Shown here piece by piece: positions 1-64,000 of a stretch of 64,000 nt of DNA; position 1 is the first letter of the stretch, and every line of letters starts with the position of its first letter. The position numbers and the translations under genes were made by a program. The notes under the pieces are model-generated. The model had not been told where the DNA came from. It did not search any database and saw nothing but the letters and a program-made list of their open reading frames with translations. This stretch comes from Thermocoleostomius sinensis A174 (GTDB lineage Bacteria; Cyanobacteriota; Cyanobacteriia; Elainellales; Elainellaceae): assembly GCF_026802175.1 (NCBI RefSeq), contig NZ_CP113797.1:3325026-3389025 (forward strand), written 5' to 3'.

Positions 1-7
1 GGATTCG

Positions 8-994
8 TTAACTAGATTGCAACCAGCGGGCCGCGTCTTTGGCATGGTAAGACAGAATCAGGTCTGCACCCGATCGTTTGAAGCCAATCAGGGTTTCCAT
101 CACTACTCGCTGTTCATCGACCCAACCATTCAGGGCAGCCGCTTTGATCATGGAATATTCGCCAGAAACGTTATAGGCGGCAACGGGTAAATTGGTTGCT
201 TGCTTGACGCGCCAGATGATATCCATGTAAGCCAAGGCTGGTTTCACCATCAGCATGTCTGCGCCTTCGGCAATATCTAGAGCAATCTCTTTGAGAGCTT
301 CTTGACCATTAGCAGGGTCCATTTGATAGGTACGACGATCGCCAAACTGTGGGGCTGATTCAGCGGCATCTCGGAACGGCCCATAGTAAGCGGATGCATA
401 TTTCGCTGCATAGGACAAAATCGGAATATCTTGGAAACCGCCCTCATCCAATCCCGATCGAATGGCTTGGACAAAACCATCCATCATTCCAGAGGGCGCA
501 ATAATATCCGCCCCAGCTTTTGCTTGAGAAACGGCTGTTTTCTTCAGAAGTTCCAAGGTTGGATCATTCAATACACGCCCGGTTAAATCTCCCACTTCTA
601 GATAGCCACAGTGACCATGCGAAGTGTATTCGCACAAACAGGTATCCACAATCACAATTAGATCGGGCACAGCTTCCTTAACAGCAGTGGTGGCCACTTG
701 AACAATGCCATGATCGTGCCAAGCGCCAGTTGCATCCATATCTTTATCAGCCGGAATGCCAAACAAGATGATGGCTGGAATGCCCAAATCGTAAACTTCC
801 TTCGCTTCTTCAACAATCTTGTCTACAGATAGTTGATAAACCCCTGGCATCGATTTCACTTCATTAGCAATTCCTTCACCAGGAACCGCAAACAAGGGAT
901 AGATCAGATCATTTGTCGTTAGAACATGTTCCTGTACCATCCGTCGCAGCTGGGGATGGTTACGAAGACGACGAGGGCGTTGAGTTGGAAACAT
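8..994 (-). CDS. hemB: Delta-aminolevulinic acid dehydratase (porphobilinogen synthase)
   Basis: Condenses two 5-aminolevulinate molecules to porphobilinogen in the cytosol, the common step to haem, chlorophyll and bilins. The 328-residue product has full family length. The two active-site lysines sit in [17 protein letters not shown] (K198) and [12 protein letters not shown] (K251). The metal site [14 protein letters not shown] supplies Cys119, Cys121 and Cys129, i.e. the zinc-type cysteine triad. The start [11 protein letters not shown] fits the short N-terminus of bacterial HemB. It stands alone and is transcribed away from the polysaccharide island, with about 1 kb of non-coding DNA upstream. 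Confidence 0.96.
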
Positions 995-1128
995 AGCGTT
1001 TACTAAGCTTTACTAAGAATTGAAGCAGCGAGACTCTCACCAATGCTTAAAAGTCTAAAACCTAGCTGTCCCTCTCGTTGATATCGGGTTACAAACTGTA
1101 AAACCGTCGCTGTTGAACGAGGGGTTAA

Positions 1129-1160
1129 GGTGAGGGCGGTGTGAGGCTTGTCAGTCGATC
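1129..1160. repeat. 32-nt dispersed repeat, copy 1
   Basis: The stretch beginning GGTGAGGGCGGTGTGAGG matches 60965-60996 in the same orientation at 25 of 32 positions by my hand alignment. Both copies lie in intergenic DNA, here upstream of hemB. GGTGAGGGC-type intergenic repeats are common in filamentous cyanobacteria; their function is unknown. Confidence 0.5.
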
Positions 1161-1437
1161 GTCCTGCACAGCATAGAGATGTGCACACAGAAAGTTCATG
1201 GATTTTCAGGATCTTCCGGTTTTATCATCCGGAATAGTTCGTGTTTATCTGTAGAGGGAAGTGAGTATTGCTGCTAAGCAGCTACGTGTGGTTGAACGAT
1301 TGCCCGCTATTTGAGAAGTTCCCTGACATGATTTCCTCCTCAAGGCTTAGAGTTGGTAGGTATGGTTTTGTCGGTTACTTCTATTCAGCAATTACTTCTT
1401 GAATATTTCGATCGTTGGATAGTTATCGTGACTATCT

Positions 1438-1470
1438 ACGTGGTTAATTTGAGTGTTCAATTAACCACGT
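1438..1470. repeat. Perfect 12-bp inverted repeat, 9-nt loop
   Basis: Left arm ACGTGGTTAATT (1438-1449), loop TGAGTGTTC, right arm AATTAACCACGT (1459-1470). The arms are perfect complements. There is no T-run, so it is not a classical terminator for either strand. It could be an operator, an mRNA hairpin or a remnant of a mobile element; the sequence alone does not decide. Confidence 0.65.
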
Positions 1471-2006
1471 TTGAGCAGCAACGATCGAGCAGATGTTGCA
1501 CACAAATTCAGAAGCCCTCTACTTGGATAGGCAACCTAGTGACTTATTCAAGTAAAAAGCTCTATCCATTCTCGTATTTAGCGTTACGCTCTGTCATCCT
1601 AATAAACGAGAATAGCAGCAAGCGGCAAGTTACTGTAATTAAATATGAGTTTCAAAGATTGACAAAATCAATTCTAAACTCTATTTTTTCTTCTAAAAAT
1701 ATCAATGAAATACGCTATAGTACTTGGTAAAATAAGCTCTCAAATTGGTTTCTAAACTAGATGTTTTTTGAGTTTATAATCACTAAGCGTCAGTATTAAA
1801 GTTGGTTAATGAATCGTTCGTGTAATAGCTTTCAGCAAATTGCACGCTCAATAATAGAACTGGGCAGAGATAGTTGAATTTGATGAAACGTTACGCTCTG
1901 CCAGTAAAGCATTTTTACAAGCAGGGGCATCGTCGATAGATATTGGGGCAGGGGCATCAAAATCAGTGCTTACGTAGTAGCTATCACCCAGAAGCCAATA
2001 GACCAT

Positions 2007-3137
2007 ATGAAACTTGCCCTCGTTCATGACTATTTGACCCAGCGCGGAGGTGCAGAACGTGTCTTTGAGATGCTCTGCAAGCATTTCCCCGAAGCCGATA
2101 TTTTTACCTCATTGTATGCCCCTGATCGAACGATTGAACTGAGCGATCGGGTTGTGCAAACGAGTGGACTGCAAAACATTCCTGGAGCGACGAGATATTT
2201 TCGGTTGCTGGCACCGTTTTATTATCCAGCTTTTCGATCTCTGGATTTACAAGACTATGACCTAATTATTAGTAGTTCCTCAAGCTTTGCTAAGGGGGTG
2301 CGCAAACGACCGGATGCACGGCATATTTGTTTCTGTCATAACGTAACTCGCTTCCTGTGGGACACACAAACTTATCTACGAGGCTTCCGCGAATATCAAT
2401 CTCTTTATCCTGTGATTGGGCCTGTGTTTGAACACATGAAGCAATTAGACTTGACCTATGCCGAAGAACCAGATTTGTATGTAGCAAATTCGACTACTGT
2501 AGCTCGTCGAATTAAAAGAATTTATGGTAAACAAGCGATCACAATCAATTACCCGATCGACGATAGTAAGTTTATTTTCTCGAACAAGAAGGAAGACTTT
2601 TACTTGGTTTCCTCTCGGATGATTAGCTATAAACGCATTGACATCATTGTGGAGGCATTTAATTGGTTGGGATGGCCCTTACTGATTGCAGGAGATGGGC
2701 CTGAGCGCAAACGATTAGAAGCTAGAGCGTTACCGAATATTCGCTTTTTAGGACACGTGAGTGATAGAGAACGATCGCACTTAATGTCCAAGGCACAATC
2801 CGTTATTGTTGCTGCCCTAGAAGATTATGGGCTAGTGCCGATCGAAGCGAATTTTAGTGGCACACCCGTTATTTGCTTTGGAGTTGGTGGCGTTTTGGAT
2901 ACTCAAGTACCAGAACTAACAGGATTGTTCTTCAATCGCCAAACTCCTGATGCGGTTCAATCTGCTTTACTAAAAGCTCATCAAACTGACTGGAATTATG
3001 CTGCCATTCGTGAACATGCTATGAATCATTTCACTGAAAAGGTGTTTTTCAGTAAGGTCGATCGTATTGTAGAAGCAGTTCACAAAAACCAGGTCAACTG
3101 TCTACCACAATCTACCTGGTTGCCATTACCTGCATAG
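2007..3137 (+). CDS. GT4-family glycosyltransferase (first gene of EPS island)
   Basis: Predicted to transfer a sugar from an activated donor onto a growing lipid-linked polysaccharide at the cytoplasmic face. It has the GT-B two-domain build: the N-terminal half opens MKLALVHDYLTQRGGAERV, with a glycine-rich acceptor-side loop, and the donor side has SYKRIDIIVEAF, LLIAGDGPERKRLE and an E-x7-E nucleotide-sugar motif at E272-E280 (LEDYGLVPIE). Length 376 residues. It most resembles WbaZ/mannosyltransferase-type GT4 enzymes; the sugar cannot be read from the sequence. It opens the plus-strand island and is followed by a 216-nt gap before the Wzc-like gene. Confidence 0.85.
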   Translation: MKLALVHDYLTQRGGAERVFEMLCKHFPEADIFTSLYAPDRTIELSDRVVQTSGLQNIPGATRYFRLLAPFYYPAFRSLDLQDYDLIISSSSSFAKGVRKRPDARHICFCHNVTRFLWDTQTYLRGFREYQSLYPVIGPVFEHMKQLDLTYAEEPDLYVANSTTVARRIKRIYGKQAITINYPIDDSKFIFSNKKEDFYLVSSRMISYKRIDIIVEAFNWLGWPLLIAGDGPERKRLEARALPNIRFLGHVSDRERSHLMSKAQSVIVAALEDYGLVPIEANFSGTPVICFGVGGVLDTQVPELTGLFFNRQTPDAVQSALLKAHQTDWNYAAIREHAMNHFTEKVFFSKVDRIVEAVHKNQVNCLPQSTWLPLPA

Positions 3138-3353
3138 CGTAAAGTCAAGTATTTATAGAGATACATATTAATCCTGAATTAACACTCAATAATTGTATGA
3201 CTTAGTATAAGACGATTGACTGAATGAGAGCAGCTTCATTCAATTAAATAAATGGCGTGATGTTAAAGCATATCGTCTAAAAATGTTTTTAATCAATCTG
3301 AACATTGCGCCGTATAGTGGTTAGTTTTTAGTTGTAGATGGGGTGAATAAAGA

Positions 3354-5552
3354 GTGGTAGCTGATCATCATTTTCATTCAACCAATGAAGCGGAATTTGG
3401 CTATGGTCAACTACTGGCGATCGCCTGGCGGCGTCGCTTTTGGTTTCTGGCTACGTTCAGTACTGTAGTGATTGCAGCTGGGTTCGTTACAGTACGCACA
3501 GAACCAACCTATGAAAGTTCTATGCAATTACTCGTAGAGCCAAATTACCAAGCTCGCGAAAAATTAACAGAAGTAGAAGGTCAAAGCCAAACAAGCGAGC
3601 AGGATTATGCAACACAATTAAATTTGATGCGAAGTAGTCGTTTTTTTGAAGCAGTTATTGATGATTTGGCGGCCAAATATCCAGATTTATCGATCGGACA
3701 TGTTCGAGGGTCACTTCAACTGTCGCAACTGGTAGAAGATGAGACAAATACTCGCATTTTTGAAGTAGTTTATACAGATAATGACCCTATAAAAACTCAG
3801 CAGATTTTGGAGTCTTTAAAGACAGCCTATCAAAACTACAACTTGGAGCAGCAAGAAGCACGACTAACACAGGGATTAGCATTCATTGATGAACAGCTTG
3901 CCACCGTTCGCAGAAGCTTGAATAGTTCTCAAGGAGAACTGGAGCAGTTTCGTCAAGGAGAAAATTTAATTGATCCCGCACGGGAGGCGGAAAGGATCTC
4001 AGAAGCACTGGGTCAAGTAAAGCGGCAGCAAGAATCTTTGCAAGCCCAATATGCAGATGTCAACAATCGCTCGATGGAACTACAGCGGCAACTGTCACTC
4101 CGACCTCAAGAGGCATTGATTGTGTCACGTTTAAGTCAATCATCTTTGTTTCAAACGCTGTTGGGTGAGTTACAGGCTACAGAAGTTGAGTTAAGTAAGC
4201 AACGGGCCATCTATACGGATAGTGCTCCGGAAGTGCAGGTATTGTTAGACCAACGTCAAGAACAACTGGGGCTATTGCAACAGGAAATTCAGCGGATATT
4301 AGGTAGTGATGCTTCGCAGCTACCCAGTCGCGCTTTGTTGTCTCAGGGAAGACTGAGCCAAATTGATTTGCAGTTAGCGAACCAGCTCGTGGATGCGCAA
4401 ACCACGATCGAAGGATTAGAGGCCCAACTACGTAGTTTATCAACCACAGAACAACAACTGCGGGCAGAGCTAAATCAATTTCCGCGATTGCTAGCCCAAA
4501 ACGATCGTCTGCAACCGGAAGCGGAAACTACCCAAAAAATTCTCCAACAACTTCTGGAAGATCGAGAGAAGCTGAGTGCTGAATTGGCAGGTGGCGGGTT
4601 TAACTGGCAAGTGGTGGAACCCCCCCAGGAAGGTGAAAAGATTGCTCCAAATCCCAGGCAAAACATTCTTTTAGGAGCGGTTGTTGGAATCTTCTTGGGA
4701 GGAGTAGCTGCCTTCTTACGTGAAGCAGCCGATCGAGTTGTGCACACATCGGAAGATTTGAAGAAACAAGCGGCGTTACCATTACTTGGCAGCTTACCAG
4801 AATTTCTGCCAAAACCCAACCGCTTTCCAATTCAACTGCCGCTGATGCCTGCCCAATCGTCCTCTTCGGTGACTGAGCAGGCCATGCAGTGGCAACCATT
4901 TCGAGAATCCCTCGATCTGATTTACAAAAATATTCAGTTGCTGCATGAATCTGAAAGATCTCGATCGCTGGTTGTCACCTCTGCATTACCAGATGAAGGA
5001 AAATCAACGTTAATTATTGGACTAGCGCTAAGTGCAGCCCGCAGCAGTGAACGGGTGTTGGTAATTGATGCAGATTTACGTCAGCCAGTCTTGCATGAAC
5101 GCCTGAATGTATCGAATCAGTATGGGCTGTCAACGTTGCTGGAAACGGCTAGAGGTCCATTTTTACCACAATCAGTAACTCTATCTGACGCAAGCTTTGA
5201 TCTATTGCCGGCTGGTCCAGAGCCGATCGATCCGGTACGACTACTCAACTCGCAGCGATTCAAAACCATGCTGCGATTCTTGCAAAATCGATACGATTTG
5301 ATTCTGATTGATACACCTCCTGTTTTGGGCATGGTGGATGCAATGCAAGCAGCATCAGTTTGTCATGGCATTGTGATGGTAGGGCGACTCGATCGGGTTA
5401 CTCAGGAAGAACTCAAACAAGCGGCGGCGATGCTCAGTTCGTTAAATGTACTCGGAATTGTAGCAAATGGCGGCAAGCGTACACCGTTTAGCGATAGTCA
5501 GAATGCGAATCGAAATCATCGGGCTGGAGACCAAGATATATCCGCAGCGTAA
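3354..5552 (+). CDS. Wzc-type polysaccharide co-polymerase with BY-kinase domain
   Basis: Inner-membrane protein that controls chain length and export of exopolysaccharide. Order: Wzz-like N-terminal part with a first membrane helix (about 30-46), a long periplasmic coiled-coil region (about 160-410), a second helix (about 437-455), then a cytoplasmic tyrosine-kinase/ParA-like ATPase. The kinase shows Walker A ALPDEGKST (K550), Walker A' VLVIDADLRQP (568-578) and Walker B LILIDTPP. The C-terminus (SDSQNANRNHRAGDQDISAA) has no tyrosine cluster, which classical Wzc uses for autophosphorylation. The start is GTG at 3354; no in-frame ATG lies close by. 732 residues. Confidence 0.92.
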   Translation: MVADHHFHSTNEAEFGYGQLLAIAWRRRFWFLATFSTVVIAAGFVTVRTEPTYESSMQLLVEPNYQAREKLTEVEGQSQTSEQDYATQLNLMRSSRFFEAVIDDLAAKYPDLSIGHVRGSLQLSQLVEDETNTRIFEVVYTDNDPIKTQQILESLKTAYQNYNLEQQEARLTQGLAFIDEQLATVRRSLNSSQGELEQFRQGENLIDPAREAERISEALGQVKRQQESLQAQYADVNNRSMELQRQLSLRPQEALIVSRLSQSSLFQTLLGELQATEVELSKQRAIYTDSAPEVQVLLDQRQEQLGLLQQEIQRILGSDASQLPSRALLSQGRLSQIDLQLANQLVDAQTTIEGLEAQLRSLSTTEQQLRAELNQFPRLLAQNDRLQPEAETTQKILQQLLEDREKLSAELAGGGFNWQVVEPPQEGEKIAPNPRQNILLGAVVGIFLGGVAAFLREAADRVVHTSEDLKKQAALPLLGSLPEFLPKPNRFPIQLPLMPAQSSSSVTEQAMQWQPFRESLDLIYKNIQLLHESERSRSLVVTSALPDEGKSTLIIGLALSAARSSERVLVIDADLRQPVLHERLNVSNQYGLSTLLETARGPFLPQSVTLSDASFDLLPAGPEPIDPVRLLNSQRFKTMLRFLQNRYDLILIDTPPVLGMVDAMQAASVCHGIVMVGRLDRVTQEELKQAAAMLSSLNVLGIVANGGKRTPFSDSQNANRNHRAGDQDISAA

Positions 5553-5596
5553 CGATTAACAATTTTTGTACGTTCTTGTCGTGTTCCCTTGCAGCA

Positions 5597-6373
5597 ATGT
5601 TCCCTATGGCTACCTCTAAAGTTGTACTGACGACCTCTAAAATTTGGATCTTAGAAGATACCTTATCGTCATCTGAGCAAGAACCAACCGATCAATCCTT
5701 ACGCTGTTGTGTGTTGAAGTGGCGACAGGGAAAGCTGTGGGTGAAGGTGGCGGAAGCTGACCAAATCTCTCAAATTCCGGCGCTGCAAAATGAGCAATGG
5801 TTAGAAAATTGTTTGAAGCATTCGCTGGTGGATGTGGTGTGTTTAGATCCACAGTTAGGTGTTACCGCTGTGGAATATTGGGCCAATGCTTGTGAGAAGG
5901 CTGGAAAACCAGTTTTTCTGAGGTTACCTGGTTGTTCGCGTCGATCCCATCAGTCTGAAATTGTAGTATTGCTCAGGCAAGGACTAGACAGTATGATAGC
6001 GGTACTATTGTTATTGATTTTCAGTCCTATTATTCTTGTAATTTTTCTGTTGCTGCGATCGAGTTCTTCCAAATCTGTTTTTGATACTCAGTGGCGAGTA
6101 GGGGCACGAGGCCAGTTATTTCGCTTAATTCTCTTTCGAGAAGATAGAGAAGAAAATAGCCAAGGTTCACAATACTACTCAAACTTAATACGATACTGGT
6201 CTAGTAAACTGTGCTTGAATGGGTTGCTTCAACTCATCAACGTGATTCAAGGAAAAATGCAGTTGGTGGGCCGACGGCCTTGGAAATTACAGGAAGCAAT
6301 TCAGCTTTGTCAGCATCAGTCTCAACTAATCAGTGAACCCCCAGGGATTGCTCTAGCATATCTTTGCAAATAA
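5597..6373 (+). CDS. Divergent sugar-phosphate transferase-like protein (HepC-like)
   Basis: Initiating enzymes of this family move a sugar-1-phosphate onto undecaprenyl phosphate. The C-terminal half follows the bacterial sugar transferase pattern: LRQGLDSMIAVLLLL with a hydrophobic segment (about 135-165), then QWRVGARGQLFRLILFRED, and a final LLQLINVIQGKMQLVGRRP corresponding to the usual N-V-x-x-G-x-M-S-L-V-G-P-R-P. Differences from the family: R instead of P in VGRRP, and no clear D-E-L-P motif. The N-terminal ~125 residues match nothing I recognise. It resembles HepC of heterocyst polysaccharide synthesis. TTG (5576) or ATG (5606) are alternative starts. It may be a specialised or weakened member. 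Confidence 0.7.
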   Translation: MFPMATSKVVLTTSKIWILEDTLSSSEQEPTDQSLRCCVLKWRQGKLWVKVAEADQISQIPALQNEQWLENCLKHSLVDVVCLDPQLGVTAVEYWANACEKAGKPVFLRLPGCSRRSHQSEIVVLLRQGLDSMIAVLLLLIFSPIILVIFLLLRSSSSKSVFDTQWRVGARGQLFRLILFREDREENSQGSQYYSNLIRYWSSKLCLNGLLQLINVIQGKMQLVGRRPWKLQEAIQLCQHQSQLISEPPGIALAYLCK

Positions 6374-6487
6374 CGTTTGAATAAAAGTAGTAGAGGCACT
6401 TACAGTGCTTCTAGCAACAGTGGATCGGGAACCTAAAGTATCGGCGAGTCAACTTTCCAAAATCATTGCTTTGAGGAGGCTATTAGC

Positions 6488-8320
6488 TTGAAGCTACCGA
6501 TCGTCTTTCGCCACCTGATCAAGTCAACTAGTTTCTGGAGGGATAATCGCCTCTTTTTGCGAGAAATTCAACATTTTCCTAGAATTGTTTTGTTAGCGCT
6601 TCTATTTCCTATGCTAGCAGCTGTGTTTGAAGGGTTTGGCATTGGTTTTTTGCTAGCGTTTCTTCAAAATTTAGTTAGTGTCAATCCGCAACCAGTTCGT
6701 TCTGGCATTGAATGGATTGATATTTGGATCCTAGGGATTAATGAGTCAAGTTTGCATCAACTGTACCGTATCTCAGTCCTGATTTTGCTGTCAACTTGGC
6801 TTCGTGCGGTGTTCAATTACCTCGCAGGTTTCTACATGACGGTTGCGCGAATTCGACTAGTTAACCGGCTGTACAAGCAGATTTTTGAGCAGCTACAGGC
6901 AGTTCAGATCAGCTTTTTTTCACAAACACGAGTAGGTGCGTTAGTTAATACGCTAACTTCTGAGGTTGGACAGTTAAATGAAGCAATGAAATCATTCAGT
7001 CATCTGATTACGAGAGGACTGGTGATACTGATTTATGCAGCCGTCTTGCTATATATATCTTGGCAGTTGTCACTTGTAGCAATCCTTTTGTTCAGCTTAA
7101 CGGCTGTGGGGTTGTCGAATCTCAATAGACGAGTACGACAGTCCAGCTTCCCGATATCGAAGGCTAGAGGCAGCTTTAGTGCACTGGCAACAGAATTTAT
7201 TAATGGAATTCGTACAATTCAAGCATTCGCTACCCAAGGCTTTGAGCGGAGACGATTCTATGCAACTAGTGATGAGATTGCCAGAACCGAAATCGATGCG
7301 GCTCGAGTGACAATTATTGTACGACCCTTGGGGGAAGCTCTCGCTGGTACTATTCTGGTGGGAATGATTGTGGTTGGGGTGTCGAGCTTTGGCAGAAACA
7401 ATGGTATTCAGGTTGCATCACTACTCACTTTTCTATTTGTTCTGATTCGGCTAGTGCCTGCAATTCAAGAAGTGCTTGCTTGTCTTACGGCAATCAATGG
7501 GTTTCAAGGTGCTATTCACACTATTGAAGAACTCTTGAATCGAGACAACAAACCCTACTTACAAAACGGACATCGCAAATTTACGGGCTTACAACGGGGG
7601 ATTGAGTTTGTTTCAGTAGACTTTAGCTATGGTCAAGGTGCACTGGTGCTAAAAAACATTACGTTGTCAATTGATAAAGGACAAACGATTGCTTTAGTAG
7701 GTGCATCAGGTGCAGGAAAATCAACGTTGGCAGACTTGATTCCTCGCTTTTATGACCCGACCCAAGGAGAAATTCGGTTTGATAGCATAAATCTACGGGA
7801 GTTTGATCTCGACTCCGTACGCCGTCGTATGGCAGTAGTAAGTCAGGATACGTTTATCTTCAACGCATCTATTCGTGACAACATTGCCTATGGCTTAAAC
7901 AATGTAGACGAAGATGCAATCTTAGAAGCAGCAAGGCTGGCAAACGCACTTGAATTCATTCAGGCTCTGCCACGAGGGTTAGACACTGTGCTGGGCGATC
8001 GTGGTGTCCTACTGTCAGGTGGTCAGCGGCAGCGAATTGCGATTGCACGGGCACTACTTAGAAATCCAGAAATTCTAATTTTAGATGAAGCAACTAGTGC
8101 ATTGGACTCTGTTTCCGAGCATATGATTCAAGCTTCATTGGAAAAACTATCGATAGGTCGCACAGTGATTGCTATTGCTCATAGGCTCTCAACAATTGCA
8201 AATGCGGACAAAGTAATAGTGATGGATCAAGGGCAGATTGTAGAGCAGGGAACTTATCAGGAGTTGTTGGGAAGAAAAGGTAGATTCTGGAAATATCATC
8301 AGATCCAACACCAATACTAA
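6488..8320 (+). CDS. ABC exporter, fused permease-ATPase (HepA-like)
   Basis: Half-size ABC exporter expected to act as a homodimer exporting glycolipid or polysaccharide precursors across the inner membrane. The permease occupies about 1-340 with roughly six helices, and the ATPase about 370-610. Walker A GASGAGKST (405-413), Q-loop in VVSQDTFIFN, signature LSGGQRQRIAIARAL (509-523), Walker B ILILDEATSALD and H-loop AIAHRLST are all intact. The start is TTG at 6488, chosen for the GAGGAGG ribosome site at 6473-6479. Length and position beside a HepC-like gene match HepA of heterocyst envelope polysaccharide clusters; the true substrate is unknown. No other export system is visible in the island. 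Confidence 0.88.
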   Translation: MKLPIVFRHLIKSTSFWRDNRLFLREIQHFPRIVLLALLFPMLAAVFEGFGIGFLLAFLQNLVSVNPQPVRSGIEWIDIWILGINESSLHQLYRISVLILLSTWLRAVFNYLAGFYMTVARIRLVNRLYKQIFEQLQAVQISFFSQTRVGALVNTLTSEVGQLNEAMKSFSHLITRGLVILIYAAVLLYISWQLSLVAILLFSLTAVGLSNLNRRVRQSSFPISKARGSFSALATEFINGIRTIQAFATQGFERRRFYATSDEIARTEIDAARVTIIVRPLGEALAGTILVGMIVVGVSSFGRNNGIQVASLLTFLFVLIRLVPAIQEVLACLTAINGFQGAIHTIEELLNRDNKPYLQNGHRKFTGLQRGIEFVSVDFSYGQGALVLKNITLSIDKGQTIALVGASGAGKSTLADLIPRFYDPTQGEIRFDSINLREFDLDSVRRRMAVVSQDTFIFNASIRDNIAYGLNNVDEDAILEAARLANALEFIQALPRGLDTVLGDRGVLLSGGQRQRIAIARALLRNPEILILDEATSALDSVSEHMIQASLEKLSIGRTVIAIAHRLSTIANADKVIVMDQGQIVEQGTYQELLGRKGRFWKYHQIQHQY

Positions 8321-8367
8321 TCGCATAAATCTGTCAAAAGCCACTGTAAGAAAAACTATGAGGTTGT

Positions 8368-9318
8368 ATGCCAAAAGTATCAATTGTTATTCCAGCTTAC
8401 AATGCAATGCAATATTGCGAAGCAACTTTGAACAGTGCGTTGCAACAAACATTTGTTGATTTTGAAGTCTTGATTATCAACGATGGAAGCAAAGATAATA
8501 TACTCGAATGGGCAAGTAAGATTGAAGACGAACGCGTAAAACTGATTTCCCAAGAAAACAAAGGATTATCGGGAGCAAGAAATACAGGTATTACCCATGC
8601 GAAGGGTGATTATATCGCTTTTCTGGATGCAGACGATCTATGGGAAAAAACAAAATTAGAAAAACAAGTAAAATATCTAGACAATAATTTAAACGTTGGC
8701 TTGTTAAGTACAAAGGTCAAAATAATTGATGAACATGATCAATATTTGCGAGAATTTAAAGTTCCTGAAAAAGAGCACATCTCGTTGGAAGAATTGCTCA
8801 GCTATAATTTTATCTTATGCGGAAGTACGCCTATTGTCCGTCGAGAATGCTTTGAAAAGGTTGGTGTCTTTGATTGCAATTTAAGTTCCGCAGCTGATTG
8901 GGATATGTGGATTAGAATTGCTCTTCATTATCCTGTAGCAGCCATCTTAGAAAGTTTAGTTCTTTACCGAAAGCATTCAACAAATATGTCTAAAGATATT
9001 GTAATCATGGTAGATGAAATAGGAAAGATTGTTCAAAAATTTCGGATGATCGTCCCTCGTTCTCTTCGACCTATATTAGATAATAGATACACGATTTCCA
9101 ATCTCAATGCTATCTGGGCAATGGCTGCAGAAAGTCGCTATCGAAAAGCAATTTACTTCTCAGGGCAAGCCTTCAAGAGTAATCCTACAATTTTATTTTC
9201 TCGATCGTTTCTTTACATAAATTTCCTGATCTTTATAAAATTAATAGTACCTGCCCATAGATATACCAAATTGAGAAGATTTTTCCAAGTATTAAAGAGG
9301 AGTATGGTTTGGTTTTGA
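8368..9318 (+). CDS. GT2-family glycosyltransferase
   Basis: Inverting GT-A enzyme expected to add one sugar to the repeat unit. The N-terminus is classical: PKVSIVIPAYNAMQYCEATL, then INDGSKDN, a conserved SGARNTGITHAKGDYIAFLDADDLWE stretch whose DADD (about 90-93) binds the metal/nucleotide, and a downstream SAADWDMWIRIAL equivalent to the catalytic ED-W region. 316 residues. The C-terminal part is hydrophobic and basic (FLYINFLIFIKLIVP), suggesting membrane contact. AGG upstream of ATG 8368. Donor sugar not predictable. Confidence 0.88.
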   Translation: MPKVSIVIPAYNAMQYCEATLNSALQQTFVDFEVLIINDGSKDNILEWASKIEDERVKLISQENKGLSGARNTGITHAKGDYIAFLDADDLWEKTKLEKQVKYLDNNLNVGLLSTKVKIIDEHDQYLREFKVPEKEHISLEELLSYNFILCGSTPIVRRECFEKVGVFDCNLSSAADWDMWIRIALHYPVAAILESLVLYRKHSTNMSKDIVIMVDEIGKIVQKFRMIVPRSLRPILDNRYTISNLNAIWAMAAESRYRKAIYFSGQAFKSNPTILFSRSFLYINFLIFIKLIVPAHRYTKLRRFFQVLKRSMVWF

Positions 9319-9422
9319 AAAAATATGGCAACACCCCCTTTGCCTTTAACTACTTTTTATGAACAGATCTGAATTAAGTAGGGCTGAATTAATTACTCTT
9401 AAACAAACTTCGGAGTAGAAAT

Positions 9423-10342
9423 ATGAAAATAGCATATTTGATCTTGGCGCATCATCAACCCTTTCATCTAGCAAGGCTAATCAAAACTCTCGATTGTGAT
9501 GAGGCATATTTCTTTATACATGTGGATTCGAAAGTAGATGTTTCTCCGTTTAAAGTCTTAGTGTCTAAGACCAGTAAAACTATATTTCTAGAGAATGTGG
9601 ATAGAGTAAAAGTTCACTGGTGTGGATATAGCATCGTGGCAGCAACTTTAAACCTTTTACGAACTGCGGTAGCTACTGGCATGCACTTCACCCGGTACTG
9701 TCTACTCAGTGGCTCAGATTTTCCACTCAAGAAAAACTCTGAGATCAAAGAGGTATTTAGCTCGAATATAGAGTTTTTGCGTATTGACCGAAAGCTTGAC
9801 TGGATAAGTAATGATCTCCATGCGGGCTATATAAAGTACTTTCATTTATACGACAATCGCTTTTTTAATCCGAGGATGACATCTCATAAGCGTCTTCTCC
9901 CAAAAATTGAAAAATTCCTCAAAGTTATTCCCAGGACACCCTATCAAAAAATTCCTCTTTATCATAGTTCTCAGTGGTGGGCTTTAAGCGACACTGCGTA
10001 AGATATATTTTTGAGTTTTTGAATATAAACAGTGACTATATAGCCTTTCACAAATACACTCGGTCTCCCGACGAGATCTTCTTTCATTCGATCATTAAAA
10101 ACTCAAATTTCGCAGTAAGCCATGACTTTGAAGCGACTACGTCACTCGATACATTTTTTGAGTCTAGTGAGTATGGCTGTCATTACATTAATTGGAAAAG
10201 CAAAGGTATTACACTACCAAAAATTCTAGACACTTCTGATGCAGACGCGCTCATGGAGACGAGCATGTTATTTGCCAGAAAATTTGAAGAGAACAGATCA
10301 GCTCAACTATTAAATCAATTAGAGAAGAGTTTATTAGAGTAG
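9423..10342 (+). pseudogene. GT14-type glycosyltransferase gene broken by a frameshift
   Basis: The first frame (9423-10001) opens MKIAYLILAHHQPFHLARLI, with FIHVDSK, and LLSGSDFPLK as in beta-1,6-N-acetylglucosaminyltransferase (core-2/I-branching, DUF5928-like) enzymes. It stops right after HSSQWWALSDTA. The other frame resumes at once with VRYIFEFLNINSDYIAFHKYTRS-type residues and runs to 10342 with SPDEIFFHSIIKNS. Family members read ...QWWALT...V-x-Y-I. Restoring one base near 9999-10000 (GCGTAA to GCGGTAA) would rejoin the frames to about 306 residues. It is either a recent inactivation or a sequencing error. Confidence 0.82.
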
Positions 10343-10418
10343 TTATTTTTATTAGAAAATCAATGCTCTACCCTTGATTCGATAATTTTAAGTAGAAGTT
10401 AGGTTTGAGGATAAAGAT

Positions 10419-11648
10419 ATGGAGTTTAGTGTCATCGTTGCTTCGCCAATCTGGAGTTTAAATGGAGTAAATGTCTTCTCAGCTAATTTAGTGCGAGAGC
10501 TTCAGAGGCAGGGTATTTCAGCACATGTTCTTCTAACTGAACCCCATATTTCTGATTCCAAGCCTATGAAACCTCCTTTGGATATAAAGATACAAAAACT
10601 GCCCGTTGGCGAACATGATTTATACAAAACTCGTTGGCATAGAATGGTTCAGTACTTGGAAGAGAACGCTCCATGCATTTATATTCCTAACCACGATATC
10701 AATCATTCCTGTATTGCACCTTTATTATCAAAACGAGTTGGCATAGTAGGAGTTGTCCACAGCGACGATCCTCAACATTATGAGCATGTTGGCCGTTTGG
10801 GCAAATACTGGAACAGTATTGTAGCAGTCAGTAAAACCGTTGCTAAAGGAACGATCGAGCGCAATCCTGATTTAGCAGAACGAGTTGTTACGATTCCGAT
10901 TGGAGTTCCTATTCCTCACCGCCCAACTGAGCGCACTTATCAAGCTGATAAACCGCTCAAAATTCTGTATGCAGGTGTATTTCGACAATCCCAGAAACGT
11001 ATCTTAGACCTACCTAAGATTATGCAACGCCTGCAAGCGTTACAGATTCCTACACAACTCACAATTGCAGGGGGCGGGCCAGATCAACAAGAGCTTGTCA
11101 ACGCTTCTCAAACTTTGGTTGACCAAGGTGTAGTGCAATTCGTGGGGATTATTCCCCATGACGAAATGCCTGACCTCTTGAAGCAACATGATGTGTTTGT
11201 TATGACTTCAGCGTTCGAGGGTATGCCCAATGCGCTACTGGAAGCAATGGGACAGGGCTGCATTCCTGTTGTTACTGATATTGACAGTGGTATTCCTGAA
11301 ATTGTGAAAGATGGAATTAACGGTTACCGTGTGAGTGTTGGAGATATCCATATTTTCGCTGAACGGTTAGCAAACTTATACCGGAACATAAGTCTTCGGC
11401 GAGAATTATCTATTCATGCCTACAGGACTGTTGATCAAGGCTCATATAGAACAACAGACATGGCTGAGCTTTACATCAAGTTGTTTTATCAAGTCTTACG
11501 GGATGCTGAGGAAGGAATTTATCAGCGTCCTAGCGATCGCATTCGACCTCCCGATTACATGCAGCCTTTATGGAAACACTATCTGCCCGAACCTATTTTC
11601 AGAGTGGGTCGATGGAGCAAACACATTCTTCAAAACTTAATCTCATAG
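10419..11648 (+). CDS. GT4-family glycosyltransferase
   Basis: Retaining GT-B glycosyltransferase, 409 residues. The acceptor-side domain opens EFSVIVASPIWSLNGVNVF. The donor domain shows KPLKILYAGVFRQSQKRILDL, LTIAGGGPDQQEL, QFVGIIPHDEMPDLL and the E-x7-E motif FEGMPNALLEAM (about 266-274). The first ATG after a GAGGATAAAGAT leader was taken as start. It is one of a run of plus-strand transferases with short gaps, so probably co-transcribed. Sugar and linkage unknown. Confidence 0.88.
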   Translation: MEFSVIVASPIWSLNGVNVFSANLVRELQRQGISAHVLLTEPHISDSKPMKPPLDIKIQKLPVGEHDLYKTRWHRMVQYLEENAPCIYIPNHDINHSCIAPLLSKRVGIVGVVHSDDPQHYEHVGRLGKYWNSIVAVSKTVAKGTIERNPDLAERVVTIPIGVPIPHRPTERTYQADKPLKILYAGVFRQSQKRILDLPKIMQRLQALQIPTQLTIAGGGPDQQELVNASQTLVDQGVVQFVGIIPHDEMPDLLKQHDVFVMTSAFEGMPNALLEAMGQGCIPVVTDIDSGIPEIVKDGINGYRVSVGDIHIFAERLANLYRNISLRRELSIHAYRTVDQGSYRTTDMAELYIKLFYQVLRDAEEGIYQRPSDRIRPPDYMQPLWKHYLPEPIFRVGRWSKHILQNLIS

Positions 11649-11726
11649 AATTTCTAAGCTAATAGTTCAGGATTGCTCCTTAAAGCAAATTATTTAAAGC
11701 TTACTATGCAATTAGGAATAAAGAGT

Positions 11727-13052
11727 ATGAAGATTGCATTCATTGTTGAAGGATTTCCAGTTCTGTCTCAAACGTTTGTGTTAAATCAGATTACTGGATT
11801 GATTGATCGTGGACATGAGGTCGATATTTATGCTGAGGTACAGGATGATTCGAGGAAAATACACCCAACTATCGAACAGTATCGACTTCTCGAGCGTACC
11901 TATTACCAACCCCTCCAACCTCACGATAAGCTGCAACGAGTTCTTAAAGCTCTGAGATTATTTGTTCCATGTTTTCTCGAAGATCCGGACTTGGTATTAC
12001 GCTCCATTAACGTATTTAAGTATGGAAAGTCTGCTGCATCTTTACGGTTGTTCTACTCTGTTATTCCGTTTTTAGGAAACCGGAATACTTACGATGTTAT
12101 TCAATGTCACTTTGGACTTCTAGGCATTAAGGGAATGATGCTCCGAGAAGTCGGAGCAATACAAGGTAAATTAGTCACCGCTTTTCACGGTGTTGATATC
12201 AGTCAAAATCTAGATCTGCTTGGAGAGAATCTTTATGATGACTTGTTCAAAGTCGGAGATTGTTTTCTTCCCATTAGTCAGCATTGGAGAAATCGATTAG
12301 CTCAACTTGGCTGTCCATCTGGTAGAACCTTCATTCACCACATGGGAATCGATTGCCAAAAATTCACCTTCATTCCCCGTATTCCTGCCCCTGAACAGCC
12401 AATTCGATTAATCAGCATTGCTCGCCTAACCGAAAAAAAAGGCATTGAATATGGAATACGAGCTGTAGCAAAAATCCTGAAACGTTATTCTAATATTGAA
12501 TACTTAATTGTTGGTAGTGGTGAGCTACGAGAACGATTAGCTCAAATTATTCAAGGATTAGGTGTAGAAGCGCAGATCAAATTAATAGGATGGAAAAATC
12601 AACAGGAAGTGATAGACATCTTAAATCACTCTCATATTTTATTAGCACCAAGTGTAACAGCATCAGATGGTAATCAGGAAGGGATTCCGGTAGCTCTCAT
12701 GGAAGCAATGGCAATGGGTTTACCTGTTATTAGTACTTACCACAGTGGCATTCCCGAACTAGTTGAAGATGACGTTTCTGGTTTTTTAGTCCCTGAGCGA
12801 AACATAGAAGCCTTGGCAAACAAACTAGAGGATTTGCTGCAACAGCCAGAACGCTGGGTAAAAATGGGACAATCAGGACGTTCACGGGTAGAAGAACAAT
12901 TCAACATTAATAAGCTGAACGATCGCCTAGTAGAAATTTATCAAGCTCTCATTGAAACTGGACAATCTAACTTGCATCAAGAGCACAATAGAACAGATAG
13001 TGCTTCTACAAACTCTGATGTATTTATACCTTCAACATCAACAAGTCTATGA
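11727..13052 (+). CDS. GT4-family glycosyltransferase
   Basis: GT-B enzyme, about 441 residues from ATG 11727, where MKIAFIVEGFPVLSQTFVLNQ matches the usual WcaL/AmsK-like start; an upstream extension to 11673 is open but not family-like. Visible motifs: FHGVDIS, ISIARLTEKKGIEYGIRA, YLIVGSGELRERL, IKLIGWKNQQEV and E-x7-E in QEGIPVALMEAMAMGLPVI (about 317-326). The serine/threonine/asparagine-rich C-terminal tail of about 25 residues is unlike neighbours. The gene overlaps the next by ATGA, implying translational coupling. Confidence 0.88.
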   Translation: MKIAFIVEGFPVLSQTFVLNQITGLIDRGHEVDIYAEVQDDSRKIHPTIEQYRLLERTYYQPLQPHDKLQRVLKALRLFVPCFLEDPDLVLRSINVFKYGKSAASLRLFYSVIPFLGNRNTYDVIQCHFGLLGIKGMMLREVGAIQGKLVTAFHGVDISQNLDLLGENLYDDLFKVGDCFLPISQHWRNRLAQLGCPSGRTFIHHMGIDCQKFTFIPRIPAPEQPIRLISIARLTEKKGIEYGIRAVAKILKRYSNIEYLIVGSGELRERLAQIIQGLGVEAQIKLIGWKNQQEVIDILNHSHILLAPSVTASDGNQEGIPVALMEAMAMGLPVISTYHSGIPELVEDDVSGFLVPERNIEALANKLEDLLQQPERWVKMGQSGRSRVEEQFNINKLNDRLVEIYQALIETGQSNLHQEHNRTDSASTNSDVFIPSTSTSL

Positions 13053-14236
13053 AAATCTTACTTACCATCTCTTGTAATCTTGATCCAAACTCAGGAGCAG
13101 CAGGCACAACCCTTCGACTAGGACAAGAATATGCTCGATTAGGGCATGAAGTGTCTTTTTTTACTTACAACAAATTACCGAAAACATTACCTGATGCCAT
13201 AAAGATGGTTACTTTTCCAGAATTGGCGTCGCTTCATGTCTTTAATCTTTGCTATCGAGGAAAGGTTGATGTGATTGATTCTCCCTGCGGTGAAGGATGG
13301 TTATGGTCAAAAGTATTAAATTCTTTTAGAAGAATCCATCCTTTGTTGGTAACTCGTAGTCACGGATTAGAAAATACATTACATTCTTTTAATTTAGATG
13401 AAGCCAAAAAAGGAAATCTAAAATTAAGCCCAAAGTACTTCTTATACAGAGGGAGCTGGCGCCTGTGGGAAGAAGCGACTGCTTTGCGTAACGCAGATCT
13501 TGTATTCTTACTAAACCGCCAAGATGCAAAATATGCAACTGATTGCTTAAGGGTAGAACCAGAAAAAATTCATGTTGTCCCAAATGGAATTCCAGACACT
13601 TTCATTAATTTACCTGAAGCCACACTTTTCAAAAGTGAAAGCAAGTCAATTCGAATTGCCCAAATAGGTAGTTACATTCAACGTAAAGGAATTCAATATA
13701 CTATACCTGCCCTAAAGGCTATCTTAAATCGGTTTTCTTATGTAGAAGTCAGTTTTTTAGGTACTGGTTGCCCAGAAGCGGTTATTTACAAAGATTTCGA
13801 GCTACATTTACATCCTCGAATTAAGGTTGTTCCTCAGTACACTTTGGAATCATTACCTCACTTACTTCAAGGTCACCAAATCAAACTATTCGCTCCATTG
13901 AATGAAGGTTTTGGGAAGGTACTGGTTGAATCAATGGCTTGTGGTTTAGCTCCCATTGTTAGCGCAGCAGCAGGGCCTTTAGAGGTCGTTCATAACGGTT
14001 ATGATGCGGTAGTTGTTCCAATTGGTAACACGATAGCAATTGAACATGCCTTAGAAAAACTAATAACAGATCGAACTTATCTAGAAAAAACTCGTCGTAA
14101 TGCTTATGTAACTGCTCAAAACTATAGTTGGATAAACGTTGCTAATCAAAGGCTTTTCTTGTACCAGGAGATGCTAGATAGGTTAGCTGATCAAAGGAGT
14201 ACTAAAAAAATAAAAAACACTGTTTTCATACGTTAA
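13049..14236 (+). CDS. GT4-family glycosyltransferase
   Basis: Starts inside the previous gene's stop (ATGA overlap at 13049-13052), so the two are coupled. 395 residues, GT-B fold: N-terminal KILLTISCNLDPNSGAAGTT with a glycine/alanine acceptor loop, VVPNGIPDTFI, IAQIGSYIQRKGIQY in the donor domain and the E-x7-E motif NEGFGKVLVESMACGLAPIV (about 285-294). Expected to add one sugar of the exopolysaccharide repeat; donor unknown. Confidence 0.88.
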   Translation: MKILLTISCNLDPNSGAAGTTLRLGQEYARLGHEVSFFTYNKLPKTLPDAIKMVTFPELASLHVFNLCYRGKVDVIDSPCGEGWLWSKVLNSFRRIHPLLVTRSHGLENTLHSFNLDEAKKGNLKLSPKYFLYRGSWRLWEEATALRNADLVFLLNRQDAKYATDCLRVEPEKIHVVPNGIPDTFINLPEATLFKSESKSIRIAQIGSYIQRKGIQYTIPALKAILNRFSYVEVSFLGTGCPEAVIYKDFELHLHPRIKVVPQYTLESLPHLLQGHQIKLFAPLNEGFGKVLVESMACGLAPIVSAAAGPLEVVHNGYDAVVVPIGNTIAIEHALEKLITDRTYLEKTRRNAYVTAQNYSWINVANQRLFLYQEMLDRLADQRSTKKIKNTVFIR

Positions 14237-14261
14237 CTTAGTCATTAAGGATTTAGAGAAA

Positions 14262-15428
14262 ATGAAAAGAATTGCGATTTTGCTTAGCTGTTATTCCTTT
14301 GAGCACCATTTTCCAAGCATGGGATTTAATCTTGAGAGTTACCTAACTGAATATAGAAATGATTGGTCGTGGGATTACATAGTAGGTTTAAGAGAACAGA
14401 GCATTGAGGCTTATTTATATATTCCCTCCATGAATCAATCTGGTATTTTTGAGACTCAAGAAGGGTTTAAAATTCGTTTTGTAAAACTATCTTCTTTGTA
14501 TGAAAAAACATGGAGATTATTTATCAAAGCGAGACGATTTAAGCTAATTACTTATCTAGCTGAATCAACTAATACTTTAGCACTTATTGATAACTTAAAA
14601 AATTGCTTGGCGATCGATCAAGTCTCTTTGCTTTATGTTCAGGAATACTGGACAAATCGATTTGATATTTTGGTTAATAAGATCAATCTTCCCATTATTG
14701 GTTCAGATCAAGGTGGTACTGATAGGCTGTCATTTAATTTTATCAAGCGAAGGACTCTACAAAAGGCTTATAAACTAACTTGTCAAACAAAAGAAGAAGT
14801 TGAGAAAGTTGAAACTTTAGGTGGAAAAGCAGTTCTTCTGCCAAACGGAGTTGATACTAATTTTTTCTACCCTTCTGATGCAGGAGAGCAAAAAACAAAC
14901 AAAATAATTTTCACTGTCGCCAAACTTTATAATAGACAAAAGCGACTCTCAGATTTAATTAATGCTCTAGTCTATCTTGATTCTGACTGGAGTTTAGAAA
15001 TTGCTGGTGCTGGTCCTGATTTTGAAACTCTTAAGAAATTGACAAATTATTTGAAGGTTTCTAATCGTGTTCATTTTCTAGGCTTCATAAAAGACAAAGT
15101 TTTCTTAAGAGACAAGTATCAACAGTGTAGTGTGTTTGTGCTTCCCTCTGCATGGGAGGGTTTAGCTATTGCGATGCTAGAAGCAATGAGTTGTGGTGCT
15201 GCTGTAGTTGCCACTGAAATTCCTGCTTTTGAATCTCTCATATTCGATGGAATAAACGGAGTCAAAGTGCCAGTTGCTCAGCCTCAGATTCTGGCGCAGG
15301 GAATTTTAAGATGTTACACCGAGAGGTATTCCTATCGAGTCGAAGCTAGAAGAACAATTGTAGATTCATTTTCAAAGCAAAAAACTTTCTCAGAATTAGC
15401 AGAAATTATTTATTCATGCCCTAACTAA
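14262..15428 (+). CDS. GT4-family glycosyltransferase
   Basis: 388-residue GT-B enzyme. Opens MKRIAILLSCYSFEHHFPSMGFN; the linker reads LPNGVDTNFFYPSD; the donor domain has IFTVAKLYNRQKRLSDLINAL, LEIAGAGPDFETLKKL, VHFLGFIKDK and the E-x7-E motif WEGLAIAMLEAMSCGAAVV (about 298-306). Base composition is more A/T-rich than in the housekeeping genes of the window, as for most of the island, consistent with horizontally exchanged polysaccharide genes (inference). 26 nt after the preceding gene. Confidence 0.87.
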   Translation: MKRIAILLSCYSFEHHFPSMGFNLESYLTEYRNDWSWDYIVGLREQSIEAYLYIPSMNQSGIFETQEGFKIRFVKLSSLYEKTWRLFIKARRFKLITYLAESTNTLALIDNLKNCLAIDQVSLLYVQEYWTNRFDILVNKINLPIIGSDQGGTDRLSFNFIKRRTLQKAYKLTCQTKEEVEKVETLGGKAVLLPNGVDTNFFYPSDAGEQKTNKIIFTVAKLYNRQKRLSDLINALVYLDSDWSLEIAGAGPDFETLKKLTNYLKVSNRVHFLGFIKDKVFLRDKYQQCSVFVLPSAWEGLAIAMLEAMSCGAAVVATEIPAFESLIFDGINGVKVPVAQPQILAQGILRCYTERYSYRVEARRTIVDSFSKQKTFSELAEIIYSCPN

Positions 15429-15542
15429 ATTAAGTTCTGGTCAAGCAGGATGAAATAAAGCAAAGTCGGATTGAATGTAGGACATAACAGCATCTGCAAA
15501 AAGCTTAAAGAGTTAGGCTAGAACTGTTCCTTGATATACCGT

Positions 15543-16475
15543 ATGAGCATATCTGTTATCATCCCAACCTATCGTCGCCCAGCCGACTTAACTCGATGCC
15601 TAGAAGCAATCAAACGACAAACTCGTCCTCCTGAGGAAATTATTGTCGTTGCACGTTACGATGATGTTGAAACATGGAGGTTACTGAATCAATATGCAAC
15701 CTTGATGTTGCTAAAAACAATTTCCGTTGATGTACCTGGAGTAATAGCTGCAATGAATGCTGGATTGAAAGCTGCATCGGGGGATATTTTAGGATTTACT
15801 GATGATGATGCAGTTCCTCACATCGACTGGCTTGAAAAAATTGAAACGCATTTTCTTGAAAATGAGCAAGTTGGCGGAGTAGGTGGACGTGACTTAATCT
15901 ACCAATCTGGATCGACTTTCGAACAAACCCAAGTTATGGTTGGAAAACTCCAATGGTATGGGCGAATGATTGGTAATCATCACATTGGCAAAGGGCAGGC
16001 ACGAGAGGTAGATTTTCTTAAAGGGGTTAATATGAGTTTTCGCCGTATTGCTGTTGGCAATCTTCGGTTCGATTCTCGTTTATTAGGCTCAGGGGCGCAA
16101 GTTCATTTTGAAGTAGCCTTTTGTTTGTCCCTAAAACAGAAGGGCTGGAAGTTGATCTATGATCCAACTGTATTAGTTGACCATTATCCAGCCATGCGAT
16201 TTGATGAAGATCAACGACATAACTTCAATGAAACTGCCTTCTTCAATGAAATTCACAACGAAACTCTGGCTCTTCTAGATTATCTTTCTCCCATTCAAAG
16301 AGTCGTGTTTTTAGTTTGGAGTGTATTAGTAGGAACCAGAAGAGCTTTTGGAGTTATTCAATATTTTCGGTTTTTGTTCAGTGAAGGTTCATTGGCCTGG
16401 CGAAAATGGATTGTTTCAATGCGAGGAAGAAAACAAGGAATTCTAACCTGGTTACATGTGACGCAACAAACATGA
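15543..16475 (+). CDS. GT2-family glycosyltransferase
   Basis: GT-A enzyme of about 310 residues from ATG 15543 (a TTG 12 nt upstream is also open). N-terminus SISVIIPTYRRPADLTRCLEAI; the nucleotide-binding acidic motif is GFTDDDAVP (about 83-91); LKGVNMSFRR follows, and near residue 185 HFEVAF may stand where many members have a catalytic E-D pair. The C-terminal hydrophobic stretch after LLDYLSPIQRVVFLVWSVLV may sit on the membrane. A 100-nt gap separates it from the previous gene. Confidence 0.86.
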   Translation: MSISVIIPTYRRPADLTRCLEAIKRQTRPPEEIIVVARYDDVETWRLLNQYATLMLLKTISVDVPGVIAAMNAGLKAASGDILGFTDDDAVPHIDWLEKIETHFLENEQVGGVGGRDLIYQSGSTFEQTQVMVGKLQWYGRMIGNHHIGKGQAREVDFLKGVNMSFRRIAVGNLRFDSRLLGSGAQVHFEVAFCLSLKQKGWKLIYDPTVLVDHYPAMRFDEDQRHNFNETAFFNEIHNETLALLDYLSPIQRVVFLVWSVLVGTRRAFGVIQYFRFLFSEGSLAWRKWIVSMRGRKQGILTWLHVTQQT

Positions 16476-16520
16476 CTAATGGTTTCATTAGTAATCTATT
16501 TATTTTTGTAAAGATCTATT

Positions 16521-17939
16521 GTGCATCAGCAATTTTCTCCATCTTCTAATTCTGTCACCTCAAAATCGCTCCAAGCGCAAAACCAAACGAAGCAAGCTTG
16601 GCAGTTGATCGGGGCATGGAGCCTTTTCGTTGCTCTTTGCTTGCTTGCAAAAGGCGGAAAGTTACTAGTTCCTCTGTTGCCATTTGGCTCAATTGTGCTT
16701 GGTTTGTTTCTTTACTTTAGAACACCATCTCTTTATGTTGGATATACCTGGTGCTACTGTTTCTTAGGAGCATTGATCCGCCGCATCATTGATTATCAAA
16801 GCGGATACATTACGCCAGGTAGATGGGGCTTAATCTCTATGTTGGTCTCATCTATATGCTTTATTACATTGGTACAACAGCTTCCCAAAGCTCATCGACA
16901 AGGCGGACTACCGTTCATTCTCAGTGCAATCAGTGTAATATACGCATATGTCATTGGAGTTGCCTATAGAAAGATCCATTTAGCATATCTAGTCAGTATC
17001 TTTGAGTGGTTAGGGCCAATCACTTTTGGATTTTATTTGTTTTCCAACTGGCGTCTTTACCCTATCTATCGGCAAGTTACTGAACGTGTCTTTGTCTGGG
17101 GAGTCTTAATTATGGGTATCTATGGCATATTTCAGTTTTTTGTTGTTCCAGATTGGGATCGTTTCTATCTCGAAAACTTGTCTGCAACCTCCTTTGGACA
17201 CCCTTTACCGTTTAAAGTCCGAGTTTTCAGCACACAAAGCTCCCCTCAAAGTTTTGCCTCTGTGATGATGGCAGGATTAATTCTGCTATTTGGTAGTTCA
17301 GGTTCCTTACGTTGGCCAGCATCTGGTGTGGGATACTTATCGTTTTTGCTATCTATGGCGCGATCGGGATGGTTAGGCTGGGCAGCCGGAACTGTTGCAT
17401 ATTTTCCATTCTTGAAACTTCGTTTACAAATGCGATTTGTCTTAACACTGCTCATTATGGTGATGCTAGTTGCCCCATTAGTTAACATGGAACCATTCTC
17501 AGCAGGTATTAATGAACGTCTGGAAAGCTTGTCAGATCCTCAATCAGATAGAAGTTTTGAGGCCCGCTCAGAGGGGTACAGCACAATTCTTGGACTTGCT
17601 CTATCCGAATTTATTGGGAGGGGGCTTGGAAGTACAGGTCCTGCCAGTTCTCTAGGAGGGGGAGATAGTGGCATCATTCCCCTCTTATTTTCGCTTGGAT
17701 GGTTTGGCTTAATCCCCTACATGGCAGGAATTGTTCTAATTGTATTTCGAGTACTGCAGAGTGGAGATGGAGGTCGCGATTCTTTTGTCAGTGCTACTCG
17801 CGCCATTGTGTTAGGAATGCTAGGACAGGTTTGGTTAAATAATATTTTTTCAGATGTTTTTGCACTAATATTTTGGGGTTTCTTGGGCATTGGAATGGCT
17901 GCTAGTAAGTATTATGCATATTATCAAAAGCATTTGTAG
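16521..17939 (+). CDS. Wzy / O-antigen-ligase-like polytopic membrane protein
   Basis: 472-residue integral membrane protein with about ten hydrophobic segments and one larger hydrophilic loop in the C-terminal third (NMEPFSAGINERLESLSDPQSDRSFEARSEGYSTI...). The R-S-x-x-x-R-x-E/-G-Y pattern near residue 340-355, followed by GRGLGSTGPASSLGGGDSG, is the usual Wzy_C ligase/polymerase loop. Expected to polymerise or ligate the repeat units on the outer face of the inner membrane. GTG start at 16521; no ATG nearby keeps the hydrophilic N-terminus. It is the only polymerase candidate in the island. Confidence 0.85.
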   Translation: MHQQFSPSSNSVTSKSLQAQNQTKQAWQLIGAWSLFVALCLLAKGGKLLVPLLPFGSIVLGLFLYFRTPSLYVGYTWCYCFLGALIRRIIDYQSGYITPGRWGLISMLVSSICFITLVQQLPKAHRQGGLPFILSAISVIYAYVIGVAYRKIHLAYLVSIFEWLGPITFGFYLFSNWRLYPIYRQVTERVFVWGVLIMGIYGIFQFFVVPDWDRFYLENLSATSFGHPLPFKVRVFSTQSSPQSFASVMMAGLILLFGSSGSLRWPASGVGYLSFLLSMARSGWLGWAAGTVAYFPFLKLRLQMRFVLTLLIMVMLVAPLVNMEPFSAGINERLESLSDPQSDRSFEARSEGYSTILGLALSEFIGRGLGSTGPASSLGGGDSGIIPLLFSLGWFGLIPYMAGIVLIVFRVLQSGDGGRDSFVSATRAIVLGMLGQVWLNNIFSDVFALIFWGFLGIGMAASKYYAYYQKHL

Positions 17940-17968
17940 ATCATTTAGATTAATTTAAGGAAATTTTT

Positions 17969-19147
17969 ATGAAGCTCTGCATTGCAACTCAGACTGTAAA
18001 CAAAGGCAATGGTCAAGGTCGAGTTAATTACGAAATCGTTCGAGAAGCCATTACTCGTAGTCACACGGTAACACTTCTTGCCAGCAGTATTGCCCCGGAA
18101 CTACAAAAGCATCCCTTAATTGAATGGGTGCCAATTTTGACTGATCAATTACCAACAGCAATACTCAGAGATTTATTTTTTGCTTGGAAAAGTACTCGAT
18201 GGCTGCATCAACATCATTCTTCAATTGATATCATAAAAGTAAATGGAGCAATTACTTTTGCAACCGCAGATATTAATGCAATTCACTTTGTACACAGTGC
18301 TTGGTTGAAGTCAGGTTTTCATACTATTCGTTATCGAAAAGATTTTTATGGACTTTACCAATGGCTCTACACAAATATCAGCGCTCAGTGGGAGGTTAAA
18401 GCTTTTTATCAAGCCAGGTTGTTGGTTGCAGTATCTGAACAAGTCAAGCGAGAACTAATAGAATTAGGTTTGTCTGCTAGTTCAATTCAGGTTATTCTCA
18501 ACGGCGTCGATTTAGCGGAATTTCAACCAGGTGCAATTGATCGAGAATCCCTGGGATTGCCAAGAGACGTTCCTATCGCTTTATTTGCAGGTGACATCCG
18601 AACACCGCGCAAAAACTTAGACATGACACTGTTTGCATTGGCACGTGTTCCAGGTTTGCATCTTGCTGTTGCAGGCGATACGGTAGGTAGCCCATATCCT
18701 CAAATAGCTGCTGACTTAAAAGTGGACAAACGAACCCATTTCTTGGGATACAGGAGTGACATTGCAAAGATTATGCAAGGAGTGGATTTTTTTGTCTTTC
18801 CGTCTCGCTACGAAGCGTGTTCGTTAGTATTATTAGAGGCACTCGCCTCTGGTTTACCTGTTATTACAGCAGCAACAACGGGTGGATCTGAACTGATAAC
18901 GTCAGAATGCGGAATAGTTCTAAGCAATCCAGAAAATGTTGATGATTTGACAAATGCAGTTGAGCATCTCGCTAATAATTCTGATATTCGTTCTGTTATG
19001 GGGAAACATGCTCGAAGATTAGCTGAGCAGTACGCCTGGAATAAGCAGGCTAAAAACTATGTTGATTTATTTGAAAAACTTAGTTTATCAAAGCACTGTT
19101 CAAAAAAACGTCACTCTACCAATGCTGTTTTAACAATCGACAAGTAA
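17969..19147 (+). CDS. GT4-family glycosyltransferase
   Basis: 392 residues, ATG after an AAGGAAATTTTT leader. N-terminal KLCIATQTVNKGNGQGRVNYEI with the acceptor-side glycines; linker VILNGVDLAEFQPG; donor domain IALFAGDIRTPRKNLDMTLFAL, LHLAVAGDTVGSPYP, HFLGYRSDIAKIMQ; E-x7-E motif YEACSLVLLEALASGLPVI (about 281-289). A typical UDP- or GDP-sugar transferase of exopolysaccharide loci; donor not assignable. Confidence 0.88.
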   Translation: MKLCIATQTVNKGNGQGRVNYEIVREAITRSHTVTLLASSIAPELQKHPLIEWVPILTDQLPTAILRDLFFAWKSTRWLHQHHSSIDIIKVNGAITFATADINAIHFVHSAWLKSGFHTIRYRKDFYGLYQWLYTNISAQWEVKAFYQARLLVAVSEQVKRELIELGLSASSIQVILNGVDLAEFQPGAIDRESLGLPRDVPIALFAGDIRTPRKNLDMTLFALARVPGLHLAVAGDTVGSPYPQIAADLKVDKRTHFLGYRSDIAKIMQGVDFFVFPSRYEACSLVLLEALASGLPVITAATTGGSELITSECGIVLSNPENVDDLTNAVEHLANNSDIRSVMGKHARRLAEQYAWNKQAKNYVDLFEKLSLSKHCSKKRHSTNAVLTIDK

Positions 19148-19199
19148 CTGCCCATGATTGATAGAACAGAAATTGAACATTAAGGAGTTAGATTAAATA

Positions 19200-19979
19200 A
19201 TGTTAAAGGGCACTCGTAACATTTTGTTAATGACAGCAACAATTACTCCGAAATCAGGTGTTCCAAATTTAAAGAGAATAGATCCTTCTACGCGCATGCA
19301 GGACTATAAGAAAGCACTTGAATTTTATCTTTCGATCGTTAACAAAGGTTGTGATGGTATTGTATTTGCTGAAAACTCGAATTCAGATATTACTGAATTG
19401 AAGAGTTTAGTTGAAGAGCAGGGTTTGACTGAGCAAGTCGAATTTATTGTATTTGATGGCTTAGATTATCCTCCTCACTACGATCGTGGCTATGGTGAAT
19501 TTAAGCTACTTGACTATGCAATGGAGAATTCCAAGTTCATCCACAATCAAACTAATAGAACAGTGATTTGGAAGGTCACTGGCCGTTATATAATCAGCAA
19601 CCTGCAACACATATTTTACAGTCAACCAAATCAATTTGATGTTTACTGTAATTGTCGTAACTATCCAAAACGTTGGGTTGACACCTATTTTATGGCATGG
19701 ACACCAGCAGCGTATGAAACCTGTTTTCGAGATGTCTATCATCGTCTTAAGACCAACGTACCCGGCATTCCTCAAGGTATTGCTGCTGAAGAACTTTTAA
19801 GAAGTTGGCTTGACCAAAAATTTCTAAGACAAACCATTAAGTTTGTTTATCGTTTTTATATGACCCCTGAAGTTGAAGGGATTCGCGGTGCTGATAATAA
19901 GGGCTACTCAACTGATGAAATTTGGAAGCTTCGAATACGAAAAACTTTACAAAGAACAATGCCTTGGTTATGGGTTTGA
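19200..19979 (+). CDS. Unrecognised polysaccharide-locus protein, possibly GT-A-like
   Basis: 259 residues, no family I can name with confidence. It has an alternating alpha/beta look: NILLMTATITPKSGVPNLKR, then YLSIVNKGCDGIVFAENSNSD, VEFIVFDGLDYPPHYDRGYGEFKLLDYAM and VIWKVTGRYIISNL, with a conserved-looking FMAWTPAAYETCF. Similar open frames with RGYGE and K-V-T-G-R-Y blocks occur in lipopolysaccharide and capsule loci of other bacteria, so a glycosyltransferase role is plausible but not shown. It lies between two GT4 genes, with AAGGAGTT 12-18 nt before ATG 19200. Confidence 0.8.
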   Translation: MLKGTRNILLMTATITPKSGVPNLKRIDPSTRMQDYKKALEFYLSIVNKGCDGIVFAENSNSDITELKSLVEEQGLTEQVEFIVFDGLDYPPHYDRGYGEFKLLDYAMENSKFIHNQTNRTVIWKVTGRYIISNLQHIFYSQPNQFDVYCNCRNYPKRWVDTYFMAWTPAAYETCFRDVYHRLKTNVPGIPQGIAAEELLRSWLDQKFLRQTIKFVYRFYMTPEVEGIRGADNKGYSTDEIWKLRIRKTLQRTMPWLWV

Positions 19980-20022
19980 TTTCTCAGCCATCTGAGGTTG
20001 ATAGATTAGGAGGCAGACTTGT

Positions 20023-21156
20023 ATGAATCGATTGCACATAGCTATTTTTCAACCCCCGATGCACGGAAATGGACTCGATCGAGTTGTGTTAAACCTCGCA
20101 AAAGCCTTTGTCGAATTTGGCTTTTGTGTTGACCTTGTTACTCCCGAGATTAGCAAGTATCAAAAGCAGGCAACCCAGGGTTATCCGTCACAAATTCGTA
20201 ACATACGACTACTAGATGTATCTATTACGAAACCTATCTTTCTGGAGAAGGTCATTAAACTCAGTCAATATCTTAAAGAAGTAAGACCAGATATTTTGTT
20301 AGCAAATAATGATTACGTTGGCGTGGCAAATCTCGCGAAATCAATTTCTAATAGTCCCACTAAATTAGTTCACGGAGTGCATATTAATGTTTCTCAATAT
20401 TTTAGTAAACTTTCAGGCATTCGAGCTACTATAAGGCCTTTTTTACTGAAACATTCCTACTGCAAGGCTGATGGCATTATTGCAGTGTCTCAAGGCGTTG
20501 CCAAGGATCTTGCACAACTTATCAACATACCTACAGAGAAGATTCAAGTAATTTATAATCCAGTAGTTACACCTGATTTATTGCTCAAAGCTAACGAATC
20601 TTTGGAACACTTGTGGTTTGCGCCTAGTGAACCACCTGTCATTTTAGGCGCAGGAAGATTATTTCATCAAAAGGATTTTGTTACCTTGATTAAGGCTTTT
20701 GCTAAAGTAAGACAGAAACAAAATTGTCGACTAATTATTATTGGGGAATGGTCTCCTTACAAATTTGAGTTAGATACTCTAATTAATGAACTTAATCTAG
20801 GAGACGATGTTGATTTTCCAGGATATGTACACAATCCCTACGCATATATGGCTCATGCTTCTTTGTTTGTAATGTCCTCGAAATATGAAGGCTTTGGTAA
20901 TGTGCTAGTGGAAGCTATGGCTGTTGGCACACCCGTTGTTTCAACTGATTGTGAAAGCGGACCTGCTGAAATTTTGGATCAGGGTAGGTATGGCAAATTA
21001 GTTCCAGTTGGCGATTCTGATGCTTTAGCGAGTGCTATTCTCAAAACTATTGAACATTCAATAGATGCTAAGATTCTTCAAGAGCGCGCTCAAAAATTTT
21101 CGCAAGAGAAAATTGCCCGGCAATACTTAGATTATTTTGAGATATTATCGAAGTAG
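20023..21156 (+). CDS. GT4-family glycosyltransferase
   Basis: 377 residues with AGGAGG upstream of ATG 20023. Starts NRLHIAIFQPPMHGNGLDRVVLNL; acceptor side TKLVHGVHINVSQYF; linker VIYNPVVTPDLL; donor domain VILGAGRLFHQKDFVTLIKAF, LIIIGEWSPYKFEL, VDFPGYVHNPYAYMAHA and the E-x7-E motif YEGFGNVLVEAMAVGTPVV (about 288-296). Organisation resembles amylovoran/GalNAc-type GT4 enzymes. A 235-nt non-coding gap follows. Confidence 0.88.
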   Translation: MNRLHIAIFQPPMHGNGLDRVVLNLAKAFVEFGFCVDLVTPEISKYQKQATQGYPSQIRNIRLLDVSITKPIFLEKVIKLSQYLKEVRPDILLANNDYVGVANLAKSISNSPTKLVHGVHINVSQYFSKLSGIRATIRPFLLKHSYCKADGIIAVSQGVAKDLAQLINIPTEKIQVIYNPVVTPDLLLKANESLEHLWFAPSEPPVILGAGRLFHQKDFVTLIKAFAKVRQKQNCRLIIIGEWSPYKFELDTLINELNLGDDVDFPGYVHNPYAYMAHASLFVMSSKYEGFGNVLVEAMAVGTPVVSTDCESGPAEILDQGRYGKLVPVGDSDALASAILKTIEHSIDAKILQERAQKFSQEKIARQYLDYFEILSK

Positions 21157-21391
21157 ATTTTCTGAAATCAAATTTAGTTTTAGAATTAGCCAAGGTGTAG
21201 ATTCTTACAGAAATGCACGAGCTTGTTCATGAAGGTGTAAATTTTCCTCTGAAGAGTATACTTCAGACAACACATGAAATCCACAAAATTAAGTCTAGCG
21301 AAAGATTTTCTAAACAAACATTGGCTTACTAAGACATAAAGCTACGGTAATACTCTCTTCTTCAATTTATATTGTTGTAGTAGGACGAGTT

Positions 21392-22093
21392 ATGTTTACA
21401 GTTTTTCCATTACTCATCGCGTTGTTACCTGCGAAATTTAAGCCATTCTTGTATAGACGTTTGTTGGGATGGCAAATTGGAAGCAATGTTCACATCGGAC
21501 TAAGTTATATTAATGGACAACATGTAATAATTGGAAGCAACGTCACTATAGGTCACTTCAACATTCTTACAACTTTTCGTTACTTGAAAATCGGTTCCTA
21601 TACCTTCATCAAAAATTTTAATCACTTTTCTGGTCGATGTGATCACCCGAAATGGCCAGGGTATTTGGAAATCGGTGAAGGTGTAAACATTATGAATCAT
21701 CACTACGTAGATTCGCACGGAAAAGTTGAAATTGGCAACAACTCTATTTTGGCGGGAAGAGATACGCATATTTGGAGTCATAGCCTTAGCTATGAACAAG
21801 CTAAACCAATGCTGTCACCGCTCGAAATCACAGTTGGAGAGAACGTTTACGTTGGTGCCAGATCAACATTGGTACAGTGTTATATTCCTGATTACTCAGT
21901 CATTGGCGCAGGTAGCGTTGTCACACGAGACTTTCCGTCGGAGCCAAACTGTCGCTTGTTGATTGCAGGCAATCCTGCTTGTGTCAAAAAACGTTATCCT
22001 CTTAAGACACTAAACCGCGTTAGAGAACCCTTAAATAAGGATGCTTTCAGCAAGGACCCTAGTATAACCTTTAATGATGAGCAAAACAGATAG
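21392..22093 (+). CDS. Left-handed beta-helix (hexapeptide) acyltransferase
   Basis: 233 residues with many hexapeptide repeats of the [LIV]-G-x-x-x-x kind, e.g. IGSNVHIGLSYI, IIGSNVTIGHF, LKIGSYTFI, LEIGEGVNI, VEIGNNSILAG, ITVGENVYVGARS and VIGAGSVVTRDFP, ending IAGNPACVKKRY as in WcaF/NodL-type O-acetyltransferases. The catalytic histidine is probably in DTHIWSHSLSY. Expected to O-acetylate a sugar of the repeat unit using acetyl-CoA. It overlaps the next gene by 20 bp, so the two are likely coupled. Confidence 0.86.
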   Translation: MFTVFPLLIALLPAKFKPFLYRRLLGWQIGSNVHIGLSYINGQHVIIGSNVTIGHFNILTTFRYLKIGSYTFIKNFNHFSGRCDHPKWPGYLEIGEGVNIMNHHYVDSHGKVEIGNNSILAGRDTHIWSHSLSYEQAKPMLSPLEITVGENVYVGARSTLVQCYIPDYSVIGAGSVVTRDFPSEPNCRLLIAGNPACVKKRYPLKTLNRVREPLNKDAFSKDPSITFNDEQNR

Positions 22094-23228
22094 TCAAACG
22101 GCATCCATTGTATGTGTTGGAAATCGATGGTTCCCGATAGCTTCTGGCGGAGCAGAACGTTACATATATGAACTGATTCATTATTTGGTAGGAAGTGGCG
22201 ACCTTGTTGAATTATGCGCCACTGACCTGCCAGCGTCTGAGGCTCACTCATCCCCTTTGTTAACCAAGCTGGCTTCTGCTGAACAAGTGCTTTTGCAGCG
22301 ACTGTGGAGCTGTTATTTTCAGTTTCAGGAGAGGGGCTTTACTATACCTGATGCCATCAACATTCACTTCGCCCTTTACGGTCTAGCTGCGTTACCTCAC
22401 TTACCCAAGGATATTCCCATTACTTTTACCTTTCATGGACCCTGGGCATTGGAAAGTCAGCAAGAAGGCGAAAAGAAATTTAGCATATTTTTCAAACAAC
22501 AGATCGAGAACCGAGTTTATCAACGCTGCGATCGCTTCATCGTTCTCAGCAAAGCCTTCGGCAACATCCTACACAAACACTATCGCATTCCTTGGGATAA
22601 GATTCATATCATTCCCGGTGGCGTTAACACCACTCACTTTCAACCAAACCTATCGCGTGATCAAGCTCGTACTCAGCTAGGTTGGCCCACCGATCGCCCG
22701 ATTCTCTTCACCCCGCGTCGATTAGTACAACGGATGGGAGTAGACAAACTCCTGGATGCTATGACACAGGTTAAACGTCAATTCCCAGAGGTTTGGCTGG
22801 CGATTGCTGGTAAGGGACTACAGCGAGATACTTTAGAGCGACAAGCTCAAGCGCTAGACTTGCAGCAGCATGTTAAATTCCTAGGATTTTTGCCAGACGA
22901 ACAGTTGCCCATTGCTTATCAAGCTGCCGATCTCACCGTTGTTCCCAGCCAAAGCTTAGAAGGATTTGGGTTAATTTTAGTGGAGTCTTTAGCCTGTGGC
23001 ACGCCTGCTCTCTGCACTCCCATTGGCGGAATGCCTGAAATATTACGTCCCTTCTCTCCCGAACTGATTACCGAAACCCATCACGCAGATGCGATCGCTC
23101 AACGCATCATTGACCTGTTAAATGGAGCTATTGCCTTACCCTCTCGCCAAGCCTGTCGCGACTATAGCTGCACTCGGTTTGACTGGAACATCATTGCACC
23201 TCAAGTGCGACAGGTATTACTACGCTGA
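22074..23228 (+). CDS. GT4-family glycosyltransferase (last gene of EPS island)
   Basis: 384 residues, starting within the acyltransferase gene (ATGATGAGC at 22074). CVGNRWFPIASGGAERYIYEL carries the acceptor-side GGAER; linker IIPGGVNTTHFQP; donor domain ILFTPRRLVQRMGVDKLLDAM, VWLAIAGKGLQRDTLE, VKFLGFLPDEQLPIAYQAAD; E-x7-E motif LEGFGLILVESLACGTPAL (about 296-304). The gene is richer in G/C and in GCGATCGC octamers than the preceding island genes, closer to the chromosomal background. It ends the island. Confidence 0.88.
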   Translation: MMSKTDSQTASIVCVGNRWFPIASGGAERYIYELIHYLVGSGDLVELCATDLPASEAHSSPLLTKLASAEQVLLQRLWSCYFQFQERGFTIPDAINIHFALYGLAALPHLPKDIPITFTFHGPWALESQQEGEKKFSIFFKQQIENRVYQRCDRFIVLSKAFGNILHKHYRIPWDKIHIIPGGVNTTHFQPNLSRDQARTQLGWPTDRPILFTPRRLVQRMGVDKLLDAMTQVKRQFPEVWLAIAGKGLQRDTLERQAQALDLQQHVKFLGFLPDEQLPIAYQAADLTVVPSQSLEGFGLILVESLACGTPALCTPIGGMPEILRPFSPELITETHHADAIAQRIIDLLNGAIALPSRQACRDYSCTRFDWNIIAPQVRQVLLR

Positions 23229-23432
23229 GTGAGTGGGGTGTGAGTAACTGGTGTGATTCGCTCCGGGCTACATCCCAGTCAGGCTGAACGATTTAACCAG
23301 TAAAGCCATAACAAGCGAGTGACCTCAGTGAGTCTCTGAGCATAACACTTTCTCAAACTTTGCCATCGATCGTCCTCTCTGTTTTTACAATCAACACGGT
23401 GCACTACCTACGAAAGGAGCAACGATCAATTC

Positions 23433-24092
23433 ATGATTGAACAAAATGCCACCATGCGAAAAGAACTCCTGACCGGGCTACAGGGCTTCATGGCGTTTGT
23501 GAAGAATCCAGGTGATACCGAATCAGTGTTTGATATTGCCGAAGCAATGGGACAAACCGAAGCCCAAGCAGCAGCCATGGAATATCTCAAATCGATTCCG
23601 GAAGTAGCACAGATAATTGCAGAACGCTACATTGCTCCTACACCCAACCTACAGAAATTGCTAGCCTTGCCCACCGATTCCTTGGGGTATGTGTACAGTT
23701 CGCACTTGACCGAAGCAAACTTTGACCCGGAGTTCTATCGCAAGGTGGTGATTCAAGATGACTTTACCTACATTGCGCTGCGGATGCGGCAAACTCACGA
23801 TATTTGGCACACGGTGACGGGGTTTGGCGTTGATGTCATGGGTGAAATTGGGCTACAAGCATTTCAACTGGCACAAAACCGATCGCCCTTGGCGGTGATG
23901 CTGATGGCAGGAGCGCTGCTCAGCACGATTCGAACCTCCGGTAATCTCAATACCCTGATGCAAGTGATGGATCGGGGCTATCGCATGGGTGTCCAGGCAA
24001 AACCATTTTTGGCACAGAAGTGGGAAGAAGCCTGGGACAAACCTCTAGCAACATGGCGATCGGAACTGACGGTCGAAGCAATCAACGCTTAA
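23433..24092 (+). CDS. COQ4-like protein
   Basis: 219 residues of the COQ4 family. The zinc motif HDxxH-x(n)-E is present as THDIWHTVTGFGVDVMGEIGLQAF (about 121-144), with conserved LGYVYSSHL and DDFTYIALRMRQT before it. In eukaryotes COQ4 is needed for coenzyme Q synthesis; cyanobacteria make plastoquinone, so the role here is probably a lipid or quinone-related one, not ubiquinone itself (inference). AAAGGAG upstream of the start at 23433. Flanked by the polysaccharide island and a pentapeptide protein; no operon partner is evident. Confidence 0.82.
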   Translation: MIEQNATMRKELLTGLQGFMAFVKNPGDTESVFDIAEAMGQTEAQAAAMEYLKSIPEVAQIIAERYIAPTPNLQKLLALPTDSLGYVYSSHLTEANFDPEFYRKVVIQDDFTYIALRMRQTHDIWHTVTGFGVDVMGEIGLQAFQLAQNRSPLAVMLMAGALLSTIRTSGNLNTLMQVMDRGYRMGVQAKPFLAQKWEEAWDKPLATWRSELTVEAINA

Positions 24093-24204
24093 GCTTAATA
24101 CACTGAACCCTTGACAATTTCACATAGAGTTCATATCGCTCCGGATAAATCTCCTTTAAGTTGGTGGTAGTAACATAGAGACCCAAGCAAAAGTAGTATA
24201 CTGA

Positions 24205-25311
24205 ATGACTCTACGTAAGCCGCCATCTTCAGATTCTTCTTTCTATGGTCGTGCTCCCTCCAGCGGAGGACTGCGCCTATTTTCGGGAATTCGTACTCGT
24301 CTAGGATTGTGGCGAGGCAAGAAAAATCTGCGGGGCATTAATCTGCGAGGAGCCGATCTCACCCGAGTCGATTTTATTGGTAGTTTGTTGCTGTGGGCAA
24401 ATTTTGTCTGGGCGATCTTGCTATGGACGATGCTCAGCCAAGCAGGAGTGATCGGCATTATCTTGATTTGGGCCAATCTGCTCTGGACAATTCTGGTGTG
24501 GATCAATTTGCGCGAATCGAGCCTGCGTCAAGATGACGATCGCAGCAAGAACCTCAGAAACGCCATCCTGGTTGGCATCATCTTGATTTGGGCGACACTG
24601 ATCTGGTCAATTTTGATCTCAAATAGTTCCAACCGAGGAGCGCTGGTGTTATGGGCCAACCCGAATATGGCTTTTATTCTTTGGGCAATTTTTGGCCGCG
24701 TCGATCTGACGGACGCCGATTTGCGCGAAGCCAACCTCAGCAAAGCCAACCTCAGCCGGGTAGACTTCCGAGATGCCAATCTCAGTTATGCTAACCTGCG
24801 CGGAGCCAACCTCCGAGAAGCAATCTTGCGCGGAGCCAATCTCAGTTATGCAGATTTGTCTGGGGCCGATCTCAGTGATGCCGACCTACGCCAGGCAGTC
24901 TTGCGCGGAGCCAACCTCAACAGCGCCGATTTAAGCAGTTGTGATTTAACAGACACAGACCTGCGAGAGTCTACACTTAATCAAGCTAGTTTGAGTGCAG
25001 CCAATTTAAGTTGGGCTAAACTGAGTAGGGCTAATTTGAGCACGGCCAATTTAAGTTGGGCCAACCTCAGCCGAGCCAGGCTGCATGGTGCCAATCTGAG
25101 TCATGCGGATCTCAGTGGAGCCGATTTTCGTGAGGCCAATCTCAACGAAGCCAATGTCCAGGGAGTCGATCTCAGCGTTGTATTGGTTCGGGGTGCACGG
25201 TTTGGTCACAATGCTGGATTAGATGCAAGCGAAAAATTTAACCTGAAAGCGCGTGGAGCGATTCTTGATGAATCAGCAATTTCAGGGATCGAAAATTTGG
25301 AGAAGCAGTAG
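24205..25311 (+). CDS. Pentapeptide-repeat protein with tryptophan-rich hydrophobic coils
   Basis: 368 residues. The C-terminal two thirds (about 170-350) are unbroken A(D/N)LXX repeats forming a right-handed four-sided beta-helix. The N-terminal third contains hydrophobic stretches that keep the same five-residue period with Trp at position five: [40 protein letters not shown] and AFILW. The general layout (membrane-type N-terminus plus pentapeptides) recalls HglK of heterocyst glycolipid localisation. Whether the Trp pentads form helices in the membrane or hydrophobic beta-helix coils is open. The MarR gene follows within about 35 nt. Confidence 0.9.
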
Positions 25312-25345
25312 AATTCAGTATCACTATTTGATTGAGGGTAGAGAT

Positions 25346-25837
25346 TTGATACGCAGTCAGGTGGAACATCTCGCCGAACCTATCATTTCCGACGATCGCG
25401 CAACCATGATCGCTGCTGCCGAAGCTTTCATGCCCGCCATGCGCGAATTGGTTCGAGCTTATCAAGCATTCGATTCTTATGCGGAACGGCACATTCGGCA
25501 GTTGGGTCTGACGCCACCGCAGTTTGATGTAATTGCCACGTTGGGTAATACTCCCGGTATGAGTATGGGAGAACTCGCCGAAAAAACATTGGTGACAAAA
25601 GGCACGCTCACGGGCATCGTCGATCGCCTTGAAGCGAAACAACTCGTGCGGCGGGAAGTGCCAGAGGGCAACCGACGCAGCTTTACGGTTGTGCTAACGC
25701 CTGAAGGTGAAGCGGTGTTTCGAGAGGTGTTTCCAATTCATGTGGCACATTTAAAGCAGCGGTTTGAACAATTAGAGCCGACGGAATTGGAACGGTTGCA
25801 GGTGTTGCTTCGGCGGTTGCGGGAAGTGTTTGATTAG
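25346..25837 (+). CDS. MarR-family transcriptional regulator
   Basis: Winged-helix DNA-binding dimer. Core visible: RQLGLTPPQFDVIATLGNTPG (recognition region start), MSMGELAEKTLVTKGTLTGIVDRLEAKQLVRRE (helix-turn-helix) and NRRSFTVVLTPEGEAVF (wing). The start is uncertain: TTG 25346 has GAGGG just upstream; ATG 25406 begins directly at the first helix; an ATG at 25253 would overlap the pentapeptide gene by 59 bp. Ligand and targets unknown; it is likely co-transcribed with the upstream gene and may regulate it. Confidence 0.83.
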   Translation: MIRSQVEHLAEPIISDDRATMIAAAEAFMPAMRELVRAYQAFDSYAERHIRQLGLTPPQFDVIATLGNTPGMSMGELAEKTLVTKGTLTGIVDRLEAKQLVRREVPEGNRRSFTVVLTPEGEAVFREVFPIHVAHLKQRFEQLEPTELERLQVLLRRLREVFD

Positions 25838-25854
25838 GGAGTTGGGAGTTGGAG

Positions 25855-26220
25855 TTAGGGGTTGGGAAAGCGGGATTGACGATAGCTCAGGAGCCAGTTG
25901 ACGATCGTGGCGCGGCGAGTTTTGCGGGGCACGAGTTCATCAACGGTGTAGCCGGCAAAGCCGAGTTCTTGTTTGAGTAGTTGCTTATGTTCTTTGGGAA
26001 TCGATCGCGTTAGCTTCACCGTAGCAGGACGGCTATCAATAAAATTGGGCGGGGTAGGATAATCAATGCGCCATTCTTCTGCCACGAGGGTATTGTCCCA
26101 GCGATCGGTGGTTGCATCATGGCGATACCCTAAGCAATGCCACACAAGCTGATTCACTGTGGCATCATCGATTTCGTCTCTCAAAATTGCCCAAAGGGTG
26201 TCGTCGGTTAGGGGAAGCAT
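25855..26220 (-). CDS. DUF1823-type cyanobacterial/plastid protein
   Basis: 121 residues from ATG 26220 (a longer frame to 26283 lacks family-like sequence). Features: LPLTDDTLWAILRDEIDDATVNQLVWHCLGYRHD, EEWRIDYPTPPNFIDSRPATVKLTRSIP, and a basic C-terminus with KTRRATIVNWLLSY. This matches a short family found in cyanobacteria and plants whose function is unknown; assignment is from memory of the family pattern. The C-terminal codons lie in a G-rich (C-rich on the coding strand) tract. Convergent with the MarR gene. Confidence 0.72.
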   Translation of the reverse strand: MLPLTDDTLWAILRDEIDDATVNQLVWHCLGYRHDATTDRWDNTLVAEEWRIDYPTPPNFIDSRPATVKLTRSIPKEHKQLLKQELGFAGYTVDELVPRKTRRATIVNWLLSYRQSRFPNP

Positions 26221-26283
26221 CGTCAAGAATTCAAAACGAGGACTATGGCAACAGAATGGCAGCGGTGGATCGGTTTGGATCAT

Positions 26284-26784
26284 CTCAGATTGTTAAAACC
26301 CAACACCGCTTTGAAGTCTAAACTTATCTGAATCATCCCTCATCCTGCTATAGAAGATTGCCATAATTGCCATAAAAGAAAATTGGGCCTTGCTGAAGTC
26401 AGACATGCCTGACTAATTTTGCTTTCAAGGGGTGGGGCGTTTCGCGAAACGCTCTGACGGGAGCCATCCATCAACTCATAGGTCAGGGAACACTGACATG
26501 AAAATATTGCTCTCTAGCCTTTAACCGTCAGCTTTTGACCTTTCCTCAATATGGACACTGAAGAAATCGTCACAAAGATAGAGGGCGATCGGAATTCCCT
26601 TCCACAAACTGGAATTAAGCGTTTAACTGTCCCTGCCCTGCAACTCAGTTGTGGGGCTTTTATTTTGTTGCACCTGCTTGGCGGATGATAGTAACCAATG
26701 TTGATATTTTGCAAAATGTTACAAAAGAACTCGATATTCTAGAAGAGTCAAGCTACAGTGCAGCAAGTAGCAGCGAGGTCAGCC
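26284..26784. other. 500-nt intergenic region with palindrome and a possible small ORF
   Basis: Contains a 16-bp perfect palindrome (26437-26452, listed separately). A possible 45-residue frame on the plus strand (26551-26688; starts MDTEEIVTKIEGDR, ends in the hydrophobic AFILLHLLGG) has no ribosome site, so I do not call it a gene. Nothing else recognised. Confidence 0.5.
26437..26452. repeat. Palindrome GCGTTTCGCGAAACGC
   Basis: Perfect 16-bp palindrome in intergenic DNA. A near-identical element, CGTTTCGCGAAGCGC, occurs at 29212-29226, and in both the palindrome is followed within a few bases by TGAC. Two similar copies in intergenic positions suggest a dispersed palindromic repeat family. 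Confidence 0.6.
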
Positions 26785-27105
26785 ATGAAGATTGTTTGGG
26801 AACAAAGCATTTATGTTGGCAATGCACCTGTTTTTTGTTCCATTTGCGGTTGTCAGTCTTATCCTGTGCGTAACCAAAACAATCAACTGTTGCTAGCGGT
26901 CATTTACAACAAACAAGGCGTTGCGCTGGGGGAAGCCTGTCGAGATTGTGTAGCATCGGGTTCGGTTGGGATTCGATCGCGGCTAGAAGAACGCATTCAA
27001 TCGCTTCAAGCCAAAATTGCAGAACTTCAGACATTAGCTGAAACTGAGATCCAGACGCCTTCACTTGAGCAAGAGTTCCAAGCCTATCGTAGAGACACGG
27101 TATGA
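26785..27105 (+). CDS. Small CxxC protein, conserved hypothetical
   Basis: 106 residues from ATG 26785. The N-terminal half has two CxxC pairs, VFCSICGCQ and EACRDCVASG, suggesting a small zinc ribbon. The C-terminal half (RSRLEERIQSLQAKIAELQTLAE) is a predicted coiled coil. I do not recognise a named family. The frame can be extended 9 codons upstream, but the shorter start gives a more family-like MKIVWEQSIYVGN. It converges on the small minus-strand genes at 27147-27594. Confidence 0.65.
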   Translation: MKIVWEQSIYVGNAPVFCSICGCQSYPVRNQNNQLLLAVIYNKQGVALGEACRDCVASGSVGIRSRLEERIQSLQAKIAELQTLAETEIQTPSLEQEFQAYRRDTV

Positions 27106-27146
27106 ACGGAGATTTCATCCAGGTGGCGTCACGGTAGGGGCAAGCG

Positions 27147-27266
27147 CTACAATCGACGGCGCTGATTCAATAGCAAAACGACAATCAAGGCAAAGCTCCC
27201 GACCAGCAGTCCGATCGCCAGTGTACTGCCAACCACATCAAACCAATCAATTGCCACACTATCCAT
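27147..27266 (-). CDS. 39-residue single-pass membrane protein
   Basis: MDSVAIDWFDVVGSTLAIGL begins a 39-residue product with one membrane helix (about 10-32) and a basic end NQRRRL. It starts inside the last codons of the upstream membrane protein: the shared bases ATGGATAG contain its ATG and the neighbour's TAG. This stop-start overlap supports expression by translational coupling. Size and shape resemble small subunits of thylakoid complexes (photosystem, cytochrome b6f or NDH-1), but I cannot match it to a named one. Confidence 0.6.
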   Translation of the reverse strand: MDSVAIDWFDVVGSTLAIGLLVGSFALIVVLLLNQRRRL

Positions 27267-27594
27267 GCGTGTTCATCCAGGTGCGAGTGTCTTGGCTAGA
27301 CCAGTGACTGGCAAGGGCAACGGCCACCAAGTTAATCAGCAGGCAAAGGCTACCCAAACCAGTCAGAATATAGGTTGGTAGCATCACCACCCCGATCGCT
27401 AACCAGGTCAGCACGTGTAGAATCAGCAATAGCGCATACAAGCTAGCTGCCAGTGACATGGCATAAATTTGTTTGGGCGATCGGCGGAACCAAATCAACA
27501 ATAGGGTTTGCAAGGTAGCTAGCAAATTGGCGGGAACCAAGACCGCGCAAATTGCTACACAGTGAGTTCGAGAAAATTCAAATAAATCAGGCAT
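27259..27594 (-). CDS. Small polytopic membrane protein, unknown
   Basis: 111 residues with about three hydrophobic helices: CVAICAVLVPANLLATLQTLLLIW, MSLAASLYALLLILHVLTWLAIGVVML and ILTGLGSLCLLINLVAVALA. Hydrophilic ends. No motif identifies a function. Its stop overlaps the start of the 39-residue membrane protein, so the two probably form a two-gene unit whose products may interact. Confidence 0.65.
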   Translation of the reverse strand: MPDLFEFSRTHCVAICAVLVPANLLATLQTLLLIWFRRSPKQIYAMSLAASLYALLLILHVLTWLAIGVVMLPTYILTGLGSLCLLINLVAVALASHWSSQDTRTWMNTHG

Positions 27595-27669
27595 TTGAAG
27601 TTCAATCCCTGTGGGTGGATGTCCCTAGAATACCTGTTTACAATCATTTTTAGTGTTCACTCACACGTT

Positions 27670-27975
27670 TCACTTGCTACTGTAATAAAACGCAATCTCT
27701 TTGTCTTTGAGAGGGGCAAAGTCGGCATCTACTAACATCTGGTTGAGTTCTGCTTGGGGAATATGCTTCGCTCCAATGCGGACAATACGAGAGCGCATGG
27801 TGTTGCTGACGCCACTGCGTTGCCGACCAGCTTCTAAGGCCATGACTTTGTTGTAAAGTTCAAGTTTTGCAGATGGAATGGGCGATCCGTCTAGGTCAAT
27901 ACCACGGGCGATCGCTTCATCGACGGCCTCTGCTCCTGTGGTGCTATCTAAGCCTGAATTTGCTTCCGTTGTCAT
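27670..27975 (-). CDS. Conserved hypothetical protein
   Basis: 101 residues from ATG 27975 (an extension to 28074 reads a serine/cysteine-rich, unlikely N-terminus). Sequence: MTTEANSGLDSTTGAEAVDE, AIARGIDLDGSPIPSAKLELYNKVMALE, RSRIVRIGAKHIPQAELNQMLVDADFAPLKDKEIAFYY. Mixed helix with a C-terminal helical hairpin; soluble. No function recognised. Confidence 0.62.
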   Translation of the reverse strand: MTTEANSGLDSTTGAEAVDEAIARGIDLDGSPIPSAKLELYNKVMALEAGRQRSGVSNTMRSRIVRIGAKHIPQAELNQMLVDADFAPLKDKEIAFYYSSK

Positions 27976-28170
27976 ATAACTGTTACAGACGTTACCACTA
28001 CCTGTACAGGAGCATTGTATCAGGGTGAGTTTCGATCGCGAGTACGAGAGATGATTTGATGAGCAAAGTAACAAAGTGAGGTAACAATATTTCTCAACTT
28101 CCTAAACTTCTTAACCGATTCAAACGAAGGTAGCGTACGCTGAAATTAGAGCTTCAGGCAAATTCTGAGT

Positions 28171-28980
28171 ATGAAACAATCCTGGCTCCACTGGCTTCCG
28201 CTGTGGCAACCTCCGAGTTTGGGTAAGAGCGCAATTAAAACTGCCCCCTCGGCTGGGTCTAGGACAACTCCTGATACACTTGTACCGATGTTGACTGGTG
28301 TGGCCTCCGGTGCAGCGATCGTGGCTAGTGGGATCACCATGCAGTTTCAGGCCGGTGAAGAGCGCTTTTGGATTTTGCAAGGCATCGATTTAGAGATTCC
28401 TTGCGGTTCGCTTCAGGTGTTGCTGGGGCCATCGGGTGTAGGCAAAACAACGTTGCTGTCTATCTTGGCAGGCATTTTGACGCCCACCGCTGGCACGGTC
28501 ATCTTGTTGGGACGATCGATCACCGCCTTACCGGAATGTCAACGCTCTTCCTTGCGGCTGCAACAGGTGGGGTTTGTCTTTCAAGAATTTAATTTGATTT
28601 CAGCGCTGACGGTTTTTGAAAATGTGCAACTGGCGCTAACGATGAAAGGCATCCACGGCTCGATCGCTCGTCAACAAGCACGAGAGTTGTTGAACCAGGT
28701 GAATCTCAGTGACAAATTTGATCAATTGCCGCGCCGCTTATCGGGGGGTGAAAAACAGCGAGTGGCGATCGCTCGGGCCTTGGCGGGTAAACCACGCTTA
28801 ATCTTTGCAGATGAACCCACGTCGGCGTTGGATTCCCAAAACGGCTATACGGTTGTGAGCCTGTTCCGACAACTCACACGCAATCATGGCTGCACGGTGC
28901 TGATGGCAACTCACGACCAACGCTTTATTCCCTTGGCCGATCGGGTGTTACAGCTAGAAGATGGGCGAATTGTGCAATAG
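28171..28980 (+). CDS. ABC transporter ATP-binding protein (LolD/MacB/DevA type)
   Basis: Energises an unidentified membrane exporter. Motifs: Walker A GPSGVGKTT (about 90-98), Q-loop VGFVFQEFNLI, signature LSGGEKQRVAIARAL, Walker B LIFADEPTSALD, H-loop MATHDQ. The FQEFNLISALTVFENV and signature regions are typical of the LolD/MacB group, which includes DevA of the heterocyst glycolipid exporter. The first ~50 residues precede the ABC fold and are proline/threonine-rich; a later start (ATG 28288) is possible. No permease or membrane-fusion gene is adjacent, so the partner must lie elsewhere. Confidence 0.87.
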   Translation: MKQSWLHWLPLWQPPSLGKSAIKTAPSAGSRTTPDTLVPMLTGVASGAAIVASGITMQFQAGEERFWILQGIDLEIPCGSLQVLLGPSGVGKTTLLSILAGILTPTAGTVILLGRSITALPECQRSSLRLQQVGFVFQEFNLISALTVFENVQLALTMKGIHGSIARQQARELLNQVNLSDKFDQLPRRLSGGEKQRVAIARALAGKPRLIFADEPTSALDSQNGYTVVSLFRQLTRNHGCTVLMATHDQRFIPLADRVLQLEDGRIVQ

Positions 28981-29071
28981 AGTGAAACACACAGCGACGC
29001 AGGCTCATTGCGACACCAGTTCATTAAATAGCGGTTGATACCAATCTCCATCCGGTTGTACAGAATGCTGA

Positions 29072-29104
29072 CCCCTCCCAACCTTCCCTTGGCAAGGGGA
29101 GGGG
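29072..29104. repeat. Inverted repeat CCCCTCCC...GGGAGGGG
   Basis: Arms CCCCTCCC (29072-29079) and GGGAGGGG (29097-29104), with an inner CCTT/AAGG pairing around CCCTTGGC. Such CCCCTCCC/CTTGG elements are widespread intergenic repeats in cyanobacterial genomes. No T-run, so not a typical terminator. Confidence 0.55.
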
Positions 29105-29211
29105 CCGCCGGCAGTGGGGGGAATGCGATGCCGCATGACCAAGAATGGGGATGAGATGTTCGCATCCATTTAGATAGCGTTGCTGATCGGATGGATGAAT
29201 CACTGTTAGGA

Positions 29212-29226
29212 CGTTTCGCGAAGCGC
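29212..29226. repeat. Imperfect palindrome CGTTTCGCGAAGCGC
   Basis: Second copy of the element at 26437-26452, differing at one central-arm base and at the edge. Located just outside the broken aspartic protease gene. Confidence 0.5.
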
Positions 29227-29276
29227 CATGACAGCCGGAATCAAGGTCAGCAAATCATGCTTGAATTCAGCCATAC

Positions 29277-29709
29277 CTATTTGATGATTGCGACTGGATA
29301 ATCAGGATTGGCTGGATTGGGAATCAGTTGTTGATTCTTGCAATCTACAAGCAAATCTAGCTTTTCTAGAATCACTTGCCCAATTAACACTTCATCTCCC
29401 ACCCACCAGCGCCTCGTCGATCGTTTGTCTCCCTAAACACTCGATCATAATTGCCCCCGCCACCACACCCACTCTTTCTTCTCGACCATTGGCATAGTGA
29501 GCTATTGGTTGTCCTAAAGTCCGAATTCCTAATGCTTCAGCAACTGACTGAGGAATTGTCAACATCACAGCCCCCGTATCGACAAGAGCTTGAGTTTCCA
29601 GTTATCGTAGCAGCTTTGGCGCAAGTAGTTCTCGGCGCACTAGCTCATCATCGACGGTGTTGGTGAGTTTAATCTGTGGATGAACTGCTCCCATCGAATT
29701 CGCTGCCAT
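29277..29709 (-). pseudogene. Broken clan-AA (retropepsin-like) aspartic protease gene
   Basis: Reading the minus strand from ATG 29709: MAANSMGAVHPQIKLTNTVD, then an in-frame TAA after PKLLR, then LETQALVDTGAVMLTIPQSV with the catalytic D-T-G and EALGIRTLGQPIAHYANGRE. After DEALVGG the frame is lost by one base, and the family-typical DEVLIGQVILEKLDLLVDCKNQQLIPNP-type ending is read in another frame to a TAG at 29277-29279. Two independent lesions in an otherwise recognisable gene argue for a true pseudogene, not a sequencing error. A GGGAGAGACAA ribosome-like site remains upstream. Confidence 0.82.
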
Positions 29710-29846
29710 TTGTCTCTCCCTTGACAAGATTTCCCTACTTGACGGATTTCCCCACCCTCTTCATCATTTGTAGCAACTTTGTTGCAAGATAGAATGAATT
29801 CAACGATCGTGCTTACTGGGTTAAGAGGCGAGGAGTATCGCAGCGC

Positions 29847-32342
29847 ATGGGAAAAGTAGTCGGCATTGACTTGGGGACAACCAATTCAGTCGTCGCGGTG
29901 ATGGAAGGCGGCAAACCTGTGGTGATCGCGAACTCCGAAGGGATGCGGACTACTCCGTCTGTCGTGGCGTTTTCTAAGGAGGGCGAACGACTGGTTGGGC
30001 AAATGGCACGACGACAAGCCGTTCTCAATCCGCAAAATACATTTTTTGGTGTTAAACGATACATTGGTCGGCGCTACAACGAAGTCAGTCCAGAGGCGAG
30101 GCGCGTTCCCTATACTATCCGCAAAGACGAATTTGGAGCCATTAAGATTAAGTGCCCACGCTTAGAGCGAGATTTTGCCCCTGAGGAAATTTCGTCGATG
30201 GTGTTGCGCAAACTGGCGGAAGAAGCGACTCGCTATTTGGGTGAACCCGTCACTGGAGCGGTGATCACCGTTCCTGCCTATTTTAATGATTCACAGCGCC
30301 AAGCCACCCGCGATGCCGGGCGCATTGCTGGGCTGGAAGTGCTGCGAATTCTGAATGAGCCGACGGCGGCTTCGCTGGCCTATGGACTCGATCGTCGGGA
30401 TCAACAAACGATCTTGGTGTTTGACCTAGGCGGTGGTACGTTTGACGTGTCGGTGTTGGATGTGGGTGACGGCGTGTTTGAGGTGCGCGCTACCAGTGGT
30501 GATACCCAACTGGGCGGGAATGATTTTGATAAGCGCATTGTCGATTGGCTGGCGGAGCAATTTTTGGAACGAGAGGGTGTAGACTTGCGGCGCGATCGCC
30601 AAGCGCTACAACGACTCATGGAGGCGGCCGAAAAAGCCAAGATTGAACTTTCGGGAATGAATGTCGCCGAGATTAACCTGCCGTTTATTGCAGCCACTGA
30701 GGATGGGCCGCTACATCTAGAAACGCGCTTGAGCCGATCGCAGTTTGAAGGGCTATGTACGGATTTGGTCAGTCGCTTGCGCGGTCCTGTGCGGGAAGCC
30801 CTCCAAGATGCAGGCTTGACAGCCAACGAGATTGACGAAGTGGTGTTGGTGGGCGGTGCCAGCCGAATGCCAATGGTGAAGCAACTGGTGCGGTCTTTGG
30901 TCGATCGCGAACCCAACGAGAATGTGAACCCCGATGAGGTGGTGGCGGTGGGGGCTGCCATTCAAGCGGGCATTCTTACCCAAGAAGTGAAAGACATTTT
31001 GCTGCTGGATGTGGCTCCCCTGTCAGTAGGGCTAGAGACGATCGGCGGGGTGATGAAGAAACTGATTCCGCGCAATACTACGATTCCGGTGCGGCGATCG
31101 GACACGTTTTCTACCTCAGAGAATAATCAAACGATGGTAGAAATTCACGTGGTGCAGGGTGAGCGGGAAATGGCGGCAGATAACAAATCGCTGGGTCGCT
31201 TCAAACTGATGGGCATTCCCCCGGCTCCGCGTGGCATTCCCCAGATCCAAGTGTCCTTTGATGTAGATGCCAACGGCATTTTGCAGGTGACAGCACTGGA
31301 CAAAACCACCGGACGTGAACAAGGCATCACGATTCAGGGCGCATCGACTTTGAGTGAAGCCGAGGTACAGCGCATGATTCAAGAAGCCGAACTGTATGCC
31401 GATGAAGATCGGCAAAAACGCGATCGGATTGAAAAACGCACCAAAGCCGAGGCCCTCACCTTTGAGGCCGAACGACAACTGCGGGAAGTGGCGCTGGACT
31501 TTGGTATGCAGTTTGCTAGCCCCTATCGCCGCAAGATTGAAAACCTGATTCAAGAATTGCGCGATTGCCTTAAGCAACAAGACGATCGCGGGATTGATAT
31601 GGCTCAGGCCGATCTACGGGATGCCCTGTACGAGTTGCAGCAAGAAGTCTATCAAGTCACCAAAGAGGACGAAGACGAGAAAGATTTCTTTGGTTCGATT
31701 CGCCGCACATTGTCGAATTTGGGCGATGACTTGTTTGGCGACGACGACGAGTACTATGACGATCGTCCTTACAGCCGTGACCCTTATGCGCGTGACCCCT
31801 ATGCCCGCGATCTGTACAATCGCGAGTACTCTAGAGATAGTTGGGGGGCTTCCTACGAACGACGCGATGTGCCGCCACGACGCGACTATTACGATCGCAC
31901 TGATTACGATCGCAGTGATTATGATCGTGATCCTTATTCGAGCCGCGAGCCTTACCGAGACTCCTATTCGCGAGCCGACCGTCGCCCCGATCGCGATTCC
32001 GATCGTCGCAGCCCATCAGATTTCGATCGCGATCCTGTTCCGCCCCGGCCACAGCCTCGTCCAAATCCGGAACCTCGTCGCCCCGCTGACGAGTATGACG
32101 ATTACAATGACTACAGCGATCGAGATACCTACAATTCCACGCGCGATCGCAATAGCCGCAATTCGTCCCCTCGGCGCAGTTCAAATTCCTACGATCGCGA
32201 TCTCTATGATCAGGGTGGGTACGATCAACCCAACAATCGTCGAAGTGGCGATCGCAGCCGCAATCTCGATCGGCGTTCCTACGATAACGGCTATAGTAAT
32301 GCTCCCGATGAAGATTGGGGCGATGATGATGAATGGCTGTAG
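29847..32342 (+). CDS. dnaK: Hsp70 chaperone, DnaK3-type with long charged C-terminal tail
   Basis: ATP-dependent chaperone. Canonical signatures: [17 protein letters not shown] at the N-terminus, [19 protein letters not shown], and [17 protein letters not shown]. Substrate domain through about 510, helical lid to about 605. The remaining ~225 residues are a low-complexity tail rich in D, R, Y and S (repeated YDR, DYDR, RDPY), in place of the short EEVD-like end of DnaK2. 831 residues is longer than the ~635 of ordinary DnaK. Long-tailed DnaK next to a dnaJ fits DnaK3, which associates with thylakoid membranes in other cyanobacteria. Followed by dnaJ after 106 nt. Confidence 0.93.
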
Positions 32343-32448
32343 CGGGCGGAGATACGCTCAAGGATAAAGGCTAAGATCCTACTTTCTAATCCCCTATCCC
32401 CCCAACTCCCAACTTCCTACCCCCAACTCCTACTCACTGACTTCTTCC

Positions 32449-33426
32449 ATGCAGAACTTTCGTAACTATTACACTATCTTAGGAGTTACTAGAGACGCCA
32501 CGATTGAAGAGATTAAGCAGTCGTACCGCAGGTTGGCACGAAAATATCATCCTGACTTGAATCCGGGCGATCGCGAAGCTGAGGAAAAATTCAAAGACTT
32601 GGGCGAGGCCTATGAAGTGCTGGCGGATGCTGAAAAACGCGCTCAATATGACCAATACAGTCGCTTTTGGAATAAGAGTGGGTTCCAAGAGGTGGCATCA
32701 CGGGTCAAAAATTGGGGCGGGCGCAACGGCAGCCGGGACGATATGGACTATGGTCAATATCGTGACTTCAACTCGTTTGTGGATCAACTGTTGAATCGGC
32801 GTACCGAGAAAGGAAACGGAACTGCCGATCGCGATCCTTACCGACCGGGCACAACCAAAAAATCATATACGGTTCCTCGTGCCAATGCTGCACCGCGATC
32901 GAGTTCTCGTCCGGTGAACCCTCGTCATGCCGAAGCCGAACTCACAGTTCCCTTAGAACGGGCCTATACAGGAGGGCGAGAGCGCATCCGGCTTGAAGAT
33001 GGGCGATCGCTAGAGGTGCAAATGCCCGCTGGAATGCTGACGGGACAAAAAATTCGCTTGAAGGGACAAGGGGTAAATGGGGGCGATCTCTATCTCACAA
33101 TCACCGTCTCTCCCCATGACTTTTTCAGAATTGAGGGAGCCGATTTGTACTGCCAAATTCCCATAACCCCCACCGAAGCAGTATTAGGAGGACCGATCGA
33201 AGTGCCTACATTGGATGGGCAAGTTAAGATGATGATTCCCCCAGGGGTGCGATCGGGGCAGCGGTTGCGGCTGGGGGGGAAAGGCTATCCAATTGAAGGG
33301 GAACGAGGCGACCAAATTGTTGAGGTACAAATTGTGTCTCCCAGAGACCTGACGCCGCCAGAGCGAGAACTGTACGAAAAATTGCGGCAGATGGAAAGCT
33401 TCAATCCTCGTGCTCATTTGCTCTAA
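32449..33426 (+). CDS. dnaJ: DnaJ/CbpA-type co-chaperone (no zinc finger)
   Basis: Stimulates the ATPase of the adjacent DnaK. J-domain [23 protein letters not shown] with the HPD loop in [10 protein letters not shown], then a G/R/N-rich linker (about 75-155) and the C-terminal substrate domains ([50 protein letters not shown]). No CxxCxGxG repeats, so it is a class II (CbpA-like) J-protein, 325 residues. The leader is a C/T-rich tract. Its TAA overlaps the stop of the convergent accB gene (CTAA, 33423-33426). Confidence 0.93.
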
Positions 33427-33917
33427 GCTGGATTCACTCGCATCAACACCTGTCCAAACTCCACTGGTTGGGCATTGTCAACCAAAATTTCTACCACTTC
33501 CCCTGAGACCTCTGCTTCAACTTCATTCATGAGCTTCATGGCTTCTACAATACAAACCACCTGACCCGGTCGAATGCGATCGCCCACATTGACATAGGAC
33601 GGTTCATCCGGGGATGGGGCCCGGTAGAAAGTTCCCACCATGGGCGAAATGATATCCACAAGGCGATCGTTAGCCAGAGAAGCCACGGCTGGCGGCGCAG
33701 ATGAGTTCACAGGACTGGGGGCTGGCATTGGGGCTGGCAAGGTTGAGATTGGCATTCCCTCAGTTCCAAGTGGCATGGATTGAGCACTACCAACATTAGA
33801 TGATGCGCCTTTGCGCACAATTAACTCAAAATCACCGCTTTTTAAGGTAAATTCTGCAACATCGGTTTGATTAATCGCTGCAAGCAACTCACGGAGGGCA
33901 TGAAAGTCTAATTCCAC
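33423..33917 (-). CDS. accB: Biotin carboxyl carrier protein of acetyl-CoA carboxylase
   Basis: Carries biotin between biotin carboxylase and carboxyltransferase in fatty acid synthesis. N-terminal [20 protein letters not shown], a proline/alanine/serine linker (about 55-85) and the biotinyl domain [20 protein letters not shown] ... [15 protein letters not shown]; the lysine in EAMKLMN is biotinylated. 164 residues, full length. It lies 168 nt downstream of efp on the same strand, the usual cyanobacterial efp-accB pair. Confidence 0.96.
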
Positions 33918-34085
33918 AATTGATAGACCTAGTTGTACAACTGAAACGCTTACAAAGAATTTTTATAGCTAAGGCTTGAGGAATGCCGTCAATCCTTGCT
34001 CATTAGTACCTGAAACCTTCAATCTTGACCATTGATTTGACCATTAATTTGACCAGATACCAGATAGAAGTAAACCTGATCGGAT

Positions 34086-34643
34086 TTATTCTCGTCCTAA
34101 GTAACTATCCGTCCGCGTGTCGATTTTAATACGCTCACCGACGGAAATAAACAACGGCACCATTACCTGGGCCCCGGTCTCTACGATCGCAGGTTTGGTT
34201 CCCCCAGTGGCCGTATCGCCCTTCACACCTGGATCGGTTTGTGTCACCTCTAAAACTACAGAATTCGGTAATTCAACGCCCATGACCTGGTTATTCCACC
34301 GAACCACACTCACTTCCATCCCTTCTTTCAGGTATTTGACTTGATCCCCAATTTGATCGGCGCTCAGACGGCCTTCTTCATAGGTTTCCATGTCCATGAA
34401 CACATACTCATCAGCGTCTTTGTAAGTATGCTGCATCGTGCTTTTCTCTAACACGGCTTGCGGCACCGTTTCTCCAGCGCGGAATGTGCGCTCTACCACA
34501 TTGCCAGTTTGGACATTTTTGAGCTTGGTTCGTACAAACGCAGATCCTTTGCCAGGTTTAACGTGTAGAAACTCCACCACGCGCCATACCGATCCATCAA
34601 GCTCAATGCTGACACCGGGTCGAAAATCATTACTGGAAATCAT
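34086..34643 (-). CDS. efp: Translation elongation factor P
   Basis: Binds the ribosome E/P site and relieves stalling at polyproline. 185 residues from ATG 34643, [20 protein letters not shown]; an upstream extension to 34676 is not family-like. The three OB-like domains are intact, the tip loop reads [15 protein letters not shown] with its lysine in the modifiable position, and the C-terminus ends [17 protein letters not shown]. Upstream, the coding-strand leader contains a C/T-rich run (around 34740-34770). Starts the efp-accB unit. Confidence 0.96.
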
Positions 34644-34912
34644 GAATTTTGCTGTTATTGGGAGAACAATCGGCAATCCATTTTACCGCTACATCGGGTG
34701 CGGTATCACGATCGTCCAGTATTTTGTTGGGGATTGGGGTTAGGGGTTGGGAGTTGGAGAGAGGAGGGGAAGATGAGGAAGGTGCGTTTGTTGTGGGAAG
34801 ATGATGAATGGGGTTTCTCCACGAATGAACTGCACGAATGAACTGGCTGATGCTGGACGAAGCGGTTTGAGAAATCCAGAGATGATTATTGCTGAGATCT
34901 GCGTGTACCTTC

Positions 34913-36097
34913 ATGACTAGTCTTCTCGCGAACTGTATCAGCGCATTGCACAGAAGCCAATCAACGCCTTGGGGTCTGCCTGCGGTGAGGGTTGAATGGC
35001 TGAAGCTCCGTCTTTTTCGATCAATCGTGCTGACGGGATTGCTCTTGCTCTGCTTCACAGGGTGGAGCGCAATTGGTTGGATTCATCCAGCGATCGCCCT
35101 TCCTCCTGGCAATGCCATTACCGATGGCAAGGCCCTATTGCGCTACTCTCTCCCAATCGACAATAAACCTGTGCGCCAGATTCAGCGGGAACTGGAGGAT
35201 ATGTCGGACATTCTTCGTAGCCGTCGGAGAATTGGTGCTATTAATAACAGCCTCAACGCGGCAAATCGGGTACTGACCATCAAGCGTTCAGACTTGTTGT
35301 CCAGTGTTCCAGAGGCTCGCAAACCCGAAGCTGAGGCATTGATTGCTCAGTTACAGTCAGGGATTGAAGCGTTGCGACCAGCCGTAGATGCCAATGATAA
35401 GGAAGCGGTCTGGCAAGGACGATCGCAACTGCTCGACATCGTGGGAGAACTGGAAAGCTTAATGGTAGACAAGTTCCCCTTTGAGGTGCCGTCCGAATAT
35501 AGCCATCTACCCCAACTGAAAGGACGAGCCACGATCGAAATAAATACCTCTAAAGGGCCCTTAACCGTGGTGGTCGATGGATATAATGCCCCGGTGACAG
35601 CGGGCAACTTTGTAGATTTGGTGCAGCGCGGCTTCTATGACGGGCTGGAATTTACACGAGTGGAAGATTATTATGTGGCGCAAGTGGGCGATCCACCCGG
35701 CAAAGATGACGGTTTTGTTGACCCAGACACGGGGAAATATCGTGCTATTCCCCTAGAAATTATGGTAGAAGGAGACGACAAGCCGACCTATGGTATTACC
35801 CTCGAGGATGCTGGACGCTTTCTAGAACAGCCAGTTTTGCCTTTTTCGGCCTTTGGCACGCTGGGGATGGCGCGTCCTGGAGATGATGTCAATGGTGCGT
35901 CGTCACAGTTTTTCTTTTTCCTATTTGAACCAGAACTGACCCCAGCCGGTTTAAATCTCTTAGACGGACGCTATGCCGTGTTTGGGTATGTCACTGAAAA
36001 CAAAGACGTGCTTGACAAAATTGAGGTGGGTGACAAAATCCTTTCGGCAAAAGTTGTAGATGGACAGGAGAATTTAGTCGAACCGCGATCGACTTAA
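34913..36097 (+). CDS. TLP40/CYP38-type lumenal cyclophilin
   Basis: Peptidyl-prolyl isomerase-like protein of the thylakoid lumen or periplasm, related to plant CYP38/TLP40 that assists photosystem II assembly. Signal peptide LRLFRSIVLTGLLLLCFTGW with a likely AIA-LPP cut. A helical bundle follows (about 55-185, RQIQRELEDMSDILRSRR, PEARKPEAEALIAQLQSG), then the cyclophilin barrel (RATIEINTSKGPLTVVVDGYNAP, AGNFVDLVQRGFYDGL, SSQFFFFLFEPELTPAG, DGRYAVFGYV). Several cyclophilin catalytic residues are changed, as in TLP40. The start is uncertain: TTG 34889, ATG 34913 or GTG 34985; the last would place the signal peptide closest to the N-terminus. Confidence 0.88.
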   Translation: MTSLLANCISALHRSQSTPWGLPAVRVEWLKLRLFRSIVLTGLLLLCFTGWSAIGWIHPAIALPPGNAITDGKALLRYSLPIDNKPVRQIQRELEDMSDILRSRRRIGAINNSLNAANRVLTIKRSDLLSSVPEARKPEAEALIAQLQSGIEALRPAVDANDKEAVWQGRSQLLDIVGELESLMVDKFPFEVPSEYSHLPQLKGRATIEINTSKGPLTVVVDGYNAPVTAGNFVDLVQRGFYDGLEFTRVEDYYVAQVGDPPGKDDGFVDPDTGKYRAIPLEIMVEGDDKPTYGITLEDAGRFLEQPVLPFSAFGTLGMARPGDDVNGASSQFFFFLFEPELTPAGLNLLDGRYAVFGYVTENKDVLDKIEVGDKILSAKVVDGQENLVEPRST

Positions 36098-36136
36098 CCA
36101 TTACAATCGTTGACGTTCATTTCATCCGTAAAGCAG

Positions 36137-36154
36137 GGGCGCATTCGTGCGCCC
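36137..36154. repeat. Hairpin GGGCGCA-TTCG-TGCGCCC
   Basis: Seven-bp perfect stem with a TTCG tetraloop between the cyclophilin gene and thiL. It is followed by TTACCAGTTTTATT, a weak T-rich tail, so it could act as a terminator. AGGGGCGCA...TGCGCCCTT elements also occur as dispersed palindromes in cyanobacteria. Confidence 0.5.
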
Positions 36155-36177
36155 TTACCAGTTTTATTCATGCAACC

Positions 36178-37173
36178 ATGAGCAGTGAACCACAAGTTCG
36201 AGAACTAGGGGAACAAGCGTTACTCAAACGACTATATGCCTTTTGTCCGCCGGAGTTGGTGGGGGATGACGCAGCGTTGTTGCGGGTAGCGGAGGATCAC
36301 TTTCTGGTGGTTACAACAGATTTGCTCGTCGATCGGGTTCATTTTAGCGATCGCACCACCTCGGCAGCAGATGTTGGCTGGCGAGCAACCACGGCTAATC
36401 TATCCGATCTAGCCGCGATGGGAGCAATGCCGCTGGGCATCACGGTGGGACTAGGGCTACCCGGCGAGTTATCAGTTGCTTGGGTAGAGCAGCTTTATCA
36501 AGGTATCGTAGCCTGCTTGCAACCGTTTAAGGCAGCGATCGTTGGTGGCGATGTTTGTCGCTCCTCGGTGACAACCGTATCAATCACTGCATTGGGGCAA
36601 GTTCCTACCAATCGAACCATCACCCGCGACCAAGCGAAACCGGGTGATGTCATTCTAGCAACTGGCGTTCACGGCGCATCCAGAGCCGGACTGGAACTGC
36701 TGCTGCACCCAGAGCAAGGGCAGTCTTTGGAACCACTGGAGCGATCGCGCCTGATTCAAGCCCACCAGCGCCCCTATCCCCGGCTAGATGTCATCAAAAC
36801 TTTGGCGTGTCTTTATCCTGCGTTTCGTATCGCTGGTATGGATACCAGCGACGGCTTAGCTGATGCAGTGTTACAAATTTGCCAATCGAGTCAGGTCGGT
36901 GCCCAATTACAGCGCCGTCAAATTCCCTTGCCGCCTGGCATCACCGACTGGATTACAGAGACCCAAGCGATCGATTGGGCCTTGTATGGTGGCGAAGATT
37001 TTGAACTGGTGCTCTGTTTACCCATGCCGTTAGCAGAAACATTCGTTCAGCAATTTAAAGAAGCAGTTGTAATTGGTGAAATCGTGGAAGAACCGATCGT
37101 CGTTTTGCAGGATTGCTTGGGTCAATACCCTGACGAAATCCTCAGTCTTGACAAAGGATTTCAACATTTTTAG
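36178..37173 (+). CDS. thiL: Thiamine-monophosphate kinase
   Basis: Phosphorylates thiamine monophosphate to thiamine diphosphate, the last step of cofactor synthesis. 331 residues. Family blocks: VGDDAALLRV near the N-terminus, TTDLLVDRVHFSDRTTS, DVGWRATTANLSDLAAMGAMP, AIVGGDVCRS (Mg/ATP site), MDTSDGLADAV and YGGEDFELVL. Start ATG 36178. Standing alone between the cyclophilin and a membrane protein gene. Confidence 0.95.
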   Translation: MSSEPQVRELGEQALLKRLYAFCPPELVGDDAALLRVAEDHFLVVTTDLLVDRVHFSDRTTSAADVGWRATTANLSDLAAMGAMPLGITVGLGLPGELSVAWVEQLYQGIVACLQPFKAAIVGGDVCRSSVTTVSITALGQVPTNRTITRDQAKPGDVILATGVHGASRAGLELLLHPEQGQSLEPLERSRLIQAHQRPYPRLDVIKTLACLYPAFRIAGMDTSDGLADAVLQICQSSQVGAQLQRRQIPLPPGITDWITETQAIDWALYGGEDFELVLCLPMPLAETFVQQFKEAVVIGEIVEEPIVVLQDCLGQYPDEILSLDKGFQHF

Positions 37174-37412
37174 TCAGCAATAGAAGCGGCAGGATTAGTT
37201 TGACATCATAACTTTACGTTGTTATCAACACACAGCAATTTAACAAGGCATCCCTACGTCGGGCGGAAGCTATGTACTGTTCTCCCTCGGTATGGTTGAG
37301 AGTGAGTTTTGCAGACACCGTTTGTGCTGGTGGCTATCTTGTTCAGCTTTGTGTTCAAACAAGTTTTGTCCAATTGATTTTTGTCTAAATTATTCAGAGG
37401 AAACACGCGATT

Positions 37413-38060
37413 ATGGCGTACACCAATAATCCCCAAGAGCGCATTGTCAGTAACGTACCTGTTATGGTTGACTATCACGATCGAGTGCGGTGGGGTCCGA
37501 TTCTAGCGGGACTAGTTGTGGCTATCAGTACTCAGCTTGTATTAAGCGGACTGGGGGCTGCTATTGGTTTAACAGGATTGGCCAATTCGGGCACTCCTCA
37601 AGCAGATGCTGCCGGAACTGGCACGGCTGTCGGGATTTGGTCAATTATCAGTCTATTCATTTCGTTGTTTTTAGGTGGCTGGGTAGCGGCTCGTGTTTGT
37701 GGCCCGATGAATCGATCGACGGCCTTGTTGAATGGTGCCATTCTATGGGCAACCACATTGGCTGTAAGTGCTTGGTTGCTCACAACTGGAGTAGCTGGGG
37801 CATTTGGAGTGGTTGCTTCTAATGCAGGTGAAATTATTAACCAAGCACAAACTGGAGGAATCGCTGTACCGAACCAAGCCCAAGGATTGACGCCTGAGCA
37901 AACACGTCAATTGGCAGACAATGCAGCACGAGCAGGCTGGGCTTTTGCTTTAGGCTCACTGTTAGGACTAGTAGCGACGTTGATTGGTTCCTCTCTGGGA
38001 GCACGGCAACCGCATACTGCTGTGGCACAAGCACCAGCCGATCGCCCCTATGTGCGATAG
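37413..38060 (+). CDS. Conserved membrane protein, unknown
   Basis: 215 residues with four membrane helices: WGPILAGLVVAISTQLVLSGL, WSIISLFISLFLGGWVAARV, ALLNGAILWATTLAVSAWLL and a last one ending AFALGSLLGLVATLIGSSL. The loop between helices 3 and 4 is rich in glutamine. N-terminal YHDRVRWGPILAGL is a common opening of small cyanobacterial stress-related membrane proteins; no function is established. A GAGGAAA ribosome site precedes ATG 37413. Confidence 0.78.
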   Translation: MAYTNNPQERIVSNVPVMVDYHDRVRWGPILAGLVVAISTQLVLSGLGAAIGLTGLANSGTPQADAAGTGTAVGIWSIISLFISLFLGGWVAARVCGPMNRSTALLNGAILWATTLAVSAWLLTTGVAGAFGVVASNAGEIINQAQTGGIAVPNQAQGLTPEQTRQLADNAARAGWAFALGSLLGLVATLIGSSLGARQPHTAVAQAPADRPYVR

Positions 38061-38173
38061 AAACATTTAATTGGGCTATTTAGAGGCTGTAATTGCAAGT
38101 TCAACTGGGAGATGAGTCGCTAAATAGCCGTCACTGTTTGAGAGAATCTATAGCCACCTCAACCATCATTGCA

Positions 38174-38716
38174 TTAAAACTCTACAGTTTCTGATTCAAC
38201 AGGTGCTGATCGTTCGGCTGTGGCGGTCAAGTCCGCTGGAATCAATCCTTGCACTGTCAGAACAGAGCAGGGGGCATGATGCAGTACATAGTTGCTAACG
38301 CTGCCTAGCAGTAATTCATTGACGCCAGAGTGTCCCCGACGCCCCATCACGATCAAATCGGCTTGCCAAGCACGAGCAATCTGGCAAATTGTGCGACCAG
38401 GGCTACCAGGATTTTGAGTGAACTCAGCCGTCACACCAGCAGCATTGGCTTGCTTTGCGTAGGACCGTAGCAGTTCTAGGCAACGATTTTCATAGTCTGT
38501 CCATTGCTTTCGGTGTAATTCTGTCATTTCACTAGCCAGCATTGGATAATACTCCAATCCAATTAAAGAAAGAGTAGGGCTACCCTCTTCTTCACCAGAC
38601 AACACATGCAGAATCATCAAGTTTGCGGCTGTTGCCTTCGCCAAATCAAGCGCCTTGTCAAACACAGCTTGGCTTCGTTCAGATGCATCGATCGCCACTA
38701 AAATTTTGTGAAACAT
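38174..38716 (-). CDS. Universal stress protein (UspA family)
   Basis: 180 residues from ATG 38716, which has AGGAGT at the right spacing; a longer frame to 38755 lacks a ribosome site. MFHKILVAIDASERSQAVFDKA opens the Rossmann-like fold, and the ATP-binding signature GRRGHSGVNELLLGSVSNYVL is intact, so nucleotide binding is expected. An insertion around 60-90 (GEEEGSPTLSLIGLEYYPML) is typical of the cyanobacterial subgroup. Role: stress-related, target unknown. Confidence 0.9.
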   Translation of the reverse strand: MFHKILVAIDASERSQAVFDKALDLAKATAANLMILHVLSGEEEGSPTLSLIGLEYYPMLASEMTELHRKQWTDYENRCLELLRSYAKQANAAGVTAEFTQNPGSPGRTICQIARAWQADLIVMGRRGHSGVNELLLGSVSNYVLHHAPCSVLTVQGLIPADLTATAERSAPVESETVEF

Positions 38717-39001
38717 GTTTACACTCCTATCAAAAATGATGTAAAAATTCAGCAACTAATGAATGCAATCAAGTAAAGGTTGCTACTTTGAAATTAAGAA
38801 AACAATTTGAGGAATTTGTGAGATTTCAATCAGGTTATCTCGGGTTGCAATTGATGAACAACAGCTTCACACGTTCCTCAGCTTTTTGCTCTATGCTGAA
38901 AATAGAAGCAGCAACGATTGCTTGGTTGACAATCTAACAATCTAAAGTGTTGCTACCTCTATTCCTTCGCTGTCAAGTGCTTTGAGTCAGGTGATGAAGC
39001 C

Positions 39002-39223
39002 ATGCTGCAATCCGTTCGTTACTCGATAGATGCAATTCGAGACGAAGCTTGTGAACTAGTACGTCAAGGCAAAGTTGATCGAAAGCAACCCATTTACGTT
39101 TTGTGTCGCTACTTTCCGACGAGCACATGGGATGCCATTGAATGTGAACTTGAACAACATGATTTTTTGTTAAGAGACCAGATTTCAGATTTAATTGGCT
39201 GTGAACATTGGTGCGAAGATTGA
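39002..39223 (+). CDS. DUF4327-type small cyanobacterial protein
   Basis: 73 residues: MLQSVRYSIDAIRDEACELV, then RKQPIYVLCRYFPTSTWDAI and ECELEQHDFLLRDQISDLIG. This pattern (Y-S-I-D-x-I, Q-P-I-Y-x-L, E-L-x-x-x-x-F-L-L-R-D) is that of a short family restricted to cyanobacteria, DUF4327, function unknown. ATG 39002, preceded by a ~285-nt non-coding stretch in which I see nothing definite. Confidence 0.78.
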   Translation: MLQSVRYSIDAIRDEACELVRQGKVDRKQPIYVLCRYFPTSTWDAIECELEQHDFLLRDQISDLIGCEHWCED

Positions 39224-39341
39224 TGGTTCCAGAACGAAAACGTGTTTTCAGAGCTTCAAAAAGCTATCAGGGCACCTGATTGACTGAGAAACTGACTTAG
39301 TGATTTTGATGGATATTCCACCAGCTACGTAGAGGTAGTAG

Positions 39342-40344
39342 CTAGAGATAACTACTCATCTGTCGGTTAAACATAGTGTAATAGGCTCCTGCCTTATCCA
39401 TCAGTTCTTCGTGATTTCCTGCTTCTACAATCTTGCCGTGCTCTAGCACAATAATTCGATCAGACATTTTGGCTAAAGCGAGGCGATGGCTGACTACAAC
39501 TGACATTCGTCCTTTGGCAATCGATCGAAAAATTTGATAGATTTCGTGTTCATTTTTGGGATCGAGGGCAGCGGTTGGTTCATCAAAGACCAGTAATTCT
39601 GCTTGTGACAGCCGAATCAACGCCCGGGCAATTGCTACTCGTTGCCACTGCCCTCCGGACAGGTCAATGCCATGCTTTAGGTGCTTACCCAGCGGCGTTT
39701 CTAGCCCTTGAGTGAGTTCAGACATGAGGTGGGGTAATCCAGCTTCTTGAAGATTTGATTTCTACATAAATTGATGGGATTGCGGCTGCCATCAGCACGA
39801 GAGGAACCCACCAAGCGATCGAGGCTGAAACCGCCACAGAAGGAATAAACAAGAATACGCCGACTAAAGTGGCTGCCACAATGAAAGAAAGACGTTGCAG
39901 TCGTTGAATGCCCTTTTCGGTCAATTCCAGTAGATTTAATAATTCTGGGGTCTCAAATAGAGCAATGTCATCAAAATAAGCAACTTTGTGAAGAACCTGA
40001 CCTTGAACATGTCCTTGAACACGCTCGCGCAATGCAGCAAACAAACTAGTTCCAATAGAATCGACTGAATCAACAAATAAATTGAGTAATACAACAGCAA
40101 TCACGCTCCATAGCAGAATTGGTTGAGATAGTAAAAGTGCGATCGCCTCTTCTGTTGAACGAGTTCCTAATAATCGGGTGGTTTCATCAATCACAACTTT
40201 GCTCAATAACAGAGCCAGGGATGGCCCAGTACCTGTCACCAAATTCAGAAGTGCCAAATTTCGGAGTTCCTGTGGTGCTGCGCGTATCACCATCCATAAG
40301 CTCCGTCGTAACGCTTGCATCGGCGTCAATTCGGTAGGATTCAT
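39342..40344 (-). pseudogene. ABC exporter gene with internal deletion
   Basis: Minus strand. From ATG 40344 a permease half is read: MNPTELTPMQALRRSLWMVI and membrane helices to IPSIYVEIK, then a shifted end SSRSWITPPHV and stop. In another frame, starting about 39760, the end of an ATPase domain appears: LQEAGLPHLMSELTQGLETP, signature LSGGQWQRVAIARALIR, Walker B LLVFDEPTAALD, H-loop VVSHRL. The Walker A half of the ATPase and the second half of the permease (roughly 270 residues of a ~600-residue exporter) are missing. A single internal deletion with frameshift explains this. It lies directly downstream of nifT on the same strand. Confidence 0.85.
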
Positions 40345-40465
40345 AGTGAAGAAACCATCTTGTTATTCTCTAATAAAAACACATTCAGGTTCTGCGATTT
40401 CTGAATGGTGAGATAGAAATAACAGATTTAGTACTGGGTCATTCACTACGATCGCCCATGTTGCG

Positions 40466-40669
40466 TTATGTAAGCCGTTTCATTTCAATCGTTTGCGGTA
40501 GCTGAAGGGGTTCTGACAAACCAGGAGCCATGAGTTTCCAGCCGTTAGCTAAACTGAAAACTCGTCCGTCACTTGTTTCAGACTCTGAGATAACTTCTTC
40601 TTCCAAATCTTTTTTAGCAACGTATACCAATAAGGTTCCTGACGAAGCACGACGCAGCATTACTTTCAT
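40466..40669 (-). CDS. nifT: NifT/FixU protein
   Basis: 67 residues from ATG 40669: MKVMLRRASSGTLLVYVAKK, then DLEEEVISESETSDGRVFSLANGWKL. The V-Y-x-x-K-K-D-L-E-E and L-A-N-G-W blocks identify NifT/FixU, a small beta-rich protein found with nif genes and of unclear role in nitrogenase maturation. Last intact gene of the nifP-nifT operon, 33 nt after nifZ. Confidence 0.9.
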   Translation of the reverse strand: MKVMLRRASSGTLLVYVAKKDLEEEVISESETSDGRVFSLANGWKLMAPGLSEPLQLPQTIEMKRLT

Positions 40670-40702
40670 AGCTAATCTCAACTCAACCGTTATCTGTTTG
40701 TA

Positions 40703-40996
40703 TCAAGTTTCTATGTCAATTTGAAGGGTATCAGTCTGTGTCTCAACCCGTTCTAATTCCTTCCGCCGACAACCCACAACAAAACCTGTTTCCAGAAAAT
40801 GCACTGCATAGATATAGGAGGATTGCAAAAATGTCCCAATGCTGACTACGTAACCAATCTCACCTTTTTTTACAAGCGTTGCGCCAATATCTTGTCCTGG
40901 AAATGTGCCGTCGTTGCGAATCAGTTTTCGTGTTTGTACTTTTTGACCAATTTCAAAGTAGGGAGGTAAATTTAGCTCTAATTCATCGGGTTGCAT
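40703..40996 (-). CDS. nifZ: NifZ, nitrogenase MoFe-protein maturation factor
   Basis: 97 residues: LPPYFEIGQKVQTRKLIRND, GTFPGQDIGATLVKKGEIGYVVSIGTFLQ and IYAVHFLETGFVVGCRRKEL. The short SH3-like beta barrel with G-x-x-V-R and G-E-x-G-Y-V is diagnostic of NifZ, which in other diazotrophs helps form the second P-cluster. Its start overlaps the end of nifV by 14 bp, so translation is coupled. Confidence 0.92.
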   Translation of the reverse strand: MQPDELELNLPPYFEIGQKVQTRKLIRNDGTFPGQDIGATLVKKGEIGYVVSIGTFLQSSYIYAVHFLETGFVVGCRRKELERVETQTDTLQIDIET

Positions 40997-42137
40997 GGGC
41001 CGTATCCTTGACAGGCGTCACTAAACTCAATAATTCATCAGTGGTCAGACCGCGTTTGACTTGCATCGATCGATCGCGAATCGCTTGTAGTATCGTTTGC
41101 GTTTCATCTGCATTGAGAGTGATGCCATTCTGCTGTAAAACCTTCTGAACCAAATGTCGTCCCGAATGTTTTCCCACAACAAAATGATGCGTCCAACCCA
41201 CTTCTGCTGGATCGAAGGGTTGATAGGTCATAGGATTCTTCAGAACTGCATCTGCATGAATTCCAGATTCGTGAGCAAATGTATTCTCGCCGACGATCGC
41301 TTTCCAAGGAGGAACTGGATAATTAGCGGCCTTGGCGACTAACCTAGATAACTCAAGTAAGCGTTTTGTATCAATTCCCAAAGACATACCATAAATTTGC
41401 TTCACTGCCATTACCACTTCTTCCAAAGCTGCATTACCAGCCCGTTCACCAAGTCCATTCACAGTTGTATTTACCGATAATGCGCCTGCTTGAATTCCAG
41501 CTAATGCATTGGCTGTTGCCAACCCTAAATCATTGTGAGTGTGCATTTCAACTGGAATAGACAGCGTTTGCACTAACTGCCTTACTTGGTGAAAAGTTGT
41601 CAAGGGATCGAGAATGCCAACCGTATCGCAGAAACGGAAGCGAAAAGCTCCCAAACTCTGGGCATAGTAAGCCACATCCAGTAGAAACAAAGAATCTGCC
41701 CTAGAAGAATCCTCACCCCCAACAGCAACAGATAAGCCGTGATCGAGCGCAACATGAATCACATCCCGTAACCGTCCCAGCATCACGCGCCACTGCCCAT
41801 GAAATTTTGCTGCAATCTGAATATCGGAAACGGGAACAGAGACATGAACGCGCTTGAGTCCGCAAGCCACCGAAGCTTTAATATCGGCAATATTGGCTCG
41901 ATTCCAGCCAATTAGTTCAGCCGCTAAACCCAACTCACCGATCGCCCGAATCGCTTCTATTTCCTGTTGCCCCATCGCTGGAATGCCAACTTCTAATTCC
42001 TGTACTCCGATCGCATCTAGAAATTGTGCAATGGCAACCTTCTCTTCAATGGTAAAGGCAACCCCTGCGGCTTGTTCACCGTCTCGAAGGGTTGTGTCGT
42101 TAATTTGGATGAGTCGGGCGGCAATAGAATTACTCAT
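40983..42137 (-). CDS. nifV: Homocitrate synthase
   Basis: Condenses acetyl-CoA and 2-oxoglutarate to homocitrate, the organic ligand of FeMo-cofactor. 384 residues from ATG 42137, which has AAAGGAG upstream; the longer frame to 42167 reads through that site. Family blocks: INDTTLRDGEQAAGVAFTIE (R and D of the active site), VHVSVPVSDIQ, MHTHNDLGLATANALAGI with the metal-binding H-x-H, and VNGLGERAGNAALEEV. Located between a small membrane peptide gene and nifZ. Confidence 0.95.
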   Translation of the reverse strand: MSNSIAARLIQINDTTLRDGEQAAGVAFTIEEKVAIAQFLDAIGVQELEVGIPAMGQQEIEAIRAIGELGLAAELIGWNRANIADIKASVACGLKRVHVSVPVSDIQIAAKFHGQWRVMLGRLRDVIHVALDHGLSVAVGGEDSSRADSLFLLDVAYYAQSLGAFRFRFCDTVGILDPLTTFHQVRQLVQTLSIPVEMHTHNDLGLATANALAGIQAGALSVNTTVNGLGERAGNAALEEVVMAVKQIYGMSLGIDTKRLLELSRLVAKAANYPVPPWKAIVGENTFAHESGIHADAVLKNPMTYQPFDPAEVGWTHHFVVGKHSGRHLVQKVLQQNGITLNADETQTILQAIRDRSMQVKRGLTTDELLSLVTPVKDTAHATR

Positions 42138-42185
42138 CGTATCTCCTTTTGAAGAAGTAAAATTCAAAGAATCTCAAGTAACAGC

Positions 42186-42320
42186 TCATAGATCATCTGA
42201 GTGGACTGAGTGAGAATACTTCGTTGGATAATTGGTTTGTTTGAACATACGATTGAGAAGATAGACATGAGCAAAATAATAAGCAGAGAACAGACAAAGC
42301 ATCCAAAAAACCATTAGCAT
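42186..42320 (-). CDS. 44-residue membrane peptide in the nifP-nifT operon
   Basis: Minus-strand frame from ATG 42320 to TGA at 42186-42188: MLMVFWMLCLFSAYYFAHVY then LLNRMFKQTNYPTKYSHSVH. One strongly hydrophobic helix (1-22) and a short polar tail. GAGAGG lies at ribosome-site distance upstream. It fills the otherwise empty gap between dps and nifV and has the operon's orientation. No family recognised. It could act in the membrane near iron or cofactor handling, but that is guesswork. Confidence 0.5.
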   Translation of the reverse strand: MLMVFWMLCLFSAYYFAHVYLLNRMFKQTNYPTKYSHSVHSDDL

Positions 42321-42439
42321 AGCGATAGACCTCTCAGTAGACGAACTGCACAGGAAAATGATAGGAGAGAGATAATGAAAACAAAACTTGATTTGAACCC
42401 AAGGCTATAACAATCGTTTTGTTTCGTTTCTAAGCTTTT

Positions 42440-42976
42440 TTACAAACCTTGAACCAAACTGTCCTCTGCCAAAAAATGATCAAGATGAAAAGCTCGATCC
42501 TCAGTTTTTAGTAAAATTTGCTCGTAGAGATAGCGAGTTGCTCGATCGCCAATACTTTCCGCCTGGACTGCCTGTCGTCGAATTAGATCAACAACAGCCT
42601 GCTCAGCCTGTAAGTCGTGCTCTACCATCAGCCGCGTCGCGAAGATTCCATCTGGTTCTGGGGTGAAGCAACACAGTTCCGACAGCTTGCTGAAGCTAGC
42701 CACAGGAACACCTCCTAGCCCGTTCAGTCGCTCTGCCAAATCATGCCCATGCTCCTTAACAGCCTCGTGAGCGGCTTGAAAAAATTCGTGCAATGAATAA
42801 AATTCTGCCCCCTTTACCACAAAGTGATGTTTTTGGTATTGCAAATACAGTGCTTGAAAACTAGCAAATACCAAATTTAACCCTTCACAAATGGGTAGTG
42901 TTACTTCTTGCGTTAAACCAACAGGATTATCTCCAACATGACCAAATTCTTGAACTGCGACTTGTAGCTGTGTCAT
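42440..42976 (-). CDS. dps: Dps-family ferritin-like protein
   Basis: Dodecameric mini-ferritin that oxidises Fe(II) with peroxide and stores iron. 178 residues of four-helix bundle: [20 protein letters not shown] then [36 protein letters not shown], which carries the ferroxidase residues H, D and E of the Dps signature; helices 3-4 include [20 protein letters not shown]. Its place inside the nifP-nifV operon suggests a job in iron supply or peroxide protection during nitrogenase synthesis (inference). ATG 42976. Confidence 0.9.
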
Positions 42977-43037
42977 TCTATATCTCCAGTTAAGGTGTAT
43001 TGTTTGTATGAATGTTTACATCTCATCACATCGCGAC

Positions 43038-43292
43038 TTATATCAACGGTGTAGACCAACATCGTTCTAACCAACTCACTAATTCCTGACGAGAAGCCGT
43101 GAACTGTTGAACAATACTGCGAACTAAAATTAACTCAGTGCTATCATTGATTTCTACTCGCAAAGAACCATCAATCGGACAAGAACAAGAAATCATAAGT
43201 TCTTGCAAACGATAGTAAATTCGCCAGCGATCGCATCGGGGAATGGCGATGATATGTTCTACGGGAAGGTTAAGATTAAGAGACGGTTGCAT
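43038..43292 (-). CDS. Small nif-associated protein
   Basis: 84 residues: MQPSLNLNLPVEHIIAIPRC, then DRWRIYYRLQELMISCSCPIDGSLRVEIND and VRSIVQQFTASRQELVSWLERCW. An Asr1405/Asr1406-like small protein sits in the same place after nifP in heterocystous cyanobacteria; I recall the position, not an experimental role. Four cysteines (R-C-D, S-C-S-C and R-C-W) could bind a metal. Starts inside the end of nifP (17-bp overlap), so translation is coupled. Confidence 0.75.
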   Translation of the reverse strand: MQPSLNLNLPVEHIIAIPRCDRWRIYYRLQELMISCSCPIDGSLRVEINDSTELILVRSIVQQFTASRQELVSWLERCWSTPLI

Positions 43293-44031
43293 TGATGGGG
43301 TTCCTGGAGAATTCTAGAGATTGTTGTTTTAAGGCTTGTACTTGTTGTTCAAGCTGTTCAATTCGATGCACTATCCTATGTAAGGCAGTTGCATCTGGAT
43401 CGGGCAATTGATTGTGCTCTAAACAATGGGTTTGTGATTTGGTAGAATCCTGCGGATTGGTTTGACAAAGGTTACGTCCGGGGACACCAACGGCTGTACA
43501 ATAGGCAGGAACATCTCGCAGCACGATTGATCCGGCTCCAATCCGGGCGTAGCTGCCGATGTGAATATTGCCAAGCACCTTTGCGCCGGCACCAATTATG
43601 ACATGGTTGCCAACGGTTGGATGGCGTTTGCCACTTTCTTTGCCTGTACCACCCAGCGTGACTCCTTGATAAATAAGGGTATAATCTCCAACGATCGCCG
43701 TCTCACCAATCACAACCCCTATACCGTGATCAATCACGATTCCTTTACCTAAAACGGCGGCTGGATGAATCTCAATTCCAGTAAATAATCGTGCTAGATG
43801 AGATATTAAGCGCGGAAAAAAGAAAACATTATGAAGATGCAGCCAATGAGCAAAACGATAGCAGAGGATGGCATGTAATCCCGGATAGCAGCATACAGCT
43901 TCTAACCAGTTTCGGGTGGCTGGATCGCGCTCAAAAATCATTTGAAAATCTTCAAACAGTGGAATCGCTGTCAATCTTTGTTGAAGCAATAAAATTGATT
44001 GGGTGAGAAGACGATCGCAAAACTGTAGCAT
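43276..44031 (-). CDS. nifP: Serine O-acetyltransferase, nif-linked
   Basis: Makes O-acetylserine for cysteine synthesis, raising sulfur supply for Fe-S clusters. 251 residues from ATG 44031 (frame extends to 44106). Family signs: FEDFQMIFERDPATRNWLEA at the N-terminus, RFAHWLHLHNVFFFPRLISH, then the left-handed beta-helix GKGIVIDHGIGVVIGETAIV, GVTLGGTGKESGKRHPTVG, and IGAGSIVLRDVP. C-terminal extension with a coiled coil (RIEQLEQQVQALKQQS). CysE paralogs at the head of this operon are called nifP. It is the first gene of the leftward nif operon. Confidence 0.93.
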   Translation of the reverse strand: MLQFCDRLLTQSILLLQQRLTAIPLFEDFQMIFERDPATRNWLEAVCCYPGLHAILCYRFAHWLHLHNVFFFPRLISHLARLFTGIEIHPAAVLGKGIVIDHGIGVVIGETAIVGDYTLIYQGVTLGGTGKESGKRHPTVGNHVIIGAGAKVLGNIHIGSYARIGAGSIVLRDVPAYCTAVGVPGRNLCQTNPQDSTKSQTHCLEHNQLPDPDATALHRIVHRIEQLEQQVQALKQQSLEFSRNPINATVS

Positions 44032-44549
44032 TGCTATTTCGGATGAAGAACACGTTGTGTCTTCTGTATAGCAGATGCTGTTTAGCTGCAAGCTTAGGAA
44101 TAGCAATTGAATTTATTAGAGTATTAGCTTTGCACTCAGCGCTTACAATACTGTTGCCATGGCTTTTTACAAATTATTTAGGGATAGGGGAACTAGAATT
44201 TTAGAACCCAGGGATTAGTATTTACAGTAAAGGGGACTTGCAATCTTACACTCAAGCTAAATCTGCCTAGCGCAGGTATTTCAAGAAATTTGAAAGTGCC
44301 TCTAGTATCGCTGCGATTTGCACTCAATGTTGTACTTGATCATTTCCATACGAGTCATGATCGAACTAGATTGTGTGTCTCAATTGAGCATCTTGAGTTT
44401 TGGGATTGCACAACGTTTCTGTCATTTATACTACCAACTAATTAATTTGATTAACTATTAAATTTAGCTAAAAGTATCCAAAGTTTCAAAAAAGTTGATA
44501 AGAATGCTAATTTAGATACAGAAACAATACTAGAGCAATTAACTAACTG

Positions 44550-44590
44550 CTTGATTCAACCATTGAAGATGGTTTGAGTACTCAATCAAG
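44550..44590. repeat. Nested inverted repeat with palindrome TTGAGTACTCAA
   Basis: CTTGATT-CAACCAT, TGAAG loop, then ATGGTTTG-AGTACTC-AATCAAG. The outer (CTTGATT/AATCAAG) and inner (CAACCAT/ATGGTTTG) arms pair, leaving the right-hand AGTACTC as a bulge. The right half includes the perfect 12-bp palindrome TTGAGTACTCAA (44574-44585). A dimeric regulator site is the simplest reading. Confidence 0.55.
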
Positions 44591-44767
44591 CTCACACTAA
44601 ACTAATTTAAAAATGTCTGCAAGACCTTGCTGGTTCTGAGAACTGGCTGAGTGCAAAAAACAAGCCTCTCACCCCATAAATACTCATACCTGCTTCTAGA
44701 AATACTCAGTCCCCTACCCAAAAAAATACTTTAATGCAGATGATAAGGGGAATACAGCGGTTGAGTA
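44575..44767. promoter_or_regulatory. Cluster of TGAGTA/TACTCA hexamers upstream of nifB
   Basis: TGAGTA at 44575-44580 and 44762-44767; TACTCA at 44579-44584, 44681-44686 and 44703-44708. Five occurrences of one hexamer (both strands) in 193 bp is well above chance for a 6-mer. One further TACTCA occurs at 61723-61728 upstream of cnfR. They may be sites of a nif regulator; not proven. Confidence 0.45.
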
Positions 44768-44967
44768 CCTTCCTAATAATTCAATAATTCTGAGCAGCCA
44801 TCGTAGAGTAGTTCCTCAGCAAACGGCTGATATAACCCTATTAACGCCAGCCATTCAATCTTCCAACTGAGAACGTCTAATTATTCTCATCTCGGAGTTT
44901 AGGTAAGTGGAGTAATGCAGTAGCGTTTCCACAGTGGCGGATTGTTCACCTAATTCCTTAAAATTCG

Positions 44968-46407
44968 ATGACATCACCCACTACTCTCCTAGCTTCAGCG
45001 ACTGAACATATATCAGAGCATCGAGCCAACACGAGTAAAAGCAGCTGTGGATGTAGTTCTAGTCAAGCAGTAGACAATCTTGATGCGAACATACGGGCGC
45101 GGATTGAAAAACACCCCTGCTATAGCGAAGAAGCTCATCACCACTATGCTCGGATGCACGTTGCTGTGGCTCCCGCTTGCAACATTCAGTGTAACTACTG
45201 TAACCGCAAATTTGACTGTGCCAACGAAAGCCGTCCAGGTGTAGTAAGTGAGTTGCTCACACCTGAAGAAGCGGCACATAAAGTATTGGTCATTGCTGGA
45301 AAAATTCCACAAATGACAGTATTGGGTATTGCTGGTCCGGGTGATCCATTGGCAAATCCAGAGAAAACGTTTGAAACCTTCGAGCGAATTGCTGAGCAAG
45401 CACCAGATATTAAACTTTGCCTGTCTACAAACGGGCTGATGCTGCCAGATTATGTCGATCGGATTAAACAACTCAATATTGATCATGTCACTATTACAAT
45501 CAACATGATTGATCCAGAAATTGGGACAAAAATCTATCCTTGGGTGCACTATAGACGAAAACGATATAAAGGACTAGAAGCTGCCAGAATTTTACATGAG
45601 CGGCAAATGGAAGGATTGCAAGCATTGAAGGAGTCCGATATTCTTTGCAAAGTTAATTCAGTGATGATCCCTGGCATCAACGACGAACATTTAGTAGAAG
45701 TTAATCGAATGATTCGTGAAAAGGGCGCATTTCTACACAACATCATGCCCCTAATTTCAGCGCCAGAGCACGGCACCTATTTCGGTTTAACTGGACAGCG
45801 TGGTCCTACTCCCAAAGAGCTTAAATCAATTCAAGACAACTGCTCTGGTTATATGAAGATGATGCGCCATTGCCGACAGTGCCGTGCTGATGCAGTGGGG
45901 CTTTTAGGCGAAGATCGTAGCCAGGAATTTACAAAAGACAAGTTCATGGAAATGATTCCACAATACGATCGTGAATTACGGCAGGAAATTCATGCAACTA
46001 TTGAGAAAACCAAAGCAGCAATTCAGTTAGCGAAAGCTCAGAGCAAGCCTAGTCAACAGGTAGAAAACAGTCCCAAAGTTTTAGTGGCCGTAGCAACTAA
46101 AGGAGGGGGAATGGTGAACCAACATTTTGGTCACGCTAAAGAATTCCAAATCTTTGAGGTGGATGCGAACGAAGCAAAATTTGTAGGACATCGCAAGATT
46201 GATCAATACTGTCAAGGTGGTTATGGCGAGGATGCCACACTAGAGTATGTGATTCAAGCAATTGCAGACTGTAAAGCTATTCTCGTATCTAAGGTAGGAG
46301 AATGCCCTAAAGCTGAACTGAGGGAAGCCGGATTACAGGTAGTAGAAGCCTACGATGTAATTGAAACAGTAGCGAGAGCATTCTACAACCAATACATACA
46401 ACAATAG
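44968..46407 (+). CDS. nifB: NifB, radical-SAM FeMo-cofactor core synthase
   Basis: Builds the 8Fe-9S-C NifB-co precursor. 479 residues. Radical-SAM motif C71-x3-C75-x2-C78 in [17 protein letters not shown], preceded by [20 protein letters not shown]. Further blocks: [39 protein letters not shown], and the [17 protein letters not shown] cluster-binding region. The C-terminal 110 residues ([20 protein letters not shown] onward) are a NifX-like carrier domain, the usual NifB fusion. First gene of the rightward operon; the regulatory region above lies directly upstream. Confidence 0.97.
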
Positions 46408-46430
46408 TAAGTTTATTCAGGAGGTAAGTC

Positions 46431-46814
46431 ATGGCTTACTCCATCACAAATCAATGTATTCAGTGCGATCGTTGTCTATCTGCTTGTCCAACTGGTGCTG
46501 TTCAAAAGCTTAATCAACTGTACAATATTGATCCATTAATTTGTAATCATTGTGTTGGTTACTATACGGTTGCTCAGTGCTGGTCAGTTTGCCCCACAAA
46601 TATGGGTTGTATTTCTGGTATCACACTTTCTCGCCTGGTACCAATCAATTCTGAGGAGTATTGGCAACAATGGTTCGCCACCTATACCGCTTTAATTGCT
46701 CGATTGCATAGAACTAAAAATTCTAACTATTGGAGCAATTGGTTTGATCGCTATGCTCAAACGCTGTCTAGATTACTTCAAACTAAACATCAAGCAGTAG
46801 GAACAAAAGCGTGA
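46431..46814 (+). CDS. fdxN: FdxN-type 2[4Fe-4S] ferredoxin
   Basis: Electron carrier of the nif cluster, probably serving NifB. 127 residues with AGGAGG before ATG 46431. Cluster ligands: CIQCDRCLSACPTGAV and CNHCVGYYTVAQCWSVCPTN, a spacing with an insertion in the second motif. The C-terminal ~65 residues are a helical extension without cysteines. The N-terminus is strikingly like that of CnfR at 61956. Its TGA overlaps the GTG start of nifS. Confidence 0.92.
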   Translation: MAYSITNQCIQCDRCLSACPTGAVQKLNQLYNIDPLICNHCVGYYTVAQCWSVCPTNMGCISGITLSRLVPINSEEYWQQWFATYTALIARLHRTKNSNYWSNWFDRYAQTLSRLLQTKHQAVGTKA

Positions 46815-48013
46815 CTATTTACCTCGACAACAATGCCACCACAAAAATCGATCCTATCGTGTTAGAGGCAATGCTGCCTTACCTGCAAGAGTATTATGGT
46901 AATCCTTCCTCAATGCATACGTTCGGTGGACAGGTTAGTAAAGCGATTAGGAACGCTCGATTACAAATTGCAACCCTGATAGGGGCTGAAGAAACAGAAC
47001 TGATCTTTACTAGTTGTGGTACTGAAGGAAACAACACGGCTATTCGTGCGGCGATTGCTGCTCAACCTAACCGTAAACACATCATCACTACTCAAGTTGA
47101 ACATGCCTGTGTACTAAACGTGTGCAAACAGTTAGAAAAGCAAGGCTATACTGTCACCTACTTATCTGTTGACTCACAAGGTCAAATCGATTTGTTGGAG
47201 CTAGAAGCTGCCCTCACTGGAAATACAGCCCTTGTTTCTACAATGTATGCCAATAATGAAACAGGGGTCATTCTCCCGGTTGAGAAAATCGGTGCATTGG
47301 CAAAAGCCTACGATGCAATCTACCATGTGGATGCAGTACAAGCAGTGGGCAAACTGCCGCTAAATCTTCAATCTAGCCAGATTGATTTGTTAACGTTGTC
47401 TGGACATAAACTTCATGCTCCTAAGGGCATTGGTGCATTGTATGTTCGGCGCGGTTTTTGCTTCCGTCCGTTTCTTCTGGGTGGACATCAAGAGCGAGGG
47501 CGACGGGCAGGGACAGAAAATGTTGCTGGCATCATTGGCTTGGGAGCAGCCGCTGAGTTAGCCCAACAGCACTTCGGCAAGATCACTCAACAAACACAAC
47601 TTCGCGATCGTCTCGAACAAGGATTACTGTCTACCATTCCTGACTGCCAAGTGAATGGAGATCGCACCAAGCGCTTGCCCAATACCACTAATATCGGCTT
47701 CAAATACATTGAGGGAGAAGCCATCTTGTTTTCTCTTAATCAGTATGGCATCTGTGCATCCTCTGGGTCTGCCTGCACCTCCGGTTCTTTAGAACCCTCC
47801 CATGTGTTGCGAGCTATGGGCTTACCTTATACCATCTTGCACGGTTCCATCCGGTTTAGCCTTTCTCGATATACCACCCTTAGGGAAATCGATCGAGTTC
47901 TTGAACTCATGCCAGCAATTGTAGAACGCTTACGGGCCCTTTCTCCCTTCAACACAGATCAAGCGGATTGGCTTCAAGACCGTGAAGAAGCAATCATTGT
48001 TGGTAGCAAGTGA
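46811..48013 (+). CDS. nifS: Cysteine desulfurase NifS
   Basis: PLP enzyme that supplies persulfide sulfur for nitrogenase Fe-S clusters. 400 residues, GTG start at 46811 overlapping the fdxN stop (GTGA). Opens TIYLDNNATTKIDPIVLEAM; PLP lysine K200 in LTLSGHKLHAPKGIGALY; active cysteine C322 in SSGSACTSGSLEPSHVLRAM; conserved YANNETGVI and HVDAVQAVGK. Works with NifU encoded next. Confidence 0.97.
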   Translation: MTIYLDNNATTKIDPIVLEAMLPYLQEYYGNPSSMHTFGGQVSKAIRNARLQIATLIGAEETELIFTSCGTEGNNTAIRAAIAAQPNRKHIITTQVEHACVLNVCKQLEKQGYTVTYLSVDSQGQIDLLELEAALTGNTALVSTMYANNETGVILPVEKIGALAKAYDAIYHVDAVQAVGKLPLNLQSSQIDLLTLSGHKLHAPKGIGALYVRRGFCFRPFLLGGHQERGRRAGTENVAGIIGLGAAAELAQQHFGKITQQTQLRDRLEQGLLSTIPDCQVNGDRTKRLPNTTNIGFKYIEGEAILFSLNQYGICASSGSACTSGSLEPSHVLRAMGLPYTILHGSIRFSLSRYTTLREIDRVLELMPAIVERLRALSPFNTDQADWLQDREEAIIVGSK

Positions 48014-48078
48014 TTAGCAATGTTAATCAACAGTCATTAGATTGCACCCTCTTATTCACTCACTCCTCCTAAAAAGCT

Positions 48079-48993
48079 ATGTGGGACTACACCGATAAAG
48101 TACTAGATCTCTTTTACAATCCCAAAAACCAAGGGACAATCGTTGATACGAACGAACCTGGAATTGCCGTAGTATTCGGCGAGGTTGGTAGCATTGCTTG
48201 TGGAGATGCATTACGTCTGCATCTGAAGATTGATATTACTTCGGATAAAATTCTAGATGCTCGCTTTCAAACCTTTGGATGTACCAGTGCGATCGCCTCC
48301 TCATCTGCTCTCACTGAATTGATTAAAGATTTAACACTAGATGAAGCCTTGAAAATTACAAATCAAGAAATTGCCGATTATTTGGGAGGATTGCCAGAAG
48401 CAAAAATGCATTGTTCTGTTATGGGACAAGAAGCACTGGAAGCTGCCATCTATAATTATCGTGGAATTAAAGTTGAACAGCATGAAGAAGATGAAGGCAC
48501 ATTAATTTGTACCTGCTTCAGCGTTAGCGAGAATAAAATTCGTCGAGTTGCGATCGAAAATAATTTAACGACTGCTGAACAAGTGACTAGCTATGTGAAA
48601 GCTGGTGGAGGCTGTAGCGCTTGTTTAGCTGCGATTGAGGATATTCTGACAGCGGTGCAGCAGGAGACAACGGCAACGTCTAAGCGATTGGCAACAGAAA
48701 TTGCAATGGCTCAAGAAAAAGCTCTAGATCGCGATCGAACGGTAAAGCCGCTCACAACGGTACAGAAAATTACATTGATTCAGCGTGTACTAGAAGAAGT
48801 TCGCCCGCTTCTACTAGCAGACGGAGGCGATGTTGAACTTTACGATGTAGATGGTAACACAGTAAAAGTCTTGCTGAAAGGTGCATGCGGTTCCTGTTCA
48901 TCCAGTACAGCAACCCTCAAAAGTGCAATTGAGGCTCGTTTGCAGGAGCAGGTTTTACCCACTCTGGTTGTCGAAGCGGTCGAAGCGATATAA
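48079..48993 (+). CDS. nifU: NifU iron-sulfur scaffold
   Basis: Modular scaffold for [4Fe-4S] assembly on nitrogenase proteins. 304 residues, three domains: IscU-like N-terminus (about 1-130; ligands in IACGDALRLHLKI, FGCTSAIASSSALTEL and MHCSVMGQEALEAAI), central [2Fe-2S] BFD-type domain (LICTCFSVSENKIRRVAIE ... GGGCSACLAAIEDI) and a C-terminal Nfu domain with CGSCSSSTATLKSAIE. All cluster cysteines are present. A ~330-nt gap separates it from nifH. Confidence 0.97.
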   Translation: MWDYTDKVLDLFYNPKNQGTIVDTNEPGIAVVFGEVGSIACGDALRLHLKIDITSDKILDARFQTFGCTSAIASSSALTELIKDLTLDEALKITNQEIADYLGGLPEAKMHCSVMGQEALEAAIYNYRGIKVEQHEEDEGTLICTCFSVSENKIRRVAIENNLTTAEQVTSYVKAGGGCSACLAAIEDILTAVQQETTATSKRLATEIAMAQEKALDRDRTVKPLTTVQKITLIQRVLEEVRPLLLADGGDVELYDVDGNTVKVLLKGACGSCSSSTATLKSAIEARLQEQVLPTLVVEAVEAI

Positions 48994-50216
<1,223 letters not shown>

Positions 50217-50351
50217 CACCAGTGGAATAGAAGGGAGACAAAAATCATGACCTAATTAGAACGTTGAATGGTTTTTTACTCCCTTTCATCTCTCCCGTTT
50301 ACGTTCCACAATTTCCCTTACCTTTTTATCCTACAGCTTGAGAGGAAAACC

Positions 50352-51830
50352 ATGACCTATACCGAAGAGACACAAGCACCTAAAATTGAGAAAAAGCAGA
50401 TCATCAATGAAGTCCTAGAAGCCTATCCAGACAAGGCTGGGAAAAAGCGCGCGAAGCACTTAAATGTGCACGAAGAAGGTAAATCGGACTGCGGGGTCAA
50501 GTCTAACATCAAATCTTTGCCTGGGGTTATGACTACTCGCGGTTGCGCTTATGCCGGAGCCAAAGGAGTAGTTTGGGGTCCCGTTAAGGACATGATTCAT
50601 CTTAGCCATGGCCCCGTTGGTTGTGGGTACTATTCTTGGTCTGGACGACGAAATTACTACATTGGTACAACTGGAATAGATACGTTTGGTACGATGCAGT
50701 TCACGTCTGATTTCCAAGAGCGAGACATCGTTTTTGGCGGAGACAAAAAACTGGCAAAGCTGCTGACCGAGATGAATGAATTGTTTCCACTTGCCAAGGG
50801 GGTTACGATCGAATCAGAATGCCCTGTCGGATTAATTGGAGATGACATTGAAGCCGTTGCCAAAAAGTCTGCTAAAGAAATTCAAAAGCCTGTCATTCCT
50901 GTCCGCTGTGAAGGATTTCGAGGTGTTTCCCAATCCCTTGGACACCATATTGCTAATGATACTGTTCGCGACTGGGCTTTACCGATCGCCGACAAGAAAG
51001 CCAAAGAAGGTACATTGAATTTTGAACCATCTCCCTATGATGTTGCAGTCATTGGTGATTACAATATCGGCGGTGATGCTTGGTCATCCCGAATCTTGTT
51101 AGAAGAAATGGGGTTGCGCGTCGTTACCCAGTTTTCTGGGGATGGCACCTGGAACGAAGTGTTGCTAACAACGCAGGTGAAGCTCAATTTGATTCACTGC
51201 TACCGCTCCATGAACTATATTTGCCGTCACATGGAAGAGACCTACGGCATTCCCTGGTTGGAGTTTAACTTCTTCGGTCCGACTCACATTGCTGAATCCT
51301 TGCGAGCCATTGCCAATCGATTTGACGACAAAATCAAAGAAGGCGCAGAGCGTGTAATTGCTAAATACCAAGCCCAAAGTGAAGCTGTAATCGCTAAGTA
51401 TCGTCCTCGTTTAGAGGGCAAAACGGTCATGCTGATGGTGGGTGGTCTGCGTCCTCGTCACGTCATTCCAGCCTTCAAAGATTTGGGAATGCAAGTGATT
51501 GGAACGGGCTACGAATTCGGTCATAACGATGACTACAAACGCACTACCGAATACATAGATGACGCTACCCTCATCTATGACGACGTGACAGGCTACGAGT
51601 TTGAACAATTCGCTCATAAGCTGAAACCAGACCTCATTGCCGCAGGTATCAAAGAGAAGTACGTCTTTCAAAAAATGGCTCTTCCCTTCCGCCAGATGCA
51701 TTCCTGGGATTATTCCGGTCCATATCACGGCTATGACGGATTTGCTATCTTTGCCCGCGACATGGATTTGGCTCTCAATAGCCCCACTTGGGGGTTGGTG
51801 AAAGCTCCTTGGAAGCAAGCTGAAGAGTAG
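50352..51830 (+). CDS. nifD: Nitrogenase MoFe protein alpha chain
   Basis: Carries FeMo-cofactor. 492 residues from ATG 50352 ([20 protein letters not shown]), preceded by GAGAGGAAAACC; a frame open back to 50268 is the C/T-rich leader. P-cluster cysteines C65, C91 and C157 ([32 protein letters not shown]); FeMo-co ligands C283 (HCYRSMNYI) and H450 ([13 protein letters not shown]). Not interrupted by an excision element, unlike many heterocystous strains. Confidence 0.98.
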
Positions 51831-51926
51831 ATAGATCATTGGATTGATGGGTCGCTATCTACTTATCCACTCCATCTTCTACTTCCGACCCTCTATCCCC
51901 CGCCTATCCCCACAGGAGATAATCAT

Positions 51927-53462
51927 ATGGCTCAAAATGTTGACCAAATTAAAGACCACGTTGAACTATTCCATCAGCCAGAATATCAGGAGCTTTTTCA
52001 AGGCAAGAAGGAATTTGAAGACTGCCATAGTGCTGACGAAATTACGCGAGTAGCAGAGTGGACGAAAAGTTGGGATTATCGCGAGAAGAATTTTGCCCGT
52101 GAAGCACTCACAGTTAACCCGGCTAAGGCGTGTCAGCCACTTGGAGCAATTTTTGCAGCATCTGGATTTGAAGGAACCTTACCCTTTGTTCATGGTTCCC
52201 AAGGATGTGTAGCATACTTTCGTACTCATCTAACTCGCCACTTCAAAGAACCTTTTTCTGCTGTTTCATCCTCTATGACAGAAGATGCAGCCGTATTTGG
52301 AGGGTTGCAAAATATGGTGGATGGACTAGAGAATGCCTACACGCTGTACAAGCCCAAAATGATTGCTATGTGTACCACTTGCATGGCAGAAGTGATTGGG
52401 GATGACTTGCAAGCCTTCATCAAAACATCCAAAGAAAGGGGATCAATTCCAGTAGACTTTCCAGTTCCCTATGCGCATACACCTAGCTTCGTTGGTTCCC
52501 ACATCACGGGCTATGACAATATGCTTAAAGGAATTTTAGCGAATCTTACTGAAAACAAACAATCAGAATCAAAAAACGGCAAGTGGAATTTCATTCCAGG
52601 ATTTGACACTTATACGGTTAACAACCGTGAATTAAGGCGAATCTTGAATTTGTTTGGTATTGATGCCACGATCTTAGCGGATAACTCCGATACATTTGAT
52701 TCTCCTAATGAAGGTGAATTTGTTATGTATCAGGGTAAGACAACGCTAGAAGAAGGTGCTGATTCTATCAATGCAGAAGGAACGATCGCTCTGCAAGCTT
52801 ATTCCACCACCAAAACACGCGAGTACATTGAAAAGGAGTGGCAACAACCAACACTCGTATTGCGTCCCGTTGGCATTCGAGGAACGGACGCCTTTTTGCA
52901 AAAGCTATCTGAAATTAGTGGTAAACCCATTCCCAGAGAACTAGAAATTGAGCGAGGACGCGCCATTGATGCCATGACTGATTCTCAAGCTTGGATTCAT
53001 GGCAAGAGCGTGGCTCTTTACGGCGATCCTGACCTAGTCTATGGATTAGTGAGCTTCTTACTAGAGCTTGGTGCAGAGCCAACTCACATCGTTGTCACCA
53101 ATAGCAACGAAGTCTTCGAAGCAGAACTGCAAACTTTGCTCGATTCTAGCCAGTACGGAACTAACGCCAAGCTTTGGTCAGGCAAGGACTTGTGGCATCT
53201 TCGATCGCTCATGTTCACAGAACCCGTTGATTTGCTAATCGGCAATTCCTATGGTAAATACCTTTGGCGAGATACCGGCACTCCCCTAGCTCGGATTGGT
53301 TATCCTCTTTTCGATCGCCATCATCTGCACCGATACCCAACCCTGGGTTATACCGGAGCGTTGAACTTACTCAACTGGACAGTGAACACCATTCTAGATG
53401 ATCTTGATCGTAAAACCATCGTTCCTGCCAAAACTGATATCTCCTACGATTTGATTCGATAA
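51927..53462 (+). CDS. nifK: Nitrogenase MoFe protein beta chain
   Basis: Forms the alpha2-beta2 MoFe protein and half of each P-cluster. 511 residues, ACAGGAGATAAT before ATG 51927. P-cluster cysteines C69 (NPAKACQPLGAI), C94 (HGSQGCVAYFRTH) and C152 (MCTTCMAEVIGDD). The C-terminus ends PAKTDISYDLIR. It lies 96 nt after nifD and is followed by a strong hairpin. Confidence 0.98.
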   Translation: MAQNVDQIKDHVELFHQPEYQELFQGKKEFEDCHSADEITRVAEWTKSWDYREKNFAREALTVNPAKACQPLGAIFAASGFEGTLPFVHGSQGCVAYFRTHLTRHFKEPFSAVSSSMTEDAAVFGGLQNMVDGLENAYTLYKPKMIAMCTTCMAEVIGDDLQAFIKTSKERGSIPVDFPVPYAHTPSFVGSHITGYDNMLKGILANLTENKQSESKNGKWNFIPGFDTYTVNNRELRRILNLFGIDATILADNSDTFDSPNEGEFVMYQGKTTLEEGADSINAEGTIALQAYSTTKTREYIEKEWQQPTLVLRPVGIRGTDAFLQKLSEISGKPIPRELEIERGRAIDAMTDSQAWIHGKSVALYGDPDLVYGLVSFLLELGAEPTHIVVTNSNEVFEAELQTLLDSSQYGTNAKLWSGKDLWHLRSLMFTEPVDLLIGNSYGKYLWRDTGTPLARIGYPLFDRHHLHRYPTLGYTGALNLLNWTVNTILDDLDRKTIVPAKTDISYDLIR

Positions 53463-53471
53463 GGCTCCGCG

Positions 53472-53509
53472 TAGAGATGTTGCCTGCTCAACATCTCTAC
53501 TTTCTTCCT
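53472..53509 (+). terminator. Strong hairpin after nifK
   Basis: Perfect 12-bp stem GTAGAGATGTTG (53472-53483), loop CCTGCT, CAACATCTCTAC (53490-53501), followed by TTTCTTCC. It starts 10 nt after the nifK stop. The pyrimidine tail is only partly T, so it may be a partial terminator or a 3' mRNA stabiliser that sets nifHDK above downstream nif expression. Confidence 0.7.
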
Positions 53510-53529
53510 TCACCCCTAAGGTGCTTTCT

Positions 53530-53844
53530 ATGTTCATCAGAATCTACAATCATCTACCTCCATTATCATTTACTGGGCAATCAAAGTTTGACTTATTTGC
53601 TCCATTACGACGATGGATTAACAGTATCGAAATCCATCATCCCAAGACTGCTCATTATTTCTGCCAACTTATTCCTTGTCAATGTGCATTTGAGAGAGAC
53701 ATTCGAGTCTTTGGAAAGACCTATCATATTCCTGCACTTTGTAAACTCAACCCCCTTTACGAGGAATTAATCAGCTTGAGACTTCGATCTCTCACATACC
53801 TCACCGATGTATGTGCAGAGAATGTTAACAAATACATTTGTTAG
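53530..53844 (+). CDS. Mo-dependent nitrogenase C-terminal-domain protein
   Basis: 104 residues from ATG 53530, which has AAGGTG upstream (GTG 53521 is an alternative). Blocks FDLFAPLRRWINSIEIHHPK, AHYFCQLIPCQCAFERDIRVFG, HIPALCKLNPLYEELISLRLRSL and YLTDVCAENV match the Mo-nitro_C domain, a short cysteine-rich family found in cyanobacterial nif clusters, either alone or on larger proteins. No biochemical role is established. Placed between nifK and the fused nifEN, so a role in cofactor assembly or insertion is possible. Confidence 0.8.
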   Translation: MFIRIYNHLPPLSFTGQSKFDLFAPLRRWINSIEIHHPKTAHYFCQLIPCQCAFERDIRVFGKTYHIPALCKLNPLYEELISLRLRSLTYLTDVCAENVNKYIC

Positions 53845-53965
53845 GTAATCAGTAATTGCCGATCGGCAATTTGCGATCGTATCCTTCCCCTTTCCGACTT
53901 CCAACTCTCAACTTCCCACTCCCTCTTCCCGATTTCCTAATCCCTTACCCACTAGGACTTGAGCC

Positions 53966-56698
53966 ATGAAAATGACCCAAGGCAAAGTTAAAGAACTACT
54001 GGCTGAACCCGGTTGTGAACATAATCAACATAAACACGGTGACAAGAAAAATAAGACTTGTACTCAACAAGCTCAGCCTGGTGCTGCCCAAGGAGGTTGT
54101 GCCTTTGACGGAGCCATGATTGCACTTGTTCCAATTACTGATGTGGCTCATATTGTGCACGGACCAATTGCCTGTGCAGGAAATTCCTGGGGCAGCCGAG
54201 GCAGCCTTTCTTCTGGTTCGATGCTTTACAAAATGGGCTTCACCACAGATTTAACTGAGAATGATGTGATCTTTGGTGGCGAAAAGCAACTGCATAAATC
54301 TATTTTGGAAGTACATCAGCAATATCAACCAGCCGCTATTTTTGTCTACTCTACTTGCGTCACCGCATTAATTGGAGATGATTTGGACGCTGTTTGCCAA
54401 AAAGCAGCCGAACAAACTGGCACTCCTGTCATTCCTGTCAATTCTCCTGGCTTCATTGGCAGCAAAAATCTGGGGAATCGAGTTGGGGGTGAAGCTCTAC
54501 TAGAGTATGTAATTGGTACAGCAGAGCCAGAATATACCACTCCTTATGACATTAATCTGATTGGAGAATACAATATTGCTGGCGAATTATGGAACGTATT
54601 GCCCCTGTTTGAAAAGGTGGGAATTCGAGTTCTATCTAAAATTACAGGAGATGCTCGTTATCACGAGGTTGCCTGTGCACATCGGGCTAAGCTCAATGTC
54701 ATGATTTGTTCCAAGGCACTGATCAATATGGCTCGCAAGATGGAAGAACGCTATGGTATTCCTTACATTGAAGAGTCATTCTACGGTGTTGAAGATATGA
54801 ATCGCTGCTTGCGGAATGTTGCCTTAAAGTTAGGTGACGCTGCTCTCCAACAGCGTGTTGAACGCCTGATTACTGAGGAAGTGAACCAACTTAATGATGT
54901 GCTAGTGCCCTATCGCGATCGATTACAAGGAAAACGAGTTGTTCTATATACCGGAGGTGTAAAAAGTTGGTCAATTATTTCAGCAGCAAAAGATTTAGGA
55001 ATGCAAGTTGTTGCAACTAGCACCAAAAAAAGCACTGAAGAAGACAAAGCCAGAATTAGGGAATTGCTTGGTCAAGATGGATTAATGTTGGAAAAAGGCA
55101 ACGCCCAAGAACTACTGCAAGTCATTGCTCAAACCCAAGCAGATATGTTAATTGCAGGAGGAAGAAATCAGTACACAGCCTTGAAAGCTCGAATTCCATT
55201 CCTTGACATTAACCAAGAACGCCATCACTCCTATGCAGGGTACGCAGGTATGGTAGAAATAGCCAAAGAGCTAGAAGAGTCCCTTTATAGTCCTATTTGG
55301 CAGCAGGTGCGGCAGATGGCGCCTTGGGAAATGCAGCAGATAGGGAAAAATGAAGATAGGAAAATGCCTTGTAATAATTCGATTGCTCAAGTTGTCACCT
55401 CTAAAAAGGTAATTGCTGTTAATCCTCTCAAACAAAGCCAGCCTCTGGGTGCTGCACTGGCTTTTTTGGGACTCAAGGGCATGATGCCATTGTTTCACGG
55501 TTCGCAAGGATGTACAGCCTTTGCCAAAGTCATGCTTGTGCGACATTTCCGGGAAGCAATTCCGCTCTCTACAACTGCTATGACAGAGGTTAGCACGATC
55601 TTGGGAGGAGAAGAAAATGTAGAGCAGGCGATTCTTACCATTGTGGAGAAATTTCAGCCGGAAATCATTGGGCTTTGTACCACCGGACTCACTGAAACTC
55701 GTGGAGATGACATGGAAGGGATACTACGCAACTTTCGCAAGAAGCATCCTCAACTTCATCATCTACCGATTGTTTTGGTTTCTACAGCTGATTTTAAGGG
55801 AGCACTTCAGGATGGTTTTGCTGCCGCCGTTGAAGGACTAGTTAAAGAATTACCACAACTAGATGATGCTAAACCAGATCAAATTACGGTTTTAGCAGGT
55901 TCACTATTATCTCCTGGGGATGTCCAGGAATTGAAAGAAATCATTGCTAACTTCGGATTGACACCAATCATTATTCCAGATTTATCAGATTCTTTAGACG
56001 GTCACCTAGAAGATTCTTACAGTGCTGTCACTACTGGAGGCACAACTGTCACAGAGTTGCAGGAGATTGGGCGATCTGTCTACACTTTTGCGATCGGCGA
56101 AAGTATGCGAGAAGCTGCTGATATTTTAGAACGACGATTTGGAATCCCTTATGAAGTCTTTCCTCAATTAACCGGATTAACGGCTGTCGATCAATTTCTG
56201 CAAGCCCTCGCTGATTTAAGTGGAGTAGACATACCTGAACGCTATCGCCATCAACGTCGTCAGCTTCAGGATGCGATGCTTGACACTCATTTTTACTTTG
56301 GTCGGAAGCGAATTGCTTTGGCTCTCGAACCCGATTTGCTATACACCATTGCGGGATGGTTGAAGGTAATGGGAGCCGAAATTCAGGTGGCTGTTACAAC
56401 AACGAGATCTCCCTTATTGGAGCAAATACCAATTGAAACAGTGGTGATTGGTGATCTAGGCGATTTTGAACAATTAGCCGTTGGCTCCGACTTGATTATT
56501 ACCAATTCCAATGGAGCAGCGATCGCCCAGCGTCTCAATATTCCTCTGTATCGACTAGGTTTTCCAATCTTCGATCGGCTCGGCAATGGACAACGATGCA
56601 CAATTGGTTATCGCGGAACAATGCAACTGTTATTTGATATTGGCAATCTGTTCTTGGAAGAACAGGAGAAGATGCTCCGTGCAGATAGAGCGAAATAG
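53966..56698 (+). CDS. nifEN: Fused NifE-NifN FeMo-cofactor scaffold
   Basis: Single 910-residue protein. NifE occupies about 1-455: [71 protein letters not shown], ending at [16 protein letters not shown]...QMAPWE. A linker of about 20 residues (with Met456 and Met467, the latter a possible relic of a nifN start at 55364) joins Nif[53 protein letters not shown]. No stop or frameshift separates them. The two subunits normally form an alpha2-beta2 scaffold that matures NifB-co to FeMo-co. ATG 53966, with TAGGACTTGAG upstream. Confidence 0.95.
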
Positions 56699-56713
56699 TT
56701 AGCTAGGTAATAA

Positions 56714-56749
56714 AGTATTAGCGATCGCTAGTAATCAATACTCTTTTTT
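56714..56749 (+). terminator. Hairpin with T-run after nifEN
   Basis: AGTATT (56714-56719) pairs with AATACT (56737-56742) around a HIP1 core AGCGATCGCTAG, then C and six Ts (56744-56749). Terminator-like but with an A/T stem, so perhaps only partial; nifX follows 70 nt later on the same strand. Confidence 0.35.
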
Positions 56750-56818
56750 GTTCTCTACAGCGTTACGCCATTACCTCTTCCCTTTACTTCCTTCTCAATG
56801 ACAACAAGGAGGCTTACG

Positions 56819-57208
56819 ATGAAAATTGCTTTCACCACCAATGATCTTGTTCATATTGACGCTCATTTCGGTTGGGCTAAGAAAATTGTAGTTTATGAGG
56901 TTACGCCAAACGGATACGAGTTTTTAGAAACATTGGAATTTTTTGGCAATCTTCAAGAAGACGGCAACGAAGACAAGTTAGTCCCTAAACTAAATGCGCT
57001 ATCTGATTGCACCATTGTCTATGTTTCAGCGATCGGAGGTAGTGCAGCCGCTCGATTGATTCAGAGGAATATCACACCGATTAAAGCTCGATTCGAGGAG
57101 GAGAAAATTGATGAAGTATTGAACAAATTTGTAAAACTTTTGAACAGTAATCCACCCCCTTGGCTACGAAAAGCATTGCGAACCGATTTGGCAACCTTAC
57201 CAAACTAG
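56819..57208 (+). CDS. nifX: NifX cofactor carrier
   Basis: Shuttles NifB-co and precursors to NifEN. 129 residues from ATG 56819, chosen for AAGGAGG 8 nt upstream (another ATG at 56798 precedes that site). MKIAFTTNDLVHIDAHFGWA has the H-F-G-x-A block shared with the NifB tail; IVYVSAIGGSAAARLIQRN is typical; the C-terminal PPPWLRKALR is a common NifX ending. Confidence 0.94.
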   Translation: MKIAFTTNDLVHIDAHFGWAKKIVVYEVTPNGYEFLETLEFFGNLQEDGNEDKLVPKLNALSDCTIVYVSAIGGSAAARLIQRNITPIKARFEEEKIDEVLNKFVKLLNSNPPPWLRKALRTDLATLPN

Positions 57209-57251
57209 AAATCACTGCAAATTCTGTACTTTATCCAGAGAAGATTATCTT

Positions 57252-57728
57252 ATGAGTGCAACTGAAATTACCACCTCTACAATTGTCACCGAACTGTTAG
57301 AGTCTGATTTTGCTAAAGCATTAGTACAACAAATTCGAGTGAATGATCCCTATGGCACTTATCGCCATTGGTCAGATGAATTACTGCTCAAACCTTTTGT
57401 TGTCAGCCGCGCTCAGAAACGGGAAATTTCTGTTGATGGAGACGTCGATCCAACAACAAAAGGCCGGATCTTAGTGTTTTATCGAGCGATCGCTGCTCGT
57501 ATCGAGCAACAAACTGGACAATTGTCCCAAGTTGTCGTTGATCTGAGTCATGAAGGATTTGGTTGGGCTTTGATCTTTTCCGGTCGATTACTTTTGGTGG
57601 TTCGCACGTTACGAGATGCCCAACGGTTTGGATTTGATTCCTTCGAGAAACTCATCGCGGAAGGGGACAAATTAGCCAATATGGGGATAGAAATGGCAAC
57701 ACGCTATAGCGACGTTTGTAAACTCTAG
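57252..57728 (+). CDS. DUF269 NifX-associated protein
   Basis: 158 residues: TIVTELLESDFAKALVQQIR, DPYGTYRHWSDELLLKPFVVSRAQKREI, GRILVFYRAIAARIEQQTGQLSQVVVDLSHEGFGWALIF and LLLVVRTLRDAQRFGFDSFEKL. This is the DUF269 family that follows nifX in most diazotrophs; function unknown, probably cofactor handling. 43 nt after nifX. Confidence 0.9.
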   Translation: MSATEITTSTIVTELLESDFAKALVQQIRVNDPYGTYRHWSDELLLKPFVVSRAQKREISVDGDVDPTTKGRILVFYRAIAARIEQQTGQLSQVVVDLSHEGFGWALIFSGRLLLVVRTLRDAQRFGFDSFEKLIAEGDKLANMGIEMATRYSDVCKL

Positions 57729-57808
57729 CTAGTGAATAGCTGAGTTAAACAGCACCCAGTTATTCACCTACTTTCTACTGTCCTATGCAACTCTGTAGGT
57801 TACAACCA

Positions 57809-58015
57809 ATGGAATCATCCTTTACTCAAGATGAACTGAAGATTCAGATTAAACGTCTCAATAGTAAAGCAGGTCAACTCAAAATGGACTTGCACGATCT
57901 TACTGAAGGATTACCTACTGACTTTGAAAATCTCATACCATTAGCCACTGAAACCTATAGCATCTATCAACAACTTAGTGAACTGAAACAACAACTGAAA
58001 AAACTGGAGTTGTGA
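57809..58015 (+). CDS. DUF683/CCE_0567-type nif-cluster coiled coil protein
   Basis: 68 residues from ATG 57809 (ATG 57785 possible): MESSFTQDELKIQIKRLNSK, then AGQLKMDLHDLTEGLPTDFENL and a helix EQLKQQLKKLEL-like at the end (YQQLSELKQQLKKLEL). Two helices forming a hairpin, as in the CCE_0567 structure family that follows the DUF269 gene in nif clusters. Role not established. Its stop TGA overlaps the region of the nifW start. Confidence 0.85.
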   Translation: MESSFTQDELKIQIKRLNSKAGQLKMDLHDLTEGLPTDFENLIPLATETYSIYQQLSELKQQLKKLEL

Positions 58016-58017
58016 TC

Positions 58018-58329
58018 ATGAGCAGAACACTATCAGAATTCAATCAACTAACCGATGCAGAACAATTTTTTGATTTTTTTGATTTGCCCTACGATCCCAA
58101 CATTGTCAATGTCAATCGCTTGCACATTTTGCAGAAATTCTCGGCTTTGATCAAACAGTTGAATGATGATCAATTTAGTGAAATTGAGAAACTCGATTAC
58201 TATCGATCGGCACTTCAGCAAGCATATACCCTATTCTTAACGTCTAATTCCTTGGAACAGAAGTTATTCAAGGTTTTTAACGACAAACCACAAAACCTTG
58301 TTTTGCTTTCAGACATTGGGTCTGATTGA
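58018..58329 (+). CDS. nifW: NifW nitrogenase stabilising protein
   Basis: 103 residues from ATG 58018 (GTG 58012 also in frame): TLSEFNQLTDAEQFFDFFDL, PYDPNIVNVNRLHILQKFS. The L-x-x-A-E-x-F-F-x-F-F and Y-D-P-x-V-V-N-V-x-R-L-H blocks define NifW, which binds the MoFe protein and protects it from oxygen in Azotobacter. It starts 2 nt after the preceding gene, so coupled. Confidence 0.92.
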   Translation: MSRTLSEFNQLTDAEQFFDFFDLPYDPNIVNVNRLHILQKFSALIKQLNDDQFSEIEKLDYYRSALQQAYTLFLTSNSLEQKLFKVFNDKPQNLVLLSDIGSD

Positions 58330-58406
58330 CGATCGATTTGAGATTTTTCTCATTCCCATCTTTGTTCAACCTATCTGTCAACTAACTTATTCACTAGAGA
58401 ATAGCT

Positions 58407-59219
58407 ATGTTCAATCTGACTCCTACGGAATTGGAACGCTATCGTCGCCAAATCATGCTTCCTGGCTTTGGAGAAGAGTCACAGCAACGACTGAAGGCAG
58501 CTAGGGTCTTAGTGACAGGGGTCGGTGGTTTAGGAGGTACGGCGGCGCTCTATTTAGCAGTGGCTGGTATTGGCAAATTGATTCTAGTACGAGGCGGTGA
58601 ATTGCGGTTAGACGACATGAATCGTCAGATTTTGATGACCCATAATTGGGTAGGAAAGCCACGAGTGTTTCAAGCAATGGAGACACTTCGAGCAATCAAT
58701 CCAGATGTTGAAATTGAAGCTATTTGCGAATATGTTACTTCTGAGAATGTCGATCGTCTTGTTCAATCCGTTGATATCGCACTTGATTGTGCCCACAACT
58801 TCGCCGAACGTGATCGACTCAACGCTGCCTGTGTTCGTTGGAAAAAGCCGATGGTAGAAGCAGCAATGAACAATATGGAGGCATATCTAACAACAATTGT
58901 TCCTGGACAGACCCCCTGCTTGTCCTGCATCTTTCCTGAGAAACCAGAATGGAACCGACGCGGATTTGGCGTGATTGGAGCCGTATCTGGCACATTAGCC
59001 TGTCTGACCGCTCTAGAAGCGATCAAACTCCTTACAGGGATTGGTCAACCTCTGCTGTCCCAACTGTTAACGATGGATCTCAACCAACTTGAATTTGCAA
59101 AACGGCGTCCTTATCACGATCCCAATTGTCCAGTATGCGGCAGAGTTAGTCAAGAGAGCGAGCGATCTGCTCCAAAACAGAAGAATCCTAGAGCAAATGC
59201 TCTGACGTTTACTAAGTAA
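58407..59219 (+). CDS. hesA: HesA, ThiF/MoeB-type adenylyltransferase
   Basis: E1-like ATP-dependent enzyme of cyanobacterial nif clusters, thought to act in cofactor or molybdenum metabolism. 270 residues: ELERYRRQIMLPGFGEESQQ, nucleotide loop GVGGLGGTAALYLAVAGIG, DDMNRQILM, and zinc cysteines in PCLSCIFPE and NCPVCGRVS. GFGVIGAVSGTLACLTALEAIKLLTG matches the crossover region. ATG 58407. Confidence 0.93.
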   Translation: MFNLTPTELERYRRQIMLPGFGEESQQRLKAARVLVTGVGGLGGTAALYLAVAGIGKLILVRGGELRLDDMNRQILMTHNWVGKPRVFQAMETLRAINPDVEIEAICEYVTSENVDRLVQSVDIALDCAHNFAERDRLNAACVRWKKPMVEAAMNNMEAYLTTIVPGQTPCLSCIFPEKPEWNRRGFGVIGAVSGTLACLTALEAIKLLTGIGQPLLSQLLTMDLNQLEFAKRRPYHDPNCPVCGRVSQESERSAPKQKNPRANALTFTK

Positions 59220-59229
59220 CTAAAAAAAC

Positions 59230-59493
59230 ATGATGGTTTCTCTGTTGATGTTGGGATTGACGCTTGTCTCGGTTCAACTGACAAATTGGGTTAAGGGTGA
59301 AATTGAGAAGATTATTCTTGCTCTGTGTGGGCTGTTTTTTCTGCTAGCATTCCTAGTTTCTATTTTCTGGTTTCTTCAGGCTTTGATTGTTATCGCTCTT
59401 TTCACGTTACCAATCTACTGCCAAAAGCAGTACCAAATGTTTCTCTGTCCTCGACTTTGTCTGTTGCGATCGCAGTGTTCAAGTCGGAAATAA
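59230..59493 (+). CDS. Small membrane protein between hesA and hesB
   Basis: 87 residues with two or three hydrophobic helices: MMVSLLMLGLTLVSVQLTNW, ILALCGLFFLLAFLVSIFWF and LQALIVIALFTLPIYC, and a cysteine-bearing polar tail FLCPRLCLLRSQCSSRK. No ribosome site is obvious before ATGATG 59230, but it fits the 10-nt space after hesA and ends 39 nt before hesB. Unrecognised. Confidence 0.55.
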   Translation: MMVSLLMLGLTLVSVQLTNWVKGEIEKIILALCGLFFLLAFLVSIFWFLQALIVIALFTLPIYCQKQYQMFLCPRLCLLRSQCSSRK

Positions 59494-59532
59494 TGAACTA
59501 CAAACAACTCATCAAATTATCCGGGAGATGAT

Positions 59533-59901
59533 ATGACAATTATCCTGACCGAAGTTGCAGAATTGCGTTTGCGTACTTTCCTTCAAGCTACTGGCAAAAG
59601 TGAAAATCTGGCTCAAGGAATACGAATTTCTGTAGAAGATGGCGGATGTAGTGGCTATCAGTATGCACTTAATCTCGTCTATGTTCCGAAACCAGGAGAC
59701 TTACAGGTACAGCAGGGTAGAGTGAGTGTGTATGTTGATCCTGACAGCGCTCCTTTGTTAGATGGGGTTGTAGTTGATTACGTTGAAGGACTAACACAAA
59801 GCGGCTTCAAGTTTACCAATCCCAATGCAACAGATACCTGTGGATGTGGACAATCGTTTCGGACTGGAGATTGCACTCCCACAGGCGTTCCATGCAGTTA
59901 A
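59533..59901 (+). CDS. hesB: HesB, A-type Fe-S carrier (nif-linked IscA)
   Basis: Receives or delivers Fe-S clusters for nitrogenase. 122 residues: TIILTEVAELRLRTFLQATG, VEDGGCSGYQYALNL and DTCGCGQSFRTGDCTP. The three conserved cysteines (GGCSGY and CGCG) are present. The C-terminal TGDCTPTGVPCS adds two cysteines. GGGAGATG spans the ATG 59533 leader. Confidence 0.93.
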   Translation: MTIILTEVAELRLRTFLQATGKSENLAQGIRISVEDGGCSGYQYALNLVYVPKPGDLQVQQGRVSVYVDPDSAPLLDGVVVDYVEGLTQSGFKFTNPNATDTCGCGQSFRTGDCTPTGVPCS

Positions 59902-59958
59902 TCAAGCTCAAAATCTTCGCCTACCTACTCTCTATTTCGTCTAGTCAAGGTGATGAAA

Positions 59959-60258
59959 ATGACAACCTATCAAGTTCGTTTAATGAACAAAAAACGTAAT
60001 ATTGATATTACTATTCCTGTCAATGATAATGTTACCGTTCTGGAGGCGGCCGAAAATAGCGGATTGGATCTACCTTTTTCTTGCCATTCTGGCTCATGTT
60101 CCAGTTGTGTTGGTAAGCTCGTCGAAGGAGAAATTGATCAATCAGAGCAAGTATTCTTAGATAACGAGCAAGTTGCAAAAGGTTTTATCCTGCTTTGTGT
60201 ATCGTATCCCCGATCGGACTGTACGATTCGAACCCATCAAGAAGCTTACTTAGTTTAA
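59959..60258 (+). CDS. fdxH: FdxH-type [2Fe-2S] ferredoxin, electron donor to NifH
   Basis: 99 residues from ATG 59959, the usual FdxH length; upstream GTG/ATG at 59950-59953 overlap the AAGGTG ribosome site. Cluster ligands in [20 protein letters not shown] and the fourth at [31 protein letters not shown] and the [11 protein letters not shown] end are nearly canonical. FdxH, found with nif genes in both heterocystous and non-heterocystous strains, feeds electrons to the Fe protein. Confidence 0.95.
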
Positions 60259-60299
60259 GGCTAATGCAAATGCTACCACTACGATATTAGGAGAAAGAG

Positions 60300-60554
60300 A
60301 TGTTCAATCGAGAGTTTTCTATTTCTGGTTCTTCGTTAAAGTTACTTAAGCTTGGAGAGCGAGGGGTTGTTTCTCGGTTGAACAATGTCAACGATCGCAT
60401 CACGCAGAAATTAAGCGCAATGGGAATTTTCCCTGGTGTATCTATTAGTCTAGAGCAACGGTTCCCGCGCTTTATTATCAAGGTAGGATGCGATCGATTT
60501 GCCCTCAGTCAAGACTTAATTCAGGCAATTTATATTCGCATTCTCGATAGCTAA
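60300..60554 (+). CDS. feoA: FeoA-domain protein, nif-linked
   Basis: 84 residues: [62 protein letters not shown]3-like FeoA fold. FeoA normally assists the Fe(II) importer FeoB, but no feoB lies here; free FeoA genes are a regular part of cyanobacterial nif clusters. AGGAGAAAGAG before ATG 60300. Confidence 0.9.
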
Positions 60555-60567
60555 AAGGAGAACCCAT

Positions 60568-60864
60568 ATGGCCGTTTTAACAGGCTCAACCTTTGGACAA
60601 AAAACCTGGACTCCTCAATTTGTACAGGCAATCAATCATGCTAAATGTCTGGGGTGCGGTCGGTGTTTTAAGGTTTGTGGACGCAACGTATTACATCTGC
60701 AAGCCATGAATGATGAAGGAGAGTTTGTGGAAGATGAAGATGAAGATGAAATTGAGCGAAAAGTCATGACAATTGTTCATCAAGAAAACTGCATTGGATG
60801 TCAAGCATGTTCCCGCATTTGTCCTAAAAATTGCTACACTCATATCCCACTAGCTTTGAATTAA
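60568..60864 (+). CDS. fdxB: FdxB-type 2[4Fe-4S] ferredoxin III
   Basis: 98 residues. Two cluster motifs: [17 protein letters not shown] and [19 protein letters not shown]. The acidic insertion [14 protein letters not shown] between them is characteristic of nif-specific ferredoxin III. AAAAGGAGAACC before ATG 60568, 13 nt after feoA. Probably donates electrons to NifB or nitrogenase. Confidence 0.93.
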
Positions 60865-60964
60865 GCTTTGAAGAAGATTGATATGCTGATATCTTTGTCC
60901 CTTCATCCTCTACCTCCTTCTCTCAGATAGGGTGAAGGGAAGTCGAAACAACTGAGGGATTTAG

Positions 60965-60996
60965 GGTGAGGGCAGTGCGCGTTTTGTTAGTCAATC
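60965..60996. repeat. 32-nt dispersed repeat, copy 2
   Basis: GGTGAGGGCAGTGCGCG... aligns with 1129-1160 at 25 of 32 positions by my hand alignment. Lies in the leader of the methyltransferase gene, after a C/T-rich tract (around 60880-60925). Confidence 0.5.
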
Positions 60997-61005
60997 AGGA
61001 TCAAT

Positions 61006-61623
61006 ATGACACATCCTATTGTTGGTCACAGATGGACGGATTATTATAATGCAGTTGCCGGACGTCCCCCTCGTGAAACACTACTGGTAGCATTGGCCGA
61101 ATTTGAGATGGAACAGGAACCTACCTCTCCCCGCTTTGCCATAGATCTTGGTTGTGGAGACGGACGTGATACGATCGAATTACTTAGACGAGGATGGCGC
61201 GTCTTGGGAATCGATGCAGAAGCGCAGGCGATCGCCCGCCTCCGCAACCGTTCTGGTATTTACCACGAGCAATTAGAAACTCGCATAGAACGCTTTGAAC
61301 AACTAACCTTTCCTCAAAACGTTGATCTAGTAAATGCCAGCTTTTGCTTACAATTTTGCCCACCTGAAGATTTCCCAAGCCTTTGGCAGGCAATCGTAAT
61401 GGCAATTCGTCCAGGAGGTCGTTTTTGTGGACATTTGATTGGCGATCGCGATTCGTGGGCATCATTCCCGCATCTCAATCATCATCGTTGTGATCAAGTT
61501 ACAGATTTACTTGTGCCCTTTGTGGTGGAATGGTTGAAAGAAGAAGAACACCCCGGCAAGACAGCTTTGGGCACAGAAAAATACTGGCATCTTTTTCACA
61601 TTGTTGCGCGAAAAAATTCTTGA
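61006..61623 (+). CDS. Class I SAM-dependent methyltransferase
   Basis: 205 residues. Motif I FAIDLGCGDGRDTIELLRRG (about 41-60), acidic loop LGIDAEAQAIARL, post-motif NASFCLQFCPPEDFPSLW and GRFCGHLIGDRDSWASF. TehB/UbiE-like; the substrate cannot be inferred. It lies between fdxB and cnfR but after a possible break (140-nt gap with a dispersed repeat) and before a strong terminator, so its link to nitrogen fixation is uncertain. Confidence 0.85.
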   Translation: MTHPIVGHRWTDYYNAVAGRPPRETLLVALAEFEMEQEPTSPRFAIDLGCGDGRDTIELLRRGWRVLGIDAEAQAIARLRNRSGIYHEQLETRIERFEQLTFPQNVDLVNASFCLQFCPPEDFPSLWQAIVMAIRPGGRFCGHLIGDRDSWASFPHLNHHRCDQVTDLLVPFVVEWLKEEEHPGKTALGTEKYWHLFHIVARKNS

Positions 61624-61955
61624 ACGTTGTGTAGTTCCGGTAATAGCTTGGACAATTTCCCTGATGTGTCGCCTTTCCAGCCTTTGATTTATTGAAGGCT
61701 GGTTTTTTATTAAGAAAATTCATACTCAATAACGCTTTGGTTAAGAAAATTAAGAAAATATTGTTTCGCTCAATCCGAACAAAAAAGGATCTGGGTCTTC
61801 GTTAAGACTGTGACTAGTTAAGGTTATCAGCATGTTTCTAAAGCTAGATTGGTAGCTCTAAGTTTATAAAATTGACTCCTTAAAACAAGAACGATTGTCC
61901 GCAAAAGCTAGCAAAGAGTAGATGTTACTAGGATCAACTCAAGGTTGAGCAAGCT
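61624..61955. promoter_or_regulatory. cnfR upstream region
   Basis: 332 nt without a gene. It contains the terminator of the methyltransferase (61677-61708), then A/T-rich DNA with TACTCA at 61723-61728, matching the hexamers upstream of nifB. AAGGTTGAGC precedes cnfR. The separate terminator implies that cnfR has its own promoter here. Confidence 0.55.
61677..61708 (+). terminator. Rho-independent terminator after methyltransferase
   Basis: CCAGCCTT (61677-61684), 10-nt loop, AAGGCTGG (61695-61702), then TTTTTT (61703-61708). A perfect 8-bp G/C-rich stem and T-run, 53 nt after the stop codon. Confidence 0.88.
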
Positions 61956-63572
61956 ATGCCATACGCCATCACTAATCGCTGTATTCAATGTGATACATGT
62001 CTTCCGCTGTGCCCAACAGGGGCGATCGCTGTGATGGATGATCGTGAGTTTTGGATTAATCCAACTCTCTGTAATAATTGCGACGGTTACTATTCTCAAC
62101 CACAGTGTGCTCTGGTTTGTCCAGTTGATTCTCCGATCCCATTCCAAGCAAAGAAAGGCAGATGCAAAGTCAACGAACAAATCGCTACAAGCCCCGATCT
62201 ATTTGCCAATGGAAAAACTAACGTTTTTGCCTCTGCTATTGTTGTGTGGGAACTCTGTAACATTTTGGCGCAACGCCGATCGCTTCCCTGGCAAGTCGAT
62301 GCAAAGGGGCAGTTGTATTACCAGCGTCAAGTTAATCAAGGACGTGGTTTAGTTACCTTTCATGTAACGGATGCGCTTGATTCTCCTCATCCTCCTCTGT
62401 TAAGAGCTACCGATGCCTTGGCCACGATCGATACCTTTGATATTCGCGCTGCTTGTCTACATCTAATTTATGCGGCCTACGCTTCCTCATTAGAGAGACC
62501 GTGGGAGCAAGAATTTGTGATTAACGATCGCCAAATCGAAGAATATTTAGGGTTGGACAAACGAAAAGATTTGAGCAAAACAGCCAAGCTTGCTTTGATC
62601 AAAACCCTAGTACAACAGCCCTGCAACCTCACAGTGAGTCTAGACTGGAATCAGCAGGGAAAAGTAAAAGGATTTTCTTCAGATGCCACGCATTTATGGC
62701 ATTTGCTCAATATTCAACATCACTTTCAACCGGATCAGCGGGGATATAAGCACCTGACTGGTCTCACATTTAGACTGAAGGCAGGAATCTGGGCGAGTTA
62801 TTTTTTGAATCGAACTGGTTATAAAACTCATACAGCCTTTTATCAATATGGAACCTTACCAAAATCGCTCTTGACAACAGTAATGAGTATTTGGCAACAA
62901 CACGAAGGAGCAGCCAGAATCTTATTGTGGCTATTATTTAAGACTAAGATGGGACACGAACAACGCCTAACTATTCCTACTCTGATGCGAATTGCCTATG
63001 GTGAACCCAAATTAACTCAAGTGTCTTCCCAGGTAGAAGGGCGAAAGCGACTACTCCGTACCTTTGAAAGTGATTTGGAAGTACTCAATGAGTATGGCAT
63101 TAAGCCAGTCTTTGATCCCGTTACTTATCCAACTGAGATTCAACCGCTGTGGGCTAAACTTGCGGAACTGCCGGACGATGCGGAAGCGGCATTGGAGTTT
63201 TGGACCAAGGATGGCAGCAGTGACTGTCGGTTAACGGATGCGGCTCCCAGAGGCAAATGGAATCGAGTCATCAATGCGCGTCTGCTCCATTTTCAACTAC
63301 CCAATGATTGGCAGAAACCCATCTCTAAGAAACCGAAAACGAAACATCATCGACAATCTCATCAGCAAGTACCGTTTGCTTCGCATTCCACCCTTTCTGG
63401 GCAACAAATTCTTGCAGCGCGACAGAAGCTTCAGCTTAGCCAACGGGCACTGGCCCTTCGGATAGGGAAAAGTCAAAGCTGGGTGCGAGATGTAGAACGG
63501 GGACGATTTCGACCCGCTTCACAAGACCAAGCGCTTTTGCGCCAAGTTTTGATGATTGAAACGCTAGACTGA
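61956..63572 (+). CDS. cnfR: CnfR/PatB-type nif activator with ferredoxin and HTH domains
   Basis: Oxygen-sensing transcriptional activator of nif genes (CnfR in Leptolyngbya, PatB in Anabaena). 538 residues. The N-terminus is a ferredoxin domain with CIQCDTCLPLCPTGAI and CNNCDGYYSQPQCALVCPVD, expected to bind oxygen-labile [4Fe-4S] clusters. The middle ~350 residues have no named fold. The C-terminus carries an XRE-type helix-turn-helix (about 479-530, ILAARQKLQLSQRALALRIG and KSQSWVRDVERGRF) after a basic linker. Ends overlapping the convergent MFS gene by 9 bp. Confidence 0.93.
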   Translation: MPYAITNRCIQCDTCLPLCPTGAIAVMDDREFWINPTLCNNCDGYYSQPQCALVCPVDSPIPFQAKKGRCKVNEQIATSPDLFANGKTNVFASAIVVWELCNILAQRRSLPWQVDAKGQLYYQRQVNQGRGLVTFHVTDALDSPHPPLLRATDALATIDTFDIRAACLHLIYAAYASSLERPWEQEFVINDRQIEEYLGLDKRKDLSKTAKLALIKTLVQQPCNLTVSLDWNQQGKVKGFSSDATHLWHLLNIQHHFQPDQRGYKHLTGLTFRLKAGIWASYFLNRTGYKTHTAFYQYGTLPKSLLTTVMSIWQQHEGAARILLWLLFKTKMGHEQRLTIPTLMRIAYGEPKLTQVSSQVEGRKRLLRTFESDLEVLNEYGIKPVFDPVTYPTEIQPLWAKLAELPDDAEAALEFWTKDGSSDCRLTDAAPRGKWNRVINARLLHFQLPNDWQKPISKKPKTKHHRQSHQQVPFASHSTLSGQQILAARQKLQLSQRALALRIGKSQSWVRDVERGRFRPASQDQALLRQVLMIETLD

Positions 63573-64000
63573 TCTGATATTGGCTCGAATGCTCCACAAG
63601 ACGGGAATGGCAGCGAGTTGGATCACTATTGAGAAACTCACCAACATGACTAGGGAGCGATCGTACAATATCCCCATCAACGCACTACCCAAAAACCAGG
63701 ACAGGCCATAGCCAGTATTGAAAATCCCATAGGCCGATCCACGCCGCTCTGGTGGCACCATAGCCGCAACCACTGCCTTCAAAATGGATTCCTGTGCTCC
63801 CATACCAATGCCCCACAAAATCATGCCCACTAGCGCGGCACCAGTCCCACCCCAAAAAATCACCGGGGCAAACCCCAGAGACAGCACAACTGCCAAAATC
63901 AACGTGGCAATTCCAATTCGGTCAAACCAGTAACCAAAGATCAGAGCGGCGATCGCATCCACCCCCATTGCCAGTGCATACAGCAGCGGAATCTGAGTTG
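63564..64000 (-). CDS. MFS transporter, C-terminal part (runs off the window)
   Basis: Minus-strand frame open to the window edge (in-frame TQIPLLYALA before the first internal Met); only the last ~145 residues are seen. Helices: AIAALIFGYWFDRIGIATL, LAVVLSLGFAPVIFWGG, LVGMILWGIGMGAQESILKA, the VPPERRGSAYGIFNTGYGLSWFLGSALMGIL block typical of major facilitator proteins, and VMLVSFSIVIQLAAIPVL. Substrate unknown. Convergent with cnfR, stop codons overlapping. Confidence 0.85.
   Translation of the reverse strand, partial: TQIPLLYALAMGVDAIAALIFGYWFDRIGIATLILAVVLSLGFAPVIFWGGTGAALVGMILWGIGMGAQESILKAVVAAMVPPERRGSAYGIFNTGYGLSWFLGSALMGILYDRSLVMLVSFSIVIQLAAIPVLWSIRANIRSV

Follow-up and report, generated by a model that had tools for sequence, protein, structure and literature searches.

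The TGAGTA hexamers between nifB and nifP of Thermocoleostomius sinensis A174 are probably parts of two divergent CnfR-type nif promoters

The stretch of DNA analysed here (the window) comprises 64,000 nucleotides of Thermocoleostomius sinensis A174 (assembly GCF_026802175.1, contig NZ_CP113797.1, positions 3,325,026–3,389,025, forward strand); whole-genome searches covered 5,809,202 bp. Its nifB (plus strand) and nifP (minus strand) genes are divergent; past nifP lie dpsA, nifV and nifZ, and past nifB lie a class-V aminotransferase gene (nifS by its place), nifH and a fused nifEN gene. In the latter, nifE and nifN form a single 910-aa open reading frame (53966–56698; NCBIfam NF011047). The cnfR gene is named by architecture and place: its product has an N-terminal ferredoxin-like 4Fe-4S domain and a C-terminal XRE-type helix-turn-helix, and was not matched by a CnfR-named model. 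A search of the 64-kb window with Rfam gave zero matches at gathering scores, and the NtcA-type GTAN8TAC sites in the nifB–nifP and cnfR upstream regions are one-mismatch sites only. The features of the locus are listed in Table 1.

Table 1. Genes, promoter parts and TGAGTA copies in the window (R1 is the promoter model described in the text)
Feature	Position	Strand	Basis or remark
nifP, serine acetyltransferase (ORF as listed)	43276–44106	-	TIGR01172, E 4e-72; nifP by place
Putative extended -10 TGCTATACA, nifP	44065–44073	-	Sequence
nifP composite element	44104–44225	-	R1 60.7 bits, E 6.0e-16 genome-wide
Proximal TGAGTG, nifP	44133–44138	-	63 bp after start of second repeat
Two AAATACT-type repeats, nifP	44189–44223	-	AAATACTAATCCC from 44223, AAATTCTAGTTCC from 44201; 22 bp apart
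Middle TGAGTG, nifP	44249–44254	-	116 bp upstream of proximal copy
Distal TGAGTG, nifP	44321–44326	-	188 bp upstream of proximal copy
Distal TGAGTA, nifB	44575–44580	+	Within palindrome 44574–44585; 187 bp upstream of proximal copy
TGAGTA	44579–44584	-	Reverse reading of the palindromic distal copy
Middle TGAGTG, nifB	44648–44653	+	114 bp upstream of proximal copy; overlooked in the earlier note
nifB composite CnfR-type (putative) promoter element	44675–44795	+	R1 62 bits, E 2.3e-16 genome-wide
First AAATACT-type repeat AAATACTCATACC, nifB	44678–44690	+	22 bp before second repeat; holds TGAGTA 44681–44686 (-)
Second AAATACT-type repeat AAATACTCAGTCC, nifB	44700–44712	+	62 bp before proximal TGAGTA; holds TGAGTA 44703–44708 (-)
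Proximal TGAGTAC, nifB	44762–44768	+	TGAGTA at 44762–44767; start to TATAAC box 69 bp
Conserved AT-rich box TAATAATTCAATAA, nifB	44774–44787	+	Alignment conservation
Putative extended -10 TGATATAAC, nifB	44828–44836	+	Conserved in alignments
nifB	44968–46407	+	NCBIfam TIGR01290, E 3.1e-205
Isolated TGAGTA before cnfR	61723–61728	-	228–233 bp upstream; judged chance
cnfR	61956–63572	+	Pfam: Fer4-type matches, residues 8–58; HTH_3, residues 486–520

The earlier note on this DNA had drawn attention to six copies of TGAGTA, and all of them are present: five at 44575–44767, upstream of nifB, and one before cnfR. Two of the five overlap, as it said, to make the palindrome TTGAGTACTCAA, which occurs nowhere else in the genome. 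The genome-wide count that it proposed does not single the word out: TGAGTA occurs 2114 times (1082 + 1032 on the two strands) and the same word read backwards 2550 times (1279 + 1271), so TGAGTA is not enriched genome-wide. At the genome rate 0.07 copies would be expected in the 193 bp that hold the five observed, which gives a Poisson P of 1.3e-8, or of 9.6e-7 if the palindrome is taken once and four places are counted; these values are generous because the whole window is rich in TGAGTA, but the five-copy cluster before nifB is real and far above chance. The window as a whole contains 43 copies, where shuffles give a mean of 25.26 and the genome rate predicts 23.3, and most of this excess lies outside the nif promoters.

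The five hexamers before nifB are not five copies of one thing. The two plus-strand copies, at 44575 and 44762, together with a TGAGTG at 44648, make up three same-strand TGAGTR copies for nifB, whereas the minus-strand copies at 44681 and 44703 fall within AAATACT-type repeats and are these repeats read on the opposite strand; in the TACTCA of both repeats the final A differs from the usual base. The proximal nifB copy reads TGAGTACC in the window, where TGAGTACA is usual. The nifP promoter has a corresponding array of its own, built from TGAGTG and overlooked in the earlier note. Both window promoters have an AT-rich box and, 68–69 bp downstream of where the proximal copy begins, the first base of a putative TATA box; guessed transcription starts near 44843 (nifB) and near 44058 (nifP) would place the proximal copies 75 and 74 bp upstream, respectively. 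Given the latter guess, ATG 44031 (251 aa) is a likelier nifP translation start than TTG 44106. At 44031–44106, the nifP open reading frame as listed begins upstream of its own putative promoter.

The locus set used for comparison contained 53 cyanobacterial nifB loci and the window, 54 sequences in all (1.27 Mb), with 27 non-cyanobacterial nifB loci as controls; counts across relatives given here and below are counts of related sequences, not of independent events. TGAGTA is often found in these 54 sequences as three regularly spaced plus-strand copies whose flanks align. A first profile was built from 22 nifB promoters, without the window and without any nifP promoter (the 22 came from 23 loci picked among the 53, L012 being dropped by the pattern used, and the L002 row took the distal copy as its anchor by mistake). 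This profile finds the window nifB promoter (44669–44861, E 1.8e-19) and, with no nifP in its training, the window nifP promoter (44236–44068, minus strand, E 1.4e-15), and it finds nothing at E ≤ 0.5 in the 27 non-cyanobacterial loci. The earlier note's expectation of conservation in related nif promoters is borne out by the plus-strand element, which is present in 51 of the 53 cyanobacterial nifB loci (in L044 it sits about 2.5 kb before nifB); the two others are L043, which has only 52 bp of upstream sequence, and L054, which gave no match. Every one of the 20 cyanobacterial loci in which NifP is matched also carries a minus-strand element, as do four more loci that lack such a match.

A simple three-copy rule, TGAGTR with partners 110–132 and 183–205 bp upstream, applied to both strands, gave 57 matches in 42 of the 54 cyanobacterial sequences, every one of them (57/57) inside a promoter element, and none either in a reversed-sequence control or in the 27 non-cyanobacterial nifB loci. 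The full TGAGTR triplet is missing in the other 12 sequences, in some of them because of CGAGT variants. The consensus of 51 elements consists of ATAAATACTnGTACCC, a second repeat AAATACTnGTACCCCTACCC, an A-rich stretch, and then TTTGAGTACA and TTAATnAATCCAATAAATTCTATC; the two repeats are spaced 22 bp apart in 48 of the 51 and 23 bp apart in three, and a TATA box follows the TGAGTR start by 68–72 bp in 69 of the 70 places that match a TGnTA pattern, the start sites themselves being guesses. The hexamer taken by the earlier note as a possible binding motif is thus part of a conserved nif promoter element, but the hexamer itself is not the unit. Only 3 of 52 nifB-side sequences (the window, L024 and L045) have a palindromic distal copy, so the palindrome is not the general operator. 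We also considered the palindrome as a shared bidirectional site, the distal copy for nifB and the proximal copy for nifP, and rejected it: nifP has its own full array closer by, and the minus-strand element turns up in 20 NifP-bearing loci, the palindrome in those 3 of 52 sequences.

These 51 elements, chosen from 65 usable ones with the window excluded (the 14 omitted were mostly near kin of retained rows), were used to build model R1, and a second model, R2, was trained on relatives' sites in front of genes other than nifB and nifP (below). Searches of the A174 genome scored 150 first-look candidates for each model, out of 824 for R1 and 1097 for R2. R1 locates nifB at 62.0 bits and nifP at 60.7 bits, and the sole other place at E ≤ 10 scores 12.3 bits; R2 finds the same two promoters with 41.2 and 31.6 bits, respectively, and its next match also scores 12.3 bits. 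Among the candidates scored, then, no further such promoter in the genome exceeds 12.3 bits. R2 is not fully independent of R1, since its training sites were located with R1.

The distance from the second repeat to the proximal TGAGTA falls into two classes: it is 61–65 bp in 23 of the 51 elements, 71–75 bp in 28, and 66–70 bp in none. With distances of 62 bp (nifB) and 63 bp (nifP), both window promoters belong to the short class. Seven loci carry one promoter of each class, the long form being at nifB in six of them and the arrangement reversed in L034, which suggests more than one change. In triplet-bearing sequences the upstream partners of the proximal TGAGTR lie at 114–120 or 124–129 bp and at 186–192 or 196–203 bp, so the distal copies show two classes of the same type, less cleanly: copy 1-to-3 distances of 206, 207 and 210 bp also occur, and L015, L017, L018 and L044 (minus strand) combine a copy 2-to-3 distance of 119–120 bp with a copy 1-to-3 distance of 202–203 bp. 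The classes differ by about one helical turn, as would be expected if the boxes must share a helix face.

From these comparisons we infer that the hexamers belong to a divergent pair of complete CnfR-type nif promoters, those of nifB and nifP, and we put the probability of this reading at roughly 80%. The earlier note held that the region must contain CnfR targets; a conserved nif promoter element does lie where CnfR sites are expected, but that CnfR touches it here is our deduction from the sequence comparison. CnfR activates both nifB and nifP in Leptolyngbya boryana, whose nifB promoter carries motifs I–IX for CnfR recognition (PMC5943405); upstream of nifB there are three conserved elements, presumed to be CnfR sites, and loss of the first or the second causes a drop of about 50% in nifB1 transcription (PMC8510180); and a TGAGTATA motif is conserved in three places upstream of nifB1 and nifB2 (PMC4284476). 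In the mechanism that we propose, CnfR would at low oxygen occupy the repeats and the TGAGTR copies on one helix face through its C-terminal DNA-binding domain and, bound to the element, would activate RNA polymerase; the distal TGAGTR copies would boost output, as reported for Anabaena nifB1, nifB and nifP would be induced together, and cnfR would lie outside the targets of this element.

Among the A174 genome and 59 relatives, an R1 site at E ≤ 1e-6 is present in every one of the 24 genomes that carry a long CnfR match (assigned by reading the match list; in G006 a contig end truncates the match) and in 2 of the 36 without one, namely G038, in which no CnfR was found, and G044, which has a partial CnfR. 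At the looser E ≤ 0.01, sites also appear in G005, G019, G026, G034, G051 and G057. This co-occurrence is confounded by the presence of the nif genes. Another nif-specific DNA-binding protein might instead read the element, with CnfR acting indirectly or as its partner: the TGAGTR and AAATACTnGTACC motif types differ, so two proteins are possible, activation of Anabaena nifB2 by CnfR1 also requires NtcA (PMC8510180), and R1 sites occur in G038 and G044, which lack a long CnfR match. The 24/24 against 2/36 distribution nonetheless favours CnfR, as do the motifs I–IX given for CnfR recognition and the fact that the CnfR activation system functions in Synechocystis 6803 (PMC5943405), and we regard a different reader as unlikely.

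The earlier note also suggested that the hexamer before cnfR could be a shared element through which cnfR is regulated, possibly by its own product, and in its strongest form this idea would make TGAGTA or the palindrome alone the CnfR operator, with the 61723 copy autoregulating cnfR. There is indeed one hexamer 228–233 bp before cnfR, and the best R1 match near cnfR spans it (61686–61762, minus strand), but at 7.4 bits and E 0.27 this match is at noise level, one of 36 equally weak window matches with E up to 10, and R2 has no match over 61723 in the window. One copy in the 332 bp before cnfR, where 0.12 are expected, has P = 0.11; within 600 bp upstream of cnfR, TGAGTA occurs in 6 of 22 relatives against 6.68 expected from shuffles, and it is absent there from the closest relative, L083, whose CnfR is 78% identical. 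Aligning the DNA upstream of five cnfR genes showed no conserved TGAGTA, and the 61723 copy lies about 15 bp beyond a hairpin that by eye resembles a terminator. When 24 cnfR loci were searched up to 1.5 kb either side, eight had an R2 site at E ≤ 1e-4, six of these upstream of cnfR and facing away and two past its 3' end, and none of the 24 had a site facing cnfR. Among the genes behind these sites are ParB-like ones (L089 by Pfam; L086, L092 and L094 by resemblance) and one for cytochrome oxidase (cox) subunit II (L084, by Pfam). Together with the 2114 hexamers in the genome, fewer than in the reversed control, and the palindrome's rarity in the nifB-side sequences (above), these results make the hexamer-operator idea very improbable, and autoregulation of cnfR through this element is not supported. 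Chance clustering in AT-rich intergenic DNA, for which only the overall hexamer richness of the window (43 against 25) speaks, can practically be set aside, given that the parts keep the same register at nifB and nifP promoters across cyanobacteria with controls at zero, and that models trained without the window still match both promoters.

Two further observations concern CnfR itself. Four relatives (G011:C46, G022:C82, G032:C163 and G042:C3) have two long cnfR matches no more than a few kb apart, one of those in G032 having an internal TGA. In L165, L166 and L172 (genomes G001, G010 and G019) a CnfR paralogue that lacks the ferredoxin part, matching from about residue 65 onwards, lies within a few kb of an element-like site that ends in a GATCATTCTAATGATC-type box; behind the L165 site is a TOTE-type primase and DnaB-like helicase gene (Pfam), and behind the L166 site is a look-alike.

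Weaker R1 sites in relatives precede other genes, several of them related to nitrogen fixation. We retrieved 29 regions with 30 such sites, a subset of all; many gene names in relatives rest on resemblance of the start of the open reading frame, and those supported by Pfam are so marked. By Pfam, the genes behind these sites include a nifJ-type pyruvate oxidoreductase (L147, R1 E 3.9e-5), a hupS-hupL-type hydrogenase (L169, E 4.5e-4), a solute-binding protein and, after it, a molybdate-type permease, the substrate being presumed (L167, E 1.2e-3; L168 is a look-alike site with E 2e-5), a luciferase-like gene with an ArsC-like gene next to it downstream (L144), a cupin (L153), a nitroreductase (L150), an OmpW protein (L157) and an HSDR_N protein (L155); by resemblance, nifP (L149, L161) and nifB (L170) are also among them. 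Six of the 20 proteins scanned (first or second genes; L145, L146, L148, L151, L152 and L158, with two proteins from some of these loci) had no Pfam match at E ≤ 0.001.

Nineteen of the 30 extra sites align as a form with one repeat, and R2 was trained on these; the nifJ (L147), hupS (L169) and one transporter (L167) sites were left out of the training, and the 62–63 bp spacing of the training set is partly a product of selection, because the sites were picked for mutual likeness. R2 matches at E ≤ 0.001 occur in 61 of 194 genomes of the class, although searches across more than 40 genomes used stricter filters by which weak sites are lost. Twenty further R2 sites hand-picked from the 194-genome search precede nifB (4), nifP (1), nifJ (1, by Pfam), ArsC-like genes (2, L220 by Pfam), NifX-like genes (5), genes for a conserved uncharacterised protein (5) or another uncharacterised protein (1), or nothing clear (1). 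Of the NifX-like five, L216 alone has a Pfam hit, to Nitro_FeMo-Co (E 3.6e-4, below the cut-off), L223 has no match, and the others are named by resemblance. The conserved uncharacterised protein is small, has no Pfam match (L213 scanned) and lies behind R2 sites in L209, L210, L213, L218 and L222, and in the first four of these a second small protein comes after it; these small conserved proteins are candidate nitrogen-fixation genes.

These sites would fit a model in which CnfR reads a helix-phased two-part operator, a AAATACTnGTACC box and a TGAGTACAnnnTTAAT box 62–63 bp (or one turn more) apart, and single-repeat or otherwise shortened versions of it bring further genes under low-oxygen command in many cyanobacteria; we think this could equally well prove right or wrong. 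If it is right, CnfR rules a wider diazotrophy regulon beyond the nif cluster, and its further targets would be nifJ, the molybdate-type transporter, cytochrome oxidase, the uptake hydrogenase, ArsC-like, NifX-like, cupin and ParB-like genes and several uncharacterised families. A wide regulon is disfavoured for L. boryana because its CnfR-activated nif genes are all confined to the cluster's central 20 kb (PMC5943405). Elsewhere, several extra sites precede genes without an evident link to nitrogen fixation, and the hydrogenase and transporter cases are single weak R1 matches, which makes the model less probable. In the A174 genome R2 found no one-repeat site among the 150 of 1097 candidates scored, and neither PF01558 (pyruvate:ferredoxin oxidoreductase) nor PF00374 (NiFe hydrogenase large subunit) has a match there. 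No published report of such a wider CnfR regulon was found in the literature searched, which for the most part did not extend to subscription papers.

With the help of CnfR and its nifB and nifP promoters, nitrogen-fixation genes of cyanobacteria have been transferred to a host that does not fix nitrogen (PMC5943405). A precise operator map, with its parts and spacings, could direct promoter design and mutation tests, and the weaker sites in relatives form a testable list of more CnfR targets in electron supply, metal uptake and oxygen removal.

How do the two promoters compare with those already known? The nine-motif CnfR cis-element of L. boryana nifB/nifP, reportedly described by Tsujimoto, Kamiya and Fujita in 2016, is said to be 76 bp upstream of the start site, and the 75 and 74 bp between the proximal TGAGTRC copies of the window and their guessed starts fit that value. 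The two systems are also alike in their divergent nifB–nifP region, with CnfR-dependent activation of both genes in L. boryana, and the window element is likely the same as motifs I–IX, with which it was compared by their descriptions. A difference lies in the two spacing classes, which are absent from the accessible part of the text on the L. boryana element. In Anabaena variabilis the nifB1 and nifB2 promoters have TGAGTATA-type motifs in three conserved copies, another conserved motif and an extended -10 (PMC4284476, PMC8510180). In the window, likewise, three TGAGTA-type copies stand upstream of nifB at the relatives' spacing, and the element is found at both nifB and nifP; the two conserved AAATACT-type repeats may correspond to the second motif, and the extended -10 is putative. 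In contrast to A. variabilis, the window has TGAGTG as its middle nifB copy and throughout the nifP array, the distal nifB copy is palindromic, and the distance from repeat to TGAGTA is of the short class (62–63 bp). The element is thus largely published, as the three-copy TGAGTATA motif and as the CnfR-recognised element upstream of nifB; what goes beyond the accessible published text is the two-class spacing, the full TGAGTG array at nifP in A174 and the possible wider regulon in relatives.
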